Below are positions 1 through 64,000 of a stretch of 64,000 nucleotides of DNA, one piece after another; positions within the stretch are counted from its first letter, which is position 1, and each line of letters opens with the position of its first letter. The position numbers were made by a program, and so were the translations under genes. The notes beneath the pieces are model-generated. The model was given only the letters and a program-made list of their open reading frames with translations, did no database searches and had not been told where the DNA came from. Source of the stretch: Phycisphaeraceae bacterium (lineage in GTDB: Bacteria > Planctomycetota > Phycisphaerae > Phycisphaerales > UBA1924). The DNA is taken from NCBI GenBank assembly GCA_019636565.1, contig JAHBXG010000003.1:1-64000 (forward strand). Reading direction: 5' to 3'.

Positions 1-86
1 GTTGGTCATCGCCGCTTCAGCGGCGGGCCGTGGGAGAGCCAGACCGATGGGTCGGCCTGTTGCGGAAGACTCGTATCAACCATGCC

Positions 87-581
87 CTAGGCAGGCATCG
101 TCGGTGCCGGTGGCGGCTGCGATCCGCATTCAGGACAAACTTCATCGACAGCCAAGTCCATTCTGTTGTAATTGCACTTTGGACAATGACCGATAGATTC
201 CCGCCTTCGTGCCTTGGCGTCGAGTCTCCAGACGCATGCGGTCATACCCAAAGTTGGCACGAGCAACACCCAGATCGGAATTCGGTTGCTGGTCCAATCC
301 TGCGATTTGCCCTGACTGAACCGCCAAAAGAATGTGCCGAAGGAATCGGCGTTCCGTTCGATCCAGAACAACGAGGGAGATGCCTGCGGCTTTGAGGCGT
401 ACGAGACCATGAACAGGCCTTCGCACAGCCCGAGCTCATATCCGCGTTGAAACCGCCACCACACCCGCCACTGCCATGTTGCCAACCACGCCACGATCAA
501 GAGGATCGCAAGCAAGGCACCGCACCACTTGATCCAGAAGCTGATTCGTGCGCATCGAAGCACGCGATAAGCGTACAACAT
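87..581 (-). CDS. Membrane protein with C-terminal zinc ribbon
   Basis: Function not recognised. The protein has about 164 residues. Residues about 15-37 form a strong membrane segment and a second one lies near residues 105-122. The C-terminal tail holds CPKCNYN and CPECG, a two-CxxC zinc ribbon. This layout of two membrane segments plus a ribbon recurs among small uncharacterised planctomycete proteins. The frame is open upstream to base 740, but the ATG at 581 places the first membrane segment right after a short basic N-terminus, so I prefer it. The gene lies downstream of thrS on the same strand, separated by about 260 bases that contain an inverted repeat. Confidence 0.6.
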   Translation of the reverse strand: MLYAYRVLRCARISFWIKWCGALLAILLIVAWLATWQWRVWWRFQRGYELGLCEGLFMVSYASKPQASPSLFWIERNADSFGTFFWRFSQGKSQDWTSNRIPIWVLLVPTLGMTACVWRLDAKARRRESIGHCPKCNYNRMDLAVDEVCPECGSQPPPAPTMPA

Positions 582-736
582 CGGTATGGGCGCTGCCGAT
601 GGACAAGTTTGAGAATCTTCGATACATCGGCCACCGGAGATGGGGAGGCGCTGCGGGTGAGGTGATGTTACTAACGCTGGGGGTGTGTACGCCAAAAGAA
701 GCCCATTGAAACTGGCTGGAGAATGCAAACAGCCGA

Positions 737-785
737 CCACGGGTTGCGCTTCGGTCGCCGGGCGCGACCTTCGCTCCGCCCGTGG
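737..785. repeat. Nested inverted repeat (REP-like palindrome)
   Basis: Two nested perfect stems: an outer 7-bp arm CCACGGG (737-743) with CCCGTGG (779-785), and an inner 6-bp arm GGTCGC (753-758) with GCGACC (764-769) around a 5-base loop. There is no U-tract, so it is not a clear intrinsic terminator. It sits just after the 3' end of thrS. The rest of the 582-841 gap shows nothing I can name. I saw no second copy in the window. Confidence 0.45.
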
Positions 786-841
786 CTACAACCCGCGGTC
801 CCGTTGGGGCCGAGATGCATTTGAGTACGAGCGCTGAAGAG

Positions 842-3109
842 TCAGGGCTTCACGCTCAGCACCGCGCTCTTGGTTTCGATCTCCCCCGCAATCGCCTTCA
901 CAAACGCATCCAGCGGCATCGCACCAAGATCCTTCTCAACACCCCGCACGCGCACACTCACCGCGTTGTTCTCCGCATCGCGCGGCCCCACGATGAGCAT
1001 GTACGGAATCTTCTCGTCCGCGGCGACCTTCACCTTCGCCTGAATCCGCTCGTTGCTCTCATCGAGCGTCGCGCGGACTCCTACTGCCTGCAACGCAGAA
1101 AGCACCTTGCGGCCGTAGTCGAGAGTCTTATCGCTGATCGGGAGCACACGCACCTGCTCGGGGCTGAGCCAGGTGGGGAAGGCGCCGGCGAAATGCTCGA
1201 TCAGCACGCCGCAGAAGCGTTCCATGCTGCCGAAAGGGGCACGGTGAATGACGACGGGGCGATGCGCCTTGTTGTCGGGGCCGATGTAGGAGAGGTCGAA
1301 GCGATTGCCCATCTGGTAATCGACCTGCACGGTGCCCAATTGCCACTCGCGCCCGATGACATCCTTGACGACAAAGTCGATCTTCGGGCCATAGAACGCG
1401 GCCTCGCCGGGCTCCTTGCTGAACGCAACACCCAGTGACTCGGCGGCAGCTAGACACGCGGCTTCGGCTTTATCCCAACTCTCGGCGCTGCCGGTGTACT
1501 TGGACGAGTCCGGATCGCGCAGGCCGACCCGGACGCGGTAGTCCTTCATGCCAAGTACGTTGAAGATGGTTTTCACCAGCGACAAGCAGCCCTGGATTTC
1601 CGCGGGGATCTGCTCCTCGGTGCAGAAGAGGTGCGCATCGTCCTGGGTGAAGCCGCGCACGCGGGTGAGGCCGTTGAGCTCGCCCGACTGCTCCCAGCGA
1701 TAGACGGTGCCGAATTCGGCGAGGCGGACGGGCATGTCGCGGTACGAGTGCGGCGAACTGCCGAATATCTTGGCGTGGTGCGGGCAGTTCATGGGCTTGA
1801 GCATGAAGCCTTCGACGAGTTTGTCGTCGGCCATGATGCGGTCGGGAGCGATGGTCTGCGCCTTGGTGCGTTCGTTGATGCCCTTGGCGAGACGCTCGCT
1901 CACGCCTTCGACGCGGTTCATCATTTCCGCGCAGGTGCAGCCGGAGGCACTCAATTCTGCGAGGGCCTGGCGCTCGACGATCGGCGCGAACTGGCTGTCT
2001 TTGTAATACGGGAAGTGGCCCGAGGTCTTGTAAAGCTCAAGCCGCCCAATATGCGGCGTGAAGACCTCGGTATACCCCTGCTTCTTCAATTCCGCGGCGA
2101 TGAAGGTCTGGAGTTCCTTGCGGACGACGCTGCCACGGGGGGTCCAGAGGATGAGGCCCTGTCCGACATCTTCATCGATGTGGAACAGGCGGAGATGCTT
2201 GCCGATCACGCGGTGATCGCGCTTGGAGGCTTCTTCCTTCTGCTTGAGGTATTCGTCGAGTTCGGCTTGAGTCGGAAAGGCGGTTCCGTAGACGCGGATG
2301 AGGCGATCGGAGTTTTCGTCGCCGTGCCAGTAGGAGGAGGCAAGCGAAGTGACGATCGCAGCGCCGATGCGCCCGGTGCTCGGCACGTGCGGACCGCGGC
2401 AGAGGTCTTCCCAGTTTTTGCCGGGCGCGCCGTTGGCGTAGAAGGTGAGCTTTGCACCTTGAACTGTCTTGTAGTCCGCTTCGCCGTAACTTCCATCGGG
2501 ATCTTGATACTTGTAAGCGATTCGGTCTGCAGCGGCCGGGTTTTTCTCAGCCATCGCAGCAAGAGCACGCATGGCATTGTCGATCTTGTACTTGTTCTTT
2601 TCAAGGAACAGCTTGCGCATGCCGTCTTCTTTGTGGGCCTGCATCGACTCCGCCACGCCGACAGGAAGTTCATACCTGGTGAACTCACGGTTCTCCTTGA
2701 TGATCTCCGCCATGCGCTTGTTGATCGCCTCGAAGTGATCGCTGGAAATCTTCTTGCCCTCGGGGACGTACATGTCGTAGAAGAACCCGGTGTCGGTGGG
2801 CGGGCCGTAGGCGAGTTGCACGTCTTTGCCGATGACGTCCTGGATCGCCTCGGCCATCACGTGCGCCGCCGAGTGTCGAATCAGAAAGAGCCCGTCCTTG
2901 TCGAGCACCTTCTGGCGATCGCGCTCGGTGACAATGGAGAGCGAGACATCGTGATCGATGACGGTGGACAGGTCCTTCAACTCGCCGTTGATCTTCACGC
3001 CGAGCGCGGCCTTGGCGAGGCCGGGGCCGATGGACAAGGCGACGTCCTTGCCGCTGACCGGCTTGTCGAAGGACTTTTTGGAACCGTCGGGAAGGGTGAT
3101 GGTGGGCAT
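842..3109 (-). CDS. thrS: Threonine--tRNA ligase
   Basis: Charges tRNA-Thr with threonine in the cytoplasm. Domain order is a TGS domain (residues 1-60), an HxxxH-type editing domain (the HSAAHVMA stretch near residue 80), the class II core and a C-terminal anticodon-binding domain. Zinc-site residues are visible: Cys in LKPMNCPHH, His in TQDDAHLFC and His in VVIHRAPFGS. At 755 residues it is about 110 longer than typical bacterial enzymes (around 640). Much of the excess is a stretch between SGHFPYYKDS and FMLKPMNCPHH that carries a cysteine pair (CTC). The usual MNCPGH is MNCPHH here. It starts 4 bases after the upstream zinc-ribbon gene, so the two are probably co-transcribed. Confidence 0.97.
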   Translation of the reverse strand: MPTITLPDGSKKSFDKPVSGKDVALSIGPGLAKAALGVKINGELKDLSTVIDHDVSLSIVTERDRQKVLDKDGLFLIRHSAAHVMAEAIQDVIGKDVQLAYGPPTDTGFFYDMYVPEGKKISSDHFEAINKRMAEIIKENREFTRYELPVGVAESMQAHKEDGMRKLFLEKNKYKIDNAMRALAAMAEKNPAAADRIAYKYQDPDGSYGEADYKTVQGAKLTFYANGAPGKNWEDLCRGPHVPSTGRIGAAIVTSLASSYWHGDENSDRLIRVYGTAFPTQAELDEYLKQKEEASKRDHRVIGKHLRLFHIDEDVGQGLILWTPRGSVVRKELQTFIAAELKKQGYTEVFTPHIGRLELYKTSGHFPYYKDSQFAPIVERQALAELSASGCTCAEMMNRVEGVSERLAKGINERTKAQTIAPDRIMADDKLVEGFMLKPMNCPHHAKIFGSSPHSYRDMPVRLAEFGTVYRWEQSGELNGLTRVRGFTQDDAHLFCTEEQIPAEIQGCLSLVKTIFNVLGMKDYRVRVGLRDPDSSKYTGSAESWDKAEAACLAAAESLGVAFSKEPGEAAFYGPKIDFVVKDVIGREWQLGTVQVDYQMGNRFDLSYIGPDNKAHRPVVIHRAPFGSMERFCGVLIEHFAGAFPTWLSPEQVRVLPISDKTLDYGRKVLSALQAVGVRATLDESNERIQAKVKVAADEKIPYMLIVGPRDAENNAVSVRVRGVEKDLGAMPLDAFVKAIAGEIETKSAVLSVKP

Positions 3110-3113
3110 TGGT

Positions 3114-3344
3114 TTAGCTCTCTTTTGAAGCGGCTGCGATCATTTCAAGCAGGCCGCATTGGGGACAGCGGTAGACGACAATCGGGATTGTGCTGGGTTG
3201 TTTCGTGTACTTGAACCACTCGAGAAACCCTCGCGGCGCGCCTTCCTGCCAAGTCGCGATGCGTCTGAATCCGTTGCTCTCAGCGGGAATGAAGCCCTCG
3301 GTCATCGCGATATCGCATCGTCGGCATTTGAGTTCATCTCCCAT
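3114..3344 (-). CDS. Small zinc-ribbon protein (DUF6487-like)
   Basis: A 76-residue protein with an N-terminal CRRC and a C-terminal CPQC, the pattern of the DUF6487 zinc-ribbon family, whose function is unknown. The ATG at 3344 has GGAG seven bases upstream on the minus strand. The longer open frame (to 3476) would overlap the preceding gene. It ends 4 bases before thrS, so it is probably expressed with it. No membrane segment is visible. Family assignment rests on cysteine spacing and size. Confidence 0.7.
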   Translation of the reverse strand: MGDELKCRRCDIAMTEGFIPAESNGFRRIATWQEGAPRGFLEWFKYTKQPSTIPIVVYRCPQCGLLEMIAAASKES

Positions 3345-3441
3345 TCTTTCAACTCCGCGATGACAGTTGATGGCCTGCAAACGAAAAACCCGGCTGAGGG
3401 CCGGGTCGATTGCTGCGATAGAGACTCCGCTGCCTGCCGGC

Positions 3442-4137
3442 TCAGGCGGTGGAGTCGTCGGTAGTCGTCGTGGCACGGGTGGGGTTCATTTCGGGGGGAG
3501 GATACGCGGGTTGGCTTGCGTCGGCCACTGGTACCGCCGCGAGGATTGACTCTTCAATCGCCAGCTTCATGGCTGCTTCCGAGTCGTCGGGACAGCGGAC
3601 GCCGGCTTCGAGCACCGGCGATTGTGGACCCAGATCAATGCGGATCTTTCTCCAAAATGGTCCGACGCGCTGGATGGTGACCCACTCTGCCCCGGTCCAG
3701 CGGAGGAAGCGCTCGGAGGTCATCTTCGCGCCGATGCTCTCCTTCACGGGCTCGTAGTAAGCGCCGCCGGTGACGAACACAAAGCGCGTGGCCTCGGACT
3801 GCGTGCCGCGCCCAAGTACGAGGACAACAACGGTTCCGATTGCCGCGACCACAATCGTTGCAAGAAGTCCGATGACACCGACGAAGCCGACAAGAAGGGG
3901 CCAGAACTGCATCATCAGGTAGAGCAACGCCACCAAGCCGGCGGCGGCGAAGGTATACCGGCGTGACGCACCGACAATTCCCTTCGGCACGCCGTAGACG
4001 ACAAAGGCGTTTACGGGCGGCGTTCGCCCGCACTCTGGGCACGGGCTGAGCGCGGGCAGTCCCTCGAGGGGGTACCCGCACATCGGACAGCGCTTGAGCT
4101 CTTCAGTCCAGCCCGGATCGGGCATGACCTTGGTCAT
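3442..4137 (-). CDS. Membrane protein with N-terminal zinc ribbon
   Basis: 231 residues, function unknown. Residues 15-40 hold CPMCGYPL and CPECG, a two-CxxC zinc ribbon. Two close hydrophobic segments follow at about 63-83 and 86-110, then a hydrophilic C-terminal domain of about 120 residues ending in a Thr/Asp-rich tail. The start is uncertain: ATG at 4137 or the Met five codons in. The same ribbon-plus-membrane design occurs in the first gene of the window, suggesting a lineage-specific family. It lies upstream of the small zinc-ribbon gene and thrS on the same strand and may share their transcript. Confidence 0.65.
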   Translation of the reverse strand: MTKVMPDPGWTEELKRCPMCGYPLEGLPALSPCPECGRTPPVNAFVVYGVPKGIVGASRRYTFAAAGLVALLYLMMQFWPLLVGFVGVIGLLATIVVAAIGTVVVLVLGRGTQSEATRFVFVTGGAYYEPVKESIGAKMTSERFLRWTGAEWVTIQRVGPFWRKIRIDLGPQSPVLEAGVRCPDDSEAAMKLAIEESILAAVPVADASQPAYPPPEMNPTRATTTTDDSTA

Positions 4138-4173
4138 CCGTCGCGAATCTCCGATCGAGGGACGCTACTTCGA

Positions 4174-4569
4174 TCAGTTGGCAGCGGCAGCCGGGCCCTG
4201 GTACTCGGCACTTCCAAAGCCCAAGATCGGGACGAAGATGAACGGGAGGAAGATCAAGCCGAGCGTGGTGCCCAAACCGCGCCCGAAGGACTTGGAAAGA
4301 TCGTTGCTGACGATGATGGAGACGATGAAATTGACGAACGGGATGATCATCAGAATCAGCCACCACCACGGCCTGCCGACGACCTTGAGCAGGATGTACA
4401 TGTTGAAGATCGGAATCAGGCACGCCCAGCCGGGCTGCCCGGCCTTGGCGAAGACTTTCCAGCCACCCGCGATGATGACGATCAGAATCGCGAGGTAAAT
4501 CAGAAGCCCGATCGTCCCCACTGCTTCGTCGCCGCCGCTGGATTGGGCGAGCATCAGTGAATTCAGCAT
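4174..4569 (-). CDS. DUF5684 family membrane protein
   Basis: 131 residues, nearly all hydrophobic, with four predicted membrane segments. The signature WKVFAKAGQPGWACLIPIFN followed by a WWW-containing segment and LSKSFGRGLG matches the DUF5684 family, sometimes found near signal peptidases; its function is unknown. The ATG at 4569 is supported by GGAG seven bases upstream. The frame stays open to 4809, but that extension is low-complexity basic sequence overlapping the divergent nrdR promoter region, so I reject it. Confidence 0.75.
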   Translation of the reverse strand: MLNSLMLAQSSGGDEAVGTIGLLIYLAILIVIIAGGWKVFAKAGQPGWACLIPIFNMYILLKVVGRPWWWLILMIIPFVNFIVSIIVSNDLSKSFGRGLGTTLGLIFLPFIFVPILGFGSAEYQGPAAAAN

Positions 4570-4690
4570 TCCGAGGTCTCCATTGCGGGGACTCCACCCC
4601 GTTGGGTGTTTGTCGGTCCGCCGCGCCCACTTTCTTGCAAAGTGGTTATTTGGCCCTTTGTAAAGGATGCCCGAGACGGGCCGACTCCGG

Positions 4691-4696
4691 TATGCT
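4691..4696 (+). promoter_or_regulatory. -10-like hexamer of nrdR
   Basis: TATGCT ends six bases before the GTG that opens nrdR. No Shine-Dalgarno sequence is present. The spacing would put the transcription start at or next to the start codon, giving a leaderless mRNA. No clear -35 box is seen 17 bases upstream. Confidence 0.4.
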
Positions 4697-4702
4697 CCAC
4701 CC

Positions 4703-5191
4703 GTGCTCTGCCCCTTCTGCAATACCGACAACGACAAGGTCATCGATAGCCGCGCCAGCGATGCGGGGAAGACGATCCGCCGCCGGCGCGAGTGCGTGGC
4801 GTGCAGCAAACGGTTTACGACTTACGAGCGGGTGGAGCAGACGACGCGGCTGGTGGTCGTGAAACGGGATGGATCGCGAGTGCCGTTCGGGCGAGAGAAT
4901 ATTCTGAAGGGCGTCGTGGCAGCCTGCGGGAAGCGGCCGATTCCTGAGCCTTCAAAGGAGCGAATCGCGGACCTTGTGGAAGAGGAACTGCACAAAGAGT
5001 TCGACCGCGAGGTTGAGAGCCGCGTGATCGGCGAACGGGTCATGGCAAAGCTGCGCGACCTGGATGAGGTGGCGTACATCCGCTTTGCGAGCGAGTACTA
5101 CAAGTTCAGGAACGTCGAGGACATCATGCAGCAGCTCGAGGCGATGAACGGGCGGGTGAAGGATGTGAAGGATCAGCAGAAGTTGTTCTAG
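4703..5191 (+). CDS. nrdR: Transcriptional repressor NrdR
   Basis: ATP/dATP-sensing repressor of ribonucleotide reductase genes. The N-terminus reads (M)LCPFC...CVAC, the zinc ribbon that binds NrdR boxes, followed by the ATP-cone domain (VVKRDGSRVPFGRENIL). About 162 residues, the usual family size. I choose GTG at 4703 because family members begin MxCPFC; an in-frame ATG at 4667 would add 12 untypical residues. No nrdA, nrdB or nrdJ gene is in the window. Its end overlaps the convergent MFS gene by four bases. Confidence 0.95.
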   Translation: MLCPFCNTDNDKVIDSRASDAGKTIRRRRECVACSKRFTTYERVEQTTRLVVVKRDGSRVPFGRENILKGVVAACGKRPIPEPSKERIADLVEEELHKEFDREVESRVIGERVMAKLRDLDEVAYIRFASEYYKFRNVEDIMQQLEAMNGRVKDVKDQQKLF

Positions 5192-6750
5192 TGCTCATCC
5201 AGCAGCCTGACATGGCGGCGTTCTTTCAGGAAGAACAACCCGACCACGATCGTGACCGCGCACACGGCCATCGGATACCAGAGGCCGGCGAACTGGTTGC
5301 CGGTCTTGACATAGAGAAGTTGTCCGATGAACGGGACCATCCCGCCGAAGACGCCGTTGCCGATGTGATACGGCAGCGACATGCTCGTGTAGCGGATGCG
5401 CGTCGGGAAGAGTTCGACGAGGAACGCCGCGATCGGGCCGTAGACCATCGTCACCAGAAACACCTGCACGAATACGAGGAAAGTGAGAGCCATCGCGGGC
5501 GGGCTGGTGAGCGAAGCGAAGCGGATGGAGTTCTTCGTCACCTCATCGACGCGATAAGTTCCCTCGTACACCGTGCGTGTGGTTGTGGTGGTGTTGACCG
5601 TGCCGTTGACGTAGGTATGCGTTGCGCGCTCGGTCGTGATGGAGCGCGCCGGTACATCGCGCGCCAGGTCGGCGGGGATGCGCTCGAACTTTGGCTCCCC
5701 CAACGACTGAATCCCCTCGTTGACGTATTGATACCGCGATTGATTGGAGAGGTCCGCGACGGCGGACATCGCGCCGTATATCGGGTAGTAGAGCACGAGC
5801 GCAAGCAAGCAGCCGGTCAGCATGATCCCCTTGCGGCCGATCTTGTCCGACAGCGCTCCCATCACGATAAAGAACGGCGTGGCGAGCAGGAGCGCGATCC
5901 CGATGATGTACTCGGCCTGCGTCGGCACGATCGCCAGCGTCGTCTTCAGGAAATTCATGGCGTAGAACTGACCGGTGTACCAGACCACGCCCTGCCCGGC
6001 GGTCGCGCCGAAGAGCGCGAGCAGGACGAGTCGCAGGTTTGCTCGATTGGCGAACGATTCCTTGAGCGGGTTCTTCGCGCCCTTTCCCTCGGCCTTCATC
6101 CGCTGGAACAAGGGCGATTCGCTCATGCGCCGGCGGATGTAGTAGGAAAACGCCACCAGCACCAGCGAAACCCAGAACGGAATGCGCCAGCCCCACGCCG
6201 CGAAGTCGGCCGGGCCGAGCCACATGCGGCAGATGAGAATGACGCCGAGTGATACAAAGAGCCCGAGCGTCGCGGTGGTCTGGATCCAGCTCGTCCAATA
6301 GCCGCGGCTGCCGTCGGGGCAGTGCTCCGCCACGTACGTCGCGGCGCCGCCGTACTCGCCCCCGAGAGCAAGACCCTGCGCCAAGCGCAGCAGGATGAGG
6401 AGGGCCGGCGCCAGCCAGCCGATCGTGGCATAGCCCGGCAGCAGACCGATCAGAAACGTCGCCCCGCCCATCAGCAGGAGCGTGACCATAAACGTGTACT
6501 TGCGGCCGATGAGGTCGCCAAGGTAGCCGAAGACGATCGCGCCGAACGGACGCACGACAAACCCGATGGCGAACGTGGCAAGGGTGGAGAGCAGCGCGGT
6601 CGCGCCCGCGCCTTTGGGAAAGAACACATCGGCGATGGTGAGGGCGAGCGCGCCGAAGATGTAGAAGTCGTACCACTCGATCAGTGTTCCGGCGGATGAC
6701 GCCCCGATGATCGTCCAAAGGCTCTTTTCTTGAAGGTGGGGCTTTGTCAT
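5188..6750 (-). CDS. MFS transporter, metabolite:H+ symporter (MHS) family
   Basis: Twelve-helix proton symporter of the MHS branch, which includes proline/betaine, citrate, shikimate and alpha-ketoglutarate carriers. Family signatures are visible: GTLIEWYDFYIFG in helix 1, GYLGDLIGRK after helix 2, RLAQGLALGGEYGGAATYVAE in helix 4 and ALSDKIGRKGIM in the central loop. The substrate cannot be told. At 520 residues it is about 90 longer than usual because of a hydrophilic Thr-rich insert (about residues 318-400, including TVNTTTTTRTVYEG) between two late helices. It is divergent from the CoA-transferase gene, with only 44 bases between starts. Confidence 0.88.
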   Translation of the reverse strand: MTKPHLQEKSLWTIIGASSAGTLIEWYDFYIFGALALTIADVFFPKGAGATALLSTLATFAIGFVVRPFGAIVFGYLGDLIGRKYTFMVTLLLMGGATFLIGLLPGYATIGWLAPALLILLRLAQGLALGGEYGGAATYVAEHCPDGSRGYWTSWIQTTATLGLFVSLGVILICRMWLGPADFAAWGWRIPFWVSLVLVAFSYYIRRRMSESPLFQRMKAEGKGAKNPLKESFANRANLRLVLLALFGATAGQGVVWYTGQFYAMNFLKTTLAIVPTQAEYIIGIALLLATPFFIVMGALSDKIGRKGIMLTGCLLALVLYYPIYGAMSAVADLSNQSRYQYVNEGIQSLGEPKFERIPADLARDVPARSITTERATHTYVNGTVNTTTTTRTVYEGTYRVDEVTKNSIRFASLTSPPAMALTFLVFVQVFLVTMVYGPIAAFLVELFPTRIRYTSMSLPYHIGNGVFGGMVPFIGQLLYVKTGNQFAGLWYPMAVCAVTIVVGLFFLKERRHVRLLDEH

Positions 6751-6794
6751 GGGAGTGGCTGAGATCGGGAGCGGTCCGCTATGCTACAAAAAGC

Positions 6795-7592
6795 ATGGCG
6801 AACAAATCTTTCTCATCGGCCGCGGACACTTTCCAGGACCTGCGCTCGCGAGGCATTCTGCGTGACGGCATCACCGTCATGGTCGGCGGATTCGGCCTCT
6901 GCGGCATCCCCGAGAACCTGATCCTCGCGCTCCGCAACAGCGGCGTGAAGGACCTGACCTGCATCAGCAACAACGCGGGGGTGGATGATTTCGGTCTCGG
7001 TTTGCTGCTGAAAACCCGGCAGATCCGCAAGATGATCTCGTCGTATGTGGGCGAGAACGCGGAGTTTGAACGACAGTTCCTATCGGGAGAGCTTGAGGTC
7101 GAGTTCAATCCGCAGGGAACGCTTGCGGAGCGCATCCGTGCCGGCGGCGCCGGAATCCCGGCGTTCTACACGGCGACGGGCGCGGGGACAAAGGTTGCGG
7201 ACGGGAAGGAAACACGCGAGTTGTTCCGCCCGTACGACGGCGTCGGCGGGTGCACGATTCCGGGCTGGAAGGTACCCGGCAAGTACGCCCCAACTGCCCG
7301 GGCTGGCGCGACCCCCCGCGAATATGTGCTGGAGACCGGCCTATACGCGGACCTTTCGCTCGTGAAAGCCCACAAGGCCGACCCTTTCGGCAACCTCGTC
7401 TATCGCAAAACGGCGCGGAATTTCAACCCGATGATGGCGACCGCCGCGGCGTTTGTGATCGCGGAAGTCGATCAACTGGTCGGGCTGGGTGATCTTGATC
7501 CCGAGGCGATCCATACCCCGGGGAGTTACGTCGATCGGGTCGTGCAGGCGAAGGCAGAAAAGCGGATCGAGCAGCGGACGGTGAGGAAGTAA
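6795..7592 (+). CDS. 3-oxoacid CoA-transferase, subunit A
   Basis: Subunit A of a two-subunit CoA-transferase (succinyl-CoA:3-ketoacid type) that moves CoA between succinate and acetoacetate. It shows the CoA-transferase I signatures GGFGLCGIPENLI, SNNAGVDDFGLGLLL and the GTLAERIRAGGAGIPAFYT stretch. About 265 residues, slightly longer than typical subunit A (around 230). The catalytic glutamate lies in subunit B, which is not encoded next to it; the next genes are unrelated. The ATG at 6795 is preceded by TATGCT nine bases upstream and no Shine-Dalgarno sequence. Confidence 0.88.
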   Translation: MANKSFSSAADTFQDLRSRGILRDGITVMVGGFGLCGIPENLILALRNSGVKDLTCISNNAGVDDFGLGLLLKTRQIRKMISSYVGENAEFERQFLSGELEVEFNPQGTLAERIRAGGAGIPAFYTATGAGTKVADGKETRELFRPYDGVGGCTIPGWKVPGKYAPTARAGATPREYVLETGLYADLSLVKAHKADPFGNLVYRKTARNFNPMMATAAAFVIAEVDQLVGLGDLDPEAIHTPGSYVDRVVQAKAEKRIEQRTVRK

Positions 7593-7685
7593 GTCGGCCG
7601 TGCCGGCGGCGGGGAATCTGCCTGCGTGAATTCATGCTGGCTGCCAGCGAGCGGGAATGTGTTGAAGCCCGGTGTTCGATGTGAG

Positions 7686-7734
7686 ATTTCAGATTTCAGA
7701 TTTCAGATTTCAGATTTCAGATTTCAGATTTCAG
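7686..7734 (+). repeat. Seven perfect tandem copies of heptamer ATTTCAG
   Basis: Seven head-to-tail copies of ATTTCAG without a mismatch. Because 7 is not a multiple of 3, all three plus-strand frames read the same cyclic peptide ISDFRFQ with no stop, while the minus strand meets stops. It lies 55 bases upstream of the four-helix-bundle gene and in its frame. Related sequence recurs inside that gene near 8070-8102. Confidence 0.95.
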
Positions 7735-7788
7735 ATCCTATTTTCCAATCAATTCAACTGCCCGCTTCGTCAGAAAGGACTGGTCTGC

Positions 7789-8316
7789 ATGCGCTATTCC
7801 CGCTTCGAACAGGTTCCGGTATGGAAAGCGGCTTTCGAACTCGGTGTTGCGCTGCTGGAACTGACCGAAGACCGCGCATTCGTCGGGATCGGCGATGTCC
7901 GCAATCAACTTCAACGAGCAGTGGTCTCGATCGGCAACAACATCGCCGAAGGGTTCGAGCGGGGAACGACTAACGACCTGATCACGTTCGTCTACTACGC
8001 GAAGGGCTCCTGCGGCGAAGTTCGCTCGATGCTCTTGACCTGCCAACGGCTGTCTCGCTTTTCGCATCTGAGTTCTCAGATCTCAGGATTCATTTCTCAG
8101 AGCGAGATCATCTCCCGCCAGCTCGCCGGCTGGACTGATTCGCTGCAGAACGCGGATATCAAGGGCATTCGCTATCTAAATGACGGCGTCCGCGAGCAAG
8201 CCGATCGGCAACAACGCCGCACAGCGTTCGAGCAACAGATTCGCGATGTTGTCAAACAAGGAAGCCTCAAGCGCGAGGCCCAGCAAGCCCAACGTGCTTC
8301 TTCGTCCGAAACATGA
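7789..8316 (+). CDS. Four-helix-bundle protein (S23 / 23S rRNA IVS family)
   Basis: About 175 residues. The N-terminal 120 residues match the S23 ribosomal-like four-helix bundle: FEQVPVWKAAFELG, then LQRAVVSIGNNIAEGFERGT, then FVYYAKGSCGEVRSML. The family is encoded in 23S rRNA intervening sequences or stand-alone; its relative Avd works in diversity-generating retroelements, but no reverse transcriptase is present. Function unknown. The ATG at 7789 (MRYSRF) is the natural start; a longer in-frame start at 7672 would translate the heptamer repeat. The C-terminal 50 residues are charged and atypical. It overlaps the HAD gene by ATGA. Confidence 0.85.
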   Translation: MRYSRFEQVPVWKAAFELGVALLELTEDRAFVGIGDVRNQLQRAVVSIGNNIAEGFERGTTNDLITFVYYAKGSCGEVRSMLLTCQRLSRFSHLSSQISGFISQSEIISRQLAGWTDSLQNADIKGIRYLNDGVREQADRQQRRTAFEQQIRDVVKQGSLKREAQQAQRASSSET

Positions 8317-9005
8317 ACCTTGATATCGATTCCATCCGCGCTGTCTCCTTCGACTGCTACGGCACGCTGATCGACTGGCAAGCGGGGATTGCGGCCGCAG
8401 TTGCGCCGCTCCGTGTAGGTTTGCCACAAATTCCGGCTGGCGACGCCCTTTTTTCCAACTTTGCGAAACTCGAGCGCGAAGCTGAGCTGCCTCCCTTTTG
8501 CTCGTACAAAGACGTGCTGAGACAGGTGATGTCCGGCCTGACAGGCGTCGCGGGTCCGTGCGAGTTGCTCGACACGCTTTGGCGCTCGATCGCCGATTGG
8601 CCGGCATTCGCAGATGTCCCGCATTCGCTTCGGCGGCTGAAAGTCCGCTTCGGTCGCCTTGCGGTGCTCTCGAACGTCGACGATGACCTTTTCGAAGCGA
8701 GCCATGCGCGGCTGGGAATTCGACTCGACGAGATCGTGACGGCCCAGCGAGTCGGCTCGTACAAGCCGGACGAGGGTAATTTCCGCGCCCTGCTCGCGAC
8801 TCTCGACTTGCCACCGAGCCAAATCCTTCACGTTGCGGAGAGCCGATTTCATGACATCGAGCCGGCGGCAAAAATGGGATTCAAGACCGCCTGGGTGCAC
8901 AGACAAACGGGGCAGAGCGCGTCGGGTGAGCCAACCAAGAACGACGTCCAACCGGATTGGCACGTTCGATCGTTGCGCGAACTTTGCGAACTTGTCGGCG
9001 CGTAA
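8313..9005 (+). CDS. HAD-superfamily hydrolase, haloacid dehalogenase-like
   Basis: Cytosolic hydrolase of about 230 residues. Motif I is FDCYGTLIDW with nucleophile Asp14; motif II is VLSNVDDD, motif III Lys in YKPDEGNF, motif IV ESRFHDIEPA. The DCYGT form and length resemble haloacid dehalogenase type II enzymes, but the substrate cannot be deduced and a phosphatase role is equally possible. The start codon overlaps the stop of the four-helix-bundle gene (ATGA), implying translational coupling. It ends tail to tail with the DUF3224 gene. Confidence 0.88.
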   Translation: MNLDIDSIRAVSFDCYGTLIDWQAGIAAAVAPLRVGLPQIPAGDALFSNFAKLEREAELPPFCSYKDVLRQVMSGLTGVAGPCELLDTLWRSIADWPAFADVPHSLRRLKVRFGRLAVLSNVDDDLFEASHARLGIRLDEIVTAQRVGSYKPDEGNFRALLATLDLPPSQILHVAESRFHDIEPAAKMGFKTAWVHRQTGQSASGEPTKNDVQPDWHVRSLRELCELVGA

Positions 9006-9011
9006 AGATTG

Positions 9012-9560
9012 CTACTTCGCTTGGGGCAGCGCGTACTCGAATTCGTACGAGTGGTTGCCGCCTTCGATGATGATCTTCATCGTTCCGGTCAAGCCGACCA
9101 ATTGCCCCGAGCCCGAATCGGGGACGACCACGACAGTGAGTTGGGGCGCCCCGCGGTCCATGAGGCCGGAGTGCTGGAGCACGAACGTGCCCGACTTTCC
9201 GTTCAGCGTGCCGGTCACGCGTTCGATCGCGACATAGCCCGCGGAGCCCTTGGTATCTGTCATGGCGCTCAGCATCTCTCCCTTCGAGGTTGCCTCGAGA
9301 TCGCCGCGGAATTGCTTGTCGATCGTCATCCGGCCGAGAGTGGAGCCCCCGGCCTTGTCCGGCGTGCCAACGGGCTGGAGCTTCACTTCGAACGTGCCGA
9401 CTGCTCGTGCGGTCATTCGCATTTCCTTCACGTGTTCATCGTTGCGGCTATCGATTTGCGAGCTTTGGCACGCCACGAGTACCAGACTGATGGATGGCGC
9501 AAAGAGCAGCGCAACTTGGTGTCTGAACCCGTTCGTGACCGTCTTGGCGAATGTCTTCAA
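9012..9560 (-). CDS. DUF3224-domain lipoprotein (TTG start)
   Basis: The C-terminal 135 residues form a DUF3224 domain (ARAVGTFEVKLQPVG at the start, YEFEYALP at the end), a small beta-barrel family of unknown function. An ATG at 9422 would give only that domain. The TTG at 9560 adds a lipoprotein signal: basic MKTFAK, a hydrophobic ALLFAPSISLVLVAC with lipobox LVAC, then a polar linker. GGAG lies eight bases before this TTG on the minus strand. I therefore annotate a 182-residue lipoprotein. It begins 17 bases after the aminotransferase gene and is probably co-transcribed with it. Confidence 0.75.
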   Translation of the reverse strand: MKTFAKTVTNGFRHQVALLFAPSISLVLVACQSSQIDSRNDEHVKEMRMTARAVGTFEVKLQPVGTPDKAGGSTLGRMTIDKQFRGDLEATSKGEMLSAMTDTKGSAGYVAIERVTGTLNGKSGTFVLQHSGLMDRGAPQLTVVVVPDSGSGQLVGLTGTMKIIIEGGNHSYEFEYALPQAK

Positions 9561-9577
9561 AGCAGGCGCTCCATCCG

Positions 9578-10768
9578 CTATCTGCCGGAAAGCAAGCCGC
9601 TCAGCACTTCCAGCCCCGCTTCCAATTTGTGCTCCGGTACGGCATAGCTCAGCCGGAAGTGCGAATCGCGCTGGCTGAAAGTGCCTCCATTCACGAGAAT
9701 CACGTTTCGAGCGATCGCAGCTTCGAGGAATTCGAGGCCCGTCATTCCCAGTTTCTCCGGAATCTTCGGAAACGCATAGAACGCTCCGCCCGGTGCCTTC
9801 AAGCCCGTCACCGGACCAATCGCCGCCATCACCATGTCGCGGCGTTTCTGATACTCCTGAATCTGAAGCGTCGAATCTACATCCAGTGCAGCGATTGCTC
9901 CCCATTGCAGCGGGGTTGGTGCGCACACGAACGAAAACTGCTGCAACTTGATCATCTGCTCGATCAGTTTCTTCGGTCCGGCCGCGTACCCCAGCCGCCA
10001 GCCGGTATTGCCATACGTCTTGCCGAAACCCCGCACCAGCAGCACGTTCTCTTCCGCCCCGGGGAACCGCGCGGGGCTCGGACACTTCATGACCGGGTCT
10101 TTGTCGGGCCGGGCGGCTTGCTGCGTGCGTGATTCGCCGTAGGTGAACTCGTCGTAGATCTCGTCGCTCAGCAGAAGGATATTCGTCCGCCGGCAGAGTT
10201 CCAGCAACTCGCGGCACTCGTCCGCCGTGTTCACGACGCCGCCGGGATTGCCGGGAGAATTGAGGACGACCATTTTGGTCCTCGGCGTGATGCACTTTTC
10301 GACGCGTGCCGCGGTGAGTTTGCAGTCCGGGTAGGTATCGCAGTAGATCGCCTTGGCATCGGTAAGCGAAGCCATCGCGGGATAGAGCACGAAGTATGGA
10401 TCGGGGATGATGATCTCGTCGCCGGCGTTCAACGTGGCCATCGCCGCAAGCACGAGCGCGCCGCTGGTGCCGGGTGTGACGATGATGTCACTCGCGCCGC
10501 CGGCGAACGACCATCCGAAGTCGTTGCCAAGTTTCTCGGCGATGCGCGCCGTCAATTCCGGGATGCCTCGGGAAAGGCTGTAGCCGTTCCGATCCGCGTT
10601 GATGGCGTGGATCGCGGCGTCCTTGACGCTTCGCGCCACCGGAAAATCGGGCTGGCCGATCGACAGGTTGATCGGGTCCTTCAGTTTGGCGCCCAGTTCG
10701 AACGCCCGCCGGATCCCAGACCCCGACATGGCGAGTGTTCGCCGGCTAAGCAGATTCTCGATATTCAT
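9578..10768 (-). CDS. PLP-dependent aminotransferase, class I/II
   Basis: Fold-type I aminotransferase of 396 residues, close to the aspartate aminotransferase family. Visible landmarks: NLSIGQPDFP at the substrate entrance, NSPGNPGGV, SDEIYDEFTYGE (PLP-ring Asp and Tyr), the PLP lysine in GFGKTYGNTGWRLGY, and the substrate-binding Arg in SHFRLSYAVP. The amino donor and acceptor cannot be assigned. The DUF3224 lipoprotein gene follows 17 bases downstream, likely in one operon. Confidence 0.9.
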   Translation of the reverse strand: MNIENLLSRRTLAMSGSGIRRAFELGAKLKDPINLSIGQPDFPVARSVKDAAIHAINADRNGYSLSRGIPELTARIAEKLGNDFGWSFAGGASDIIVTPGTSGALVLAAMATLNAGDEIIIPDPYFVLYPAMASLTDAKAIYCDTYPDCKLTAARVEKCITPRTKMVVLNSPGNPGGVVNTADECRELLELCRRTNILLLSDEIYDEFTYGESRTQQAARPDKDPVMKCPSPARFPGAEENVLLVRGFGKTYGNTGWRLGYAAGPKKLIEQMIKLQQFSFVCAPTPLQWGAIAALDVDSTLQIQEYQKRRDMVMAAIGPVTGLKAPGGAFYAFPKIPEKLGMTGLEFLEAAIARNVILVNGGTFSQRDSHFRLSYAVPEHKLEAGLEVLSGLLSGR

Positions 10769-11006
10769 GCAGGCCTCACAATAGCGAATTCACGCCGCCG
10801 GGGCCCAAGCCGCGAGAAATGCCTCCCCAGCCCGATCAGGGCCTTCGCGGTCGGCCACAAGGCACCTTTCAAATTCCTGCTTTCTCGAGTGATTGATTGC
10901 ACGAACGCGGTTGTGAGGGAACATTTGAATTTGTACCGTAAGGCACGGTGCGGGAGTCGCTGTGGAGCGGCTGTCTTGTGAATACCGGAAACGGAAGGAG
11001 AATTCC

Positions 11007-11597
11007 ATGAGATCAGGGTCTTTGTGGTCCGGCTGTTTGACAGCCGGAGTCGTGCTCGCTGGTACATGCACATCAGCAAACGGTGCTTCGCTGTACTATC
11101 AGGCGTTTCTCGATGGTGTTTCAGAGGCGCCCCCGAACGCCTCGCCCGGTACGGGATTCGCCCAGGTTGACTACGACACCCTGACGCACATGATGCGGGT
11201 TCGCGTGACGTTCAGCGGGCTTCTCGGCACCACGACGGCATCGCACATCCACTCTGCGACCGCAGCCCCGGGGACAGGAACCGCAGGCGTGGCAACGCAG
11301 ACGCCGACCTTTGGGGGATTCCCCTTGGGGGTTTCTTCGGGCTCGTACGACCACACCTTTGACATGTCGCTGGCGGCCAGTTGGAACGCTCCGTTCATCA
11401 CTGCCAACGGCGGAACGCCATTGACCGCCGAGTCGGCGTTTCTCACCAGCCTTGCTGCGGGAACCGCCTATGTCAACGTGCACTCTTCCGTTTTTCCCGG
11501 GGGAGAGATTCGCGGGTTTCTCCAAGTACCCTCCCCAAGCACCCTTGGGCTGGCGAGTTTTGGCGGCCTGCTGATCGCGCGCCGTCGACGTCGCTGA
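11007..11597 (+). CDS. CHRD-domain protein with PEP-CTERM sorting tail
   Basis: Exported protein of about 196 residues. An N-terminal signal peptide ends near TCTSANG-AS. The body is a CHRD domain (YQAFLDGVSEAPPNASPGTG, then HIHSATAAPGTGTAG, ending VHSSVFPGGEIRGFL), a module first noted in chordin. The C-terminus VPSPSTLGL, a short hydrophobic stretch and RRRRR form a PEP-CTERM signal, which in known systems is processed by exosortase. AAGGAG lies six bases before the ATG. The 238-base gap upstream shows no convincing promoter. A strong terminator follows at 11624. Confidence 0.92.
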   Translation: MRSGSLWSGCLTAGVVLAGTCTSANGASLYYQAFLDGVSEAPPNASPGTGFAQVDYDTLTHMMRVRVTFSGLLGTTTASHIHSATAAPGTGTAGVATQTPTFGGFPLGVSSGSYDHTFDMSLAASWNAPFITANGGTPLTAESAFLTSLAAGTAYVNVHSSVFPGGEIRGFLQVPSPSTLGLASFGGLLIARRRRR

Positions 11598-11623
11598 TCG
11601 AGCAAAGTTCTTTCAAGAAAGAC

Positions 11624-11653
11624 AAAGCCCCGACCAGTCGGTCGGGGCTTTTT
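11624..11653 (+). terminator. Intrinsic terminator after the CHRD gene
   Basis: A perfect 12-bp stem (11624-11635 with 11640-11651) around the loop AGTC, continuing into a T-run. The stem's leading A residues also give a short T-run on the minus strand, so it may also serve the convergent small basic protein gene. Confidence 0.92.
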
Positions 11654-11702
11654 CATGATGCGAAAACCGGAACCGTCCAAATGCGACGGAGTGGACGCGG
11701 GA

Positions 11703-11864
11703 TCAGCCCTTGCCAGCGAGGGTCTTGGCCAAGCCGAGGACCTTGTCCTTCTTGGCGTCGAACTTCTTGTCGGCGATCATCTTGTTGATCCGCTCTTCAC
11801 GGGTCAGAACGCTGCGTTTGCCGGCGCCGGTGGTCGAAATCTTCAGTGAACGATCGAGGCTCAT
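11703..11864 (-). CDS. Small basic protein (TIGR04137-like)
   Basis: 53 residues, rich in Lys and Arg. It begins MSLDRSLK and contains VLTREERINKM, the hallmark of the small basic protein family restricted to Planctomycetes, Verrucomicrobia and Chlamydiae. Function unknown; size and charge suggest a ribosome- or nucleic-acid-binding role (inference). The ATG at 11864 has GGAG six bases upstream; the longer frame to 11903 runs into the preceding gene. The SPOR-like membrane protein ends 31 bases upstream. Confidence 0.88.
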   Translation of the reverse strand: MSLDRSLKISTTGAGKRSVLTREERINKMIADKKFDAKKDKVLGLAKTLAGKG

Positions 11865-11895
11865 GTCGGGCTCCAATTCCGCCAAGCGGCGGGTG

Positions 11896-12771
11896 CTAGT
11901 CATTCTTCAACCAGAAGGCGTCGGCAAACGACGTGCTCCCTTTCTGGTCCTTCTTCCAGATCGCTCCCAGGCGAACGATCTCCTGCTTCAGCCGGTCGCG
12001 CTCCACTTGCCGCGCGGAAAACTCCGCCGATGCGATACCCTTTGCCGCGAAGAGCTGAAAGCGGGGGGAAGTATTGCCACGAATCGACTTGCGATCAACC
12101 GGCTCGACCGGAACTCCCACGGTCTCAACCCCGTTTTTGGCGAAAAACTGGATGGCCGCCGCGGCTTCTTCGTACGAAAGCGTGCCTAGGAGCAGGTAAT
12201 TCCAGCCCGGTTGGCGATCGTCGGAACCGGTTCCCTTGGCCGTCAGCACCCGCCCGATTTCCGTTGCCCCCCCAGAAGGACCGCCCACCCGAGCGGGCGC
12301 CACGGCCGAGCTCCCCCCGCCTGCCGGTCGAGGGGTTGCGTTCCGGGCACTGAGCGGATCCTGAACATTTCTGGCATCTGCCTGAGAAGCGTTTGCCGGC
12401 CCGGCCTGCTCCCCTCCGACCTGACCAAAATCCCGCTGAAATTGTTGTTCGGCCTGGCGCCGCCCGTAGGCATTCCCGCTAACCCAAACAAGAAACACGA
12501 TCATCAGGATCGCCGCGGCGGCAAGCCAGAGCGCTGTTGTTCCCAAGACCACCGGGCGACCGCCCAGCCCCGACAGAACGCGAGTGGGTCCGTCTTCGAC
12601 GGCGCGAACGACCCGGGGTTCGGAGGGAAGGGGTTTTGGTTCTCGGGGCGGAAATTCCGTGCTCCGGATCGGAGGGGGCGCCGGCGGCGCGACGACGGCC
12701 TCTCGGCGCGCCGCGTTTTCACGATCGGTCACCAACTCGAACAACGGAAGTGGTTTCTTGCCCGGCGGCAT
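11896..12771 (-). CDS. Single-pass membrane protein with SPOR-like C-terminus
   Basis: 291 residues. It begins with PGKKPLPLFELV, followed by a Pro-rich cytoplasmic stretch, one membrane segment (about residues 78-98), a Gly/Ala/Pro-rich linker, and a C-terminal domain with LLLGTLSYEEAAAAIQFFAK and VGVPVEPV. That domain resembles the SPOR fold, which binds denuded peptidoglycan, though the match is by eye. A role in the envelope is inferred. The ATG at 12771 is preceded by TACAAT six bases away and no Shine-Dalgarno sequence. It is divergent from nuoI, with 86 bases between. Confidence 0.65.
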   Translation of the reverse strand: MPPGKKPLPLFELVTDRENAARREAVVAPPAPPPIRSTEFPPREPKPLPSEPRVVRAVEDGPTRVLSGLGGRPVVLGTTALWLAAAAILMIVFLVWVSGNAYGRRQAEQQFQRDFGQVGGEQAGPANASQADARNVQDPLSARNATPRPAGGGSSAVAPARVGGPSGGATEIGRVLTAKGTGSDDRQPGWNYLLLGTLSYEEAAAAIQFFAKNGVETVGVPVEPVDRKSIRGNTSPRFQLFAAKGIASAEFSARQVERDRLKQEIVRLGAIWKKDQKGSTSFADAFWLKND

Positions 12772-12777
12772 GAGTTC

Positions 12778-12783
12778 ATTGTA
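12778..12783 (-). promoter_or_regulatory. -10-like hexamer (TACAAT)
   Basis: TACAAT on the minus strand matches the sigma-70 -10 consensus at five of six bases and ends six bases before the ATG of the SPOR-like gene. With no Shine-Dalgarno sequence this predicts a leaderless mRNA. Confidence 0.45.
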
Positions 12784-12843
12784 TCGGAACGAAGTTGCCT
12801 CGGTTTGCCGATTCAGCGGCGTGCATCCGGCTCCCATTCCCCG

Positions 12844-12849
12844 TATCAT
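12844..12849 (+). promoter_or_regulatory. -10-like hexamer of nuoI (TATCAT)
   Basis: TATCAT ends eight bases before the ATG of nuoI. No Shine-Dalgarno sequence is seen, so the transcription start would fall at or just before the start codon. Confidence 0.4.
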
Positions 12850-12857
12850 GCCATCTC

Positions 12858-13418
12858 ATGACCGTTCGCGAACAAGACATCCTGCGTCTTTCTCCCAAAC
12901 CGCTCGGCGCGATGGAAAGCATCTATCTTCCCGAGATCTTCAAGGGTTTTGGTACGACGCTCAAGCATTTATTCACGAGTTTCGGACAGTCGAAATTCAG
13001 TCCGGTGAAGACCAGCCGGACCATGCAGTACCCGGAGGAACGCCGGGAACAACTGCCGGTTGAAGACGGCGGCCTCTACGCGCCCAACTTCCGGGGAGTT
13101 CACCGACTGAATCGGGACGAAGCGGGACGCGTCAAGTGCGTCGCGTGCATGATGTGCCCGACCATTTGCCCGGCTCGCTGCATCCACATCGAAGCGGCGG
13201 AAAGCCCTTGGGATGATCGCGAAAAGTACCCGAAGAAGTTCGAGATCGATGAGCTGCGGTGCATCTATTGCGGAATGTGCGAAGAAGCCTGCCCGGTTGA
13301 CGCGATCGAACTCACCACCGAATACGACATCGTCGGACGAACCCGTCAGGAAATGATCTTCGACAAGGAAAAACTCCTTGAGATCTATGACGTGACGATC
13401 AGCAAAAAGCCCATGTGA
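12858..13418 (+). CDS. nuoI: NADH-quinone oxidoreductase subunit I (NuoI-type ferredoxin)
   Basis: Peripheral-arm subunit of respiratory complex I, carrying two 4Fe-4S clusters (N6a, N6b) that pass electrons toward quinone. About 186 residues. The two cluster motifs are CVACMMCPTICP and CIYCGMCEEACP; the family features IFKGFGTTLKHLF and NFRGVHRLNRDE are also present. No other nuo gene is in the window, which is unusual because the genes normally form one operon. ATG at 12858 is preferred; a Met 18 codons in (MESIYL) is possible. Confidence 0.93.
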   Translation: MTVREQDILRLSPKPLGAMESIYLPEIFKGFGTTLKHLFTSFGQSKFSPVKTSRTMQYPEERREQLPVEDGGLYAPNFRGVHRLNRDEAGRVKCVACMMCPTICPARCIHIEAAESPWDDREKYPKKFEIDELRCIYCGMCEEACPVDAIELTTEYDIVGRTRQEMIFDKEKLLEIYDVTISKKPM

Positions 13419-13472
13419 CGCGGGCAATGCAACCGCACCCCGCGCACCGCCGCCGGGACGTGCAGCCAAAAC

Positions 13473-14342
13473 TTACGTCGGTGCGACAGCGAGAGCGACT
13501 TCACCCGCAAACGCTGCCGCCGCGTTGCGAATGGATTCTTTCCAATCCGCACCTTGCGGCTTCGGAAAGATCACGGAGCGACTGGCGGTCACGAGCACGC
13601 CGGCTTGGTCAGCCGAACGACCACGCCGAACCATCGCACGCACATCGTCGGCCGTTCCGCCCTGTGCTCCAAATCCGGGGATCAGAAAAATCTGATCCGG
13701 CATCGCCCGCCGAAGCAGTGCGGCCTCCGCGGATTGCGTAGCGCCGACAACGGCGCCGACGTCGCTCAACCCAAGGGCTCCCACTCTGTCCCGCCCCAAC
13801 TCGCTCACGCTCGACGCCATCCACTCCGCGACACTCTTGCCTCCGTCCAGTCTCGCAGCCTGGAATCCAGTGCTATCCGGATTGCTCGTACGAACCAGCA
13901 CGAACACACCGAGCCCTTGTTCCAAGAACGGAATGATTCCGCTGGGTCCCAGGTACCCGTTCACGGTGACAAAGTGAGCGCCCGCGTTTGCGGCCGCGAC
14001 CGCGTAATGCGTCGCGCTAATTCCGATGTCTCCGCGTTTGGCATCGAGTACCAGCACGAATCCCTGCTCGCGTGCAAGCCCCATGACGCGTTCAAGAGCG
14101 CGCACTCCCTGCCAGCCGTATCGCTCGAAGCACGCCGATTGAAACTTGACGGCCGGAGCGATGCCGCGAATGGACTCGAGCACGCCCCGTGAAAACTGCT
14201 CGATCCGATCCGGCGCGTCGCCCGCCGATAACGCAGCCGGCAGATTCTCGATGACCGGATCGAGCCCGACGCAAACGGGCGAGCGTGTCGCCCGGGTCGC
14301 GGCGGCGAGCAGGTCGGCAGCGTGAGCGGGCGCTGCGGTCAC
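13473..14342 (-). CDS. pyrF: Orotidine 5'-phosphate decarboxylase, type 2
   Basis: Last step of UMP synthesis: decarboxylates OMP. The 289-residue protein shows the type 2 features: CVGLDPVIENLP near the N-terminus, the catalytic LDAKRGDIG charged network, VTVNGYLGPSGIIPFL, FLIPGFGAQGG and a final SRSVIFP. Length fits the longer type 2 family. Its ATG overlaps the stop of the upstream hydrolase-like gene by four bases, so both are translated from one mRNA. Confidence 0.95.
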   Translation of the reverse strand: MTAAPAHAADLLAAATRATRSPVCVGLDPVIENLPAALSAGDAPDRIEQFSRGVLESIRGIAPAVKFQSACFERYGWQGVRALERVMGLAREQGFVLVLDAKRGDIGISATHYAVAAANAGAHFVTVNGYLGPSGIIPFLEQGLGVFVLVRTSNPDSTGFQAARLDGGKSVAEWMASSVSELGRDRVGALGLSDVGAVVGATQSAEAALLRRAMPDQIFLIPGFGAQGGTADDVRAMVRRGRSADQAGVLVTASRSVIFPKPQGADWKESIRNAAAAFAGEVALAVAPT

Positions 14343-15364
14343 TTTTTCTCCGGCACAGTTGTCTCCGGTGTGGAGGTTTCGGGCGTCGCCGTGCTTTTCT
14401 GCGTGTCTTCGATTCCCAGGAACGCCATCAAGGGAGGATCGAACTTGTCCGGATCATCGAGGATCGCCCACTGCCGAGCGTCTTCGAGTATGGCCGTGCG
14501 AACATTTGGCCGGTTGTACGCGACGTTTTGGAACGCAGCCCGCAACATGGCCTTGTCGTTGTCCCGCACCCATTCCGGAAGCGTGAGGTACACAAGTATC
14601 TGCGACTTGGCGCCATCCAGGTCTTCCCGAAGGTCCAGGTAGAGCGGCTCCAAGGAATATCGCCGGATCGCGTTTATAGGCGCAAAGGGAATCACGGCGA
14701 GCAATGCTTCGGCTCGCTTCGCGTCTGTTGTCTGCATCGGAATCAACGTTCTCGTGCGGTTGGCCCATGAGGCCGGTGTCATTGCCAATATTGCGCTGCG
14801 TTCGAGCTTGTCCACTTCGGCGCCGCGTTGCTCCGTCAGCGGGATACGCCCCGGCCCGCCAATCGACGGCGCGGGCAGAGCATTGATTACGACGTACCCC
14901 ATCGCAAGCTCGGGCTCGCGGATGGCAAGCATGTATGCAACCGTCCCGCCAATTCCCTGCCCGATGATCAGCGGCTTTTCGAGCTTGTGCTCGATTGCGT
15001 AGTTCCGAACCGCATCGACCGCGTTGACAAGCCATTCCGGATCGCGCACCTGGCCCCGCTCCAGCGTCGGAGACTTGCTGTCCTTCACCGAACCCGGGAG
15101 CACGAGCGTGTGGGTGGTGAACCGGCGTGCGTATCGCTTGGCGAAGTCGGCGTAGGTTGTTTCATCGCAACCGAGTTCGGGGATGATGATGACGGGCAGG
15201 TTGCCCTCACCCGCAATGCTCGACCTGTCGATCGGTACGGGCTCGCGAACCTTCAGTTCTGTCCAGCTTGGAGGAACCGGGTTCGCCGGCTGGCGTGCGT
15301 CACAACGCCCGGCCGCAAACAGCCCCGCCAAGACCACAGTTCCAATCAAAAACGTTCGCATCAT
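14339..15364 (-). CDS. Exported alpha/beta-hydrolase-fold protein lacking the serine nucleophile
   Basis: 341 residues. A signal peptide (MMRTFLIGTVVLAGLFAAG) is followed by an alpha/beta-hydrolase fold: VIIIPELGCDETTYADFAKRY around the oxyanion region and IIGQGIGGTVAYMLA at the nucleophile elbow. The elbow should read GxSxG but reads GQGIG, so Gly137 replaces the catalytic Ser; the codon is GGA. The C-terminus is Thr/Pro/Glu-rich. It is either a pseudoenzyme or uses another residue. It is the first gene of a coupled pair with pyrF (four-base overlap). Confidence 0.75.
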   Translation of the reverse strand: MMRTFLIGTVVLAGLFAAGRCDARQPANPVPPSWTELKVREPVPIDRSSIAGEGNLPVIIIPELGCDETTYADFAKRYARRFTTHTLVLPGSVKDSKSPTLERGQVRDPEWLVNAVDAVRNYAIEHKLEKPLIIGQGIGGTVAYMLAIREPELAMGYVVINALPAPSIGGPGRIPLTEQRGAEVDKLERSAILAMTPASWANRTRTLIPMQTTDAKRAEALLAVIPFAPINAIRRYSLEPLYLDLREDLDGAKSQILVYLTLPEWVRDNDKAMLRAAFQNVAYNRPNVRTAILEDARQWAILDDPDKFDPPLMAFLGIEDTQKSTATPETSTPETTVPEKK

Positions 15365-15439
15365 GCTCTTCCTTGAGCGCCGTCGCCGGGTCCAATGTTC
15401 GCGCCCCCAGCAATCATAAAGTCACAAACCCCACCAGTC

Positions 15440-15796
15440 ATGCAACCCCCCACCGATATTGACCTCAAGAAAGACAAAGGCCTCACCGTCCGATGGCCGG
15501 ACGGCACTACGTCTTACTACCCGATCGCGTACCTGCGTCGCATGTCCCCCTCGGCCGACATGCGACAACTGAGGGAGGAAATGGCGGCGAATCCGCTCAC
15601 GGTTCTTCCGTCCGGCCCAGCTTCGGGTCCCGTCGTCGCTACCCGGGCAGAACTTGTCGGAAACTATGCGCTTCGGGTCCATTTTTCGGACGGACATTCG
15701 ACGGGGATCTATTCCTGGGTCTATCTGCGGTCGATCGACCCCGACCGCCCGGCCCAATCCCCGTCGCCATCCGAGACCAGCGGCCAGGACGATTGA
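15440..15796 (+). CDS. DUF971-domain protein
   Basis: About 118 residues. It matches DUF971 (gamma-butyrobetaine hydroxylase N-terminal-like): VRWPDGTTSYYPIAYLRR near the N-terminus and VGNYALRVHFSDGH followed by GIYSWVYLRSI. The usual CxxC-type zinc ligands in the middle are absent. The family is often linked to iron-sulfur or tRNA-related genes, but its role is unsettled. ATG at 15440 gives the family-like start. recG begins 27 bases downstream on the same strand. Confidence 0.82.
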   Translation: MQPPTDIDLKKDKGLTVRWPDGTTSYYPIAYLRRMSPSADMRQLREEMAANPLTVLPSGPASGPVVATRAELVGNYALRVHFSDGHSTGIYSWVYLRSIDPDRPAQSPSPSETSGQDD

Positions 15797-15823
15797 CTCG
15801 CACTGCGGGTATCGTCTGCCTCC

Positions 15824-17944
15824 ATGCCCGCCGATCGGCCCATTTCGCTGACGACCAAGATCGAGGACTTGCCGGGTCTCGCGACGCGAAACATTCTGGG
15901 CCTCCGCGAACTCGGACTTGCCAATCTCGGCAAGCTCATCGCTCACATACCCCTGCGGCACGAGCGCCTCGAAGCCGAGGCGCCGGTGGAAGAACTCGAA
16001 GCCGGTCACATCGTCAGCGCCCGGGGCGAGATCAGCGCGACTCGCGTCGTGCTTCGGCGCCCGCAGCGGTTCGAAGCGGCGATGATGGACAATGGCCGCC
16101 GCCTTGATCTTGTGTGGTTCAACGCCCTTTACATGCGCGACAAGATCAAACCGGGCATGCGACTCCGAGTGCAGGGCAAGGCCACACGCTACGGCCCGGG
16201 CCTGCAGATCGCCAACCCCAAGTTTGAAATCCTGCACGATGAGGCCGAGCCCGCGCAAGCACAATCCCGAATCCGACCGGTGTATCCGGCGAATGAGCGG
16301 ATCAAATCGCAGGCCATCGAGCAGGCCATCGGCGGCGTGCTCGATCTTGCGTTGCCCCTGCTCAAGGACCATCTGCCCAAATCGCTGGTCGACAAGCACG
16401 AACTGCCGTCGCTGCCCCGCGCATACGAACTGATCCATCGCCCACAAAACGAGGGCGACGCCGAGGCCGGCCGCCGGCGCCTCGCCTACGACGAGTTGCT
16501 GCTCCTCCAATTGGGTGTGCAGATGAAGCGTGCGCACCTGCGGGAGAAACTGCGTTCGCCCGCTCTCGCACTCACCGACGCCATCGACAAGCGCATCCGC
16601 GCCCGTTTCCCGTTCACGCTCACCGCTTCTCAAAATCGCGCCGTTTCCGAAATCGCCCGGGATCTCTCGCTCTCCACGCCCACCAATCGCCTGCTCCAGG
16701 GTGATGTCGGCTCCGGCAAGACAGCCGTCGCCCTCTACGCCATGCTCATGGCGGTGGCCAGTGGCCATCAGGCCGCTCTGATGGCGCCGACCGAACTGCT
16801 CGCCGAGCAGCACGACGCCACCATCCGCGAACTCCTTCGCGATTCCAAAGTCGATGTCCGCCTTCTCACCGGCTCTCGGACGGATCGTGATGCCACGCTC
16901 GCGGATATCGCCTCCGGACGCGCGGGAATCGTCATCGGAACGCACGCCCTGCTGCAGGAACACGTCCGCTTCAAGAGCCTGGCCCTCGCCATCATCGACG
17001 AACAGCACCGATTTGGCGTCCACCAGCGTGCCGCGCTGCGTGCCAAGGCGCAGGATGCCGGCACCACGCCCCACGTCATTGTGATGACCGCGACGCCCAT
17101 CCCGCGCACGTTGGCGCTAACCATGTTCGGCGATCTGGACGTCACCGTGATCAAGGGTCTTCCACCCGGCCGCGCCGCTGTCAAGACGCGCTCGGTCCCA
17201 CGTCCGAAGCGCGCCGAGGTCTACTCTTTCCTCCGCCAGCGTCTCGACAAGGGCGAACAAGCCTTCGTCGTCGTCCCGGCCATCGATTCGCGTGAGCAGA
17301 CCGATTCCGCCGCGACCGTCACCGGCGTGCGTGCACTCGTCAAAGAACTCGAAGGCGGCGCGCTCCAGTCCGTCCCGATCGCGCCGCTCCACGGTCGCAT
17401 GAAATCCGCCGCCCGCGCCGAGACGATGCACCGGTTCCGCGCCGGCGAAATCCGCTGCCTCGTCGCGACCACCATCGTCGAGGTGGGCGTCGATGTGCCC
17501 GCGGCGACCGTCATGATCGTCGAGCACGCCGATCACTTCGGCCTCGCGCAGTTGCACCAGCTCCGGGGCCGCGTGGGGCGGGGTAAGAACCCCGGCGTCT
17601 GCATTCTGATCGCGGACGAGCCCCTGCTGGTTTCTCCCACCGATTCACCCCTCCCCAATCCACGGCTTGAACTTCTGGTCCAGACCACCGACGGCTTCAA
17701 ACTCGCCGAGGGCGACTGGCAACTCCGCGGCTCCGGCGGATTCTTTGATACCCGTCAATCCGGCCTCTCCTCGCTCCGCGTCGCCGACCTCTCCCGCGAT
17801 CGCGAACTGCTCGAACTGGCCAGACGCGACGCTCGCGAATGGATCGAGCGTTCGCCCTCGCTGTCTCTTCCCGAAGAAGCCCTCGTGCTGCGCCGGATGA
17901 TGAAGACCTTCGGCACGGAACTTGGGCTTGTTGCCGTTGGCTGA
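15824..17944 (+). CDS. recG: ATP-dependent DNA helicase RecG
   Basis: Reverses stalled replication forks and processes branched DNA. 706 residues, typical for RecG. The N-terminal wedge/OB domain is followed by two helicase domains: Walker A GDVGSGKTAVAL, DEQH box, VMTATPIPRTLALTMFGDLD (motif III), and the C-terminal ATTIVEVGVDVPAATVMIVE and QLRGRVGRG motifs. TATCGT lies eight bases before the ATG, with no Shine-Dalgarno sequence. polX follows after 21 bases, so the two repair genes likely form an operon. Confidence 0.97.
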   Translation: MPADRPISLTTKIEDLPGLATRNILGLRELGLANLGKLIAHIPLRHERLEAEAPVEELEAGHIVSARGEISATRVVLRRPQRFEAAMMDNGRRLDLVWFNALYMRDKIKPGMRLRVQGKATRYGPGLQIANPKFEILHDEAEPAQAQSRIRPVYPANERIKSQAIEQAIGGVLDLALPLLKDHLPKSLVDKHELPSLPRAYELIHRPQNEGDAEAGRRRLAYDELLLLQLGVQMKRAHLREKLRSPALALTDAIDKRIRARFPFTLTASQNRAVSEIARDLSLSTPTNRLLQGDVGSGKTAVALYAMLMAVASGHQAALMAPTELLAEQHDATIRELLRDSKVDVRLLTGSRTDRDATLADIASGRAGIVIGTHALLQEHVRFKSLALAIIDEQHRFGVHQRAALRAKAQDAGTTPHVIVMTATPIPRTLALTMFGDLDVTVIKGLPPGRAAVKTRSVPRPKRAEVYSFLRQRLDKGEQAFVVVPAIDSREQTDSAATVTGVRALVKELEGGALQSVPIAPLHGRMKSAARAETMHRFRAGEIRCLVATTIVEVGVDVPAATVMIVEHADHFGLAQLHQLRGRVGRGKNPGVCILIADEPLLVSPTDSPLPNPRLELLVQTTDGFKLAEGDWQLRGSGGFFDTRQSGLSSLRVADLSRDRELLELARRDAREWIERSPSLSLPEEALVLRRMMKTFGTELGLVAVG

Positions 17945-17954
17945 CACCGCCTCC

Positions 17955-17960
17955 TACCGT
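17955..17960 (+). promoter_or_regulatory. TANNNT element before polX
   Basis: TACCGT ends five bases before the ATG of polX, inside the 21-base recG-polX gap. It fits the start-proximal -10-like pattern seen at other genes here, but the gene could equally be read from the recG transcript. Confidence 0.25.
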
Positions 17961-17965
17961 CGGGC

Positions 17966-19879
17966 ATGTCCCTGAACGAGGCCGTCGCCCAGCGTCTAAG
18001 CGAGATGTCCAAACTGCTCGAACTGCTCGGCGAGAACCAGTTCAAGGCCATTGCCCATTCCCGCGCCGCGCGAGTTGTCGAATCACTCGCCGACTCGGTG
18101 GAGAGCATGGACAAGCCCGCGCTGGTCGCGCTCGACGGAATCGGCGACAAGATCGCCGACAAGATTCTGGAATTCTGCGCATCAGCCTCCAAGGGCAGCC
18201 CGCACATCGCGGAGCACGAGAAGATGCTTAAGCAAGTCCCCCCGGGCTTGCTCGAAATCCTCGATATTCCCGGCCTTGGTCCCAAGACCGTCCGCGCGAT
18301 GTGGCAGGAGCTGAAAATCACCGACAAGGTGTCGCTCAAAAAAGCAATCGATAGCGGGAGCCTGCTGAAACTGCCCCGAATGGGCGAGAAGGCGGTAGAA
18401 AAGATCAAGAGCGGGCTCGCGCTCGGTGAAGAAGCCACCCGCCGCATTGCGATCGGACTGGCCCTCCCCATGGCCGAGCGCATCGCCGATGAACTCCGCG
18501 CCATCAAGGGCGTGCAGCGAGTCGAAATCGCCGGTTCTCTCCGCCGCGGCAGAGAAACCATCGCCGATATCGACCTTCTCGTTCAGACCGCCGACGCGCC
18601 GGGGGTTGCGCCCAAGCTCCGATCGTCGGCCAAGTCCAAAGCCACGACAAGCAAGTCGAAGTCCGACGAGCCTCATCCGGTGATTGAAGCGTTCTGCTCG
18701 CTCCCCGATGTTCGCGACGTCATCTCAAAGGGGCCGACCCGCGCCTCCGTTCGCGCCGTCATCAATCTCCACTCCGGCCGCTGGAAAGGCGGCGGACCCG
18801 ACGAACACCCAAAAGAGCCGACGATGCAGGTCGATGTCCGCGTCATCCCGGACCGCTCCTTCGGCGCCGCGCTCATGTACTTCACAGGTTCGAAGGACCA
18901 CAACGTCGCGCTCCGCCAGCGCGCGCTCGCGCAGGAGCAGACGCTCAACGAGTACGGCCTGTTTCCAGAAGACGAGGAGGAGACTCCGCCACAGGATCGC
19001 GGCATCTCCCCCATAGCCTCCAAGACCGAAGCCGAAATCTACAAGGCCCTCGGGCTTCCATACATCCCGCCCGAACTCCGCGAGCACCCGGCCGATATCG
19101 CCGAATTCCAGAAAGCGGGCAAGGTTCCAAAGCTCGTCGATCTCGCCGACATCAAGTGCGATTTGCACGCTCACACCACCGACAGCGACGGGCGCATGTC
19201 CATGCGCGAGCTCGTCGAAAACGCGCTCAAGCGCGGTTTCCACACCATCGCTGTCACCGACCATTCCAAGAGTTCGGCGATCGCCAATGGTCTTTCGCCC
19301 GAGCGGCTCCGCGATCAGATCAAGACCATCCGCGCATTGAACAAGGCGCTCAAGTCCGAGGGGCTCGATATCCGCGTGCTCGCGGGGTCCGAGGTGGACA
19401 TTCTCGCCGATGGCTCCCTCGACTTTGATGACGAGTTGCTGGCAGAACTCGACATCGTCGTCGCCAGCCCTCACGCCGCGCTCTCCCAGGATCCGGCCAC
19501 CGCGACCAAAAGACTGCTCAAAGCCATCTCGCATCCGCTTGTGCACATCATCGGCCACCCAACCGGCCGGCTGATCAATCGGCGCCACGGCCTCGACCCG
19601 GCAATGGACGAACTCATCACCGCCGCAAAGGAGCACCGCACCGCGCTCGAGATCAACGCCCACTGGATGCGCCTTGATCTGCGCGACGTGCACGTGCGTG
19701 CCGCGACTCGCGCCGGTGCGCTCATCGCCATCGATTGCGACGATCACGAATCGTCCGACTTCGACAATCTGCGCTTTGGTATCTCGACCGCCCGCCGGGG
19801 CATGCTCACGCCCGACCAGTGCGTGAACGCCTGGCCTCGCGAGAAACTGCTCGCGTGGTTGAAATCAAAGGGTCGGTGA
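17966..19879 (+). CDS. polX: DNA polymerase X with PHP exonuclease domain
   Basis: Family X repair polymerase with 3'-5' exonuclease. The N-terminal helix-hairpin-helix region includes IPGLGPKTVRAMW; the nucleotidyltransferase active site is GSLRRGRETIADIDLLV with the third acid in MQVDVRVIP. The C-terminal PHP domain starts DLHAHTTDSDGRMSM and has VTDHSKSSAIANG and the EINAHWMRLDL segment. At 637 residues it is about 60 longer than many bacterial PolX proteins, due to a Lys/Ser-rich linker (near residues 213-232) and a Gly-rich insert before the third acid. It probably acts in gap filling in base excision repair. Confidence 0.95.
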   Translation: MSLNEAVAQRLSEMSKLLELLGENQFKAIAHSRAARVVESLADSVESMDKPALVALDGIGDKIADKILEFCASASKGSPHIAEHEKMLKQVPPGLLEILDIPGLGPKTVRAMWQELKITDKVSLKKAIDSGSLLKLPRMGEKAVEKIKSGLALGEEATRRIAIGLALPMAERIADELRAIKGVQRVEIAGSLRRGRETIADIDLLVQTADAPGVAPKLRSSAKSKATTSKSKSDEPHPVIEAFCSLPDVRDVISKGPTRASVRAVINLHSGRWKGGGPDEHPKEPTMQVDVRVIPDRSFGAALMYFTGSKDHNVALRQRALAQEQTLNEYGLFPEDEEETPPQDRGISPIASKTEAEIYKALGLPYIPPELREHPADIAEFQKAGKVPKLVDLADIKCDLHAHTTDSDGRMSMRELVENALKRGFHTIAVTDHSKSSAIANGLSPERLRDQIKTIRALNKALKSEGLDIRVLAGSEVDILADGSLDFDDELLAELDIVVASPHAALSQDPATATKRLLKAISHPLVHIIGHPTGRLINRRHGLDPAMDELITAAKEHRTALEINAHWMRLDLRDVHVRAATRAGALIAIDCDDHESSDFDNLRFGISTARRGMLTPDQCVNAWPREKLLAWLKSKGR

Positions 19880-19976
19880 CGGCCCGATTGCCCGCCATCC
19901 ACGGGTTCTATTGCCCCCGGAGGTGCGCGGGGCCAGCGCCAACGCGACGGCATCGGCGAGCGGTCCAACTCCGCCT

Positions 19977-19982
19977 TACCAT
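19977..19982 (+). promoter_or_regulatory. TANNNT element before panB
   Basis: TACCAT ends seven bases before the GTG of panB; no Shine-Dalgarno sequence is visible. A candidate -10 of a leaderless transcript. Confidence 0.3.
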
Positions 19983-19989
19983 TCCTCCC

Positions 19990-20865
19990 GTGAACACGCA
20001 CGAACCGCCCCGTCCGCCGGTCACCATCAAGACCCTGCGGAAGATGGCCTCCAACGCCGAGCCCTTCGCGGCACTGACCTGCTACGACGCCACCACGGCA
20101 CGCTGGCTGCAACGCGCGGGCGTTCACGTCCTTCTCGTCGGCGACACGGCCGCTGAAATGGTCCTCGGTTATTCGCGCACAATCGACATGCCGCTGGATG
20201 TGCTGATCGCGCTCACCGCCGGCGTGAAACGCGGCGCGCCCTCGACGTTCGTCATGGCGGATATGCCGTTCCTCAGTTACCACGCCGGCGATAACGAAGC
20301 TCTTCGCAACGCCGGACGATTTCTGACCGAAGGGCTTGCCGATATCGTCAAACTCGAAGCCGACGCCTCATTCGCCCCGCTGGTCGCCAAGATGACACGT
20401 GCCGGTATTCCTGTCTGCGCTCACGTCGGTACCCGTCCGCAGCAGGTCGCGCTCACGGGCGGATACGTCGCGACCGGCAAGACACCCAAACAGGCCGCCC
20501 AGATTGTCGCCGACGCCGTCGCGCTCGAACAAGCCGGCGCGGTGATGCTTCTCATCGAGGCCGTTCCCGACACAGTTACGTCCGAGGTGCTCGCCGCCAC
20601 CACCGTGCCGGTCATCGGAATCGGCGCGGGTAACGCCACCCACGGCCAGGTCCTCGTGCTCCAGGATTTGCTCGGTTTGACCGACAACCCGCCGGCGTTT
20701 GCCCGCCCGGTCACCCAACTCGGGGCTGCCATTCAGGGAGCTGCGGAAACCTACGTCCGACTGGTCGCGGATCGCCGCATCGGGACACGATCTGACCCGA
20801 ACTTCGTACAGGCCCCCAAATCCGCTGCTTCTCCCTCAACCAGCGTCCGGCCGGCGACGAATTGA
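19990..20865 (+). CDS. panB: 3-methyl-2-oxobutanoate hydroxymethyltransferase
   Basis: First step of pantothenate synthesis: adds a hydroxymethyl group from methylene-tetrahydrofolate to 2-oxoisovalerate. About 291 residues with family landmarks ALTCYDATTARWLQRAG, LVGDTAAEMVLGY (metal-binding Asp), MADMPFLSYHAG, KLEAD, AHVGTRPQQV and VIGIGAGNATHGQVLVLQDL. Some positions differ from the enterobacterial form (GDTAAEM for GDSLGMV). I choose GTG at 19990 because the frame upstream runs into polX and is not PanB-like. No panC or panD is nearby. Confidence 0.93.
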   Translation: MNTHEPPRPPVTIKTLRKMASNAEPFAALTCYDATTARWLQRAGVHVLLVGDTAAEMVLGYSRTIDMPLDVLIALTAGVKRGAPSTFVMADMPFLSYHAGDNEALRNAGRFLTEGLADIVKLEADASFAPLVAKMTRAGIPVCAHVGTRPQQVALTGGYVATGKTPKQAAQIVADAVALEQAGAVMLLIEAVPDTVTSEVLAATTVPVIGIGAGNATHGQVLVLQDLLGLTDNPPAFARPVTQLGAAIQGAAETYVRLVADRRIGTRSDPNFVQAPKSAASPSTSVRPATN

Positions 20866-21012
20866 TGCTGGAATGAACACCCGCCCGATTCCAGACGCTT
20901 CAGGCATGCGGCCGCATCCGGCCGAATCTGCAGGCATCGAACTCCCAACAAAGTCCTTTGGCCCCGCTCCTGATTCCCGGCTCGTTCGATTCCCAGAAGG
21001 GAAGGTTTTTCC

Positions 21013-22458
21013 ATGCGTCGCATCATCTCGCTCGGACCGGCGCTGATCGTTCTCGCGACCGCGTCGTCGCTCCTCTGGTTTTCGCCGCAGGTTCTTCGAA
21101 CCCTGGCGGCATCGCAAACCGAGGCTCAGATTCTGCTCGCCCGGCGCACCATCGATTCGGATGACATTCTCGAAAGGCTGAATCTGGCGATCCGCGCCGT
21201 GGCCGACTCGGTGGAGCCTTCGGTCGTTCACATCGACGTGCTCGCGCCCGAGGCCACGCGCCGCAGGTATCTCGGGGCGACCGGCTCGGGCTGGATCTTT
21301 GATTCCAAGGGACACATCGTTACCAACGCACACGTCGTGCGGGGCTCGCGATTTGTGCGAGTCCAGTTGTACGACGGCCGGGCAAACCAGGCCACCATTG
21401 TCGGGATCGATCCGTTCACCGATATCGCGGTACTCAAGATCAAAGAGGACGCACTGGTCGCCATTCCGCGCGCCACCGATGATCGCGTCTATCAGGGCGA
21501 CCGCGTCTTCGCGTTCGGTTCGCCTTTCGGCTTCAAGTTCTCCATGTCCGAGGGCATCGTTTCCGGGCTCGGGCGTGCGGCCGGCCCTGCTCTCGATTCG
21601 GGCGGCTTCACGAATTTCATCCAGACCGACGCCGCCGTCAATCCCGGGAATTCGGGCGGGCCTCTTGTGGATATCAAGGGACGCATCGTCGGCATGAATG
21701 TCGCGATCGCTACCGCCAAGAACACCGAAGGCTCCGGGGGAGGCGAAGGTCAGTCGTCGGGGATTTCCTTTGCGATCCCGCTGGTCACGATCGAGAACGT
21801 CGTTCAGCAGCTCATCGACACCGGAAAAGTGTCCCGCGGCTTCTTGGGAATCTCCTACGACCCGCGCGAATTCCTTGATGAGGCGTCCGCACGTGAAGGC
21901 ATCTCGGTCAGAATCCCCGAGGACGGCCCGGCCGCTCGAGCGGGACTCAAGGACGATGACAAACTCGTCTCGCTCAACGGCCAGCCGATCAAGAGCCTCC
22001 AGGGCATGCGCTCACTCATTTCCAACGCCCGCCCCGGGGACACGCTGGCAATCGAGTTCACCCGCGCCGGGGAGAAACGCGAAGCCTCGGTCATCGCCGG
22101 CGAAATGCCCACGACAGCCCTCATCCAGCCGGGCATTCTCGAAGACATTCAGGATGACCTTGGCCTGTCCTTTGAAGACCCCGCCAACCCGCGCGAGTAT
22201 TACGGCGCCACCGGTGCCCCGCTGATTGTTTCGGTCAACGAGCGCTCGCAGGCCTCGGACGCGGGTTTGAGAGAAGGCGATCGAATCGTGCGAGTCGGCG
22301 ATCAGAGCGTTTCGACAATCGCTGAGGCTGTTTCTGCGATGGTCGACCAAGGTCTCTATGTGGGCAAACCGGTGCATGTGACAGTCCGCAACATCCAGGA
22401 CGAGGCCGAGCGAAGCCCGACGTTCCGCCTTTGGGGTGGCAGATCCAAGCCAGACTGA
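21013..22458 (+). CDS. HtrA/DegP-type serine protease with two PDZ domains
   Basis: Envelope quality-control protease, 481 residues. An N-terminal hydrophobic segment (residues 6-25) acts as a signal or anchor. The trypsin-like domain has the triad His in VTNAHVV, Asp in PFTDIAVLKI and Ser in NPGNSGGPL. Two PDZ domains follow: the first around RGFLGISYDPREFL, the second around APLIVSVNERSQASDAGLREGD. AAGG-type sequence lies 8-13 bases before the ATG. The 147-base upstream gap after panB holds no clear promoter. Which HtrA paralog it is cannot be told. Confidence 0.93.
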   Translation: MRRIISLGPALIVLATASSLLWFSPQVLRTLAASQTEAQILLARRTIDSDDILERLNLAIRAVADSVEPSVVHIDVLAPEATRRRYLGATGSGWIFDSKGHIVTNAHVVRGSRFVRVQLYDGRANQATIVGIDPFTDIAVLKIKEDALVAIPRATDDRVYQGDRVFAFGSPFGFKFSMSEGIVSGLGRAAGPALDSGGFTNFIQTDAAVNPGNSGGPLVDIKGRIVGMNVAIATAKNTEGSGGGEGQSSGISFAIPLVTIENVVQQLIDTGKVSRGFLGISYDPREFLDEASAREGISVRIPEDGPAARAGLKDDDKLVSLNGQPIKSLQGMRSLISNARPGDTLAIEFTRAGEKREASVIAGEMPTTALIQPGILEDIQDDLGLSFEDPANPREYYGATGAPLIVSVNERSQASDAGLREGDRIVRVGDQSVSTIAEAVSAMVDQGLYVGKPVHVTVRNIQDEAERSPTFRLWGGRSKPD

Positions 22459-22563
22459 GGCGGAGCAGCGCAAATCCTGGAATTGGCTCTGCGAGTCCGG
22501 ACCTTCGCGTCTGACGGCGCACATGTACGTTCCAGATTGCCGCGACTCCGTTCCGCCTCGCCG

Positions 22564-23385
22564 TCACGAGCCGATTTTCTTCGGGCGGATTCTGACCGTT
22601 ACCTTCGTGCCGATCTCCGGAGTCTTCTCACGGCTTGCAATCCACTCCGGCGCTTCCTTGTCGTTGTCGGGGTTGTACATCGCGCTCCAGCCAATCGTCT
22701 CGGTGCCGAAACTCGTGAGTCCGATCAGCGTCCCCTCGCTGTCGGCCACGTAGAACTCCGGACCCGGTTTGGCTTCCTTGGACTCGGGCGATTCTGCTTC
22801 GGCGTCAATGCCCGAACCCGGCGCTCGCGGCATAGGTTTTTTCCTCGCCAACCTTGATCCCGCGAACACCCAGCCCGAATCGGGGGCGATCTGCTTGAGC
22901 GTCTTGCCATCCTTCACGTTTACAATCCACTCCGCCGGGTCTTGCTCACGCTCGATCCCGTCCGCATCCACCAGCACAAATCGCACTTCAACCGCATCGC
23001 CGTCGGGCGGCACACCCACCCACTGCCCATCCGTCTGCTTCCACGCCCCGGGCTTTCCGGGCTTGAGCCCCAGCAGCAACAACGCCGCATGAACTTGCGA
23101 GGGCTTGGCCTTTGTGACGACCAGTGACTCGTGCTCTTTGCTGTCGAACCCGCAGACGGTCGTTTCGAGAAAGACCTTTAGATCGGCCTTCGTGTGAGCG
23201 TTCACGGGAACGGTGCCGTCGAATTCAACGACCTTTGCGTTGAGGTCGACGCGGACTCCGGGAAACACCTCACGCATGACGGGCTCGGCCTGCCCCTTCT
23301 GATTCGGCGGAGTGCCCGGTTCGGCGCGGATCGCGCAAGCGACCGCCGCGCACGCCGCGAGACTCGATCGGACGAGTGTGTTCAT
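22564..23385 (-). CDS. YdjY-domain exported protein
   Basis: 273 residues. An N-terminal signal peptide (NTLVRSSLAACAAVACAIRA) precedes a YdjY domain: VVEFDGTVPVNAHTKADL, then LETTVCGFDSKEHESLVVT and VHAALLLLGLKPGKPG. This domain is common in planctomycetes, often in secreted or lipid-anchored proteins of unknown role. The C-terminal half (VRFVLVDADG, then WVFAGSRL) completes the usual planctomycete form. Its ATG overlaps the stop of murD by four bases, so it is translationally coupled to cell-wall synthesis. Confidence 0.85.
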   Translation of the reverse strand: MNTLVRSSLAACAAVACAIRAEPGTPPNQKGQAEPVMREVFPGVRVDLNAKVVEFDGTVPVNAHTKADLKVFLETTVCGFDSKEHESLVVTKAKPSQVHAALLLLGLKPGKPGAWKQTDGQWVGVPPDGDAVEVRFVLVDADGIEREQDPAEWIVNVKDGKTLKQIAPDSGWVFAGSRLARKKPMPRAPGSGIDAEAESPESKEAKPGPEFYVADSEGTLIGLTSFGTETIGWSAMYNPDNDKEAPEWIASREKTPEIGTKVTVRIRPKKIGS

Positions 23386-24776
23386 GTCAATTCTCCGCGC
23401 GATCGAACCTCGCGCACAAATAACTCGCCGCGCTTCTCGTAGTTCTCAAACTGATCCCACGAGGCGCACGCCGGGCTGAGCAGAATGACATCCCCCGGTT
23501 TCGCGGCGTCGATCGCGGCAGCCGTCGCCCGCTCGACCGTTCCGCATTCCGTGGCCTTTCCACCCGATGCCGCAGCGATCGCGTTGCCTGTCTTTCCAAT
23601 CGTGTACAAGCCGGCCAATCGAGATCCGAGCGCACCGATGCCCGATAGGTCCGAACCCTTGTCGTACCCGCCCGCAATCAGGTGCACGCATGCTGCCCCG
23701 ACCTCGCCGGATTCCTCGAACGCGCCAACGGCGAGCAGGCAGGCCTCCGGGGTCGTGGACTTTGAATCATTGAAGCAGCGGATCGTGCCGCTGCCCCGTT
23801 TGATGGTGGCCGCGAGCTGCAAGCGATGAGGCAATCCGGCGAATGTTCGCACCGCCCGTTCCGACGCTTCTCGTGTAAGCCTGCTCTCCAACGCCATCGC
23901 CGCTTCGACGGCGACGCACGCATTTTGCCGGTTGTGCTTTCCGGGAATCGAAAGACCCGCTGTTTCTCCTCGAGGCACGATCCGCTGAACCCCCGCGTTG
24001 CTTGCCCACTCACTCGTCTCACTGCCCGGAGGCAACACCGCGATATCACCAGCAACCTGCGACCGCAAAAGTTCCTGTTTGGAGCGTCGGTAGTGCCCAA
24101 GATCGCCGTGCCAATCGAGGTGATTGGGGGAGAGATTCGTCACGACGGCAATGTGGGGCGACCAGCCGGGTTCGCTTCCCGTGCGATCCAAGTCGGCGGG
24201 AGCGAGTTGGGCGAGACCTCCAAGCCAGCACAGCATGGCACTCGATAGTTCGAGCACGACGAATGGATTGCCCCGCGTCGCGTGCGCATCGGCCAGTAAA
24301 GATCCGCCGATGTTGCCGCCGAACACTGAATCAAATCCGCACTCCCTCAGGATGTGATGGATCATCGCGCTCGTCGTGCTCTTTCCAGCAGACCCCGTGA
24401 CGCCGATCACCCGAGCGCGATCAGGCAATTGGGCGACCGTGAGACCAATTTCCGTCGTCACGGTTCTGTTCGCGGCCCAGGCTGCCCGCAGAAAGCGGTT
24501 TTCCCACGGCCTGGGCACAGCGGGATTGGCGACGACAAGTTCGCAAGTGGTGAAGTCGCTGACGTTGTGCCCGCCCAGACGCAGCGCAACCGAACCGTTC
24601 TTCACAAGATCTGAAATCTGCGATACCGAAGCCGCGAGCTTCTCTTCGGTCTCGATGTCCGTCAGCAAGACGGTCGCGCCGTGCTCCACCAGCCAGCGCG
24701 TCACCCCGGCACCACCGCCGAAGCGCCCAAGGCCCATCACCGTGACATGTTTTCCTTCCAGCGATGCCGCATCCAT
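23382..24776 (-). CDS. murD: UDP-N-acetylmuramoylalanine--D-glutamate ligase
   Basis: Adds D-Glu to UDP-MurNAc-L-Ala in peptidoglycan synthesis. About 464 residues: N-terminal Rossmann part (VTVMGLGRFGGG), ATP-binding GVTGSAGKSTTSAMI, central VVTNLSPNHLDWHG, and the C-terminal FNDSKSTTPEA and HLIAGGYDKGSD motifs. The ATG at 24776 is chosen because MDAASLEGKHVTVMG gives the family N-terminus; GAGGAG lies about 11 bases upstream and TATTCT (24801-24806) is a plausible -10 giving an 18-base leader. It is outside any dcw cluster; the coupled partner is the YdjY gene. Its presence argues for a peptidoglycan wall. Confidence 0.95.
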   Translation of the reverse strand: MDAASLEGKHVTVMGLGRFGGGAGVTRWLVEHGATVLLTDIETEEKLAASVSQISDLVKNGSVALRLGGHNVSDFTTCELVVANPAVPRPWENRFLRAAWAANRTVTTEIGLTVAQLPDRARVIGVTGSAGKSTTSAMIHHILRECGFDSVFGGNIGGSLLADAHATRGNPFVVLELSSAMLCWLGGLAQLAPADLDRTGSEPGWSPHIAVVTNLSPNHLDWHGDLGHYRRSKQELLRSQVAGDIAVLPPGSETSEWASNAGVQRIVPRGETAGLSIPGKHNRQNACVAVEAAMALESRLTREASERAVRTFAGLPHRLQLAATIKRGSGTIRCFNDSKSTTPEACLLAVGAFEESGEVGAACVHLIAGGYDKGSDLSGIGALGSRLAGLYTIGKTGNAIAAASGGKATECGTVERATAAAIDAAKPGDVILLSPACASWDQFENYEKRGELFVREVRSRGELT

Positions 24777-24923
24777 GGCTCGGGTTTCTCCTCGTTCAGA
24801 ATAGCCGGATAGAAACACTAAAATCCCAAAGGGCGAGCCGGGCGATTGGGGGCCGGAATTCTGTAACCCGGTTGCCGAAGCAGAATCGAACTCGCGAACC
24901 CATTCACACCAAGGAGTGAAGAA

Positions 24924-25676
24924 ATGTCGGAGAAACTCAAAGGGCAGGTTGCAATCGTCACCGGAGCATCCAAGGGGATAGGAGCGGCGATCGCGAAGCA
25001 ACTTGCCGCGGCAGGCGCCTCCGTTGTGGTCAATTACGCCTCGAGCAAGGAGGGCGCAGACAAGGTCGTTGCGGAAATCACAGCCAAGGGCGGAAAGGCC
25101 GTAGCGGCTGGGGCAAATCTTGCGAAAAAGGCCGACATCGACAGACTCTTCGCCGAGACCAAGAAGGCGTTTGGTCGCCTCGACATTCTCGTGAACAACG
25201 CCGGCATTTACGACTTTGCACCACTCGAAAACGTCACCGAAGAACACTTCCACAAGCAGTTTGATCTCAACGTGCTCGGACTGCTGCTCGCCTCACAGGC
25301 CGCGGCAAAGGAGTTTGGGTCTGAAGGCGGCAACATCATCAACATCAGTTCCGTTGTGAGCACGCTTGCGCCACCCAACGGTTCGGTGTACAGCGCGACC
25401 AAGGCGGCGGTTGACGCAATCACCAAGTCGCTCGCAAAGGAACTGGGACCGCGGCGCATCCGCGTGAATGCGATCAACCCCGGCATGGTACAGACCGAAG
25501 GCTGGAACGCGGCGGGCATCAACGGCAGTGAGATGCACAAGTCGATTCTGGCTACAACCCCGCTCGGGCGCATCGGCGTGCCCGATGACATTGCGGGTGC
25601 TGCGGTCTTCCTTGCGTCGAAGGATTCTTCGTGGCTCACCGGCGAAACGATCCTGATCGCCGGCGGGTACCGGTAG
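24924..25676 (+). CDS. SDR-family oxidoreductase (FabG-like)
   Basis: Classical short-chain dehydrogenase/reductase, 250 residues. NAD(P)-binding TGASKGIGAAIA, LVNNAGIYDF, catalytic Ser in NIINISSVVS, and YSATKAA (Tyr and Lys) are all present; the C-terminus has RIRVNAINPGMVQTEG and LTGETILIAGGYR. Likely substrates include 3-oxoacyl-ACP or a sugar or alcohol; none can be fixed because no fatty-acid genes are adjacent. AAGGAG lies nine bases before the ATG, one of the clearest Shine-Dalgarno sequences here. Confidence 0.9.
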   Translation: MSEKLKGQVAIVTGASKGIGAAIAKQLAAAGASVVVNYASSKEGADKVVAEITAKGGKAVAAGANLAKKADIDRLFAETKKAFGRLDILVNNAGIYDFAPLENVTEEHFHKQFDLNVLGLLLASQAAAKEFGSEGGNIINISSVVSTLAPPNGSVYSATKAAVDAITKSLAKELGPRRIRVNAINPGMVQTEGWNAAGINGSEMHKSILATTPLGRIGVPDDIAGAAVFLASKDSSWLTGETILIAGGYR

Positions 25677-25698
25677 TTTCCATCCCGAACCCAGCGCG

Positions 25699-25735
25699 AG
25701 CGGCGTTTCGCCATGCCCGTGCGAAGCGCCGCTTT
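25699..25735 (+). terminator. Hairpin between convergent SDR and methylase genes
   Basis: A 13-bp stem with one G-T pair (25699-25711 with 25721-25733), a nine-base loop and only a three-base T-run. It lies between two converging genes, where it could stop transcription from either side, but the weak T-run makes this tentative. Confidence 0.45.
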
Positions 25736-25752
25736 CGCGCGCCGCAAAGCCA

Positions 25753-26586
25753 TCACGCCTTGCGCATGATGAACAGGTAATTGAATCCGCGGAGGAAGAA
25801 GTTTCCTTCTTCCGCCGCTTTGTGCCAGTTTCCCCGCTGCAGTTTCTGGTTGTGCCGGACAACCGAGATGATGTCCACAGGCTGCATGCTCTCCCGCATC
25901 ATGGAAAAGAGCTCGAAGCCGATCGGGGCAAAGCCTGTTGATTTCGAATTTGCGCCCGGCTTGCTGTAACTGTCGCTGACATACAAGGCCATGTGCCGCC
26001 CCGGCTTGAGAACCCGAGCGATCTCCCGGATCACACGGCGCATCGAGTCGTAGTAGGCCTTGCCGCCGTCCGGCGCGAGAGCGTCCAGTTTGCCGATGCA
26101 CGAAGGATCGTCCGAGTATTCCACATGCGTCGAATACGGCGGATCCACAAACACAAAGTCCACGCTCGCGCTGGGCAGGTCGATCTTTCTGGCGTCGCCC
26201 TGCCGAATATCGGGCCGCGATGGCGCCAGATCAAACCCGATCCCGCGCCGCTTGAGATCCATCGCCACGTCGATCGTCGTCCCGCTGCCCACCATCGGGT
26301 CCAGCACCGTCTCGCCCGGTTTCGTATACCTCTGCAAACACTGCCAAATCACCCACGACGGGCTGGCGCCGACGTACCGCTTGTCTCCCTGCATTCCGCC
26401 CGAAGCGCCCTCGTAGTGCTGGCTGGGATACTCCCAGAGCGTGGTGGTCATGATCTGCATCGGGGGCACCGCTCGCCGAACCGGACGTAACGGCGCGTGC
26501 TGCGATTGGCCCTCCGGCCCGGTGCGCGTGTCGTCGCCCTTGCGCCCCTTTCCGCCATCCCCGCGATTCGGCCGAATCGGTCTCAT
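25753..26586 (-). CDS. Solitary DNA methylase (N-4/N-6 amino-methyltransferase type)
   Basis: S-adenosylmethionine-dependent methylase of about 277 residues. Motif I is DPMVGSGTTIDVA and the catalytic motif IV is VDPPYST, typical of enzymes that methylate exocyclic amines. WEYPSQHYEG and the ISVVRHNQKLQRGNW block complete the pattern. No restriction endonuclease or specificity subunit lies nearby, so it is an orphan methylase; an RNA-methylating role is less likely but not excluded. The N-terminal 40 residues are low-complexity and basic, so the start is uncertain (ATG 26586, or a Met further in). Confidence 0.8.
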   Translation of the reverse strand: MRPIRPNRGDGGKGRKGDDTRTGPEGQSQHAPLRPVRRAVPPMQIMTTTLWEYPSQHYEGASGGMQGDKRYVGASPSWVIWQCLQRYTKPGETVLDPMVGSGTTIDVAMDLKRRGIGFDLAPSRPDIRQGDARKIDLPSASVDFVFVDPPYSTHVEYSDDPSCIGKLDALAPDGGKAYYDSMRRVIREIARVLKPGRHMALYVSDSYSKPGANSKSTGFAPIGFELFSMMRESMQPVDIISVVRHNQKLQRGNWHKAAEEGNFFLRGFNYLFIMRKA

Positions 26587-26658
26587 GTGTGTCCGAATGA
26601 AACTGCACTTCCCGGCTTCAACGCTGCGACTACAGCGACCCCGCGACAAATCTTCGGT

Positions 26659-27768
26659 TCAGGTATTCCAACGTTTCCGGATTGCTTCCAGCAACTTCGC
26701 CTTGGTCTCTTCCATCCCCATCGCAATCTTCGCCCCCGCGGCGCGGACGTGCCCGCCACCCCCAAACTCTTTAGCGACCGCGTTCACATCCACCGAGCCC
26801 GCGACCGACTTGCTTCGCAGGCTCACCTTCGTCAGTTTCTCGCCGGGCTTTGACTCCATTCCGAACTCGCTCGCATCGGCCTCTGTCAGAACCGCTGTCA
26901 CCATCACCGTCTCCAGCGTTTGCGAGTGGTCGGCGAATCCGCCCGAATCCGAAGCCTGCGCGCCCGTCTCCGCAAAGTCCTGTTTCGTGATCGTCATCAC
27001 GGCGACTCGGTTGTCATCGAACAACCTCAACGAATCGAGCGCACGTCCCAGCAGCTTCAATCGTGGCAACCTCTCCCGTTGCTCGATATTCACGTACAAC
27101 GCGGCGTGGTCCACTCCCGTCGAGAGCAAATCCGCGGCGGCATGCATCACCTTCGGCGTCACGTTGCTGTGCTTGAACCAACCTGTATCGGTCGCGATCC
27201 CCAGGTACAGCGGCTCGGCAACCTCTTTCGGCAGATCCGCCAGCGACTTTCTTTGCAGGATCAGCCGGCACAATTCCGCAACGGGCTGCGCCGCCGCGGC
27301 ACTCGTTGTATCCACAAAACGCTTGGGCGCGATATCCGCGTCTCCCTGCGCATGATGATCGACAACCGCGACTTCCGACCCGTGCGCCTTGAGCCAGGGC
27401 TTGATCATCTCGATCTGAGCCCACGAACCTGTATCCACGATGACGACGGCGTCCGCCCCCTCGTGCTCTATTTCGCTCACGTTCTCGATCGACAGCGAAG
27501 GCGTCTCACCCACTACCCGCTTGATCCAAGAAGGCCGCGGCCCGAAATACCACGCTCTCGCGCGCGGAGGCAGACTGACGGCTCCCGCGCTTTTCTGCCC
27601 CAGGTTCAAGGCCCGCACAAGCCCGATCGACGACCCGACCGCATCTCCATCCGGCTTGACGTGCGTCAGGACCACAATCTTGTTCTTGGTACGCAGCCAT
27701 TCCGCGATCGCCGCAAGATCGGTGTCGCTCCCCCACTTCGCACTGCCGCCCGTCTTTGTGCCGCTCAT
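26659..27768 (-). CDS. DHH/DHHA1 phosphoesterase, NrnA-like
   Basis: Related to NrnA, which degrades nanoRNA and dephosphorylates 3'-phosphoadenosine 5'-phosphate. About 369 residues. The DHH domain has LTHVKPDGDAVGSS, VIVDTGS and VVDHHAQGD metal-binding motifs; the C-terminal DHHA1 domain has VSLRSKS and the FGGGGHVRAAG signature. Its ATG overlaps the stop of ribF by four bases, so it is coupled to ribF. The usual neighbour rbfA is not here. A cyclic-dinucleotide phosphodiesterase of the GdpP/DhhP type is a possible alternative. Confidence 0.88.
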   Translation of the reverse strand: MSGTKTGGSAKWGSDTDLAAIAEWLRTKNKIVVLTHVKPDGDAVGSSIGLVRALNLGQKSAGAVSLPPRARAWYFGPRPSWIKRVVGETPSLSIENVSEIEHEGADAVVIVDTGSWAQIEMIKPWLKAHGSEVAVVDHHAQGDADIAPKRFVDTTSAAAAQPVAELCRLILQRKSLADLPKEVAEPLYLGIATDTGWFKHSNVTPKVMHAAADLLSTGVDHAALYVNIEQRERLPRLKLLGRALDSLRLFDDNRVAVMTITKQDFAETGAQASDSGGFADHSQTLETVMVTAVLTEADASEFGMESKPGEKLTKVSLRSKSVAGSVDVNAVAKEFGGGGHVRAAGAKIAMGMEETKAKLLEAIRKRWNT

Positions 27769-28793
27769 CGTGCAAACGTCCTTGTCGCACGACCCGCACC
27801 GGGCGCGAGAACGGCGGTTCTTGAAGATTCCAATCCAACACAATCAACCCTCGCGACATCGATGCCGCAATTCAGAATTCGCACGGCCGCTGCTCGATCC
27901 CGCTCCAACTGAGCCTTGAGCGCCCCAAGCCCCGAAAAGCGAACGGTGTCGCGCACCCAGCCGACCACTTCGATCGCCAGTTGCCAGCCATACTCCGGAA
28001 TCTCCGTGGCCGCTTCGCCGGTCGCCGGATCGACCAGATGCGCTTCGATCCGCGGCTCGGGCGAATCAAAGGTCGGACGCGACCCGATATTGACCGCTGC
28101 CGCCAGCCTCCGTCCGTCCGGCATCCGGGCCCAGGCTGCGTACACGCCCTGTGCAGGCAACAGAATCGCTTGCTCCGTCGGTTGCACAATATTCGCCGTC
28201 GCAAAGCCGATGGTTCTTCCCCGCTGATCGCCCTTGGTAACCACTCCGGCCACTTCGTGAGGCCGCCCCAGCACCAGCGAGGCATCGCGCGCCCGCCCCT
28301 CCGCCACCAGGTGTCGCACCAGCGTGCTGCTCGCCCGTACCACCGAAAGATCCGACAGCGCCACCTCCACGGGCTGCACCACCTCGACCGCAAATCCCAT
28401 CCGCCGTCCTTCGTCGATGAGTGTGTCGATCGATCCAGCCCGGCCCTTGCCGTAGTTAAAATCGGGGCCTTCGACCACCGCCACCGGATGTCGCTCTCGC
28501 ATCAGCATCGCCAGAAACTCATCCGGCGTCATGGACAACAGGGTGTCCGTCGGCTCGAGCCTTATCACTTCGTCCGCGCCGGCTTCGCGGAGCAGTTCGA
28601 CCCGGCGATCGAAGGCCGTGAGCCTGGCCGGCGCGTGGCCGGGACGCAGCCGGCTTGTCGGGTGCGGGTCGAATGCCAGCGCCACCACCTTCGCCCCCGC
28701 CCCATCCGCCAAGTCCCTCGCACGCCGGATCAGGGCGCGATGCCCGGCGTGCACGCCGTCGAAGTTCCCGATTGTGATTACCGCCTTGGGCAT
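27765..28793 (-). CDS. ribF: Bifunctional riboflavin kinase/FAD synthetase
   Basis: Makes FMN and FAD from riboflavin. 342 residues: the N-terminal adenylyltransferase domain has IGNFDGVHAGHRALI and the FDPHPTS block, then VEGPDFNYGKGRAG and VRASSTLVRHLVAEG; the C-terminal flavokinase domain has GRTIGFATANI, GVYAAWA, AAVNIGSRPTF and EAHLVD. The tail after about residue 310 is atypical. TAGCCT lies six bases before the ATG with no Shine-Dalgarno sequence. It leads an operon with the NrnA-like gene. Confidence 0.96.
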   Translation of the reverse strand: MPKAVITIGNFDGVHAGHRALIRRARDLADGAGAKVVALAFDPHPTSRLRPGHAPARLTAFDRRVELLREAGADEVIRLEPTDTLLSMTPDEFLAMLMRERHPVAVVEGPDFNYGKGRAGSIDTLIDEGRRMGFAVEVVQPVEVALSDLSVVRASSTLVRHLVAEGRARDASLVLGRPHEVAGVVTKGDQRGRTIGFATANIVQPTEQAILLPAQGVYAAWARMPDGRRLAAAVNIGSRPTFDSPEPRIEAHLVDPATGEAATEIPEYGWQLAIEVVGWVRDTVRFSGLGALKAQLERDRAAAVRILNCGIDVARVDCVGLESSRTAVLAPGAGRATRTFAR

Positions 28794-28799
28794 CCCTCA

Positions 28800-28805
28800 A
28801 GGCTA
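28800..28805 (-). promoter_or_regulatory. TANNNT element before ribF
   Basis: TAGCCT on the minus strand ends six bases before the ribF ATG, the start-proximal spacing seen at several other genes in this window. Confidence 0.3.
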
Positions 28806-28862
28806 GCAGGTGGCGCCCCCCCGTTTCAGGCTTGATTCGTGCGTGTGCCAATACTTTCAGCC

Positions 28863-29789
28863 ATGCGTTGGAGCCGGGAGCACAAGTCCAAACTCGGGTT
28901 CTGGACCAACGCCCTGCGCTCCGGTGTTCGCCGATACGCGCGCCAACTCGCCGATCTCAGCCCCTTCCACGACCACACCCCCAGCCCCGCCGACTTCGCA
29001 GAAGCCTGGGCCCGCGAATGTGAACGCGCGGGAGACGACATCGTCGTCTGCTGGCTCGGGCATTGCACCGTGCTGATCCGACTGGGACATCTCAACATCC
29101 TGACCGATCCGGTGTTCTCCCGCCGGATTGGCGTCAAGATCGGCAACCGCACCGTGGGTCTCACACGCATCGGCGACCCCCCCCTGCAGACCAAGCACTT
29201 GCCCCCTGTCGATCTCATCTTGATCAGCCATCCCCACTTCGACCACCTGGATAAGCCAACGCTCAATCGCCTCCGCTCTCCTTCCACGCTCGTTGTGACG
29301 GCCAAGGCGTCCAGACGCCTCATTCCCTCGGGCTTCGCCGACGTGCTCGAAATGGGCTGGCACCAGACTGCCGTGCTCGAGAACCTGAAGGTCGAAACCA
29401 TCAAGCCCAAACACTGGGGCGCCCGAACCGCATGGGATCGCCATCGTGGATACAACAGTTACGTCCTGACTGTCGGCTCCCAGAAGGTTCTTTTTGCGGG
29501 CGATACCGCCCTCACCGACGCCTACTCCGGCCTTCGTGGCATCGACCTGGCCATCTTCGGCATCGGTAGCTACGAGCCATGGGAACACGCCCACGCCACC
29601 CCCGAGCAGGTCTGGCGGATGTTCACCCAGGCCCATGGCGCACGCCTCCTGCCCGTCCATCACTCCACCTTTGAACTTGGCGACGAGCCGCCCGGCGAAC
29701 CAATGCAGCGGCTGGAAGCAGCGGCCGGGAACGACCGCAAGCGAGTTCTCGAATCGTACATCGGGAAAATCTTGAAGGTAAGTTCTTAG
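28863..29789 (+). CDS. MBL-fold metallo-hydrolase, NAPE-PLD/UlaG-like
   Basis: Metallo-beta-lactamase-fold enzyme of about 308 residues. The metal motif is SHPHFDHLDK; other ligands are His and Asp in LFAGDTALTD and the late HHSTF. The GHCTVLIRLGHLNILTDPVFS and RIGDPPL segments match the branch containing N-acylphosphatidylethanolamine phospholipase D and related lipid or lactone hydrolases. The substrate is not known. ATG at 28863 is preferred over a GTG at 28839; AATACT lies seven bases upstream. The 71 bases after it are AT-rich with short direct and inverted CTTAC repeats. Confidence 0.85.
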   Translation: MRWSREHKSKLGFWTNALRSGVRRYARQLADLSPFHDHTPSPADFAEAWARECERAGDDIVVCWLGHCTVLIRLGHLNILTDPVFSRRIGVKIGNRTVGLTRIGDPPLQTKHLPPVDLILISHPHFDHLDKPTLNRLRSPSTLVVTAKASRRLIPSGFADVLEMGWHQTAVLENLKVETIKPKHWGARTAWDRHRGYNSYVLTVGSQKVLFAGDTALTDAYSGLRGIDLAIFGIGSYEPWEHAHATPEQVWRMFTQAHGARLLPVHHSTFELGDEPPGEPMQRLEAAAGNDRKRVLESYIGKILKVSS

Positions 29790-29825
29790 CTTACTGAGTC
29801 TTATGCTTACCTGACAACAAACAAC

Positions 29826-29854
29826 TTGCGTGTTTGTATTTCACTTGGTATACT
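29826..29854 (+). promoter_or_regulatory. Sigma-70-type promoter of the radical SAM gene
   Basis: -35 TTGCGT (29826-29831), a 17-base spacer and extended -10 TGGTATACT (hexamer 29849-29854). Transcription would start near 29861, exactly where the GTG start codon lies, giving a leaderless mRNA. Confidence 0.7.
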
Positions 29855-29860
29855 GCGCGG

Positions 29861-30970
29861 GTGTTTCAGTCCGACTTCAGTTCCAAAGATGCCCTTCCCG
29901 CCGGTCCCGCTCGGGGCCGCGGGGCCGGTCTCAATCCGGGGAATCGCTTTGAGGACGTCCGGCTGCATGTCTTGGGCGAGCATCAGGATGAGGTCCGCGC
30001 AGAGCACCCGAACGGCGTTCAGGTCAAGACCAGAGTGCTTCCCGACCGCAGCAAATCCTTCATCAATCCGGTGGATTCACCGGACCTTTCGATGAAGTGG
30101 ACCATCAACCCGTACCGGGGCTGCGAGCATGGGTGCATTTATTGCTACGCGCGGCCGGGTCATGAATACCTCGGCATGTCCAGCGGTTTGGATTTTGAGA
30201 CTGTCATTCTCGCCAAGCACGATGCCCCGGCGCTGCTCCGCCGCGAACTGGCGAGGCCGGGGTGGAGGGGGGAAAGCATCACCATGTCTGGGGTGACGGA
30301 TTGCTACCAGCCGGTCGAGCGGGAACTCGAAATCACGCGAAGGTGTTTGGAGGTGATGGTCGAGTGCCGGCAGGCGGTTGGAATCATCACCAAGAGCAAA
30401 CTTATTCTGCGGGATCTTGAACTTCTGGCCAAATTGAACGAGCAAAGGGCCGTGCACGTCGCCATCAGCATCACCAGCCTCGATAACGAACTCGCGGCCA
30501 GAATGGAACCGCGCGCGTCCAGCCCGCGCGATCGGCTGCAAACTGTTCGAGCGCTTGCCGATGCGGGGATTCCGGTGACCGTCATGACCGCCCCAATTCT
30601 GCCGGGAATCAACGACCGCGAGATTCCGGCGTTGCTTGCCGCGGCAGCAGACGCAGGAGCGACTGGCGCGGGCTGGGTCATGCTCCGACTGCCCTATCAG
30701 ATCAAGGATCTTTTCCTCGAATGGCTGCAACGCCAATTTCCGGAGCGAGCGGCGAAAGTCGAGGGATTCGTTCGCGAGATGCACGGGGGCGCCTTGTACG
30801 ACCCGCGCCACTTCATCCGCCAGCGGGGCCAAGGACCGATGGCGCAGCAGATTGCCGCGACGTTCCGGCTCTTTGCGAAAAGGCATGGCCTGAATCAGCA
30901 TCGCCAGGCACTGAATGAAGAAGCTTTCCGCCGCCCTCTGCGCGGAGGCCAAACGGAACTCTTTGCTTGA
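29861..30970 (+). CDS. PA0069-family radical SAM protein
   Basis: Radical S-adenosylmethionine enzyme of about 369 residues. The cluster motif is CEHGCIYCYA, preceded by NPYRGC. KTRVLPDRSKSFI, SGVTDCYQPVERELEITRR, ITSLDNELAARMEPR and PILPGINDREIP match the PA0069/Rv2578c family, whose substrate is unknown. The GTG at 29861 coincides with the predicted transcription start; an ATG at 29834 lies inside the promoter. It is convergent with cardiolipin synthase; the 120 bases between carry only an imperfect hairpin near 31000-31030. Confidence 0.9.
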   Translation: MFQSDFSSKDALPAGPARGRGAGLNPGNRFEDVRLHVLGEHQDEVRAEHPNGVQVKTRVLPDRSKSFINPVDSPDLSMKWTINPYRGCEHGCIYCYARPGHEYLGMSSGLDFETVILAKHDAPALLRRELARPGWRGESITMSGVTDCYQPVERELEITRRCLEVMVECRQAVGIITKSKLILRDLELLAKLNEQRAVHVAISITSLDNELAARMEPRASSPRDRLQTVRALADAGIPVTVMTAPILPGINDREIPALLAAAADAGATGAGWVMLRLPYQIKDLFLEWLQRQFPERAAKVEGFVREMHGGALYDPRHFIRQRGQGPMAQQIAATFRLFAKRHGLNQHRQALNEEAFRRPLRGGQTELFA

Positions 30971-31090
30971 AAACCTACCAAGGCCACGCGATCGAACGAG
31001 GCATTTCGGGCGATCGAATCGCTCGAAACCCGCCATCACTCCTTGAAAATCGTTTCCTTTGTGACCCGCGAAGAGCAACTTCGATCCGTC

Positions 31091-32545
31091 TTACAGCAGA
31101 GGCCCCGCCAACTGGGCAAGATTGTCCACAAACCGCTCGACAATCGATCGTTTGCGCCACGCTTTCGCATTGATCTCGATCGACTCCTTGAGATAGCGGC
31201 GCTGCTGTTGACGCAGTTCATCCGTGAACTCGCCGTCGTAAATGAAAAGCGTGACCTCAAAGTTCAGCCAGAACGAGCGCATGTCGAGATTCGCTGAGCC
31301 AACCATGCCCAACTTGCGGTCCACCGTCGCGGTTTTGGCGTGCAGCAGACCCTCGGGGTGCAGGGCGATCCGGACGCCAGCATCCAGAAGATCCTGAAAC
31401 TGCGCGCGGCTGGCGGCTTCCACGAGCCTCGCGTCCAGCGTGTCGGGAAGAATGAGCGTGACCGCGACGCCCCTCATCGCGGCATTGATCAGGGCCGTCT
31501 TCATCGACTCGTCGGGGACAAAGTATGGCGTGACCATGACGATCTCTTCTCTCGCGGCGAACACCGCCGCGATGAGCGCCTGACGGATGGCGTCGGGCTG
31601 AGGCCCCGGACCGGAGGGCACGACGTGGACGATGGAACTGCCCGTTCTTTGCGCGGTGGGATAAAACTCTTCGGGGTCCTTGAGTTTCTCGTCGGTTTCC
31701 GCCGCCCAGTCGCGGAGGAACACCGTTTGCAGCGCTTGCACGGCCGGGCCGGTGATCCGGACCGTCGTATCGATCCACGGCCCCACTTTCTTGCGCCGCT
31801 TGTTTCGGAAGGCCTTGTCTGTCAGGTTTTGGCTGCCGCAGTAGGCGACCAATCCATCAATCACGGCGATCTTGCGATGGTTCCGCAGATCGAGCCGAGC
31901 AAATGCCATGCGCAAAAACCCCGCCGGCAGCGCCCCCACAACCTGCACGCCGGCTTCTCGCATCCGAGCGCATTCCGCGCACTTCAGAAAACCGTTCGCG
32001 CCAACCCAATCCACCAGCACGCGACACTGCACACCCCGCTTTGCGGCTTCGATCAGCGCGTCGCCGATGTCTTTTCCTCGGCCTTCGGGCATCCAGATGT
32101 AGTAAAGCAGATGGCAGTGGTTCTTCGCGCTATCGATGTCGGCCTTCAGCCGGTCGAGCACGAGATTGGCATCGTCCATCAGGTCGAGCGTGTTGCCCTT
32201 GAGAGGCGGCATTCCGCCCAGAGCGGTGCCCAGTTTTGCGAGAACCGCGTAGCACTCCTCGTCGGCGTTCCACTCGACATGCCGCTTGCGCCAGCGGGTC
32301 TCCATCTCGTCGTTGAAATACCGCGTCTTGTTCTCGAATCGCAGGACGCGCCGTGCGCCCAGTCGGTTCTCGCCCATGATGACGTATAAAGCCGGCCCGA
32401 CGATCGGAAGGAAAAACAGAATGATGATCCAGGAAAGCGAAACGGACGGCTTGATGCCGCGCATGACTACGCGCAGCATGAGTCCTGCTCGGACCAAAGC
32501 ATCGATTGCAAACAGTGTGAGCCCGAGCCAACCGGAGGTGAACAT
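31091..32545 (-). CDS. cls: Cardiolipin synthase (phospholipase D family)
   Basis: Condenses phosphatidylglycerol molecules to cardiolipin at the inner membrane. About 484 residues with two N-terminal membrane segments and two HKD motifs: NHRKIAVIDG (first) and LHAKTATVDRKLG followed by GSANLDMRS (second). The C-terminal region fits ClsA-type enzymes. I prefer the ATG at 32545, which has TATTCT seven bases upstream, over a GTG at 32563 that lies across this element. Confidence 0.93.
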   Translation of the reverse strand: MFTSGWLGLTLFAIDALVRAGLMLRVVMRGIKPSVSLSWIIILFFLPIVGPALYVIMGENRLGARRVLRFENKTRYFNDEMETRWRKRHVEWNADEECYAVLAKLGTALGGMPPLKGNTLDLMDDANLVLDRLKADIDSAKNHCHLLYYIWMPEGRGKDIGDALIEAAKRGVQCRVLVDWVGANGFLKCAECARMREAGVQVVGALPAGFLRMAFARLDLRNHRKIAVIDGLVAYCGSQNLTDKAFRNKRRKKVGPWIDTTVRITGPAVQALQTVFLRDWAAETDEKLKDPEEFYPTAQRTGSSIVHVVPSGPGPQPDAIRQALIAAVFAAREEIVMVTPYFVPDESMKTALINAAMRGVAVTLILPDTLDARLVEAASRAQFQDLLDAGVRIALHPEGLLHAKTATVDRKLGMVGSANLDMRSFWLNFEVTLFIYDGEFTDELRQQQRRYLKESIEINAKAWRKRSIVERFVDNLAQLAGPLL

Positions 32546-32552
32546 CGCCGCC

Positions 32553-32558
32553 AGAATA
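32553..32558 (-). promoter_or_regulatory. -10-like hexamer of cls (TATTCT)
   Basis: TATTCT on the minus strand ends seven bases before the cls ATG and is preceded by TGGC. The same TATTCT-G block stands before pilT and murD. Confidence 0.4.
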
Positions 32559-32644
32559 GCCACAGAGTCTCGCCGAACGACGTATGCGACTCAGAGCTGA
32601 GACTCGGCAGCGACGTCGACCGGTCGGTGGTGTTGAAACCAGGC

Positions 32645-33787
32645 CTAACCGCCGGGCTTCTTGAGTCGGGAAACCAAGGTGGACGCCTTCACCTCGACGC
32701 CCTTGAGAATCGAGTCCAAGGCTTCACGGTTTGGGGCATGGTCCATCGCCACTTGCCGGCTTATCGACTCCTTCTTGACGAGATGGGCCAGCGAAAGTGT
32801 GAATGAATGCATTCCCTCGCCGGGGTCTGACCCGGTGCTGCCACTGATGAGCGCGGGCAAGTCGTTATCTTCACCTTCGCGGATTTTCTCTCTCACGAGC
32901 CCGGTTCCGAGCAGCACCTCGGTAGCCGGGATCACCTTGGAGCCCGAACTCTCGTGTGCGGGAAGCAGTTTTTGCGCGCAGATGGCCCGCAACGTGTTCG
33001 CGATCGCGGTTCTTATGAACCCACGCTCGCTGGGCGGAAAGAACTCCAACATGCGGCTGAAGGCTTGCATGGTGTCGGCGGTGTGCATCGACCCGAAGAC
33101 CAGATGCCCGGTTTCGGCGGCCTGGATCGCCGCGAGCACGGTCGCGTGATCACGTAATTCACCGATCATCACTACGTCCGGATCTTCACGCACCACAAAC
33201 CGGAGAGCGGTCGGGTAGTCGTTCACATCGATGCCGATCTCACGCTGGCTGATGATCGACTTCTTGGGGACGATCCGGTATTCAACGGGGTCCTCGATCG
33301 TGATGATATTTTCGGCGCGGGTCTGATTGATCTGTTCGATCATCGCGGCCAACGTGCTCGACTTTCCCGAGCCCGTCACCCCGACGACCAGAACCATCCC
33401 GTCGGTGGTCTCGTTGACCAGTTTGGAATAGATCGCCGGAAGATTCAGTTGCTCGTAGCTCGGGATCTCGGCTTTGACGCGCCGGATCGCGGCGTGCGTG
33501 TGAGCACCGGCCCGGAAGATGTTGACGCGAAAGCGATCGCCATCGGGGAGGCTCGCGGAGAAGTCGAGGTTGCCGTTGTTTTCGAATTTTTCCTTCTGTG
33601 CCGCCGTCAGTATCGGATCGAGCAGATGGTCGGCCTCTTCTTCGGTAATCGGCGGAGAGTCCACGGCCCGCAGCAGCCCGCCGATCCGGTACGTTGGCGC
33701 GATGCCGACCTTGATGTGGAGGTCTGAAGCGTCGAGCTTCTTCATCGAACCGAGCAAACGCTGGATCGTGAGGCTGCCGGTAATCAT
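32645..33787 (-). CDS. pilT: Type IV pilus retraction ATPase, PilT-type
   Basis: Hexameric cytoplasmic ATPase that drives pilus retraction and twitching. About 380 residues. Walker A is GVTGSGKSST (136-145), Asp box IITIEDPVEY, Walker B VVMIGELRDHAT, His box GSMHTAD. The C-terminal half has LRAICAQKLLP in place of the commoner QRL form and a 30-residue extension before VKKESIS. No pilus structural genes are nearby. The ATG at 33787 is preceded by TGGTATTCT six bases away. Confidence 0.9.
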   Translation of the reverse strand: MITGSLTIQRLLGSMKKLDASDLHIKVGIAPTYRIGGLLRAVDSPPITEEEADHLLDPILTAAQKEKFENNGNLDFSASLPDGDRFRVNIFRAGAHTHAAIRRVKAEIPSYEQLNLPAIYSKLVNETTDGMVLVVGVTGSGKSSTLAAMIEQINQTRAENIITIEDPVEYRIVPKKSIISQREIGIDVNDYPTALRFVVREDPDVVMIGELRDHATVLAAIQAAETGHLVFGSMHTADTMQAFSRMLEFFPPSERGFIRTAIANTLRAICAQKLLPAHESSGSKVIPATEVLLGTGLVREKIREGEDNDLPALISGSTGSDPGEGMHSFTLSLAHLVKKESISRQVAMDHAPNREALDSILKGVEVKASTLVSRLKKPGG

Positions 33788-33793
33788 GCGGGC

Positions 33794-33799
33794 AGAATA
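33794..33799 (-). promoter_or_regulatory. Extended -10 of pilT (TGGTATTCT)
   Basis: The minus-strand hexamer TATTCT, with an upstream TGG giving an extended -10, ends six bases before the pilT ATG. No Shine-Dalgarno sequence; a leaderless mRNA is predicted. Confidence 0.45.
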
Positions 33800-33829
33800 C
33801 CAGACGCTGGGCACCCGCGCCGGGTAAAT

Positions 33830-35155
33830 CTAGAACAGCACAACCGCGATGTGATTCACGTTGGTTCCGGTCGGGCCTGGCCGGAGATGGACCGCACCGG
33901 TTGCGGGGATGCCGGCGAACAGTGTTCGGCTATCGTGGTTGGCGAGCGCGTTTCGCGCATCGAATCCCGCTGCCTCTGTTGCCGCAAGGGTGCTTCCGTC
34001 AACGATTGCTCCGGCAGCGTCGGTCGGCCCGTCGACACCGTCGGTCGAATACACCAACGCTGCGGCGGTGGTACCCGCAAACTCGATCGCGAGTGCCAAT
34101 GCGAGTTCCTGGCTCGGGCCCCCGCTTCCGGTTGCGTTCCCGACGTTGACGGTCCACTCTCCACCAGCGATCAGCGCCCGGGTTGGTTGTTCGGGTGCGC
34201 TCATGCGTTTGTGCTCCCGCACGAATGCGGCGATTCGATCGGCAACGGCGCGGGCATCGCCTTGCACACCGTGCCATTTGGCCGCGACCTCTAGGTCGAG
34301 CGAGCGGGCGTGATCCGCCAAGGCTTCTACCAGTTGTGTGTTGCTCCCGATGATGGTTGTCGCCACGTACAGGAGCGACGGATCTCCGGGCTTGGGAGTC
34401 TCGGGCAACTCGCCCCGTTCGCCTCGTTGGAGGAACTTGGCGATCTCCGGGGCGCGGTTCCAGCCGTTCGCTTCCTCCAGCACCGCGAGCGCATCGGAAT
34501 AGGTGGTCGGATCGGGCGCGAACGGCCCGGACGAGATCACGTCGAGCGGATCGCCCAGTACATCCGAGAGGATGAGCACGCGGACATCGTGTGCGCTGCA
34601 GTGTGCCGCCAAACGCCCGCCCTTGAGTTGTTCGCAGTGCTTGCGGACGGCATTGAGTTCCCTGATATCGCAGCCGGTACGTTGGAGGAGGCGGGTGGCA
34701 TCGCGGAGGCTTTCGAGCGAGAGTTGAGGGGCGGGGAGTGTCAGGTGGGCGCTGCCGCCGCCGGAGATCAGCACGAGCAGATGATCGGACGGGCTCAGCG
34801 ATTTCACAAAGCCACGCACGCGTTCCGCGGCCGCCACATTCCGCTTTGTCGCGAGCGGATGATCGGCGGGGAGAAGATCCACTCCCGCGGCATGGAAGGC
34901 GGCTCGTCGATCTGGCGCGAGCGCCGCGAGACGTTCTGGAACGCACGTTACAACGCCCCGCGATACGCGTTGACCGAACGCCAAAAGCACTTCGTCGGCC
35001 ATTTCGAGCGAGGCCTTGCCGATTGCGAGGAGCGGGATGGAATCGGGAAGTTGGTGTACCAGTTGCTCGAGGTGCGGGCGGATGGCGCGGCGTGAATCGG
35101 CGGTGTGCTGAGCGCAGGCGAGGAAGGAATGAAGTTGCGTAGCGAAAGCAGGCAT
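33830..35155 (-). CDS. Glycerate 2-kinase, MOFRL family
   Basis: Phosphorylates D-glycerate to 2-phosphoglycerate, linking serine, glyoxylate or sugar-acid degradation to glycolysis. About 441 residues. The N-terminal DUF4147 domain has AIGKASLEMADEVL, LISGGGSAHLTLP and ELNAVRKHCEQLKGGRL; the C-terminal MOFRL domain has STDGVDGPTDAAGAIVDG and RPGPTGTNVNHIAVVL. The ATG at 35155 is the first likely start; the frame extends to 35209 but overlaps the next gene. The aminotransferase upstream ends 50 bases away on the same strand. Confidence 0.92.
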   Translation of the reverse strand: MPAFATQLHSFLACAQHTADSRRAIRPHLEQLVHQLPDSIPLLAIGKASLEMADEVLLAFGQRVSRGVVTCVPERLAALAPDRRAAFHAAGVDLLPADHPLATKRNVAAAERVRGFVKSLSPSDHLLVLISGGGSAHLTLPAPQLSLESLRDATRLLQRTGCDIRELNAVRKHCEQLKGGRLAAHCSAHDVRVLILSDVLGDPLDVISSGPFAPDPTTYSDALAVLEEANGWNRAPEIAKFLQRGERGELPETPKPGDPSLLYVATTIIGSNTQLVEALADHARSLDLEVAAKWHGVQGDARAVADRIAAFVREHKRMSAPEQPTRALIAGGEWTVNVGNATGSGGPSQELALALAIEFAGTTAAALVYSTDGVDGPTDAAGAIVDGSTLAATEAAGFDARNALANHDSRTLFAGIPATGAVHLRPGPTGTNVNHIAVVLF

Positions 35156-35205
35156 AAAGGCACGCGGCGTTGCGACATTAAATCGGGTCGTGCATACGAG
35201 CGACC

Positions 35206-36384
35206 TCACTGAAGAGAGTTGAGCCGGTGTACGGCTTGATGGATGGTTTCCGCCCGCTTGCAGTAGGCAAAGCGGACAAACGCCTTTCCGTGTTCACGGT
35301 TCTCGTAGAACACGCTCGGCGGAATTGCCGCGACGCCGCAGCGCTCGATGAGTTTCTGACAGAGGTCGCGGTCGTCGGTCGCGCCCAGCCGCTTGCTGAC
35401 GGCCGAATGATCGGCCATGATGAAGTAGGTTCCATCAGAAGGAAATGTCCGGAACCCGAGGCCGGTCAGGGCGGCAGCGAGCACGTCTCGGTTGCGACGA
35501 AAGAGCGACTTGTATTCCTCGACGATGGGGCCGGGGTTTTCGAGGACGGCTGCTGCGCCGTGCTGGAGCGGGGTTGCTGTCGCGAAGGTCAGGAACTGGT
35601 GCGCCGCCCGCACGCCCGACGTCAGGTGAGGCGGCGCGATGGCCCAGCCGATCTTCCAACCGGTCAGGCTGAAGGACTTGCCGAGGGAAGAGAGTGTGAC
35701 CGTTCGCTCCCACATCCCGGGCAGCGAGGCGAGCGAGATGTGCGGCAGCGTCGGCTCGTACGTCAGGTGCTCGTACACCTCGTCGGTGATCGCGATCGCG
35801 TTGTGGTGCCGGCAGAGGGATGCGATCAGATCGAGTTCGGCACGCGTGAAGACCTTGCCGGTGGGGTTGTGGGGTGTGTTGATCAGGATCGCGCGCGTGC
35901 GGGTCGTAAACGCGGCACGCAGTTCGGACTCATCGAATCCGAAGCGCCCGCTTGCATCCGGTCGCAGCGTCACGAAGCGGGGCGTGGCACTTGCCAATGC
36001 GACGCATGCGCGGTAAGAGTCGTAAAACGGTTCGAACAGGATGACCTCGTCGCCGGGGTTGATGAGGCCGAGGAATGTCGCCGGAAGGGCTTCGGTGCAG
36101 CCGCTGGTGACGGTGACGTGGGCGTCGGGGTCGATTGCAGTCGTCATCCGCCTGGAAAACGCTCCTGCGATCGCCGCATTCAGTTTCGGCACGCCGAACA
36201 TGCGGGCGTATTGCGAGTGGCCGGCATCGATCGCGGCCTTCGCGGCATCCTTGGCGAGTTGGGGACCATCGAAGTCGGGGAAGCCCTGCGCCAGGTTGAC
36301 CGCGTTGTGCTTCACGGCGAGCGCGGTCATCTCGGTGAAGATGGTGGTGCCGAAGGGTTGAAGACGCGTGGCAACGGAGGACAT
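35206..36384 (-). CDS. PLP-dependent aminotransferase (YbdL/kynurenine-transaminase-like)
   Basis: Fold-type I aminotransferase, 392 residues. NLAQGFPDFDGP, SGCTEALPATFLGLINPGDE, INTPHNPTGKVF, TDEVYEHLTYE and the PLP lysine in SLGKSFSLTGWKIGW place it near methionine/kynurenine aminotransferases. The C-terminal FVRFAYCK carries the substrate Arg. Its ATG shares one base with the aroK stop codon (TGATG), so it is coupled to aroK. An aromatic amino acid substrate would fit that context but is inferred. Confidence 0.88.
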   Translation of the reverse strand: MSSVATRLQPFGTTIFTEMTALAVKHNAVNLAQGFPDFDGPQLAKDAAKAAIDAGHSQYARMFGVPKLNAAIAGAFSRRMTTAIDPDAHVTVTSGCTEALPATFLGLINPGDEVILFEPFYDSYRACVALASATPRFVTLRPDASGRFGFDESELRAAFTTRTRAILINTPHNPTGKVFTRAELDLIASLCRHHNAIAITDEVYEHLTYEPTLPHISLASLPGMWERTVTLSSLGKSFSLTGWKIGWAIAPPHLTSGVRAAHQFLTFATATPLQHGAAAVLENPGPIVEEYKSLFRRNRDVLAAALTGLGFRTFPSDGTYFIMADHSAVSKRLGATDDRDLCQKLIERCGVAAIPPSVFYENREHGKAFVRFAYCKRAETIHQAVHRLNSLQ

Positions 36385-36917
36385 CAGCCCAATGTAGCAA
36401 GGACCGCGGCGAGCGCGGTTTCCTCGGTCAAGGCATCCACATCGATCGTCACGTCCGCAACCGATCGAAAGACCGGGTCGCGCTCGCGAAAAATCTGCTC
36501 CACTTCGTCGATCGGGCTCTTTCCGGTCAGGCTGGGCCGGGTCGAAAGGTCGGTCTTGACCATCCGGGCCCGCAAGATCGCCGGCGCGGCGCGGAGATAC
36601 ACGATTCGCGAACCGGACTTTTGCATTTCGGCCAGCGTTGCCTGCGCGTCTGGATCGGTCGGCGTCCCTCCCCCGAGCGAGAGAACGCCAGCCGATTTCG
36701 CCTCGGGCATGCGGAGAGCGCGCACCTCACCTGCCCGGAAGGCCTTCAAGCCGAGATGGCGAATCGCGTCGCCGGCGGAGGGCTGGTCGAGCACCTTGGC
36801 GGTCAGGCTATCGAGATCGAGAAACGGCAGATTCAGTTTGTTCGCCGCCAGCGCGCCGAGCGTGGTCTTGCCGCTGGTGCGGAGGCCGAGGAGGATGAGG
36901 CGGGGAGCAGGAGGCAT
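36384..36917 (-). CDS. aroK: Shikimate kinase
   Basis: Phosphorylates shikimate in chorismate synthesis. About 177 residues. The P-loop LLGLRTSGKTTLG, the shikimate-binding Asp pair in FLDLDSLTAK, the central GGGTPTD and the lid region Arg in STRPSLTG are all visible. The ATG at 36917 is preferred; a TTG at 36941 lies eight codons upstream. No other aro gene is adjacent. The aminotransferase downstream begins within its stop codon. Confidence 0.93.
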   Translation of the reverse strand: MPPAPRLILLGLRTSGKTTLGALAANKLNLPFLDLDSLTAKVLDQPSAGDAIRHLGLKAFRAGEVRALRMPEAKSAGVLSLGGGTPTDPDAQATLAEMQKSGSRIVYLRAAPAILRARMVKTDLSTRPSLTGKSPIDEVEQIFRERDPVFRSVADVTIDVDALTEETALAAVLATLG

Positions 36918-36970
36918 GTTCGATGTCGGATTGAAGCGCAAGCCGCAGTAGCGAAATCACATTGCGGAGG

Positions 36971-38566
36971 TCAGTTGCCGCCGAGTCCGAACGGCTTTAC
37001 CAATACCTTGGGATCGCCGACGGTTCCGGTTATCTGATACTGGATCATCTCTTTGGTCACATTGCCGATCATCCGACCGATGGCACCCAGAGGCTGTGTT
37101 ACTGCGGCGATCGGATTTGCGGTCGCCGACATGTTCAGGTTCAAGTTCCAATCAATCAACCCCGTCGCCCGGGCATCGAGAGCGCTGGCGACGATGTGCG
37201 ACTGCGTCACCTGGATTCCCTGACCGGTGATATTGAAATTCGCGTCGAGGCTGTGCTTGGTGGCTTCATCGACGAGAGGAACTGCCTTGCCGGTCGCGAG
37301 ATTCATTGCGTCCATCAGGCCTGGAACCACAAACAGGCGGCCGTTCCGCACGTTGAGATCGCCGGCCCCCGTTGCCGTGGCGAGGATTGCTGGCGGACTT
37401 GCCGCGCCGGCGCTTAGGCCGAAATTGCCGGCGCTGTTCAACTGACCCTGAAAGCCCGGTGGCGCGTTTACATCCTGCTGGGCACGCATGAGTTTCTCGA
37501 GATCGAGATTTGTTGCCTGCCAGTTGCCCTGTACCGGAATACTCGTGTCGGACAGGTTTGCGCTGATGGTCGAAGCGAATTGACCCGAAAGCAAATTGAT
37601 CTGGATGGGGCTGAGATTCGCGACGCCGCCCTGGAGCGAGATCGGAACGGTGCCACTGTCGATCGGGAACTTGAATCGCCCCGCGGCAACGTTGAAGTCC
37701 GTCAGCGTCACCGCTCCCTTGAGTTCGCTGGTCCGCCACTCGTTCGCGGGAACGCGGCCGGAGATCTGCGCACCGAGTTTGCCCCTCGCCTCGGCGGCTT
37801 TCAGCGTTGACTGCAACTGAGGCGGCAACCCCTGCATGCTCTTTTCGTCCAGGATCACGTTCATGGACGCGTCGGCGATGTTCGCGACTGAAGTATCGAG
37901 ATTCACCTGGCCCTTCACCTTGATTTCGACGCCCGGCGCTTTGCCCGCGTCGAACGCCAGTTCGTACCAGCCCGTTTCGCTGCCCACGGTGATCGGCTTG
38001 ATGTCCATGTCGGTGGTGATGCCGTCGAGAATCATGATCGGCTGACCGCCGCCGGCGTCGTAACGCACCGTGCCGTTCCGCAGGATGAACTTTCGCAATT
38101 GGAGCACATTCGAGAGTTTGAACTCGGCGGGAGTCTGGGCCGATTCCTTGCCGGGGATGTTCTTTACGAAGGGCACCAGCCCTTTGAAGCCGCCGCCCGG
38201 AACGGCGATCAGCGCGATGGTCGGCTTTTCGAACTCGACGCGTTCTATCTTGAGAGGCTCGCCGATCTTCGGGATCGCGGCGAGCGTGATGGTGAGTTTG
38301 TCAAGCCGAACGACTTCTGTCTTGTCCTTGGCCGTGAACGTCACGTCGGCCAGCACCACCGTGCCGGGATAGGAATAGTTGATCTTGCGGAAGTCCACCG
38401 TCGGCTCGATATACGCCGAAGCGATACCAACGAGCTGTTTGCCCAGCCAGGTCTCCAGTTGGCCGCTTCCGGAACGGAGCGCGAAGAACAGGATGGCGCC
38501 GATGCCGACTGCGGAAATGACGACCAGGAGCGTCAGGAGTGCGAGTATTTTCTTGAGGTTTTTCAT
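36971..38566 (-). CDS. AsmA-like envelope protein
   Basis: 531 residues. An N-terminal membrane anchor (residues 8-30) is followed by a long periplasmic beta-rich body: FRKINYSYPGTVVLADVTF near the start, repeated L-x-I-x-x-G strands, and late LDANFNITGQGIQVTQSHIV and GTVGDPKVLVKPFG. This is the pattern of AsmA/TamB-type proteins, long grooves implicated in lipid transport to the outer membrane. Assignment is by overall architecture, so the exact subfamily is open. aroK begins downstream after 53 bases. Confidence 0.72.
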   Translation of the reverse strand: MKNLKKILALLTLLVVISAVGIGAILFFALRSGSGQLETWLGKQLVGIASAYIEPTVDFRKINYSYPGTVVLADVTFTAKDKTEVVRLDKLTITLAAIPKIGEPLKIERVEFEKPTIALIAVPGGGFKGLVPFVKNIPGKESAQTPAEFKLSNVLQLRKFILRNGTVRYDAGGGQPIMILDGITTDMDIKPITVGSETGWYELAFDAGKAPGVEIKVKGQVNLDTSVANIADASMNVILDEKSMQGLPPQLQSTLKAAEARGKLGAQISGRVPANEWRTSELKGAVTLTDFNVAAGRFKFPIDSGTVPISLQGGVANLSPIQINLLSGQFASTISANLSDTSIPVQGNWQATNLDLEKLMRAQQDVNAPPGFQGQLNSAGNFGLSAGAASPPAILATATGAGDLNVRNGRLFVVPGLMDAMNLATGKAVPLVDEATKHSLDANFNITGQGIQVTQSHIVASALDARATGLIDWNLNLNMSATANPIAAVTQPLGAIGRMIGNVTKEMIQYQITGTVGDPKVLVKPFGLGGN

Positions 38567-38700
38567 GGGTGTGGCTGGGACAACATAGCGGGGAATCCGC
38601 TTCCGCGAAAATCGTACTGCCGGTGCATGGGCCCGTTCGCCTCAATGAGCGAAGAACGCACAATGGGCATCGCGCAAGGCGGGGCGAGACGTCAGCAAAG

Positions 38701-38726
38701 AAAAACACCCCGGCAAACGGGGTGTT
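38701..38726 (-). terminator. Intrinsic terminator after efp
   Basis: Read on the minus strand, a 9-bp perfect stem (38718-38726 with 38704-38712) with a five-base loop runs into a T-run. It lies 27 bases after the efp stop codon. Confidence 0.9.
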
Positions 38727-38752
38727 GAAGAACTTTTCATGCCATCCCGTAC

Positions 38753-39307
38753 TCAGGCGCGGGACTGATAGCTGCCGTCTTCGGTCGCGACGCGGATCGT
38801 CTCGCCCTGCTTGATGAAGGCGGGCACCTTGACAGTAAGGCCGGTCTCGGTGATTGCGTCCTTGGTCTGGTTGGTCACGGTCGCGCCCTTTACTTCGGGC
38901 GGACAGTCCGTGATCGTCAGCTCGACGGATGGGGGCAGTTCGATTGTGATCGGGTTGCCGTCGAACAGGAGCACGGTGCACTTGCTGTTGGGGCGGATGT
39001 ACTTGAGCGTGTTGCCGAGGAGTTTGTCGTTCAACTGATACTGCTCGAAGCTCTCTGTATCCATGAACGTTGCGCCCTGCGAATCGGAATAGAGGTATTC
39101 CATTTCGCGCCTGTCGAGATCGAGAATCTCGATATCTTCGCCCGGCTGCATGCGCTTATCGAGTGTCTTGGCGGCGATGATCTCGCGGTACGTCAGTTGA
39201 ACGAAGGCACGCAGATTTCCGGGCGTGCGGTGCTCGATCCCCGTGACCACGCACATCTTGCCGTCCATCTTGAAGCCCATGCCGTTCCGCAAATCTGCTG
39301 CTTTCAT
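38753..39307 (-). CDS. efp: Elongation factor P-like protein, Asn at the loop tip
   Basis: EF-P rescues ribosomes stalled at polyproline. 184 residues with KOW-like domain I, then the two OB domains; EFP signature region NPITIELPPSVELTITD and C-terminal GLTVKVPAFIKQGE are typical. In domain I the loop that reaches the peptidyl-transferase centre reads HRTPGNLRAF. Compared with PGKGQA in E. coli, the modified Lys34 is replaced by Asn31. AGGA lies eight bases before the ATG. The gene is single and ends in an intrinsic terminator. Confidence 0.93.
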   Translation of the reverse strand: MKAADLRNGMGFKMDGKMCVVTGIEHRTPGNLRAFVQLTYREIIAAKTLDKRMQPGEDIEILDLDRREMEYLYSDSQGATFMDTESFEQYQLNDKLLGNTLKYIRPNSKCTVLLFDGNPITIELPPSVELTITDCPPEVKGATVTNQTKDAITETGLTVKVPAFIKQGETIRVATEDGSYQSRA

Positions 39308-39509
39308 CGCTTCGTTCCTGCTGGTTGGTCGCTCGGATAGAGGGTCTGACAAACCGCTTCCTGCGATCGCAGGGGCTGAATTGCCAAGACTTTGTCAATG
39401 TGCCTTGCCGCGGCTGATTCGCGACGGCCAGGGGTGGATGATAGGCTGTGGACGTGCGGGATTCGAGCTTATGAGGAACCCGTTCAGACGCGGAGCGGAG
39501 GGCAAAGCG

Positions 39510-40562
39510 ATGAGCATTGATTTCAAGCCAAAGGACATGCAGTCACTCGCGCTTACGCGGCGCGGTTTTCTCGGGCTTTCGGTCGGAGGGGTTGTGGCGG
39601 GCGCGACTTTGGCGCTCCTGCCTCGGAGCGCCGGAGGGCGGATGATGCGGGCGGCGGATGACACCTGGTTTGTATGGACGAAAGTTTCACCCCGCTGCTG
39701 GGTTGCCCAGGGCGAGGGCGGGAATGTGCTGGTGATCGCGGGTGATGAGCAGGCGATCGTGATCGATGCGAAGAACACAGGATTCGGTACGACACTGCGG
39801 CGCGAGGCGGAGGCAGTTTGTGGCAAGCCGGTCAAGACGCTGATCAATACGCACCATCACGGTGATCACACTGGCGGCAACTATGCATTTACGGGCGATT
39901 GCACGGTCATGGCGCACAGGAACGCGCTTCCTCGCATCGCCGGTCAAAGCGAGCGGATGATGACTGGGGCAAAGAGTGCCGCGGCACAGGTGGGCAAGAG
40001 CGAAAAGCCGTCCAAGGGCGCGGTTCTGAAAGATCTGTCCGCGCTCGACGCAGCGGGGGTTACGAAGGACTCCTGGAATCCGAACAAGGGGCTGGGCGAC
40101 AAGGAATCAATCACCATTGGTGGGATCGATCTCGAGATCGTTCACGTTGGCAACGGGCACACGGATAATGACCTGATCATCGTCGTGCCGGGAGAGAATG
40201 TGATGCATGCAGGCGATCTGATTTTCAATCGCGTTTGGCCGGTGATCGACCTGCCGGGCGGATCGGACACTGCGGGGTGGGTGACGAGCTGCGAGAAGAT
40301 TCTGGAGTTGTGCGGGGAGAAGAAGATGGTGGTCGTGCCGGGGCACGGCGATGTGACGGATCGAGAAGCGGCGCAGCGGCAGAGACAGATGATGATCGCG
40401 CTACGAGCGAAGGCTGCGGCGGCGGTGAACTCCGGACAAAGCCGCGAGGACTTTTTGAAGCGGCCGTTTGAGGAATATGCGGACTACGCCCGCGCGGATG
40501 TGCTGAAGCCCCGGACGTTGGGCGGGGTGTATGACGAGGCGGCCAAGGCGGCGGGGAAGTAA
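39510..40562 (+). CDS. Tat-exported MBL-fold metallo-hydrolase
   Basis: About 350 residues. The N-terminus has a twin-arginine signal (LTRRGFLGLSVGG, residues 15-27) followed by a hydrophobic stretch, so the folded protein is exported. The metallo-beta-lactamase motif is NTHHHGDHTGGN, with further ligands in VHVGNGHTDND, MHAGDLIFN and VVPGHGDVT. Substrate unknown. GGAGG lies about nine bases before the ATG at 39510; a start at 39471 is possible. It is divergent from efp, with 202 bases between them that hold no convincing -35/-10 pair. Confidence 0.88.
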   Translation: MSIDFKPKDMQSLALTRRGFLGLSVGGVVAGATLALLPRSAGGRMMRAADDTWFVWTKVSPRCWVAQGEGGNVLVIAGDEQAIVIDAKNTGFGTTLRREAEAVCGKPVKTLINTHHHGDHTGGNYAFTGDCTVMAHRNALPRIAGQSERMMTGAKSAAAQVGKSEKPSKGAVLKDLSALDAAGVTKDSWNPNKGLGDKESITIGGIDLEIVHVGNGHTDNDLIIVVPGENVMHAGDLIFNRVWPVIDLPGGSDTAGWVTSCEKILELCGEKKMVVVPGHGDVTDREAAQRQRQMMIALRAKAAAAVNSGQSREDFLKRPFEEYADYARADVLKPRTLGGVYDEAAKAAGK

Positions 40563-40566
40563 GTCG

Positions 40567-41832
40567 CTATTGCCCGAGTGCCCTTAGCACGACCGTCGCG
40601 TAGGCCCCGCGGGGCAGGTCGAAGGTCGCGGTGCGTTTGCGCAGTCCACCCTTCGAGAGTTCGTCGGGCTCCGGCTTGCTCAGCGACCAGTTCTTCACTT
40701 CCACAAAGAGTTTGCGCTGAGCCTCGCCGAAGAACGGGCGCTTGAGTCCCTTGACGCGGAGATCGGCGACGGTGATGTTCTCGGCGGCGAGGACGCGTTC
40801 GTAGATTTCTTTCCAGGGGTCGAGGAGATCGGAGTTCTTTGCGAGGAGGGGAAGTTCGAGGTTGCGCCAAGGGGCGTGGACAGTGGAGGCGGGTGCGAAG
40901 AGCATTTCGCCGTATTCATCTGGCGTTGCGAAATTGCCCGGCATGACGCGAACGAGTTCGCACGCGCAGCGGTTCCAGAGATGCGATTGATACGCTTCGA
41001 CGGACAGGGACTGCAGGAAGTACGGCAGCGCTTCGAACGCGCGGCGGAAATCGCCGCCTCTTGCAAGCACGTCGATCGCGCGGCCTTCGGGCAGGCGCGG
41101 CAGATCCTTCATTGCTTTCCAGTTGCCCCAGTTCGTCGCGAGGATGCGGGTGAAATCACGGGTCTTGCCGGTGTCCTTGCGGGCGGGGGTGCCGATGGCG
41201 AGTTTGAGCGCGGTTTCGAAATCGCCGGTGATCAGAGACTTGGCGATCCAACCGGCGCCGTGGCGGGCTGAGCCGAAGCGCTGGGCGCCGAAGAAGTTGG
41301 TGATCAGAAGAGAGGTGCCGAGGTGTCGAGGTGACGAGGTGTCGAGGGAAGAAGAGAATTCCTTCCCTACCCGAACCCCCTCCCTCGGGGAAGGGGCTTC
41401 AGAAAGAAGCCCTGCGCGGCGGTCCATCTCTTCGCTGGCGGGGCGGGCAAGATCGCGGACGACGATGGCGAAGCGGTTGCCGGTGATGTCCGCGGCGGTG
41501 ATCGGATGATCAATAAAGCCCTTGAGATGCGCCCTCCACTGTTTGCCCTGGGCTTCGCGTGGGGCATCGGCGGGAGTGCGGAGTTTGACGGTGACGTGTT
41601 GGCGGGTTTCGGCGTGCTTGTCTTTGAGGCCGGCGTAACTGGCGTGGTCGGGGCGGGCTTTCACCGAGCGGCAGAATTCGTTGATGGCGGCCGGTGTGGT
41701 GAGCGAGGCCTTTTCGAGTTCATAGAGCGCGTGGACGTCGTTGCCCTCGGCTCGCTCGCGGATGGAAGCGAGCGTCTCGGGCGCGAGGAGTTCCTCCACG
41801 TGGAAGTCGGAAGGTTGCTTTCGGATGGTCAT
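40567..41832 (-). CDS. truD: tRNA pseudouridine(13) synthase TruD
   Basis: Isomerises U13 of tRNA-Glu. 421 residues with TruD landmarks: PSDFHVEE, catalytic Asp in YAGLKDKHAET, TGNRFAIVVRDL, NFFGAQRFGSARHG and late SHLWNRCACE. Between DRRAGLL and ITNFFGAQ the protein carries about 35 extra residues (SEAPSPREGVRVG..., SSPRHLG) encoded by short repeats at about 41312-41430. The frame stays open through them. It ends four bases from the metallo-hydrolase (tail to tail). Confidence 0.92.
   Translation of the reverse strand: MTIRKQPSDFHVEELLAPETLASIRERAEGNDVHALYELEKASLTTPAAINEFCRSVKARPDHASYAGLKDKHAETRQHVTVKLRTPADAPREAQGKQWRAHLKGFIDHPITAADITGNRFAIVVRDLARPASEEMDRRAGLLSEAPSPREGVRVGKEFSSSLDTSSPRHLGTSLLITNFFGAQRFGSARHGAGWIAKSLITGDFETALKLAIGTPARKDTGKTRDFTRILATNWGNWKAMKDLPRLPEGRAIDVLARGGDFRRAFEALPYFLQSLSVEAYQSHLWNRCACELVRVMPGNFATPDEYGEMLFAPASTVHAPWRNLELPLLAKNSDLLDPWKEIYERVLAAENITVADLRVKGLKRPFFGEAQRKLFVEVKNWSLSKPEPDELSKGGLRKRTATFDLPRGAYATVVLRALGQ
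41312..41346 (+). repeat. Tandem octamer GAGGTGNC within truD
   Basis: Four head-to-tail octamers (GAGGTGCC, GAGGTGTC, GAGGTGAC, GAGGTGTC) plus a partial fifth. It lies inside the truD reading frame and is followed at about 41387-41415 by a C-rich/G-rich imperfect hairpin. Confidence 0.9.
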
Positions 41833-41904
41833 GCAGGGGGAAGGGGCAAAGAGGCAAAGGGGAACGTTGCAAAGGAGCAGGACAATCAGAAGACGCCTCG
41901 TTGA

Positions 41905-43068
41905 TCAGGCGGGTTGCTGCTGCGAAAGGCAGTGGATGGAACCGAGACCCCAGATGAGTTCGGTGCTGTCAACCCCCACCACTTTGTGCTTGGGGAGGTG
42001 CTGCTGGAGGATTGCGAGAGCGAGTTTGTCGTTCTTCTTGTCGCGGAAAGTCGGGACGAGGACCGCGCCGTTAATAAAGAGAAAGTTGAGGTAGGTTGCG
42101 GGCAGGCGCTGACCGTCGTGCTCGACGATGCCGGGCATGGGGATCTCGACGATGTTGAAGGGTTCGCCGTCTTGATCGCGAAGTTCCTGGACGCGCTTGT
42201 AGTTCTCTTTGAGGATCTTGAAGTTCGCGTCGCGGCGGTTGATTTCGAGGGCAACGACGATGGTGTGCGGATCGAGGAAGCGGGCGAGGTCGTCGATGTG
42301 GCCGTCGGTGTCGTCGCCGACGATGCCGTCGCCGAGCCAGCAGACGTGCGACTGGCCGTAGTAATCCTTCAGGAAGTCCTCGAGTTGTGACTTGGTCAGT
42401 TGGGGATTGCGGTTCTTGTTGAGCAAGCAGGACTCGGTCGTGAGCACTGTTCCCTTGCCGTTGAACTCGACAGCACCACCTTCCATGATGACGGGGACGC
42501 CGGTTTTCGTCGGCGGGTGCTTGGGATAGAAGATGCCGGCGAAGTCGGCCCGCTTCTCGGCGACGAACTCGTCGGCGATGCGGGTGGGCACGGCATCGTC
42601 GCTGTCGAAGGGTGGATACTTGCCTCCCCAGGCGTTGAAGCCCCAATCAACTATGGCGAGCTGCTTTTTGCCCTTGTGTGTGCGGGTAAGGAATGCGGGA
42701 CCGTGATCGCGGCACCAGGACTCGTTGGACTTGATGTAGTGAAACTGAATTCGCGACTTGCGGTTGGGCCTCGCCTCATACGCGGTCTGCGGTCCAAAGT
42801 GTTTCTTGGGAATGCCACCGGCAATGAGTTGTTCGCGAGCGAGGCGCTCGTAATTCTCGTTGGGAACATTGATGTGGACGGTCTGACGTGCCGCGATCTC
42901 GCGGATGAAGAGCGCGATGTTGGCGGGTACGGTGTGGTACTTGCCCGGGAAGGAAATGCCTTCGGGGCGAGGCCAACTAAACCACGTTGCTTCCTGACGC
43001 GACCATTCCGCAGGAAACGTGAAGCCGTGTGAGAGCGGGGTGCCGGTGAGTTCACGGAGTTGAGGCAT
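41905..43068 (-). CDS. aguA: Agmatine deiminase (AguA-type)
   Basis: Converts agmatine to N-carbamoylputrescine. About 387 residues of the peptidyl-arginine-deiminase fold. Landmarks: FPAEWSRQEATWFSWP at the N-terminus, ESWCRDHGPAFL, IMEGGAVEFNGKGT, DDTDGHIDDLARFL and the catalytic Cys in GLGSIHCLSQQQP at the very end. With the N-carbamoylputrescine amidase gene on the same strand at 44305-45306 it forms a two-step agmatine to putrescine route. The ATG at 43068 matches the family start; the frame extends to 43119. Confidence 0.92.
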   Translation of the reverse strand: MPQLRELTGTPLSHGFTFPAEWSRQEATWFSWPRPEGISFPGKYHTVPANIALFIREIAARQTVHINVPNENYERLAREQLIAGGIPKKHFGPQTAYEARPNRKSRIQFHYIKSNESWCRDHGPAFLTRTHKGKKQLAIVDWGFNAWGGKYPPFDSDDAVPTRIADEFVAEKRADFAGIFYPKHPPTKTGVPVIMEGGAVEFNGKGTVLTTESCLLNKNRNPQLTKSQLEDFLKDYYGQSHVCWLGDGIVGDDTDGHIDDLARFLDPHTIVVALEINRRDANFKILKENYKRVQELRDQDGEPFNIVEIPMPGIVEHDGQRLPATYLNFLFINGAVLVPTFRDKKNDKLALAILQQHLPKHKVVGVDSTELIWGLGSIHCLSQQQPA

Positions 43069-43193
43069 CTTGGAATTTCTCGCAGAACGCGGCGTCATAG
43101 CCGTGAAGGTGGGACGCAAAGGTAGGGGCTCGCGATCTGAATTCGCTGTTCAAATCCCGGTGGGCCGGTGTGCGAACCATGTGATGATTGCCC

Positions 43194-43868
43194 ATGGTTT
43201 CGATCGTTCATCCCGTTCGGTCTGCCCGCCCCGCTGTCGCAGGCGGCGTAGGCGATGATCGCAAGTATCAGGCCATGGTGGAAAGGGACGCGAGTTTCGA
43301 AGGAGCGTTCGTTGTCGGGGTACGCACCTCGGGGATTTTCTGTCGTCCGGGCTGCACGGCGCGCCTGCCGCGGCGGGAGAATGTGGAGTTTTTCGCCGGC
43401 GTGAGTGAAGCGCTGCACGCGGGATATCGACCATGCAAACGGTGCCGACCCCTGGAGCCGGCTGGAGTGGCGCCGGCTTGGGTCACGATGTTGCTGGCGG
43501 TCGTGGAAAGAGAACCGACGCGCCGACTTGGCGCGGACGACCTGCGGCAGATGGGCGTAAACCCGGCGACGGCGTCACGCTATTTCAAAGCAAGGTATGG
43601 GATGACGTTTCAGGCGTACGCACGGTCGAGGCGGGTGGGCGTGGCGATGAAGACGCTGCGCGAAGGCAAGTCAGTTTCGAGCGCTGCGGCGCGGAGCGGG
43701 TATCGATCCGAGAGCGGGATGCGCGAAGCTTTTTGTCCGGATGTTTGGCGCGCCCCCTGTGCGGGCTGCGGGTCTTCAAGTGAACACACCGCTTGTCGCG
43801 AAGTGGATGACGACGCCTATCGGCTCGATGCTGGCGGTCGTGAACGATCATGGGCTTTGCCTGTTTGA
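43194..43868 (+). pseudogene. ada: Ada, N-terminal part (methyl-phosphotriester and AraC domains), frameshifted
   Basis: The first part of an Ada-type DNA alkylation sensor. The zinc domain has GVRTSGIFCRPGCTA and YRPCKRCRP, four Cys with the methyl-accepting one among them. An AraC-type helix-turn-helix follows (ASRYFKARYGMTFQAYAR, then SAAARSGYRSESGMREAF). Right after REAF the frame shifts at a run of five T (43730-43734) and continues as 45 unrelated residues. Removing one T would fuse it to the methyltransferase part as one protein of about 374 residues, the usual Ada size. Either a real frameshift or a homopolymer sequencing error. Confidence 0.85.
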
Positions 43869-44319
43869 GTTTGTCGACCGGCGCGCGATCGAGACGCAGA
43901 TCGCGGTGCTCCGGCGAAGGTTTGAAACGCATGTCGTGCCGGGAGAGCATCCGATGTTGGCGCGGGTTGAACGCGAGGCGCGGAAGTACTTCGACGGTAC
44001 GTCGTCGGTGATTGATGTGCCGCTGGCGGTGAAGGGCACCGAGTTTCAGGAGCGGGTTTGGGCTGCTCTGCGGCGGATTCCGCCTGGAACAACGCGGAGT
44101 TATGCAGAGATTGCCGCCGAGATTGGGCTGAAGACGGCTGTGCGGGCCGTCGCTCGTGCGAACGGCGACAATCGGCTGGCAATCGTGATTCCTTGTCACC
44201 GAGTCATCGGGTCGGACGGGAGCTTGACCGGGTACGGCGGCGGCATCTGGCGCAAGGAATGGTTGCTGGAACACGAACGGAAGATGGCGTCGGAGCGATC
44301 GGCCCTAGATCGAACCTGA
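43741..44319 (+). CDS. Ada, C-terminal part: O6-methylguanine-DNA methyltransferase
   Basis: 192 residues, the suicide methyltransferase domain of Ada. It shows ERVWAALRRIPPGTTRSYAEIA, the acceptor Cys in IVIPCHRVIGSDG and GYGGGIWRKEWLLEHE. It is in the +1 frame relative to the upstream part. It could be translated alone from ATG 43741 or GTG 43780 and act as an Ogt-type enzyme, or be the second half of a single Ada. Its end overlaps the convergent aguB gene by 15 bases. Confidence 0.88.
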   Translation: MFGAPPVRAAGLQVNTPLVAKWMTTPIGSMLAVVNDHGLCLFEFVDRRAIETQIAVLRRRFETHVVPGEHPMLARVEREARKYFDGTSSVIDVPLAVKGTEFQERVWAALRRIPPGTTRSYAEIAAEIGLKTAVRAVARANGDNRLAIVIPCHRVIGSDGSLTGYGGGIWRKEWLLEHERKMASERSALDRT

Positions 44320-45306
44320 GAATCGCTTCGTCATATCGCCGTACGCATCGATACGCCGATCGCGAAGGAAGGGCCAGTGGGTGCGGGCGAACTCGACCTT
44401 GGCGAGATCGCAGTCCGCGACGAGCACCTCTTCGCGGTCGACGCTCGCTCGCTTGATGACCTGCCCGTTCGGTTGCACGACGAAGGACTGGCCCCAGAAC
44501 TGGATTCCGTCTTTGCTCACGGGTTTGCCGTCGGCACCCTTGACGAATTCGTGGCCGATTCGATTGGGGGCACAGACGTAGCAGCCGTTGGCAACTGCGT
44601 GCGAGCGCTGCATAAGTTCCCACGAATCGTGCTGGGCGCTCCCGTATTCGTCCTTCTCCATCGGATGCCAGCCGATGGCGGTCGGATAGAAAAGGATCTC
44701 GGCGCCCTGCATCGCGGTCAGTCGCGCGCCCTCCGGGAACCATTGATCCCAGCAGACAAGGACTCCGATGGTTGCGCAACGCGTCTTCCAGGCCTTGAAG
44801 CCGGTATCGCCGGGGGTGAAGTAGAACTTTTCGTAGTACAGCGGGTCGTCGGGAATGTGCATCTTGCGATAGATGCCCAAAAGTGACCCGTCGGCATCGA
44901 TGACGCTGGCGGTATTGTGATAGAGCCCCCGAGCGCGGCGCTCGAACAGGCTGCCGACGATTACGACGTTGTACTTCTTGGCGAGTTTGCACATCGCATC
45001 GGTACTTGGGCCGGGGATGGGCTCGGCGAGATCGAAGAAGCGATGATCTTCAACCTGGCAGAAGTACTGGCTCGCGAACATTTCCTGCGTGCAGATGATC
45101 TGGGCGCCTTGTTTGGCGGCCTTCTCAATGAGAGCCATTTGGCGCTCGCGGTTGGGTTTGACGGCCTCGACGCAGGACATCTGTGTCAGGCCGACGCGGA
45201 CGATGTGATCGGGGATGCGGCGCACTGTCCTCGCGGAATTCGCGGCGGTGGTGCGCTTGGCGGCGGGCTGTGCTTTCGAAGGCTTTCTCGAGGTCTTGGG
45301 GGGCAT
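44305..45306 (-). CDS. aguB: N-carbamoylputrescine amidase (AguB-type)
   Basis: Nitrilase-family hydrolase that releases putrescine from N-carbamoylputrescine. About 333 residues. The catalytic Glu, Lys and Cys lie in ICTQEMFASQYF, YRKMHIPDDP and VLVCWDQWFPEGARL. The family features IGWHPMEKDEYG and FWGQSFV are present. The N-terminal 35 residues are a Lys/Ala-rich extension. A possible promoter on the minus strand is TTGACT (45369-45374) and TACACT (45348-45353), although the 15-base spacer is short. It pairs functionally with aguA, from which it is separated by the opposing ada. Confidence 0.92.
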   Translation of the reverse strand: MPPKTSRKPSKAQPAAKRTTAANSARTVRRIPDHIVRVGLTQMSCVEAVKPNRERQMALIEKAAKQGAQIICTQEMFASQYFCQVEDHRFFDLAEPIPGPSTDAMCKLAKKYNVVIVGSLFERRARGLYHNTASVIDADGSLLGIYRKMHIPDDPLYYEKFYFTPGDTGFKAWKTRCATIGVLVCWDQWFPEGARLTAMQGAEILFYPTAIGWHPMEKDEYGSAQHDSWELMQRSHAVANGCYVCAPNRIGHEFVKGADGKPVSKDGIQFWGQSFVVQPNGQVIKRASVDREEVLVADCDLAKVEFARTHWPFLRDRRIDAYGDMTKRFSGSI

Positions 45307-45488
45307 CGTGTCTTTCTGCCGCGGGTGGGAGGCGGCGCTGGACACCGAGTGTAGGAAAGTGTTGCGAAAGTCAAGCAAGGAGAGAACGCGGGGTTGCCGA
45401 GGCGGATGCGATTCGCGGAGAAAGAAATGAGTGGCGAAGCAAGGCCACACCGGAATTCATTGAAGCCGGAAGGCTTGCGGACGCCACG

Positions 45489-46958
45489 CTAGCGAAGTGC
45501 CTTGAAAGTCTGGATTGCATGCTCGCGGGCCTTCACCCGGTCGACGAGTGGCTCGGGATAGTCGAGGCGGGTGCGAAGCAGGCCGGGCAATTGCGAGGGA
45601 TCGTGTATCGCGGGGCCTTCGATATCCCGGAGTTCGGGGACGTACTCGCGGATATAGGTTCCCTCCGGATCGAACTTCTCGCTCTGGCTGTAGGTGTTGA
45701 AGATTCGGAAATACGGCGCGGCATCGGTGCCCGTGCTCGCCGACCACTGCCAGCCTCCGTTGTTGCTGGCGAGGAAGCCATCGACAAGGTTCCGCATGAA
45801 CCACTTCTCGCCGGTGCGCCAGTTGAGGAAAAGGTCCTTGGTGAAATACATCGCGACGATCATGCGGACGCGATTGTGCATCCAGCCGTCACGGAGGAGT
45901 TGGCGCATACCGGCATCGACAATCGGAACACCGGTGCGTCCGGCTTTCCAGGCTTCGAGATGTTTTGGGTTCTCGTTCCAGCGAATCGCTTCGGTCGCTG
46001 GCTGGAATGCACGGTGCATGCAAACGCGCGGAAAGCCCACCATGACGTGGATGTAGAACTCGCGCCAGAACACTTCGCTGATCCAGTGCACCGGACCCGG
46101 CGAGCCCGCTTCAAGTGGATTGCCCTTCAGCTTGGGATTCGCGGCACGATTCGCCTCGATCGCGGCTTCGATGCACTGGCGGTGCGAAATGCTCCCAACT
46201 GTCAAGTAGGGTGACAATTGGCTCGTGCCGTCGATCCCAGGCATGTCGCGTCGGTCTTTGTATTCGAGAATGCTCTTCAGCGAGAACGACTTCAACCGAT
46301 CGTGTGCGACGGATTCGCCAGCGGGCCAGCGATCCGGCGGAACTGAGGACTTCCAGCCGGCAATCGATTGCGGGATGGGCGAAGCCTTGATTGGCAATTC
46401 TGCTTGCGCCGGAGGCGCCGCGATGGACGGTGTGCCGCCAATACTCTCCCACTGCTTGAAGCAGGCTCGCTTGAAGGGGGAATAGATCGTGAAATAGCGG
46501 CCCTCGCCGGTACGAATCGTTCCGGGCTCGAAGCAGACCTGATCTGTGTGGGCGAACGCCTGAAGGCCCGCTATCCGGAACGCGGCGAGCACCGCCTCGT
46601 CTCGCCGGCTCTCGTTCAGTTCGTGCTCCCGATTGAAGTGCAACTCGGCGCAATGGTGCTTCGCGGCGAGCTTCGTCAGGATTGCCGGAATGTCGACGGC
46701 ATCCGGCGCAGTCTCGATGACTAGTGGAATTGAGAGCCTCGCGAGACTCCCGCTCAGGTCTACCAGCGAGCGCAGCATTAAATCGATCCGTGCGGCGGCG
46801 TAGTCGTGCGTCTTCCATTCGCCCGGCGAGATGAGAAAGGCCGCAACAACCCCGGCACCCGCGCGGCCTCCGGCGCGACGGCACGCATGAACGAGCGCCG
46901 TGTTGTCGCCGACGCGCAAATCCGCCCTGAACCAGACAAGTGTTCGGGGCCGGTTCAC
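45489..46958 (-). CDS. phr: Deoxyribodipyrimidine photolyase (class I CPD type)
   Basis: Light-driven repair of pyrimidine dimers using FAD and an antenna cofactor. About 489 residues: N-terminal antenna domain LVWFRADLRVGDNTALV, C-terminal FAD domain with GRTGVPIVDAGMRQL, GWMHNRVRMIVA, NNGGWQWSASTGTDAAPYFR and QSEKFDPEGTYIR. In the conserved DGDLA motif the second Asp is Phe (VDGFLAS, about residue 395). The GTG start overlaps the stop of the GT87 gene (GTGA), making it the last gene of a coupled cluster. The 182-base gap after it shows nothing notable. Confidence 0.92.
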   Translation of the reverse strand: MNRPRTLVWFRADLRVGDNTALVHACRRAGGRAGAGVVAAFLISPGEWKTHDYAAARIDLMLRSLVDLSGSLARLSIPLVIETAPDAVDIPAILTKLAAKHHCAELHFNREHELNESRRDEAVLAAFRIAGLQAFAHTDQVCFEPGTIRTGEGRYFTIYSPFKRACFKQWESIGGTPSIAAPPAQAELPIKASPIPQSIAGWKSSVPPDRWPAGESVAHDRLKSFSLKSILEYKDRRDMPGIDGTSQLSPYLTVGSISHRQCIEAAIEANRAANPKLKGNPLEAGSPGPVHWISEVFWREFYIHVMVGFPRVCMHRAFQPATEAIRWNENPKHLEAWKAGRTGVPIVDAGMRQLLRDGWMHNRVRMIVAMYFTKDLFLNWRTGEKWFMRNLVDGFLASNNGGWQWSASTGTDAAPYFRIFNTYSQSEKFDPEGTYIREYVPELRDIEGPAIHDPSQLPGLLRTRLDYPEPLVDRVKAREHAIQTFKALR

Positions 46959-48178
46959 GACGGCGCTCCGGCGTTGATCGCTGCGCAGCGCTGGCGGAGA
47001 CCGATGATCGCGGAGCTCAAAACACAGAGCTTGAACACGGTCATGATGAATGGATTGATCGGGATGATCAGCGGTTGAAGCCACGGCAACCCAATTACCA
47101 GCAGCGCCAATGCCCTGCGCGAACGCAAATTCGTGACGCAGAGCAGGGCCAGTGGCAGAAACAGCAGGTTGTAGTCGTAGGAAATCGGCAGAATAAACGT
47201 TCCTATCGAGATCGCGACGAAGAGGTACGGCAGCACCAGATTCGCTCTTCGGTGTGCAGGTAGATTCAGAATCGGCGAAGATGCCAGCGCTAAGAACGGA
47301 AGCATGAGGACGACCGCAATTACGGCCTCGGGCAGCTTCCCAAAGAAGTCAACACCCGCTCTTTTCCACATGAGCGTCCACCACGCGCCAATCGGATGAG
47401 CGTACGCCATGTACACGCCGCGCACGCCCGGATGGTGTATGGAAGCGACATCCTTTCGGTGCGCCCAGAACTCAGCCATCCCCGGCAGATCGGCGAGCGC
47501 GATGACCACGGCAAACACCGCCGCGGAAATCATGGCGCGTCGCCGCCCGAGCACGAGCAACGCGGGGATCGCCATGAACGGGTAGACCTTGGTCCACGAG
47601 GCGAAAGCAATCGCCGCGCCCGCGAGCAGATCTCCCGGAAGTGATCGCCACCGCAGGGCGGTGACGGCGATCAGCAGATGAAGAAGCACGAGCACGTTGC
47701 AGTTTGAGCGTTCCAGTTCAAGAAACACCGGGCTGGAGAACAGCACAAGCCCGAGCGCAAGCGCCGGATCCAAGCGTCCCAAATCCAACTCGCGCCGAAC
47801 TTTCAGGCACTGCCAAACCCCAAGGCAGAAAATTGCCGTGGAAATACCGAACCAAACCAGTTCGGCGGCGCCGAGACTCGGCACGAGCGCACACCAGGCA
47901 AACTGCCAGAGCGTCTGCGGGGTGTAGCCATAGGTAGCGGGAATCGGAGATGCAAATTCCAATTGGTACGGGTTCTCCCCAGCAAGCCAAGCCCGTGAGC
48001 AGAGGTAGTTGCCGGGGAGATCGATCGCCAACTTATCCCACAAGGGAAGCCAGCTCCAGCCCCGAGCGCAGGAGACGCCCCGCCAAAGGCTGCACGTCCA
48101 GAGCGCAAGCCAAGCCAGAAGCAGCAGCAGCCCGACAACGCGTGCAGGAAACCGGCCGACAAGAACCCGCATGTTCAT
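46955..48178 (-). CDS. Integral membrane glycosyltransferase, GT87/DUF2029-like
   Basis: About 407 residues with some ten hydrophobic segments. A large loop after the first helix has GNYLCSRAWLAGENPYQ, and later WTKVYPFMAIPALLV and FILPISYDYNLLFLPLALL, matching the GT-C glycosyltransferases of the DUF2029/GT87 family that use polyprenol-phosphate mannose in actinobacteria. The acceptor here is unknown. The ATG at 48178 overlaps the radical SAM stop by four bases, and its own stop overlaps the photolyase GTG. Confidence 0.82.
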   Translation of the reverse strand: MNMRVLVGRFPARVVGLLLLLAWLALWTCSLWRGVSCARGWSWLPLWDKLAIDLPGNYLCSRAWLAGENPYQLEFASPIPATYGYTPQTLWQFAWCALVPSLGAAELVWFGISTAIFCLGVWQCLKVRRELDLGRLDPALALGLVLFSSPVFLELERSNCNVLVLLHLLIAVTALRWRSLPGDLLAGAAIAFASWTKVYPFMAIPALLVLGRRRAMISAAVFAVVIALADLPGMAEFWAHRKDVASIHHPGVRGVYMAYAHPIGAWWTLMWKRAGVDFFGKLPEAVIAVVLMLPFLALASSPILNLPAHRRANLVLPYLFVAISIGTFILPISYDYNLLFLPLALLCVTNLRSRRALALLVIGLPWLQPLIIPINPFIMTVFKLCVLSSAIIGLRQRCAAINAGAPS

Positions 48179-49221
48179 GCCGGCTGCTCCACCGTGGCGC
48201 GCCGGGCGGGGGAAAGGTAATTGCTCCAAAAATTGCCGAGCACGTGTGGAGATAGGTCGAAAACCGCCCGGTTCTCGTTGAGCCAAGTGTTGTAGCACGA
48301 ACCGCAGGAGTGGTTGTGGCAATGTTCCCACGCCGCGCGGACCCCGTCGCGGACGGCGTTCTTTGGCTCAAACGTGCCGACATGCAGCACGCACGGATAG
48401 ATGTCGCCGTTGGGTTCCATCTGAAGAAAGTATTTTCCGGCGGTGCATGGGGATGCGCGAGACTCATCGATCACGCGCTCCTGCGAATAGTCTGTCCAGT
48501 CCAAGGTCTTTCGGTACGATTTCTCCGTGAAGAGCACCGGCGCTCCCGCCCGTTTGGCAGCGATGATCCGTTTCAGCACGTCGCGGGCAAGATTGTCGTC
48601 GGGGAGCGCCTTCCTAGCGCCCAGACCATACATCTCCGGGTTGAACTGGGGTAACTGAAAATTGACCATCACGCCGTAACGACGGGCAAGATCGATGAGC
48701 CAATCGATCTCTCCCGTGCTTTCGCGGGTAACAACAGCGCTCAAAAAGAAGTCGATGCCCGCATCGGCGCACATCTGGATCGAGGTCATGACCCGCTTCC
48801 ACGTGCCCTTTCCGCGCTGGCGATCGTGCGCCTCTTCACTTCCGTCGATGGAGATGATCAATTCGTCGAGGCGGCGGATGACATCAAATTTCTGGGGGAT
48901 TAGCAGCGCGTTGGTCACCATCGCCGCACGCATTCCGAATTGCTTGGTTACTTCGACGAGTTCTCCGATATCGTCGCGAAGCAGCGGTTCGCCGCCGAGG
49001 AATTTGATGCGGGCTGTTCCGAGTTCGGCGAACTCGGCCAGCAGCTTTCGGTGCACGGCGGTATCGACCTGCGGGTCCTCCCGGTTCGGAGAGTTGCAAT
49101 ACGAGCATCGCATGTTGCAGCCGTTCAGCAGTGAGTACTGGACAAAGAACGGTCGCGGAGTGCCGGTCGCACGCGACGCGAGGATCTGCAATCCGATGCG
49201 CACTTTGGTTGAGGCTTTCAT
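48175..49221 (-). CDS. Radical SAM protein with SPASM-like C-terminus
   Basis: About 348 residues. The radical SAM cluster motif is CNMRCSYC, followed by IKFLGGEPLLRDDI and LIISIDGSEEAHD. The C-terminus carries further cysteines: SPCTAGKYFLQMEPNGDIYPCVLHVG and CHNHSCGSCYN, as in SPASM proteins that bind extra 4Fe-4S clusters and modify peptides or small molecules. No precursor peptide is evident. ATG at 49221 overlaps the GT2 stop (four bases) and its stop overlaps the GT87 start. The context suggests glycan or glycolipid modification, by inference. Confidence 0.85.
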   Translation of the reverse strand: MKASTKVRIGLQILASRATGTPRPFFVQYSLLNGCNMRCSYCNSPNREDPQVDTAVHRKLLAEFAELGTARIKFLGGEPLLRDDIGELVEVTKQFGMRAAMVTNALLIPQKFDVIRRLDELIISIDGSEEAHDRQRGKGTWKRVMTSIQMCADAGIDFFLSAVVTRESTGEIDWLIDLARRYGVMVNFQLPQFNPEMYGLGARKALPDDNLARDVLKRIIAAKRAGAPVLFTEKSYRKTLDWTDYSQERVIDESRASPCTAGKYFLQMEPNGDIYPCVLHVGTFEPKNAVRDGVRAAWEHCHNHSCGSCYNTWLNENRAVFDLSPHVLGNFWSNYLSPARRATVEQPA

Positions 49222-50321
49222 GCTTCCTCCTGTTTCCAGCGGCAGAACACCGCGTTCTGCCTGACAAACGGGCACGTCACAATCGCGACCGTCAGCACGA
49301 ACGAAAGAATGAGCACCATCCCCGCGGCGCGGAGGCAACGGGCAGGCCAATGAACGACCGGCCATGGCGCGGACGCGAGACCCCACGAACAGAGAATCGC
49401 GAACCCGACGACAGCGGCAACCTTTGGATACGCAAAGGCGAAGCCGGCGGCAAGCGCCGGTAGCACGAACGGACACAGAAGCAGCGCAATTGCGCGGACC
49501 AAGAAAACGACCCGCGTCATTGGCCGGAACGACCCGGCTTTCGGCACGAAGCGCACGAACTCCCGCACCACCGCTCGCGCCTTGCGCACCTTGTGCCACG
49601 CGAAGCTGCAAATTCCCGAAGGAGCACGTCGTTCGAGGACGACGACGTCCGCCAGGACGGCCTGCAGACCGGCCAGATTGATTGCAAGCGACGCATGCAC
49701 GTCGTCGGCCACCACGTCCTCTGGCCAACCCGCGAACACGCCGCGCCGGATCAGATAACAGGTGCCAAGCGCCGTCGCGCAGCCCAGAATACCCTCGACT
49801 CCTCGCACCCAGTTCCAGAGTGTCCAGTGGACTCGATCGACCAAGATCGCACGCCGGGGATGACAGATCGCACCCACCAACCCGACACGATCTGCCGCCT
49901 CCCCCCTCGCAACCATCCGGCGCAAGGCTCCCCGCGGCAGCCTCGCGTCGGCATCCGTTACAAGAACCCAAGAAGCACTCGCCCGTGCAAATGCCCGGTT
50001 CAATTGGTACGTCTTGCCTCGATTTGACAGCGAAAGCCAACAAAAGCGCCCGTCACCATTGGCAGCATGTCGAGCGGCGGCAGAAGATCCGTCGGTCGAT
50101 CCTCCGTCCACCATGAAGAAGCGAAGACGGTGGTGCGGGTAGTCCAGCGCCAGCAGATTCCGCACCTTGGCGCCGATCAGTCCCGCCTCGTTCCGAAATG
50201 CAACTACAACATCCACCCGAGGAAGGTCGTCCGTGCGAACGGCGACCCGAGTACACAGCCATTGGCGCTGATCCTCTTGCGGACTTGAGATCGCGGGTGT
50301 TGCAGTGGATAGCTGGGTCAA
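49218..50321 (-). CDS. Membrane-bound glycosyltransferase family 2
   Basis: Inverting GT-A glycosyltransferase of about 367 residues. The catalytic domain starts VDVVVAFRNEAGLI and has DGGSTDGS, RGKTYQLNRAFARA, the DxD-type VTDADARLP and a late EDVVADDVHASL acid motif. Three to four membrane segments at the C-terminus resemble processive or lipid-linked transferases. Donor and acceptor unknown. The start is uncertain: the frame is open to an ATG at 50432, but this overlaps the upstream gene by 85 bases; I use a TTG at 50321. It opens the run of four-base overlaps with the radical SAM, GT87 and photolyase genes. Confidence 0.8.
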   Translation of the reverse strand: MTQLSTATPAISSPQEDQRQWLCTRVAVRTDDLPRVDVVVAFRNEAGLIGAKVRNLLALDYPHHRLRFFMVDGGSTDGSSAAARHAANGDGRFCWLSLSNRGKTYQLNRAFARASASWVLVTDADARLPRGALRRMVARGEAADRVGLVGAICHPRRAILVDRVHWTLWNWVRGVEGILGCATALGTCYLIRRGVFAGWPEDVVADDVHASLAINLAGLQAVLADVVVLERRAPSGICSFAWHKVRKARAVVREFVRFVPKAGSFRPMTRVVFLVRAIALLLCPFVLPALAAGFAFAYPKVAAVVGFAILCSWGLASAPWPVVHWPARCLRAAGMVLILSFVLTVAIVTCPFVRQNAVFCRWKQEEA

Positions 50322-50347
50322 CGTCCGCGCATTATGCCAGATTGCGG

Positions 50348-50809
50348 TTATGCAGGAGTGCGAAACTGCTGACACATCGCGGCTGCGAGCAAGAGCCGCA
50401 CAGTCCAGAGTATCGTGCGGGGCCAGTTCCATGCGACGAGCCGGGCGATTGAGGGGCGATCAACAACGCCCGATTGAAGTGCCAGCCGCGCGTGTAACGG
50501 GACGGCCATTGCGAAGGTGAGCAGCCAGAGCGCGACGAGTACCGCCAAACCGGTCCACGCAAGCGCAGGCCCCGCTCTGCCCGGGGGCGGAACCAACGCC
50601 AGCCAGACCGCCGCAGCGGCTTCGATAAACATGGGGATTCCGACCACGGGAGTAATCTTTGCAGCGTGGAACGCGCACGCGCGGCCCGCGCGGAGAGGGT
50701 CCAGATCCGCGAGCATCGGGTAGTGGACGCGCTGGATCAACCAGATCACACCCGTCATGTACGCCGCGGCACCGAAGTGGACATTGAGAACCCATTCCTG
50801 ACTGATCAT
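50348..50809 (-). CDS. Small four-helix membrane protein
   Basis: 153 residues with four hydrophobic segments (about 12-28, 50-66, 78-98, 130-146). The N-terminus has LIQRVHYPMLAD and PVVGIPMFIEA. It recalls DUF1772-like small integral membrane proteins but I do not assign a family. ATG at 50809 is chosen since the upstream extension is low-complexity. It precedes the GT2/radical SAM/GT87/photolyase cluster on the same strand by 26 bases and may be its first gene. Confidence 0.65.
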   Translation of the reverse strand: MISQEWVLNVHFGAAAYMTGVIWLIQRVHYPMLADLDPLRAGRACAFHAAKITPVVGIPMFIEAAAAVWLALVPPPGRAGPALAWTGLAVLVALWLLTFAMAVPLHARLALQSGVVDRPSIARLVAWNWPRTILWTVRLLLAAAMCQQFRTPA

Positions 50810-50988
50810 GGACGCCTTTCGCTGAATCCCATCCGTCACCACTATCGTTGTCCGATTTGGTCGGGCCCATAGGAGATCACAGGCACGTGGACGTTGTGGC
50901 GCACCAGCACCAAAGTCCCCCACCGGTTCGCGTACGGAGCAGCCTTGGACGCCAACTCCGCGCGCTCACATCGCCGCCGCCGGTTCGG

Positions 50989-53520
50989 GTGAAGCGAACG
51001 CCCGGCCGCCCCGCCGGAGATCGCTCGCTCTGGGTTCGCGCGACGGACGGCCTTGACGCGATCCGCGCGTGGTTCTCGTCGCGTTCGTGGGCCCCATGGC
51101 CGTTTCAGACCGAAGCATGGCAAGGATTCCGAAGCGGTCGCGACGGGTTGATTCAGGTGCCGACGGGAGCCGGGAAGACGTACGGCGCGTATCTAGGGCC
51201 GCTCTCGACCCTTATCGACGAACGGATCCGGGCAGCCGGGAAACCGGCCAAACAGGCTCTCCGAATTCTGTACGTCACGCCGCTTCGGGCAGTGTCGCGG
51301 GATATCGAACTTGCGCTGAGGGCGCCGATCGACGAAATGGGGCTGCCGCTGGTCGTGGAGAGTCGCACGGGCGACACCAAGCAATCTATCCGCGCGAAAC
51401 AGAAATCGCGGCTGCCGGATGTGCTGATCACAACGCCGGAGAGCCTGTGTCTGCTGCTTTCTCGCGAGAATGCGCCGGAATCGTTTGCGGATCTCTCTGC
51501 GGTAATCGTGGATGAGTGGCACGAACTGCTGACAAGCAAGCGCGGCACTCAAGTAGAACTGTGCCTCACCCGGCTGCGCGCGTTCGCACCCAATGCTCGC
51601 ACCTGGGGGCTCTCCGCGACGCTCCCGAATCTTGAAGAGGCGGCACGGGTGCTTGTCGGTTCAAACGCCGCGCCGCCGGTGCTCGTCCGTGGCGACATCG
51701 CGCGCGAGGTCACGGTCGAGGCGCTCCTGCCCCGCGAAGGACAGCGGATGCCGTGGGCGGGGTTCATGGGCTTGTCGATGCTGCCGCGCGTTCTCGAGAC
51801 GATCGATCCGGCCAAATCCACGCTCATCTTCACCAACACGCGGGCGCAATCGGAACTGTGGTATCAAGCGATACTGCACGCAAAGCCAGAGTGGGCGCCG
51901 CACATGGCGCTGCACCACGGCTCCATCGACAAGCGCGATCGTGAGCGAGCAGAGGAGGGGCTGAAGAACGGATCGGTCCGACTGGCGGTCGCAACGAGTT
52001 CACTCGATCTCGGCGTGGACTTTTCGCCGGTCGAGCGAGTGATTCAGATCGGATCCGTCAAGGGAATCGCAAGATTGCTGCAGCGGGCGGGGCGTGCGAG
52101 CCACCGGCCCGGCGCGCCGTGCCACATCACATGCGTGCCGACACACACACTCGAACTGATCGAACTCGATGCGGCAAAACGGGCGATCGTGGATGGGAGG
52201 ATCGAATCGCGATCCCCCATCCGCAAGCCGCTGGACGTGCTGGCCCAGCACATGGTGACGTGCGCTCTGGGAGGCGGGTTTGTGCCGGACCAGTTCTTGG
52301 AGGAGGTGCGCGGCGCGACTTCATTCAAAGACCTCACACGGGAAGAATTCGACTGGGCTCTGGATCTTGTCTGCCGCGGCGGGGAGACGCTGCGTGCGTA
52401 CCCGCATTACCACAAGGTGCACTTGATCGATGGGCGCGCGACGGTTCCTGACCAGCGGATCGCGCAACTGCACCGGCTGAACGTCGGCACCATCGTGGGC
52501 GAAGCGATCATCGACCTGTGCTTCGTCGGGGGCAGGCGGATCGGCTCGATCGAGGAGTACTTCGTCGCCAAACTGCACCCCGGCGACAAGGTGTTCTTCG
52601 CCGGAAAGATGCTGACGTTTGTGGGCCTGCGCGACATGGTGGCGTACGTGAAGCGGGCAGCCGGGAAGACCAGCCGCACGCCCCATTGGGCGGGAACGAA
52701 ACTGCCGATCTCCGAATCGCTGGGTGAATCGGTCCGCCTGACGCTGGAGCACGCGCAGGAGGGGCTGCTGGATTCGGTGGAATTGCGCGCGGCAGCGAGC
52801 TTGATCCGCGCACAAGCTCACCTCTCCGCCATTCCCCGTGCCGACGAGATACTCATCGAGGTGATTGAAACACGCGAGGGTCATCACATGTTCGTGTTTC
52901 CGTTCGATGGTCGCCTCGTGCACGCGGGGATCGCCGCGCTGTGCGCGCTGCGGCTGGCGCGGAAATCGCCGGCGACTTTCACCATTTCGGCGAACGACTA
53001 TGGGTTTGAATTGCTTTCCCCCACTCCTATCAACATCAAGGCAGGTGAGGTCCCATCGCTGTTCACATTGGAACGGGTGCTGGAAGACACGGTCGAGAGC
53101 GTAAACATGGCGGAACTGGCAAAGATTCAGTTCCGAGAGGTGGCAAGGGTCTCGGGACTGATTCTGCAGACCTATCCAGGGGCTAAGAAATCCGGAAGGC
53201 ATGTACAAGCAAACGCGGGTTTGCTGTACGATGTACTGCGGGAGTTTGACCCGGGTAATCTGCTACTCCATCAGGCCCGGCGGGAGGTGCTGGAAAAGCA
53301 GTTCGAAGAAACTCGGCTGGCGCGCGTGCTCCGACGGCTGTGCGATTCGCGGGTTCGGATGATGAGGCCCGAAAGGCCGACGCCTCTGGGCCTGCCGCTG
53401 ATCGTGGAACGCGTCGCCGGGCAGATGTCGACCGAGCCGTTGCTGGCAAGAATTGAGCGGATGCAGGCGGAGTGGGAACAGGGAACCGAAGCGAGGCAGG
53501 GGAAGGGGAGGGCAAAGTGA
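50989..53520 (+). CDS. Lhr-like DExH-box helicase (ligase-associated type)
   Basis: Large DNA helicase of about 843 residues. Landmarks: PFQTEAWQGFRSGRDGLIQVPTGAGKT (Q motif region and Walker A), VIVDEWHELL (DExH), GLSATLPNLEEAARVL, then TSSLDLGVDFSPVERVIQIGS and LQRAGRASHRPG of domain 2, and the Lhr-specific winged-helix and C-terminal domains. It matches the helicase of the ligase/helicase/exonuclease/phosphoesterase DNA-repair cassette. Start uncertain: GTG 50989 chosen; GTG 50887 and TTG 50848 are alternatives. Its stop overlaps the GTG of pdeM. Confidence 0.9.
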   Translation: MKRTPGRPAGDRSLWVRATDGLDAIRAWFSSRSWAPWPFQTEAWQGFRSGRDGLIQVPTGAGKTYGAYLGPLSTLIDERIRAAGKPAKQALRILYVTPLRAVSRDIELALRAPIDEMGLPLVVESRTGDTKQSIRAKQKSRLPDVLITTPESLCLLLSRENAPESFADLSAVIVDEWHELLTSKRGTQVELCLTRLRAFAPNARTWGLSATLPNLEEAARVLVGSNAAPPVLVRGDIAREVTVEALLPREGQRMPWAGFMGLSMLPRVLETIDPAKSTLIFTNTRAQSELWYQAILHAKPEWAPHMALHHGSIDKRDRERAEEGLKNGSVRLAVATSSLDLGVDFSPVERVIQIGSVKGIARLLQRAGRASHRPGAPCHITCVPTHTLELIELDAAKRAIVDGRIESRSPIRKPLDVLAQHMVTCALGGGFVPDQFLEEVRGATSFKDLTREEFDWALDLVCRGGETLRAYPHYHKVHLIDGRATVPDQRIAQLHRLNVGTIVGEAIIDLCFVGGRRIGSIEEYFVAKLHPGDKVFFAGKMLTFVGLRDMVAYVKRAAGKTSRTPHWAGTKLPISESLGESVRLTLEHAQEGLLDSVELRAAASLIRAQAHLSAIPRADEILIEVIETREGHHMFVFPFDGRLVHAGIAALCALRLARKSPATFTISANDYGFELLSPTPINIKAGEVPSLFTLERVLEDTVESVNMAELAKIQFREVARVSGLILQTYPGAKKSGRHVQANAGLLYDVLREFDPGNLLLHQARREVLEKQFEETRLARVLRRLCDSRVRMMRPERPTPLGLPLIVERVAGQMSTEPLLARIERMQAEWEQGTEARQGKGRAK

Positions 53521-54254
53521 AATCGCTCGAAATCCAGGTTGCGGAGAAACCGGTCTTGCTGCTGCCCGATCGCGCAGCATTTTTGCCCGAATGCGGAACG
53601 CTTCTGGTGGCCGACCTGCATTTGGGACGTCAGCACTCGTGGCGTGAAGAAGGCATGCCGATCGGCGCTGCCGCGGCAACGGCAAGTCTGGATGAGCCGC
53701 TCAAGCGATTGGCAGGCGCGGTACGAGAAACGGGCGCGAAACGGATACGAGTTCTGGGGGATCTGCTTCATGCGCCAACGGGAATGACCGCGGAAATGAT
53801 CGCGCGCGTTGCGCTGTGGCGCAAGAGCGTGCGCATCCCGATCGAATTGATCCCGGGCAATCACGACCGTCGCCTCCACATGGTTCTACACGAGTGGGAT
53901 TTGCATCTGCACGAGGCGGTGCTCATCGAGCCACCGTTCGCGTTTACGCATGAGCCGGCCAGCGCGGCTTCGGGCGATTGCGAGGGAATGGTGGTTTGGT
54001 GTGGGCACGTGCATCCCCTGGTGCACCTGCGGACGCGAGGCGATTCGCTCCGGCTGCCCTGTTTTTGCTTTGGGAGCACGATGGCCCTGCTTCCCGCGTT
54101 CAGCGGGATGTCGTCGGGAGCAACGATCCGACCCCAGGCGGGAGAGAGGGTCTATGCGATTACAGACGACGCCGTGGTCGATGTGTCGGAAGGGGCGAGT
54201 ACGCCCCGCGTGCGATTCCCACGCTCGGGAGCTCGCTCAGGCTCTCGCGGCTGA
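53517..54254 (+). CDS. pdeM: Ligase-associated metallophosphoesterase PdeM
   Basis: Metallophosphoesterase of about 245 residues. Motifs: VADLHLGRQHSW (D-x-H), VLGDLLHAPTG (GD), ELIPGNHDRRL (GNHD), FTHEPA and WCGHVHPLV (GHxH), as in the PdeM endonuclease/phosphoesterase of the ligase-associated DNA repair set. The GTG overlaps the helicase stop (GTGA) and has GGGGAGGG a few bases upstream. The cassette's ligase and exonuclease genes are absent here. The end overlaps the convergent peroxiredoxin gene by 18 bases. Confidence 0.9.
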   Translation: MKSLEIQVAEKPVLLLPDRAAFLPECGTLLVADLHLGRQHSWREEGMPIGAAAATASLDEPLKRLAGAVRETGAKRIRVLGDLLHAPTGMTAEMIARVALWRKSVRIPIELIPGNHDRRLHMVLHEWDLHLHEAVLIEPPFAFTHEPASAASGDCEGMVVWCGHVHPLVHLRTRGDSLRLPCFCFGSTMALLPAFSGMSSGATIRPQAGERVYAITDDAVVDVSEGASTPRVRFPRSGARSGSRG

Positions 54255-54731
54255 CGCGCGCCTCGCCAGCACCCGCTTCACGAACGCCTCGTGAGGCTTG
54301 ACGGTGAGGTCGGCGACAGCGCGATCGGCGATGATGCCGCTTGGGACGCCGCCTGCCGAAGCAGCCCCCGGCTCAATAAAATAGGTCACGCGGCGAGTGA
54401 ACATGCCCAGCAGGAAACTCGCGCCATAGGCACGTATCACGATCTTGTCAGGGTCGGCCAGCAGCGGAAATGTCAGGGAGTGTTTCTGGCTGAACTTCTG
54501 CTTGGATGCCTGGCCTTGAGGGCTGATGCCAACCACGCGCACGCCCGCTTCGCCGAGTTCAACCGTCCAGTCGCGGAACATGCACGCTTCGGCCGTGCAG
54601 ACGGGCGTGAAGTCGGCGGGGTAGAAGTACAGGACGACCGAGCCCGAGGCGAGCATCGACGACAGCGAAACAGGATTGCCCGTCTCGTCGTTCAGGGTGA
54701 AGTCTGGAGCGGAGTCGCCGATATTCAGCAT
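54237..54731 (-). CDS. Peroxiredoxin, Bcp/PrxQ type
   Basis: Thiol peroxidase that reduces peroxides, 164 residues. The peroxidatic Cys is in DFTPVCTAEAC and the resolving Cys five residues later in the same motif, as in PrxQ/Bcp proteins. Also LNIGDSAPDFTLNDETG at the N-terminus and YFYPAD. The region GVSPQGQASKQKF is standard; the C-terminal VKPHEAFVKRVL is longer than in E. coli Bcp. It starts eight bases after trpF, so likely in the same transcript. Confidence 0.92.
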   Translation of the reverse strand: MLNIGDSAPDFTLNDETGNPVSLSSMLASGSVVLYFYPADFTPVCTAEACMFRDWTVELGEAGVRVVGISPQGQASKQKFSQKHSLTFPLLADPDKIVIRAYGASFLLGMFTRRVTYFIEPGAASAGGVPSGIIADRAVADLTVKPHEAFVKRVLARRASAARA

Positions 54732-54739
54732 GGGTGGTT

Positions 54740-55381
54740 TTAGTCCTGATCAAGTTCCGCATCGGCGCGCCGGACCGACTCGCAGAACTGCCGGATGAGC
54801 CCGTGATCCTTCACGCCGCGCTCTCGTTCGACGCCGCTGGAAACATCAACCGCGTAGGGCCGCAATTCCGCGATGGCATCAGCGACATTGTCGGGATTCA
54901 ACCCGCCTGCCAGAAAGACCGGCTTGGAAACGATCGCCATGTGCGGGTCAAGGTCGCTCCATTCGAAGGGAACCCCTTCTCCCGGAGAAGGTCCGTCGAT
55001 GAGGATCGCCTCGACATTTTCGTCCGCGTCGAGGCGTGCGAGTTGCTCCGCGATCGAATTGGGCGCAAAGCGGATGCCCTTGATGACCGGTGCGCACGCC
55101 GCGATGAGTTCCGCATTCTCATCCCCGTGCAATTGCGTGTACGTCGTCGGGCACGCTTCTTCGGTGTCGCTGAAGCCGTCGACCTGCATATTCATGAAGA
55201 CGCCCACCGTGGAAACAAACGGCGGGAGCGAGGCCATGATCTCCGCCGCGGCATCGGGCTCGATAAAACGAGGGCTGGACCGCACGAAAATAAAGCCAAT
55301 CGCATCGGCCCCAGCCTCCACGGCAGCGAATGCCGTGTCGATGTCGCGGACGCCGCAGATCTTGATTCGTGTACGACTCAT
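54740..55381 (-). CDS. trpF: Phosphoribosylanthranilate isomerase
   Basis: Third step of tryptophan synthesis, a TIM-barrel Amadori isomerase. 213 residues: catalytic Cys in RIKICGVRD, GFIFVRSSPRFI, VGVFMN, QLHGDEN, ILIDGPSPGEGVPFEW (normally GGTGxxFDW), FLAGGLNPDNV and VDVSSGVERERGVKD with the catalytic Asp. No other trp gene is present. It lies between the rhomboid gene (three bases upstream) and peroxiredoxin on the same strand. Confidence 0.95.
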   Translation of the reverse strand: MSRTRIKICGVRDIDTAFAAVEAGADAIGFIFVRSSPRFIEPDAAAEIMASLPPFVSTVGVFMNMQVDGFSDTEEACPTTYTQLHGDENAELIAACAPVIKGIRFAPNSIAEQLARLDADENVEAILIDGPSPGEGVPFEWSDLDPHMAIVSKPVFLAGGLNPDNVADAIAELRPYAVDVSSGVERERGVKDHGLIRQFCESVRRADAELDQD

Positions 55382-55384
55382 ATC

Positions 55385-56599
55385 TCAGGCTCCCGCGGGG
55401 TTCTTCGGCGAAGCGTCGATCTCGCTCAAAAGCGTGCGGGCAAGGTCTGCGTGTTCTGCATCGCGATCCTTGAGAGCGCTAAGCGCGGTCTCAAGCAGGG
55501 CGCGGGCCTGTTGCTGCTGCTCGAGATACCGCACCATGACCAACGCCAGCATCACGCGCACCACACCGGATTCGGGGTCCTTTTCATAGAGCGAAAGGAA
55601 GCCCCGGTAGGCACGGGCCGCGGCAGCTCGTTCACCGGCTTCGAAAAGGCGGTTGGCCAGATCGACTTGGGCGCGTCTCGAAAGCACCTCGAGCGACTGG
55701 GGAAGTTCCGCATGAACTCTGCGACCGGCCTCCACCGTTGCGATAAGACTTGCATAGAGCGCCGGAAGGCTGGCGCGATCGTTCGTCGAAATTGCACGGG
55801 AAAGTGCTGCGCGCGCCTGCGCGATTTCGATCGGAATCTCCGGAACTTCGACGACGACACGTTGCGCCTTGGAATCGTCACGCCGAACGCGTTCCTGGCC
55901 TTCGCGAATCGCCTCCCGTATTTCCTGACGCCTCTTGAACTGGCGGAACATGAAAAACAGGTCGTAGTCCTCGCGTGCGAGCACCCCGGTAAGCAGCAAT
56001 ACCATTGCGACGGTAAAGCCGTAGCCGTACCCCCCGAAGTGGGCGGCATAGGAGACGTTGGAGCCGCTCAAGCCGGCGCCAAGTGCGTCGCGTGCTATTG
56101 CGAAGCAGATGTACCAGATAGCCGGAATATTGAACAGGCCGATGAGGAAGAAGAACACAAAGGTGCGGACAACCGTTCGCGGAAAGAGCACAAGGAATGC
56201 GCCCGTCACCGCCGAGATCGCACCCGATGCGCCGATCACGAGCGCCGGCCCGGCCGCCAGATGCGCCAGCCCTGCGATCGCACCTCCGGCCAGATAGAAC
56301 AACAAGTACCCAGACCGCCCGAATCGATCCTCCACATTTGGGCCGAAAACCCAAAGCGTGACAATGTTGCCGATAAGGTGCATCGGCCCGGCGTGAATAA
56401 GCCCGTAGGTAATGAACCGCCACCATTCGTGGTGTTCGCGGGAGAGACCGAAGGTCTCAACCACCCAGTCGTAATTCGAGCCCTGCATTCCCGTCCCTAC
56501 CACCACGATGCAAAAAGCAAAGAGGTTGAGCAGAATCAGCAAATGGTTGATCAGGGTCGGGCGTTGAAGGGGCCGGTCGGTTCCGATCGGGAAAATCAC
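55385..56599 (-). CDS. Rhomboid intramembrane protease with C-terminal helical repeats
   Basis: 404 residues. The N-terminal 215 residues form a six-helix rhomboid core: HLIGNIVTLWVFG, nucleophile Ser125 in VIGASGAISAV and catalytic His187 in YAAHFGGYGYG. It cleaves membrane proteins inside the bilayer. The C-terminal 190 residues are helical with TPR-like pairs (LANRLFEAGERAAAARAYRGFL). A charged linker around residues 225-260 joins the parts. It begins an apparent operon with trpF (three-base gap) and peroxiredoxin. It is divergent from gltA. Confidence 0.88.
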   Translation of the reverse strand: MIFPIGTDRPLQRPTLINHLLILLNLFAFCIVVVGTGMQGSNYDWVVETFGLSREHHEWWRFITYGLIHAGPMHLIGNIVTLWVFGPNVEDRFGRSGYLLFYLAGGAIAGLAHLAAGPALVIGASGAISAVTGAFLVLFPRTVVRTFVFFFLIGLFNIPAIWYICFAIARDALGAGLSGSNVSYAAHFGGYGYGFTVAMVLLLTGVLAREDYDLFFMFRQFKRRQEIREAIREGQERVRRDDSKAQRVVVEVPEIPIEIAQARAALSRAISTNDRASLPALYASLIATVEAGRRVHAELPQSLEVLSRRAQVDLANRLFEAGERAAAARAYRGFLSLYEKDPESGVVRVMLALVMVRYLEQQQQARALLETALSALKDRDAEHADLARTLLSEIDASPKNPAGA

Positions 56600-56682
56600 A
56601 CCCGATGGTACGTGACTTGGAGTACGCGCGTCCTGAAGCGATCAAAAACAGCGGAAATCTCGGCCCAGGATTCATTCGCATG

Positions 56683-56712
56683 TTGCCACGAGGAACGACC
56701 GGTTTCTATAGT
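56683..56712 (+). promoter_or_regulatory. Sigma-70-type promoter of gltA
   Basis: -35 TTGCCA (56683-56688), 18-base spacer, -10 TATAGT (56707-56712), each matching consensus at five of six bases. Transcription would start near 56719, leaving a leader of about 75 bases before the gltA ATG. Confidence 0.7.
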
Positions 56713-56793
56713 CGCTCCCTCCCTTCCGCCCGACACGGTGGTCGGAAGCCCTGATTTTTGGTCCGAAATCGTTCTTCGACGAATCTCCATCCC

Positions 56794-57954
56794 ATGACTG
56801 CCGGAACCCTTTCCATGACAGCTACCCCCACGTTCTCCAAGGGCCTTGAAGGTGTCGTTGCTGCGCAGACCAAGATGTCGTTCATCGATGGCGAAAAGGG
56901 CATTCTGGAATACGTCGGGATCCCAATCGGTGAACTGGCGTCGCACTCGACGTTTGAAGAGACCGTGTTCTTTCTCTGGAACGGACACCTGCCCACCAAG
57001 GCGGAGTTGGCGGAATTCGAGAATTCCGTCCGCTCCCGATACGAGATCCCCAAGGGTGTCGAAGCACTGCTGAACACCTTCCCCAAGACCGCCGAACCGA
57101 TGCACGCAATCCGCACGCTGGTCTCCTCGCTCGGCCTGCACGATCCCAAGCCCAACTCAATCGACATCCCGTCGATTCGCGACAAGGCGATGTCCATACT
57201 CGCTCAGGTGCCGACGCTGCTGGCTTACTTCCATCAGTTCCGCCAGGGCAAGCCGATGATCCGCCCGGACAAGAGCCTGGGCCTCGCCGAGAACTTCCTG
57301 TACATGCTCAACGGCAAGAAGCCGACGGCCGCGATGACCAAGGCGATGGACGTCTGCTTAATCCTCCACGCCGACCACGGATTCAACAACTCCACGTTCA
57401 CCGCTCGAGTCCTGATCTCGACCGAAAGTGACATCTATTCTGCGATCACCGGCGCTATCGGCTCCTTGCGCGGCCCGCTCCACGGCGGCGCCAACGAGGG
57501 CGTCATGCGCATGCTCAACCAGATTCCGTCGGTCGCGGAGTGTGAGAAATTCGTTCAGGACAAACTCGCGAAAAAGGACAAGATCCCCGGCTTCGGACAT
57601 CGCATCTACAAGGCGTACGACCCGCGTGCGACACACCTCAAGGTGCTCGCGAAGCAGCTGGCGCAGGACACCGGGAACATGCCCTTGTTCGAGAAGAGCA
57701 CCGCGATCGAGGCGGTTATGACGCGGGAGAAAGCCGCGAAGGGCATCTACCCCAACGTCGATTTCTACAGTGCCACCACGTACCACTGCATCGGTCTGCC
57801 GCTGGATCTCTTCACACCAAGCTTTGTCATCTCGCGCGTCGGCGGGTGGTCGGCCCACTGCATCGAACAACTCAGCGACAACCGCCTCTTCCGTCCCGTT
57901 GCGGACTACACCGGTCCGCACGATGTCGCCTACACACCGATCGAAAAGCGGTGA
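56794..57954 (+). CDS. gltA: Citrate synthase
   Basis: Condenses acetyl-CoA and oxaloacetate, the entry to the citric acid cycle. About 386 residues, the short dimeric type. Catalytic residues visible: His in HADHGFNNSTF, His in GFGHRIYKAYDPRA and Asp in NVDFYSATTYH. GPLHGGANEGVM is typical, as is FSKGLEGVVAAQT at the N-terminus. ATG at 56794 preferred over 56758; a Met at 56815 is possible. A sigma-70-type promoter lies about 80 bases upstream. The 97-base gap after it carries only short imperfect hairpins. Confidence 0.96.
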   Translation: MTAGTLSMTATPTFSKGLEGVVAAQTKMSFIDGEKGILEYVGIPIGELASHSTFEETVFFLWNGHLPTKAELAEFENSVRSRYEIPKGVEALLNTFPKTAEPMHAIRTLVSSLGLHDPKPNSIDIPSIRDKAMSILAQVPTLLAYFHQFRQGKPMIRPDKSLGLAENFLYMLNGKKPTAAMTKAMDVCLILHADHGFNNSTFTARVLISTESDIYSAITGAIGSLRGPLHGGANEGVMRMLNQIPSVAECEKFVQDKLAKKDKIPGFGHRIYKAYDPRATHLKVLAKQLAQDTGNMPLFEKSTAIEAVMTREKAAKGIYPNVDFYSATTYHCIGLPLDLFTPSFVISRVGGWSAHCIEQLSDNRLFRPVADYTGPHDVAYTPIEKR

Positions 57955-58051
57955 GTCCAACCCCACCGTTGCGGGCGCTCAATCACCCCAGGCCAGCCCT
58001 TGGCTGGCGGCTAATTGCTGACGGGCGATAGCTGATCGCCGCGAGCTTCCT

Positions 58052-58486
58052 CTACATTCCCATCCGCTCGAGGATCCCGTCAAGTGTGATCCGGGCCAGC
58101 GACTCATCCCATGGGTTGGTGGTGATCGACAGGTTCGAGCCGTCGCTGGCCGTTGGGCTCACATCGATCCGGATGGTGCGCCCGAGGTTGTACGCCGGAG
58201 GCCTCGCGAAAAGGCCGCCCTGCTCCTCCGTCGAGGCATTTTGCTCGATCGAGTAGCCCCGGTCGCGAAGCGTCTGCTCGCTCGCTGCAAGGACCGAGGC
58301 GGGCGTCGCGTGCAGGGTCGCAATCAGCGTCCCCGCCTTGTAGTTTGCAATGATTTCCCCGGCTTTTCCCTGAGCCTTCGAAACCGTTTCGCAGCCGCTC
58401 GAAAGGCCGACCAATCCTGCGAGCAAGCCCGAAGCGACAAGCCCTGCCGCACGAAAACGCCTGTTTCTGGTCAAAGACAATGGCAT
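58052..58486 (-). CDS. Small lipoprotein (DUF3568-like)
   Basis: 144 residues. A basic N-terminus (RNRRFRAAG) and hydrophobic GLVASGLLAGLVGLSSGC form a lipoprotein signal with lipobox SSGC. The mature part, ETVSKAQGKAGEIIANYKAG followed by a two-strand/one-helix unit (ASEQTLRDRGYSI) and IRIDVSPTASDGSNLSI, resembles the DUF3568 family of unknown function. It is divergent from rpsU. No operon partners. Confidence 0.75.
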   Translation of the reverse strand: MPLSLTRNRRFRAAGLVASGLLAGLVGLSSGCETVSKAQGKAGEIIANYKAGTLIATLHATPASVLAASEQTLRDRGYSIEQNASTEEQGGLFARPPAYNLGRTIRIDVSPTASDGSNLSITTNPWDESLARITLDGILERMGM

Positions 58487-58577
58487 GGTTCCTTCCCGAA
58501 TGTTCGGCCCGTCGATTCTCCCGCCGGCCCGAACACCGGCATGGTACGAAATGATCGCCCTCCATGCCGGGCGGGGT

Positions 58578-58607
58578 TTGATACCCCGGGGGACAGGGTT
58601 CTATTAT
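58578..58607 (+). promoter_or_regulatory. Sigma-70-type promoter of rpsU
   Basis: -35 TTGATA (58578-58583), 18-base spacer, -10 TATTAT (58602-58607), each with one mismatch to consensus. Predicted start near 58614 gives a leader of about 87 bases to the rpsU ATG. Confidence 0.72.
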
Positions 58608-58700
58608 CCCGACCCCAGTGGGACGGAAATTCAGGTCGCACGCCCGCAATCGGTTGCGGGCCTCAGGCGGCGGCAATTCTCAGTACAGAGCGAGGTTCGG

Positions 58701-58916
58701 ATGGCGATTCGGGTCAAATCACGCAGCGGCGAAACGGTCGAACAAATGATGCGCCGCTTCAAGAAACTCTGCGAGAAGGAAGGCCTGATCAAGGACATCC
58801 GCCGCAAGGAATTCTACGAGAAGCCCAGCGAGCGCCGCCGTCGTGCCGCGCGCAAGAGCCTCAATCGGCGCTTGGCGACGACGGGTGAGTTCTTCACCCG
58901 CAAAGAAGAGAAGTAA
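58701..58916 (+). CDS. rpsU: 30S ribosomal protein S21
   Basis: Small-subunit protein that helps start translation on mRNAs with Shine-Dalgarno sequences. 71 residues: RVKSRSGETVEQMMRRFKKL, the basic EFYEKPSERRRRAARKSL block and a final basic tail, all standard for S21. The ATG at 58701 has GAGG five bases upstream. A good promoter lies about 95 bases upstream. The following 253 bases before hppA hold no gene. Confidence 0.95.
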   Translation: MAIRVKSRSGETVEQMMRRFKKLCEKEGLIKDIRRKEFYEKPSERRRRAARKSLNRRLATTGEFFTRKEEK

Positions 58917-59169
58917 TTCCTCGACTCCGCTTGGCCGTTGGACCGGCGGGTCTGGCCGGGCACAGGCGGCTGCGGTGCCTTATTGAACCGCCCAGCACGC
59001 GAGGACCGATCGCGTTACACTGCGGCCTTCTCTGGTCGCCTGCCGCCGCGAAGTCTGGCGGCACCGAATTTGTCAAGGTAACACCCGGGATCGCAACATT
59101 GGCCCGGAACGCATTCGTTCTCGACATGTGAGCCCGACAAACAGGTTTTGACACTCAGGAACCAACACC

Positions 59170-61728
59170 ATGCAAAGCACACTTGCGAAATGCTCGCACG
59201 CCGTCTTCCGACTTCTTTCCACGACTCCCGCGCGCCTCGCGGGAGTTTTTGTTGGGCTGCTGATCATGTCGGCTCCGGCGCTGGCCGCTGACATGCCCGC
59301 TCATAAGCCGGGTGGAGAGGCCAACCTTCGGTTGCCCGACGTCAGCCAGCAGTTGTTCCTCAACGGCGCGATCAACGGGCACAACCTGCTCCTGATCGGC
59401 ATCGGCGTGAGCATCCTGGGCATGGGATTCGGTCTCATGATCTACATGCAGCTCAAGAACATGCCCGTTCACAAGAGCATGCTCGATATCTCCGAGTTGA
59501 TCTACGCCACCTGCAAGTCGTACATGATCCAGCAGGGCAAGTTCCTGATGGTGCTCTGGGCGTTCATCGCCGTCGCAGTCTTCTGCTACTTCAAACTACT
59601 GGTTGAGTTCCCTCTCGGCAAGGTCTTGATCATCCTCGCCTTCAGCCTGATCGGCATCGCCGGCTCGTACGGAGTCGCTTGGTTCGGCATCCGGGTCAAT
59701 ACCTTCGCCAACAGCCGCGCCGCCTTCGCCTCGCTCCGCGGCAAGCCCTTCCCCTGCTACGCGATCCCGCTCAAAGCCGGCATGTCCATCGGCATGGCCC
59801 TGATCTCTGTCGAGCTGATCATCATGCTCGCCATTCTGCTTTTCGTCCCGCCCGACCTGTCCGGCCCCTGCCTGATCGGTTTCGCTATCGGTGAATCGCT
59901 GGGTGCCTCGGCCCTTCGTATCGCAGGCGGCATCTTCACCAAAATCGCCGACATCGGCTCGGACCTCATGAAGATCGTCTTCAAGATCAAGGAAGACGAT
60001 GCCCGCAACCCCGGCGTGATCGCCGATTGCGTCGGCGACAACGCGGGCGATTCCGTCGGCCCCTCCGCCGACGGCTTCGAGACGTACGGCGTCACCGGCG
60101 TCGCGCTCATCACCTTCATCATGCTCGCCATCAACGAGAAGACCGCCGGCGCCGGATACGCCGACGTCCAGATCCAACTCCTGGTCTGGCTCTTCGCGAT
60201 GCGCATCCTGATGGTCATCGCCAGCGCCGCGTCCTACTTCATCAACGAAACGATTGCAAAGGCCAAGTACGGCAACGCTGACAAAATGAACTTCGAGCAT
60301 CCGCTCACCAGCCTTGTCGTTCTGACGTCTTTCGTCTCGATCGCGGGCACGTTCGTCGCCTCCTGGCTGCTCATCCCCACCATCGCGGGCGACACCACCT
60401 GGTGGTGGAAACTCTCGCTGATCATCACCTGCGGCACAGCCGCGGGTGCGATCATCCCCGAACTCGTGAAGGTCTTCACCTCCACTCACTCGCGTCACGT
60501 CCGCGAAGTTGTCACCGCATCCGAACAGGGCGGTGCATCGCTCAACATTCTGTCGGGCTTTGTCGCCGGCAACTTCTCGGCCTACTGGCTCGGCATCGCG
60601 ATCGTGATGCTGATGGGCATTGCCTACTACGTCAGCAACAGCTTCCCAAACATGGTCGGCGCGGACCACACGATCATGATGGCTCCGGCGGTCTTTGCGT
60701 TCGGCCTCGTCGCCTTCGGCTTCCTGGGGATGGGCCCCGTGACGATTGCCGTCGACTCCTATGGACCTGTCACCGACAACGCTCAATCCGTTTTCGAACT
60801 CTCGACCATCGAGCACCTCCCCAACATCAGTTCTGAAATCCAGCAGAAGTACGGCTTCTCGCCAAACTTCGAGAAGGGCAAGGAGTTCCTCGAAGAGAAT
60901 GACGGCGCTGGCAACACGTTCAAAGCCACCGCCAAGCCCGTGCTCATCGGCACCGCCGTGGTCGGCGCCACCACCATGATCTTCGCGATCATTGTGGCCC
61001 TCACGCACGGCCTCGAACCCCAGTACCTCCAGTTCCTCTCGCTCCTGCACGCACCCTTCCTGCTTGGCCTGATCACCGGCGGCGCGATTATCTACTGGTT
61101 CACCGGCGCCTCGACGCAGGCCGTCAGCACTGGTGCTTACCGCGCTGTGGAATTCATCAAAGCCAACATCAAGCTCGAAGGCTCGACCAAGGCCAGTGTC
61201 GAGGACAGCCAGAAGGTCGTCACCATCTGCACCAAGTACGCGCAGATGGGTATGTTCAACATCTTCCTGGGCATCTTCTTCGCCACGCTCGCGTTCGCGT
61301 TCTACGAGTCGTTCTTCTTCATTGGTTATCTCATTTCCATCGCACTCTTCGGCCTCTACCAGGCCATCTTCATGGCCAACGCCGGCGGTGCATGGGATAA
61401 CGCCAAGAAAATCGTCGAGACCGATCCGATCTACAAGAACAGCGGCCGCGGCAAGGGCTCGGACCTGCACGCCGCGACCGTCGTCGGTGACACCGTCGGT
61501 GATCCGTTCAAGGACACCTCGTCGGTCGCCCTCAATCCCGTCATCAAGTTCACCACGCTCTTCGGCTTGCTCGCCGTTGAACTCGCAGTGAGCATGAAGA
61601 CCGGCGGCAACATCCACACCAACCTGACGATGGGCCTGACCGTCGCCTTCTTCCTCATCTCCGCCTACTTCGTCTGGCGCTCGTTCTACAAGATGCGCAT
61701 CGGCGGCGATTCGCCGTCGCACGCCTGA
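59170..61728 (+). CDS. hppA: Membrane-bound ion-translocating pyrophosphatase
   Basis: Pumps H+ or Na+ using pyrophosphate hydrolysis. 852 residues with about 16 membrane helices. A signal-like N-terminus (GVFVGLLIMSAPALAA) precedes the family core. Pyrophosphate-site motifs read GGIFTKIADIGSDLM, EDDARNPGVIAD and GDNAGDSVGPSADGFETYG, differing from the common DNVGDCAGMAADLFETY form; this spelling recalls a divergent pyrophosphatase branch. Later VGDTVGDPFKDTSSVALNP completes the active site. A perfect terminator-like hairpin lies inside the first 80 bases of the gene, and an intrinsic terminator follows at 61756. Confidence 0.96.
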   Translation: MQSTLAKCSHAVFRLLSTTPARLAGVFVGLLIMSAPALAADMPAHKPGGEANLRLPDVSQQLFLNGAINGHNLLLIGIGVSILGMGFGLMIYMQLKNMPVHKSMLDISELIYATCKSYMIQQGKFLMVLWAFIAVAVFCYFKLLVEFPLGKVLIILAFSLIGIAGSYGVAWFGIRVNTFANSRAAFASLRGKPFPCYAIPLKAGMSIGMALISVELIIMLAILLFVPPDLSGPCLIGFAIGESLGASALRIAGGIFTKIADIGSDLMKIVFKIKEDDARNPGVIADCVGDNAGDSVGPSADGFETYGVTGVALITFIMLAINEKTAGAGYADVQIQLLVWLFAMRILMVIASAASYFINETIAKAKYGNADKMNFEHPLTSLVVLTSFVSIAGTFVASWLLIPTIAGDTTWWWKLSLIITCGTAAGAIIPELVKVFTSTHSRHVREVVTASEQGGASLNILSGFVAGNFSAYWLGIAIVMLMGIAYYVSNSFPNMVGADHTIMMAPAVFAFGLVAFGFLGMGPVTIAVDSYGPVTDNAQSVFELSTIEHLPNISSEIQQKYGFSPNFEKGKEFLEENDGAGNTFKATAKPVLIGTAVVGATTMIFAIIVALTHGLEPQYLQFLSLLHAPFLLGLITGGAIIYWFTGASTQAVSTGAYRAVEFIKANIKLEGSTKASVEDSQKVVTICTKYAQMGMFNIFLGIFFATLAFAFYESFFFIGYLISIALFGLYQAIFMANAGGAWDNAKKIVETDPIYKNSGRGKGSDLHAATVVGDTVGDPFKDTSSVALNPVIKFTTLFGLLAVELAVSMKTGGNIHTNLTMGLTVAFFLISAYFVWRSFYKMRIGGDSPSHA
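59224..59250 (+). terminator. Terminator-like hairpin within the start of hppA
   Basis: A perfect 9-bp stem (59224-59232 with 59238-59246) with a five-base loop runs directly into TTTT. It lies in codons 19-27 of hppA. Such a structure normally ends transcription, so it may be an attenuator or reflect coding coincidence. Confidence 0.55.
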
Positions 61729-61755
61729 GTCCTCCAGTCCGAATCCCAACAAGAG

Positions 61756-61780
61756 CCCGGCGGCTTCCCGCCGGGTTTTT
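61756..61780 (+). terminator. Intrinsic terminator after hppA
   Basis: A perfect 8-bp GC stem (61756-61763 with 61768-61775) with loop CTTC and a five-T run. It lies 28 bases after hppA, and the T-run touches the stop codon of the convergent kinase/WD40 gene. Confidence 0.93.
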
Positions 61781-64000
61781 CATTTCCCGCCCGCTTCACC
61801 TTCCGCCGCACGTTCGGCGAGCGTCGTTTTCCAGAATTCCATATTCCCGCGAACACAGCCAGCGATCATCCCGAAGTCCCGCACCGAGACCGGTTGATCT
61901 AACGACGCAACAATCAGTTGATCCCCAACGAACTGGATCGCCATGATCGAACTCCCATAGTCAAAGTGCGCGAGCAGTCTTCTCTCCGGCAGCCCCACTA
62001 CGGTGACCCGGCCCGAGCGGTCGCCCACCGCCAGCACGTGCCCACCCGAGTGGAACGCAAGGCAAAAGAGGATGCTGCTGTTGATATGCAGTTCGTGGAG
62101 CGGCTCCCAAGTCGCTGAGTCCAAGAGACGAATTCTTCCATCATTGCCGCCGGTTGCAAGCATCCGACCATCCGGCGAAAACTCGGCCACTCTGCATGCG
62201 ACCGAGTCTGAAACCCACCGCTTGAGAAGTTGGCCTGTGGAAACATCTCGGGTCTCACAGAAACCCGGAGTGTCCGGGGACCCAATGGGATCCGCTCCGG
62301 CGATCGCAATCGCTTTTCCGTCCGGGCTCCATCGGGCCATGACGATCCGACCGATATCCGTTTCGATTGTTCGGGCACGCTCCCATGTATTCGTGTCGTA
62401 CAAAACCACGGGTCCTTTTTTGGCGCACACTGCGAGCAGACGACCATCTGGACTGAATCGAACACAGGACACTCCGTCAGAGCCGACGGGCTCGATCGTT
62501 TTGAAGACTTTCATGTCGTCACGAAACAAAGAGACAATGCCGTCGCTTCCCGCCGCGACGAGCACGCCGGTTTGCGACGAGCGTCCGATGGAAAACACAG
62601 TAGCGGAATCCGCTTGCATGGACGCGGACGGATCAGACCCCTCAAGCGACCACCGTCCGACCCGTCCGTTGCTTCCCGCGACCCAAACCGTGCGCCCGGC
62701 TTCATCAGTCGCAAAGTCGTGCGGACTCACCATTGAACCAGCCAAGTCCCGGATCGCCTCGGCTCGCGGCCCCGGCCATACTCGGAACACACTCCTCATA
62801 TCAAGCGTGACGAGGTATCGTTCATTCGGAGTCAGGATCACCCCGGTCGGCTGGCCAACGTGTCCTACATACGAAGTAACTTGCGTCCAGTCACTGGTCC
62901 GCCACAATTTGACAAGCATATCCATATGCGAGCGCGTCAAGAGCCACTCTCCCGAAGCGCTGAACGAAGGACTTGCCAAACTGCCAACCGTGACGTTGAG
63001 GGCAGGTGGCATCGTCTCGTTATCTGCTCGGCGAAAGTACAAGTGATGCCCCGCCGCTACCACCGCCCGATCTCCGTCTTCGGAAATCGCCAAACCCTGA
63101 AAAACGGCCGGGCGACCGCTTGTCGCTAGCTCGTAGATGTCCGCCAATGACCACGAGCGCTCTCGAGTGCCATCCGGAAGGTGGTACACACCGACCTCTT
63201 CGTTCCCGAACACGATTCCGACTCGATCGCCGCGCTCACTCAGACAAGGTGCATGCGGAGCCGTCTCACCCGGTTTCTGAAAGATCGGCAACAGAGCAGG
63301 CAGGTCAAACACTTCCAACCCCGCTGTGGGTGAGCAAGCCGCCACTCTCGATCCGTTTCCGCAAATTTTGACCGCGATCCGCGATTCGTCGGCGAACGCT
63401 CGCCGAGCGATCTCCGCACCTGTGGATGTATCAGTCACTACCAAGTCGGGCCGGTCAAACCAAACGCACACTTCTCCGGGAATGGAGACATCCATATCGA
63501 TCACTGACTTCGCAAAGATGCGCCGCCGGGCGAGCAGCCGCAAGCCCGGAATCGACCATTCTTCCAATTCTCCCTGGCGCGAAACCGACATCATCCGGTC
63601 ATTCGTGCATGCAAACCCGGCACGCTGCTGCAGCGCTGCGCTCGCGCTGACCAGGCACGGCGCCGCCCCCTGCATTTCGGCGAACGCCCACAGTACGCGG
63701 CGCTCCTCGGGTGTCCCGCGGAACATGGCCTGGGCCGGATTCTGAAGCGCCGGGCCCAACCGCAGTATCTCCGGCCACAGCAACAGATCTGCCTCGGGCC
63801 GGCTCCCCGCGGCACCGAGCGCCCTCGCCCGTTCGAACGTGCTCGTCCGAAGCGCCTCCGACAATCGGGCGTTGCTCAGCACCACCGTCATCGCAAACGC
63901 CCCCAGCCCGACAAAGGCGGCAACGACCGCGCCCGCCGCATAGCGATGACGCGAAATCGTTTTCCGCAGAACATACATCCTGCTGTCGCGTCGAGCCTCA
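61780..64000 (-). CDS. Ser/Thr protein kinase-WD40 protein, C-terminal part (cut by window end)
   Basis: The frame stays open to the right edge (first in-frame residues EARRDSR, then MYVLRK), so the gene is incomplete. The visible 739 residues begin with a basic juxtamembrane stretch (YVLRKTISRHRYAAG) and a membrane helix, as found after the kinase domain in planctomycete Hanks-type kinases, then a spacer and WD40 repeats (VRFSPDGRLLAVCAKKG, ARWSPDGKAIAIAG, AEFSPDGRMLATGGNDGRIRLLD). The WD40 propeller would lie outside the cytoplasm as a sensor or scaffold. An internal ATG at 63978 could start a shorter protein, but the EARRDS lead-in argues for a kinase domain beyond the window. Confidence 0.75.
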   Translation of the reverse strand, partial: EARRDSRMYVLRKTISRHRYAAGAVVAAFVGLGAFAMTVVLSNARLSEALRTSTFERARALGAAGSRPEADLLLWPEILRLGPALQNPAQAMFRGTPEERRVLWAFAEMQGAAPCLVSASAALQQRAGFACTNDRMMSVSRQGELEEWSIPGLRLLARRRIFAKSVIDMDVSIPGEVCVWFDRPDLVVTDTSTGAEIARRAFADESRIAVKICGNGSRVAACSPTAGLEVFDLPALLPIFQKPGETAPHAPCLSERGDRVGIVFGNEEVGVYHLPDGTRERSWSLADIYELATSGRPAVFQGLAISEDGDRAVVAAGHHLYFRRADNETMPPALNVTVGSLASPSFSASGEWLLTRSHMDMLVKLWRTSDWTQVTSYVGHVGQPTGVILTPNERYLVTLDMRSVFRVWPGPRAEAIRDLAGSMVSPHDFATDEAGRTVWVAGSNGRVGRWSLEGSDPSASMQADSATVFSIGRSSQTGVLVAAGSDGIVSLFRDDMKVFKTIEPVGSDGVSCVRFSPDGRLLAVCAKKGPVVLYDTNTWERARTIETDIGRIVMARWSPDGKAIAIAGADPIGSPDTPGFCETRDVSTGQLLKRWVSDSVACRVAEFSPDGRMLATGGNDGRIRLLDSATWEPLHELHINSSILFCLAFHSGGHVLAVGDRSGRVTVVGLPERRLLAHFDYGSSIMAIQFVGDQLIVASLDQPVSVRDFGMIAGCVRGNMEFWKTTLAERAAEGEAGGK

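Follow-up and report, generated by a model that had tools for sequence, protein, structure and literature searches.

The elongation factor P (EF-P) encoded in the stretch of DNA analysed here (the window, 64,000 nucleotides from a Phycisphaeraceae genome) carries an asparagine at the tip of its domain I loop, and, as judged from sequence comparison, this Asn tip is no oddity but part of a rebuilt loop common to many planctomycetes and acidobacteria. We consider the protein probably to be a genuine EF-P, from a subfamily with Asn tips, that would relieve ribosomes stalled at prolines while bearing none of the tip modifications known so far. EF-P frees stalled ribosomes. In most bacteria its loop tip is a lysine or arginine, which often bears a modification, and a long cationic side chain at this place is usually associated with activity. 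The many bacteria that combine Asn with a compensating loop offer a natural test of the role of the tip at the peptidyl transferase centre.

The efp gene (P0001; 184 amino acids plus stop) lies on the minus strand at positions 38753–39307, with the ATG start at 39307, the coding part at 38756–39307, and the stop codon at 38753–38755, as assigned from the translation and from Pfam, TIGR00038, and PDB matches. Residues are numbered from this ATG, whereas the mechanical ORF list begins at an upstream TTG. The TIGR00038 efp profile matches residues 2–184 with 210.5 bits (cut-off 185.8), identifying a full-length EF-P, and all three Pfam EF-P domains (PF08207, PF01132, and PF09285) are present in the ORF. 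The KOW-like domain I, taken as residues 1–61 (39125–39307, minus strand; PF08207 match to residues 3–58), is the part that separates Asn-type from Lys-type proteins in trees of the order Phycisphaerales. A PDB sequence search matched 12 EF-P-like chains, structure comparison also matched EF-P folds, and the AlphaFold model (mean pLDDT 88.6) places N31 in the middle of a loop of residues 28–34 between strands 17–27 and 35–42. An alignment of 44 EF-P sequences contains 12 invariant columns. In domain III, residues 140–143 (38879–38890, minus strand) are K-G-A-T and differ from the K-G-D-T consensus of the alignment. Phycisphaerales proteins of both loop types usually have GAT or NAT here, and GAT in place of GDT was rejected as a marker of loop type because it is found with both in this order.

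The plus-strand letters att at 39215–39217 give the codon AAT (Asn31) on the minus strand, next to Gly30 at 39218–39220, and direct reading of the region yields H26-R-T-P-G-N31-L-R33-A-F35. Translation, AlphaFold loop bounds, and loop tables delimit the β3-Ω-β4 loop as T28-P-G-N-L-R-A34 (39206–39226, minus strand), corresponding to E. coli positions 31–37, the numbering used below for comparisons of loops. In the five PDB alignments inspected of the 12 matched chains, the loop is gap-free and N31 stands opposite the Lys of PGK. A sequence-only reading of the window had aligned this Asn with E. coli Lys34, which the codon and the PDB alignments bear out, and had concluded that none of three known tip modifications can occur on it, which is also correct. 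It had named two findings that would speak against it, an alignment shift restoring a tip Lys and a second canonical EF-P in the same genome. No shift can supply a Lys because there is none between K17 and K47, so this possibility is ruled out. All five closest relatives (90–96% identical EF-Ps) keep HRTPGNLRAF, and the Asn tip is therefore no stray error.

As to a second EF-P, none was found with two EF-P domain profiles in the source genome, a 4.03 Mb MAG of 90.6% completeness with a single EF-P locus. The five close relatives likewise gave one EF-P match each, the closest named one by EF-P being a Phycisphaerales MAG with 96% identity, and no second copy was thus found in any of the six genomes. 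EF-P paralogues are present in five other genomes (G220, G231, G337, G368, and G393). The PPP motif of valyl-tRNA synthetase (ValS) needs EF-P in other bacteria, and it is kept in each of the five relatives as well as in the source genome, whose valS is cut off by a contig end, so that a substrate with this requirement elsewhere is present.

A search for the modification genes epmA and epmB had also been proposed in the sequence-only reading. None of 39 planctomycete genomes, which represent both loop types and include the source genome, gave an EpmA or EpmB match above the cut-off, while 2 of 14 named control genomes were positive for EpmA and 1 of 14 for EpmB. Matches below the cut-off occurred for EpmA in all 39 genomes, in frames of lysyl-tRNA-synthetase length, and for EpmB in 20 of them, the source genome not being among these. 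The EarP profile was found in none of the 39 planctomycete and none of the 14 named genomes, so that no control was positive either. Among the ORFs flanking Asn-type efp genes (107 used of 146 heuristic picks), the commonest family, sigma-54, accounts for 8 of 107, and no recurrent modifier gene was found in these ORFs (best 25 of 84 families). Shikimate kinase and metallo-beta-lactamase genes, families that also occur in the window, flank both Asn- and Lys-type efp at several loci; they were rejected as partners, since adjoining both types points to apparent locus synteny. Elsewhere in the window, Ada metal-binding/HTH and O6-methylguanine methyltransferase parts lie in two overlapping ORFs in different frames (43188–44319, plus strand), so that Ada is either encoded in two pieces here or interrupted by a frameshift or a mistake in the assembly. 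Near efp, the minus strand at 41905–43119 encodes a PF04371 protein, from the family of agmatine deiminases, which would fit an agmatine-based polyamine route.

Across the planctomycetes, 368 of 392 genomes had an EF-P match, and 143 rows from 139 genomes were read. The alignment of planctomycete EF-Ps that the sequence-only reading had suggested shows Asn or Lys at the tip in every row (104 Asn, 39 Lys, and no other residue); as the rows were chosen for their similarity to P0001, Asn is favoured in this ratio, and 104/143 is no phylum frequency. Of the family-level groups in the main set of 99 genomes, 29 include the Asn form and 9 the Lys form. In the 124-row set, the 82 Asn rows combine P32, G33, and L, W, or K at position 35 (82 each) with T31 (78) and R36 (80), the last corresponding to Arg33 of P0001 (39209–39211, minus strand), whereas the 38 Lys rows all have G35, with R36 in only 5, all of them TPGKGR loops from one family. 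In 40 rows added later, R36 is found in all 31 Asn rows and in 2 of 9 Lys rows. T31, L/W/K35, and R36 characterize the Asn type, and K31, G35, and P/G36 its Lys-type sisters. The Asn tip noticed in the sequence-only reading is real, but the view of a single lost residue is incomplete: positions 31, 34, 35, and 36 vary in concert, and many of the planctomycete and acidobacterial EF-Ps read are of this form. From its conservation, Arg33 appears to be the best supported helper residue.

Several loops depart from this pattern. Two Asn-type rows (G099 and G263; 2 of the 31 Asn rows added later) have Lys instead of P32, with loops reading HVAKGNKRS, contrary to a 2019 statement that pairs Asn34 always with P32 (Volkwein et al., PMC6544042). 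The two Asn rows without R36 (of 82) belong to G138 and G206, where the loop reads PGNKPA and the genome lacks a homologue of deoxyhypusine synthase (DHS); G228, from the same family, has a PGNKRG loop and a DHS homologue. The Lys35 of PGNK loops was rejected as a general hidden substrate, since it is found in only 10 of 82 Asn rows. At five loci of family f94, TPGKGRA loops, with a Lys tip together with T31 and R36, branch in the tree next to rows of the Asn type and possibly represent a return from Asn to Lys.

The Asn form extends to the acidobacteria, for which 30 loci (best matches, one per genome) were taken from a phylum of 119 genomes. Here, the best match has Asn with R36 in 29 genomes and Lys in one. 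Hand-picked further rows comprised 20 lower matches (12 with a Lys tip, 2 with Arg, and 6 with Asn, one of these last in the loop KIANRR) and 20 second copies. Of the latter, 16 carry an EfpL-like loop (e.g. SPTARGGQTL), so called by resemblance and not by a profile, while one is Lys-type and three are unreadable at the loop; 7 of the 16 genomes with an EfpL-like second copy also have a read Asn-type EF-P.

Both loop types occur within Phycisphaerales. In a set of 43 rows (34 from the order, the other 9 being the protein of the window and those of the named relatives nearest to it), positions 31, 34, 35, and 36 separate 24 Asn from 19 Lys rows completely: R36 with L/W35 is found in all 24 Asn rows, and K31, G35, and P/G36 in all 19 Lys rows, 16 of which have a KPGKGP loop. 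A tree of the 124-row set, computed from all domains with the loop masked and with 11 of 71 named loci kept, requires at least 10 changes between Asn and Lys. Domain I of the 43 rows (residues 1–64 without the loop) requires only one, and a single branch sets all Asn rows apart; with few columns, it has an SH-aLRT support of 75 and is unstarred. Domains II and III require six changes each, and an Asn clade is rejected for both (p-AU 0.025 and 0.007); with outgroups, the numbers become 1, 8, and 7 for domains I, II, and III. One locus (L038, positions 3393–4555) encodes a Lys-type and an Asn-type efp in tandem and in the same orientation, with 50 bp separating the stop codon of one from the start of the other. 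These copies are 89% identical in domain III and 47% in domain I outside the loop, while the next best domain III of the same type in another genome reaches 82% for the Asn copy and 86% for the Lys copy. In G220, G231, G337, and G368, domain III is 52–62% identical between copies, below between-species values, so recent homogenization is seen only once, in L038, and general gene conversion of domain III was rejected. With less certainty, we infer that the Asn and Lys forms may be two old paralogue types of domain I with some recombination with domains II–III and differential loss; the alternative would be convergence of domain I residues with the loop. Together, the sister genomes with either loop and the one with both in tandem provide a ready set for loop swaps.

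If the Asn-type protein acts as a true EF-P, the P–G turn would hold the loop, and the Asn34 amide, the conserved Arg36, and residue 35 might touch 23S rRNA or the CCA terminus of the tRNA-Pro in the P site, contacts that would replace the long modified Lys. The co-changing T31, L/W/K35, and R36 would be the obvious compensation for an Asn tip. In E. coli, the K34N variant shows no activity in vivo, so Asn alone cannot simply replace Lys in that loop, and EF-P lacking the modification is partly active, at about 50% (PMC6544042). A stiffened loop has been cited, from a study of actinobacterial EF-P, as working without modification (PMC11611912). Considering that the KPGKGP loop shares its core with Corynebacterium glutamicum EF-P and that the stiffness strategy is modification-free, both loop types of Phycisphaerales may, by analogy, be modification-free. 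The actinobacterial study of Pinheiro et al. from 2020 reportedly concerns a PGKGP loop.

We regard it as possible but rather unlikely that the loop instead carries a covalent modification of a kind not yet described, attached to Arg36 or to the amide of Asn by an enzyme other than those known. Such a modification would agree with the strict limitation of the tip to Asn or Lys in the 143 planctomycete rows, in which position 35 is variable, with the inactivity of E. coli K34N, and with the need of many EF-P classes for modification, known generally and from PMC6544042. Yet no enzyme family recurs beside Asn-type efp, with sigma-54 topping the families as given above, although a modifier need not adjoin its target; the EarP profile found nothing, albeit without any positive control, and PGN-x-R is no N-x-S/T sequon. 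It is very unlikely that the protein has degenerated or serves a different function, with proline stalling handled elsewhere, for example by ABCF proteins. ABCF factors can help stalled ribosomes, and the halved activity of unmodified E. coli EF-P and the inactive K34N variant (PMC6544042) would also agree with this reading, but the protein is full length and conserved across its invariant columns, the Asn form spans the 29 family-level groups of the 99-genome set, and efp encodes the only EF-P found in the source genome.

Least probable of all, in our view, is that a DHS homologue modifies Asn-type EF-P, a role suggested for DHS-like genes found in some genomes with Lys- or Asn-tip loops (Volkwein et al. 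2019, PMC6544042). The lead is backed by the distribution of PF01916, which passes its cut-off in 66 of the 73 Asn-type genomes, compared with 11 of the 26 that have the Lys type alone (kinship ignored, Fisher p 2.4e-6; partial matches at contig ends included, and sub-cut-off matches in G077 and G057 counted as absent) and by a W-G-K motif kept in all 40 DHS homologues read, of 77 genomes with one. In the source genome, the match is partial and at a contig end. When kinship is considered, however, only three supported contrasts exist, which lean the same way (1.8 vs. 0.1) and cannot reach significance. In addition, DHS is missing from seven Asn-type genomes, five of them at least 91% complete, and the 40 homologues vary widely around the W-G-K motif and fall into several sequence groups. 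An Asn tip also sits badly with DHS chemistry, which requires an amine acceptor. Among 123 heuristically picked ORFs flanking 32 of the 40 DHS loci (best 25 families), we found ornithine/arginine decarboxylases (PF02784, n = 4), pyruvoyl arginine decarboxylases (n = 3), and arginase-family proteins (n = 2). A Thermus DHS homologue makes caldomycin en route to homospermidine (PMC10981699), and the homospermidine-forming speY of Gimesia maris, a planctomycete, adjoins a candidate gene for arginine decarboxylase (PMC10407285). With such flanks and homologues, polyamine synthesis explains the DHS lead better than EF-P modification, and the DHS homologues would fit the former better.

Returning to the reading as a true EF-P, it is quite possible, though short of probable, that the Asn-tip protein is a separate solution to proline stalling in many Planctomycetota and Acidobacteriota, either with a modification-free loop in which the Asn amide and Arg36 would replace the long cationic side chain or with a modification chemistry undescribed on translation factors, and that in Phycisphaerales the loop types travel as domain I cassettes that may recombine with species-specific domains II–III.

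Asn tips have been in print since 2010, when they were reported for 2.2% of organisms lacking yjeA/yjeK (Bailly & de Crecy-Lagard, PMC2821294); they recur in the 2019 survey and were listed again in 2024 (PMC11611912). The efp product therefore belongs to a known sequence class, sharing with the Asn-tip EF-Ps of the 2010 and 2019 surveys the combination of Asn34 and P32. In the available excerpts, these surveys treat the tip residue, and the co-change of T31, L35, and R36 and the planctomycete and acidobacterial spread come from the present analysis. In the openly accessible papers searched, we found neither an activity nor a mass of any Asn-type EF-P; functional work on Asn-tip proteins and an account of the loop motif of planctomycetes were likewise not found there. 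What is new here is the sharper description of the loop, spread, and evolution of a known but little studied class. Other EF-P types differ at the tip: Lys-type and 5-aminopentanol-Lys EF-Ps have Lys at position 34, where the efp product has Asn31, and the EarP type has an Arg tip without P32, in contrast to the Asn tip with P32. EfpL (YeiP), whose Arg33 tip was unmodified by mass spectrometry in E. coli (PMC11611912), has a prolonged loop; the efp product has one of seven residues and misses both EfpL cut-offs (138.7 against 216 bits for NF003392 and 118.5 against 264.05 for TIGR02178). The KPGKGPA core of the actinobacterial C. glutamicum EF-P (6s8z) equals the commonest Lys-type loop of Phycisphaerales, but its tip is Lys, whereas the efp product has Asn with an Arg two residues on. 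With E. coli EF-P, which bears a beta-lysylated Lys34, the protein shares the fold, the domains, and P32-G33, but Lys34 is replaced by Asn and neither EpmA nor EpmB exceeds its cut-off in the source genome.
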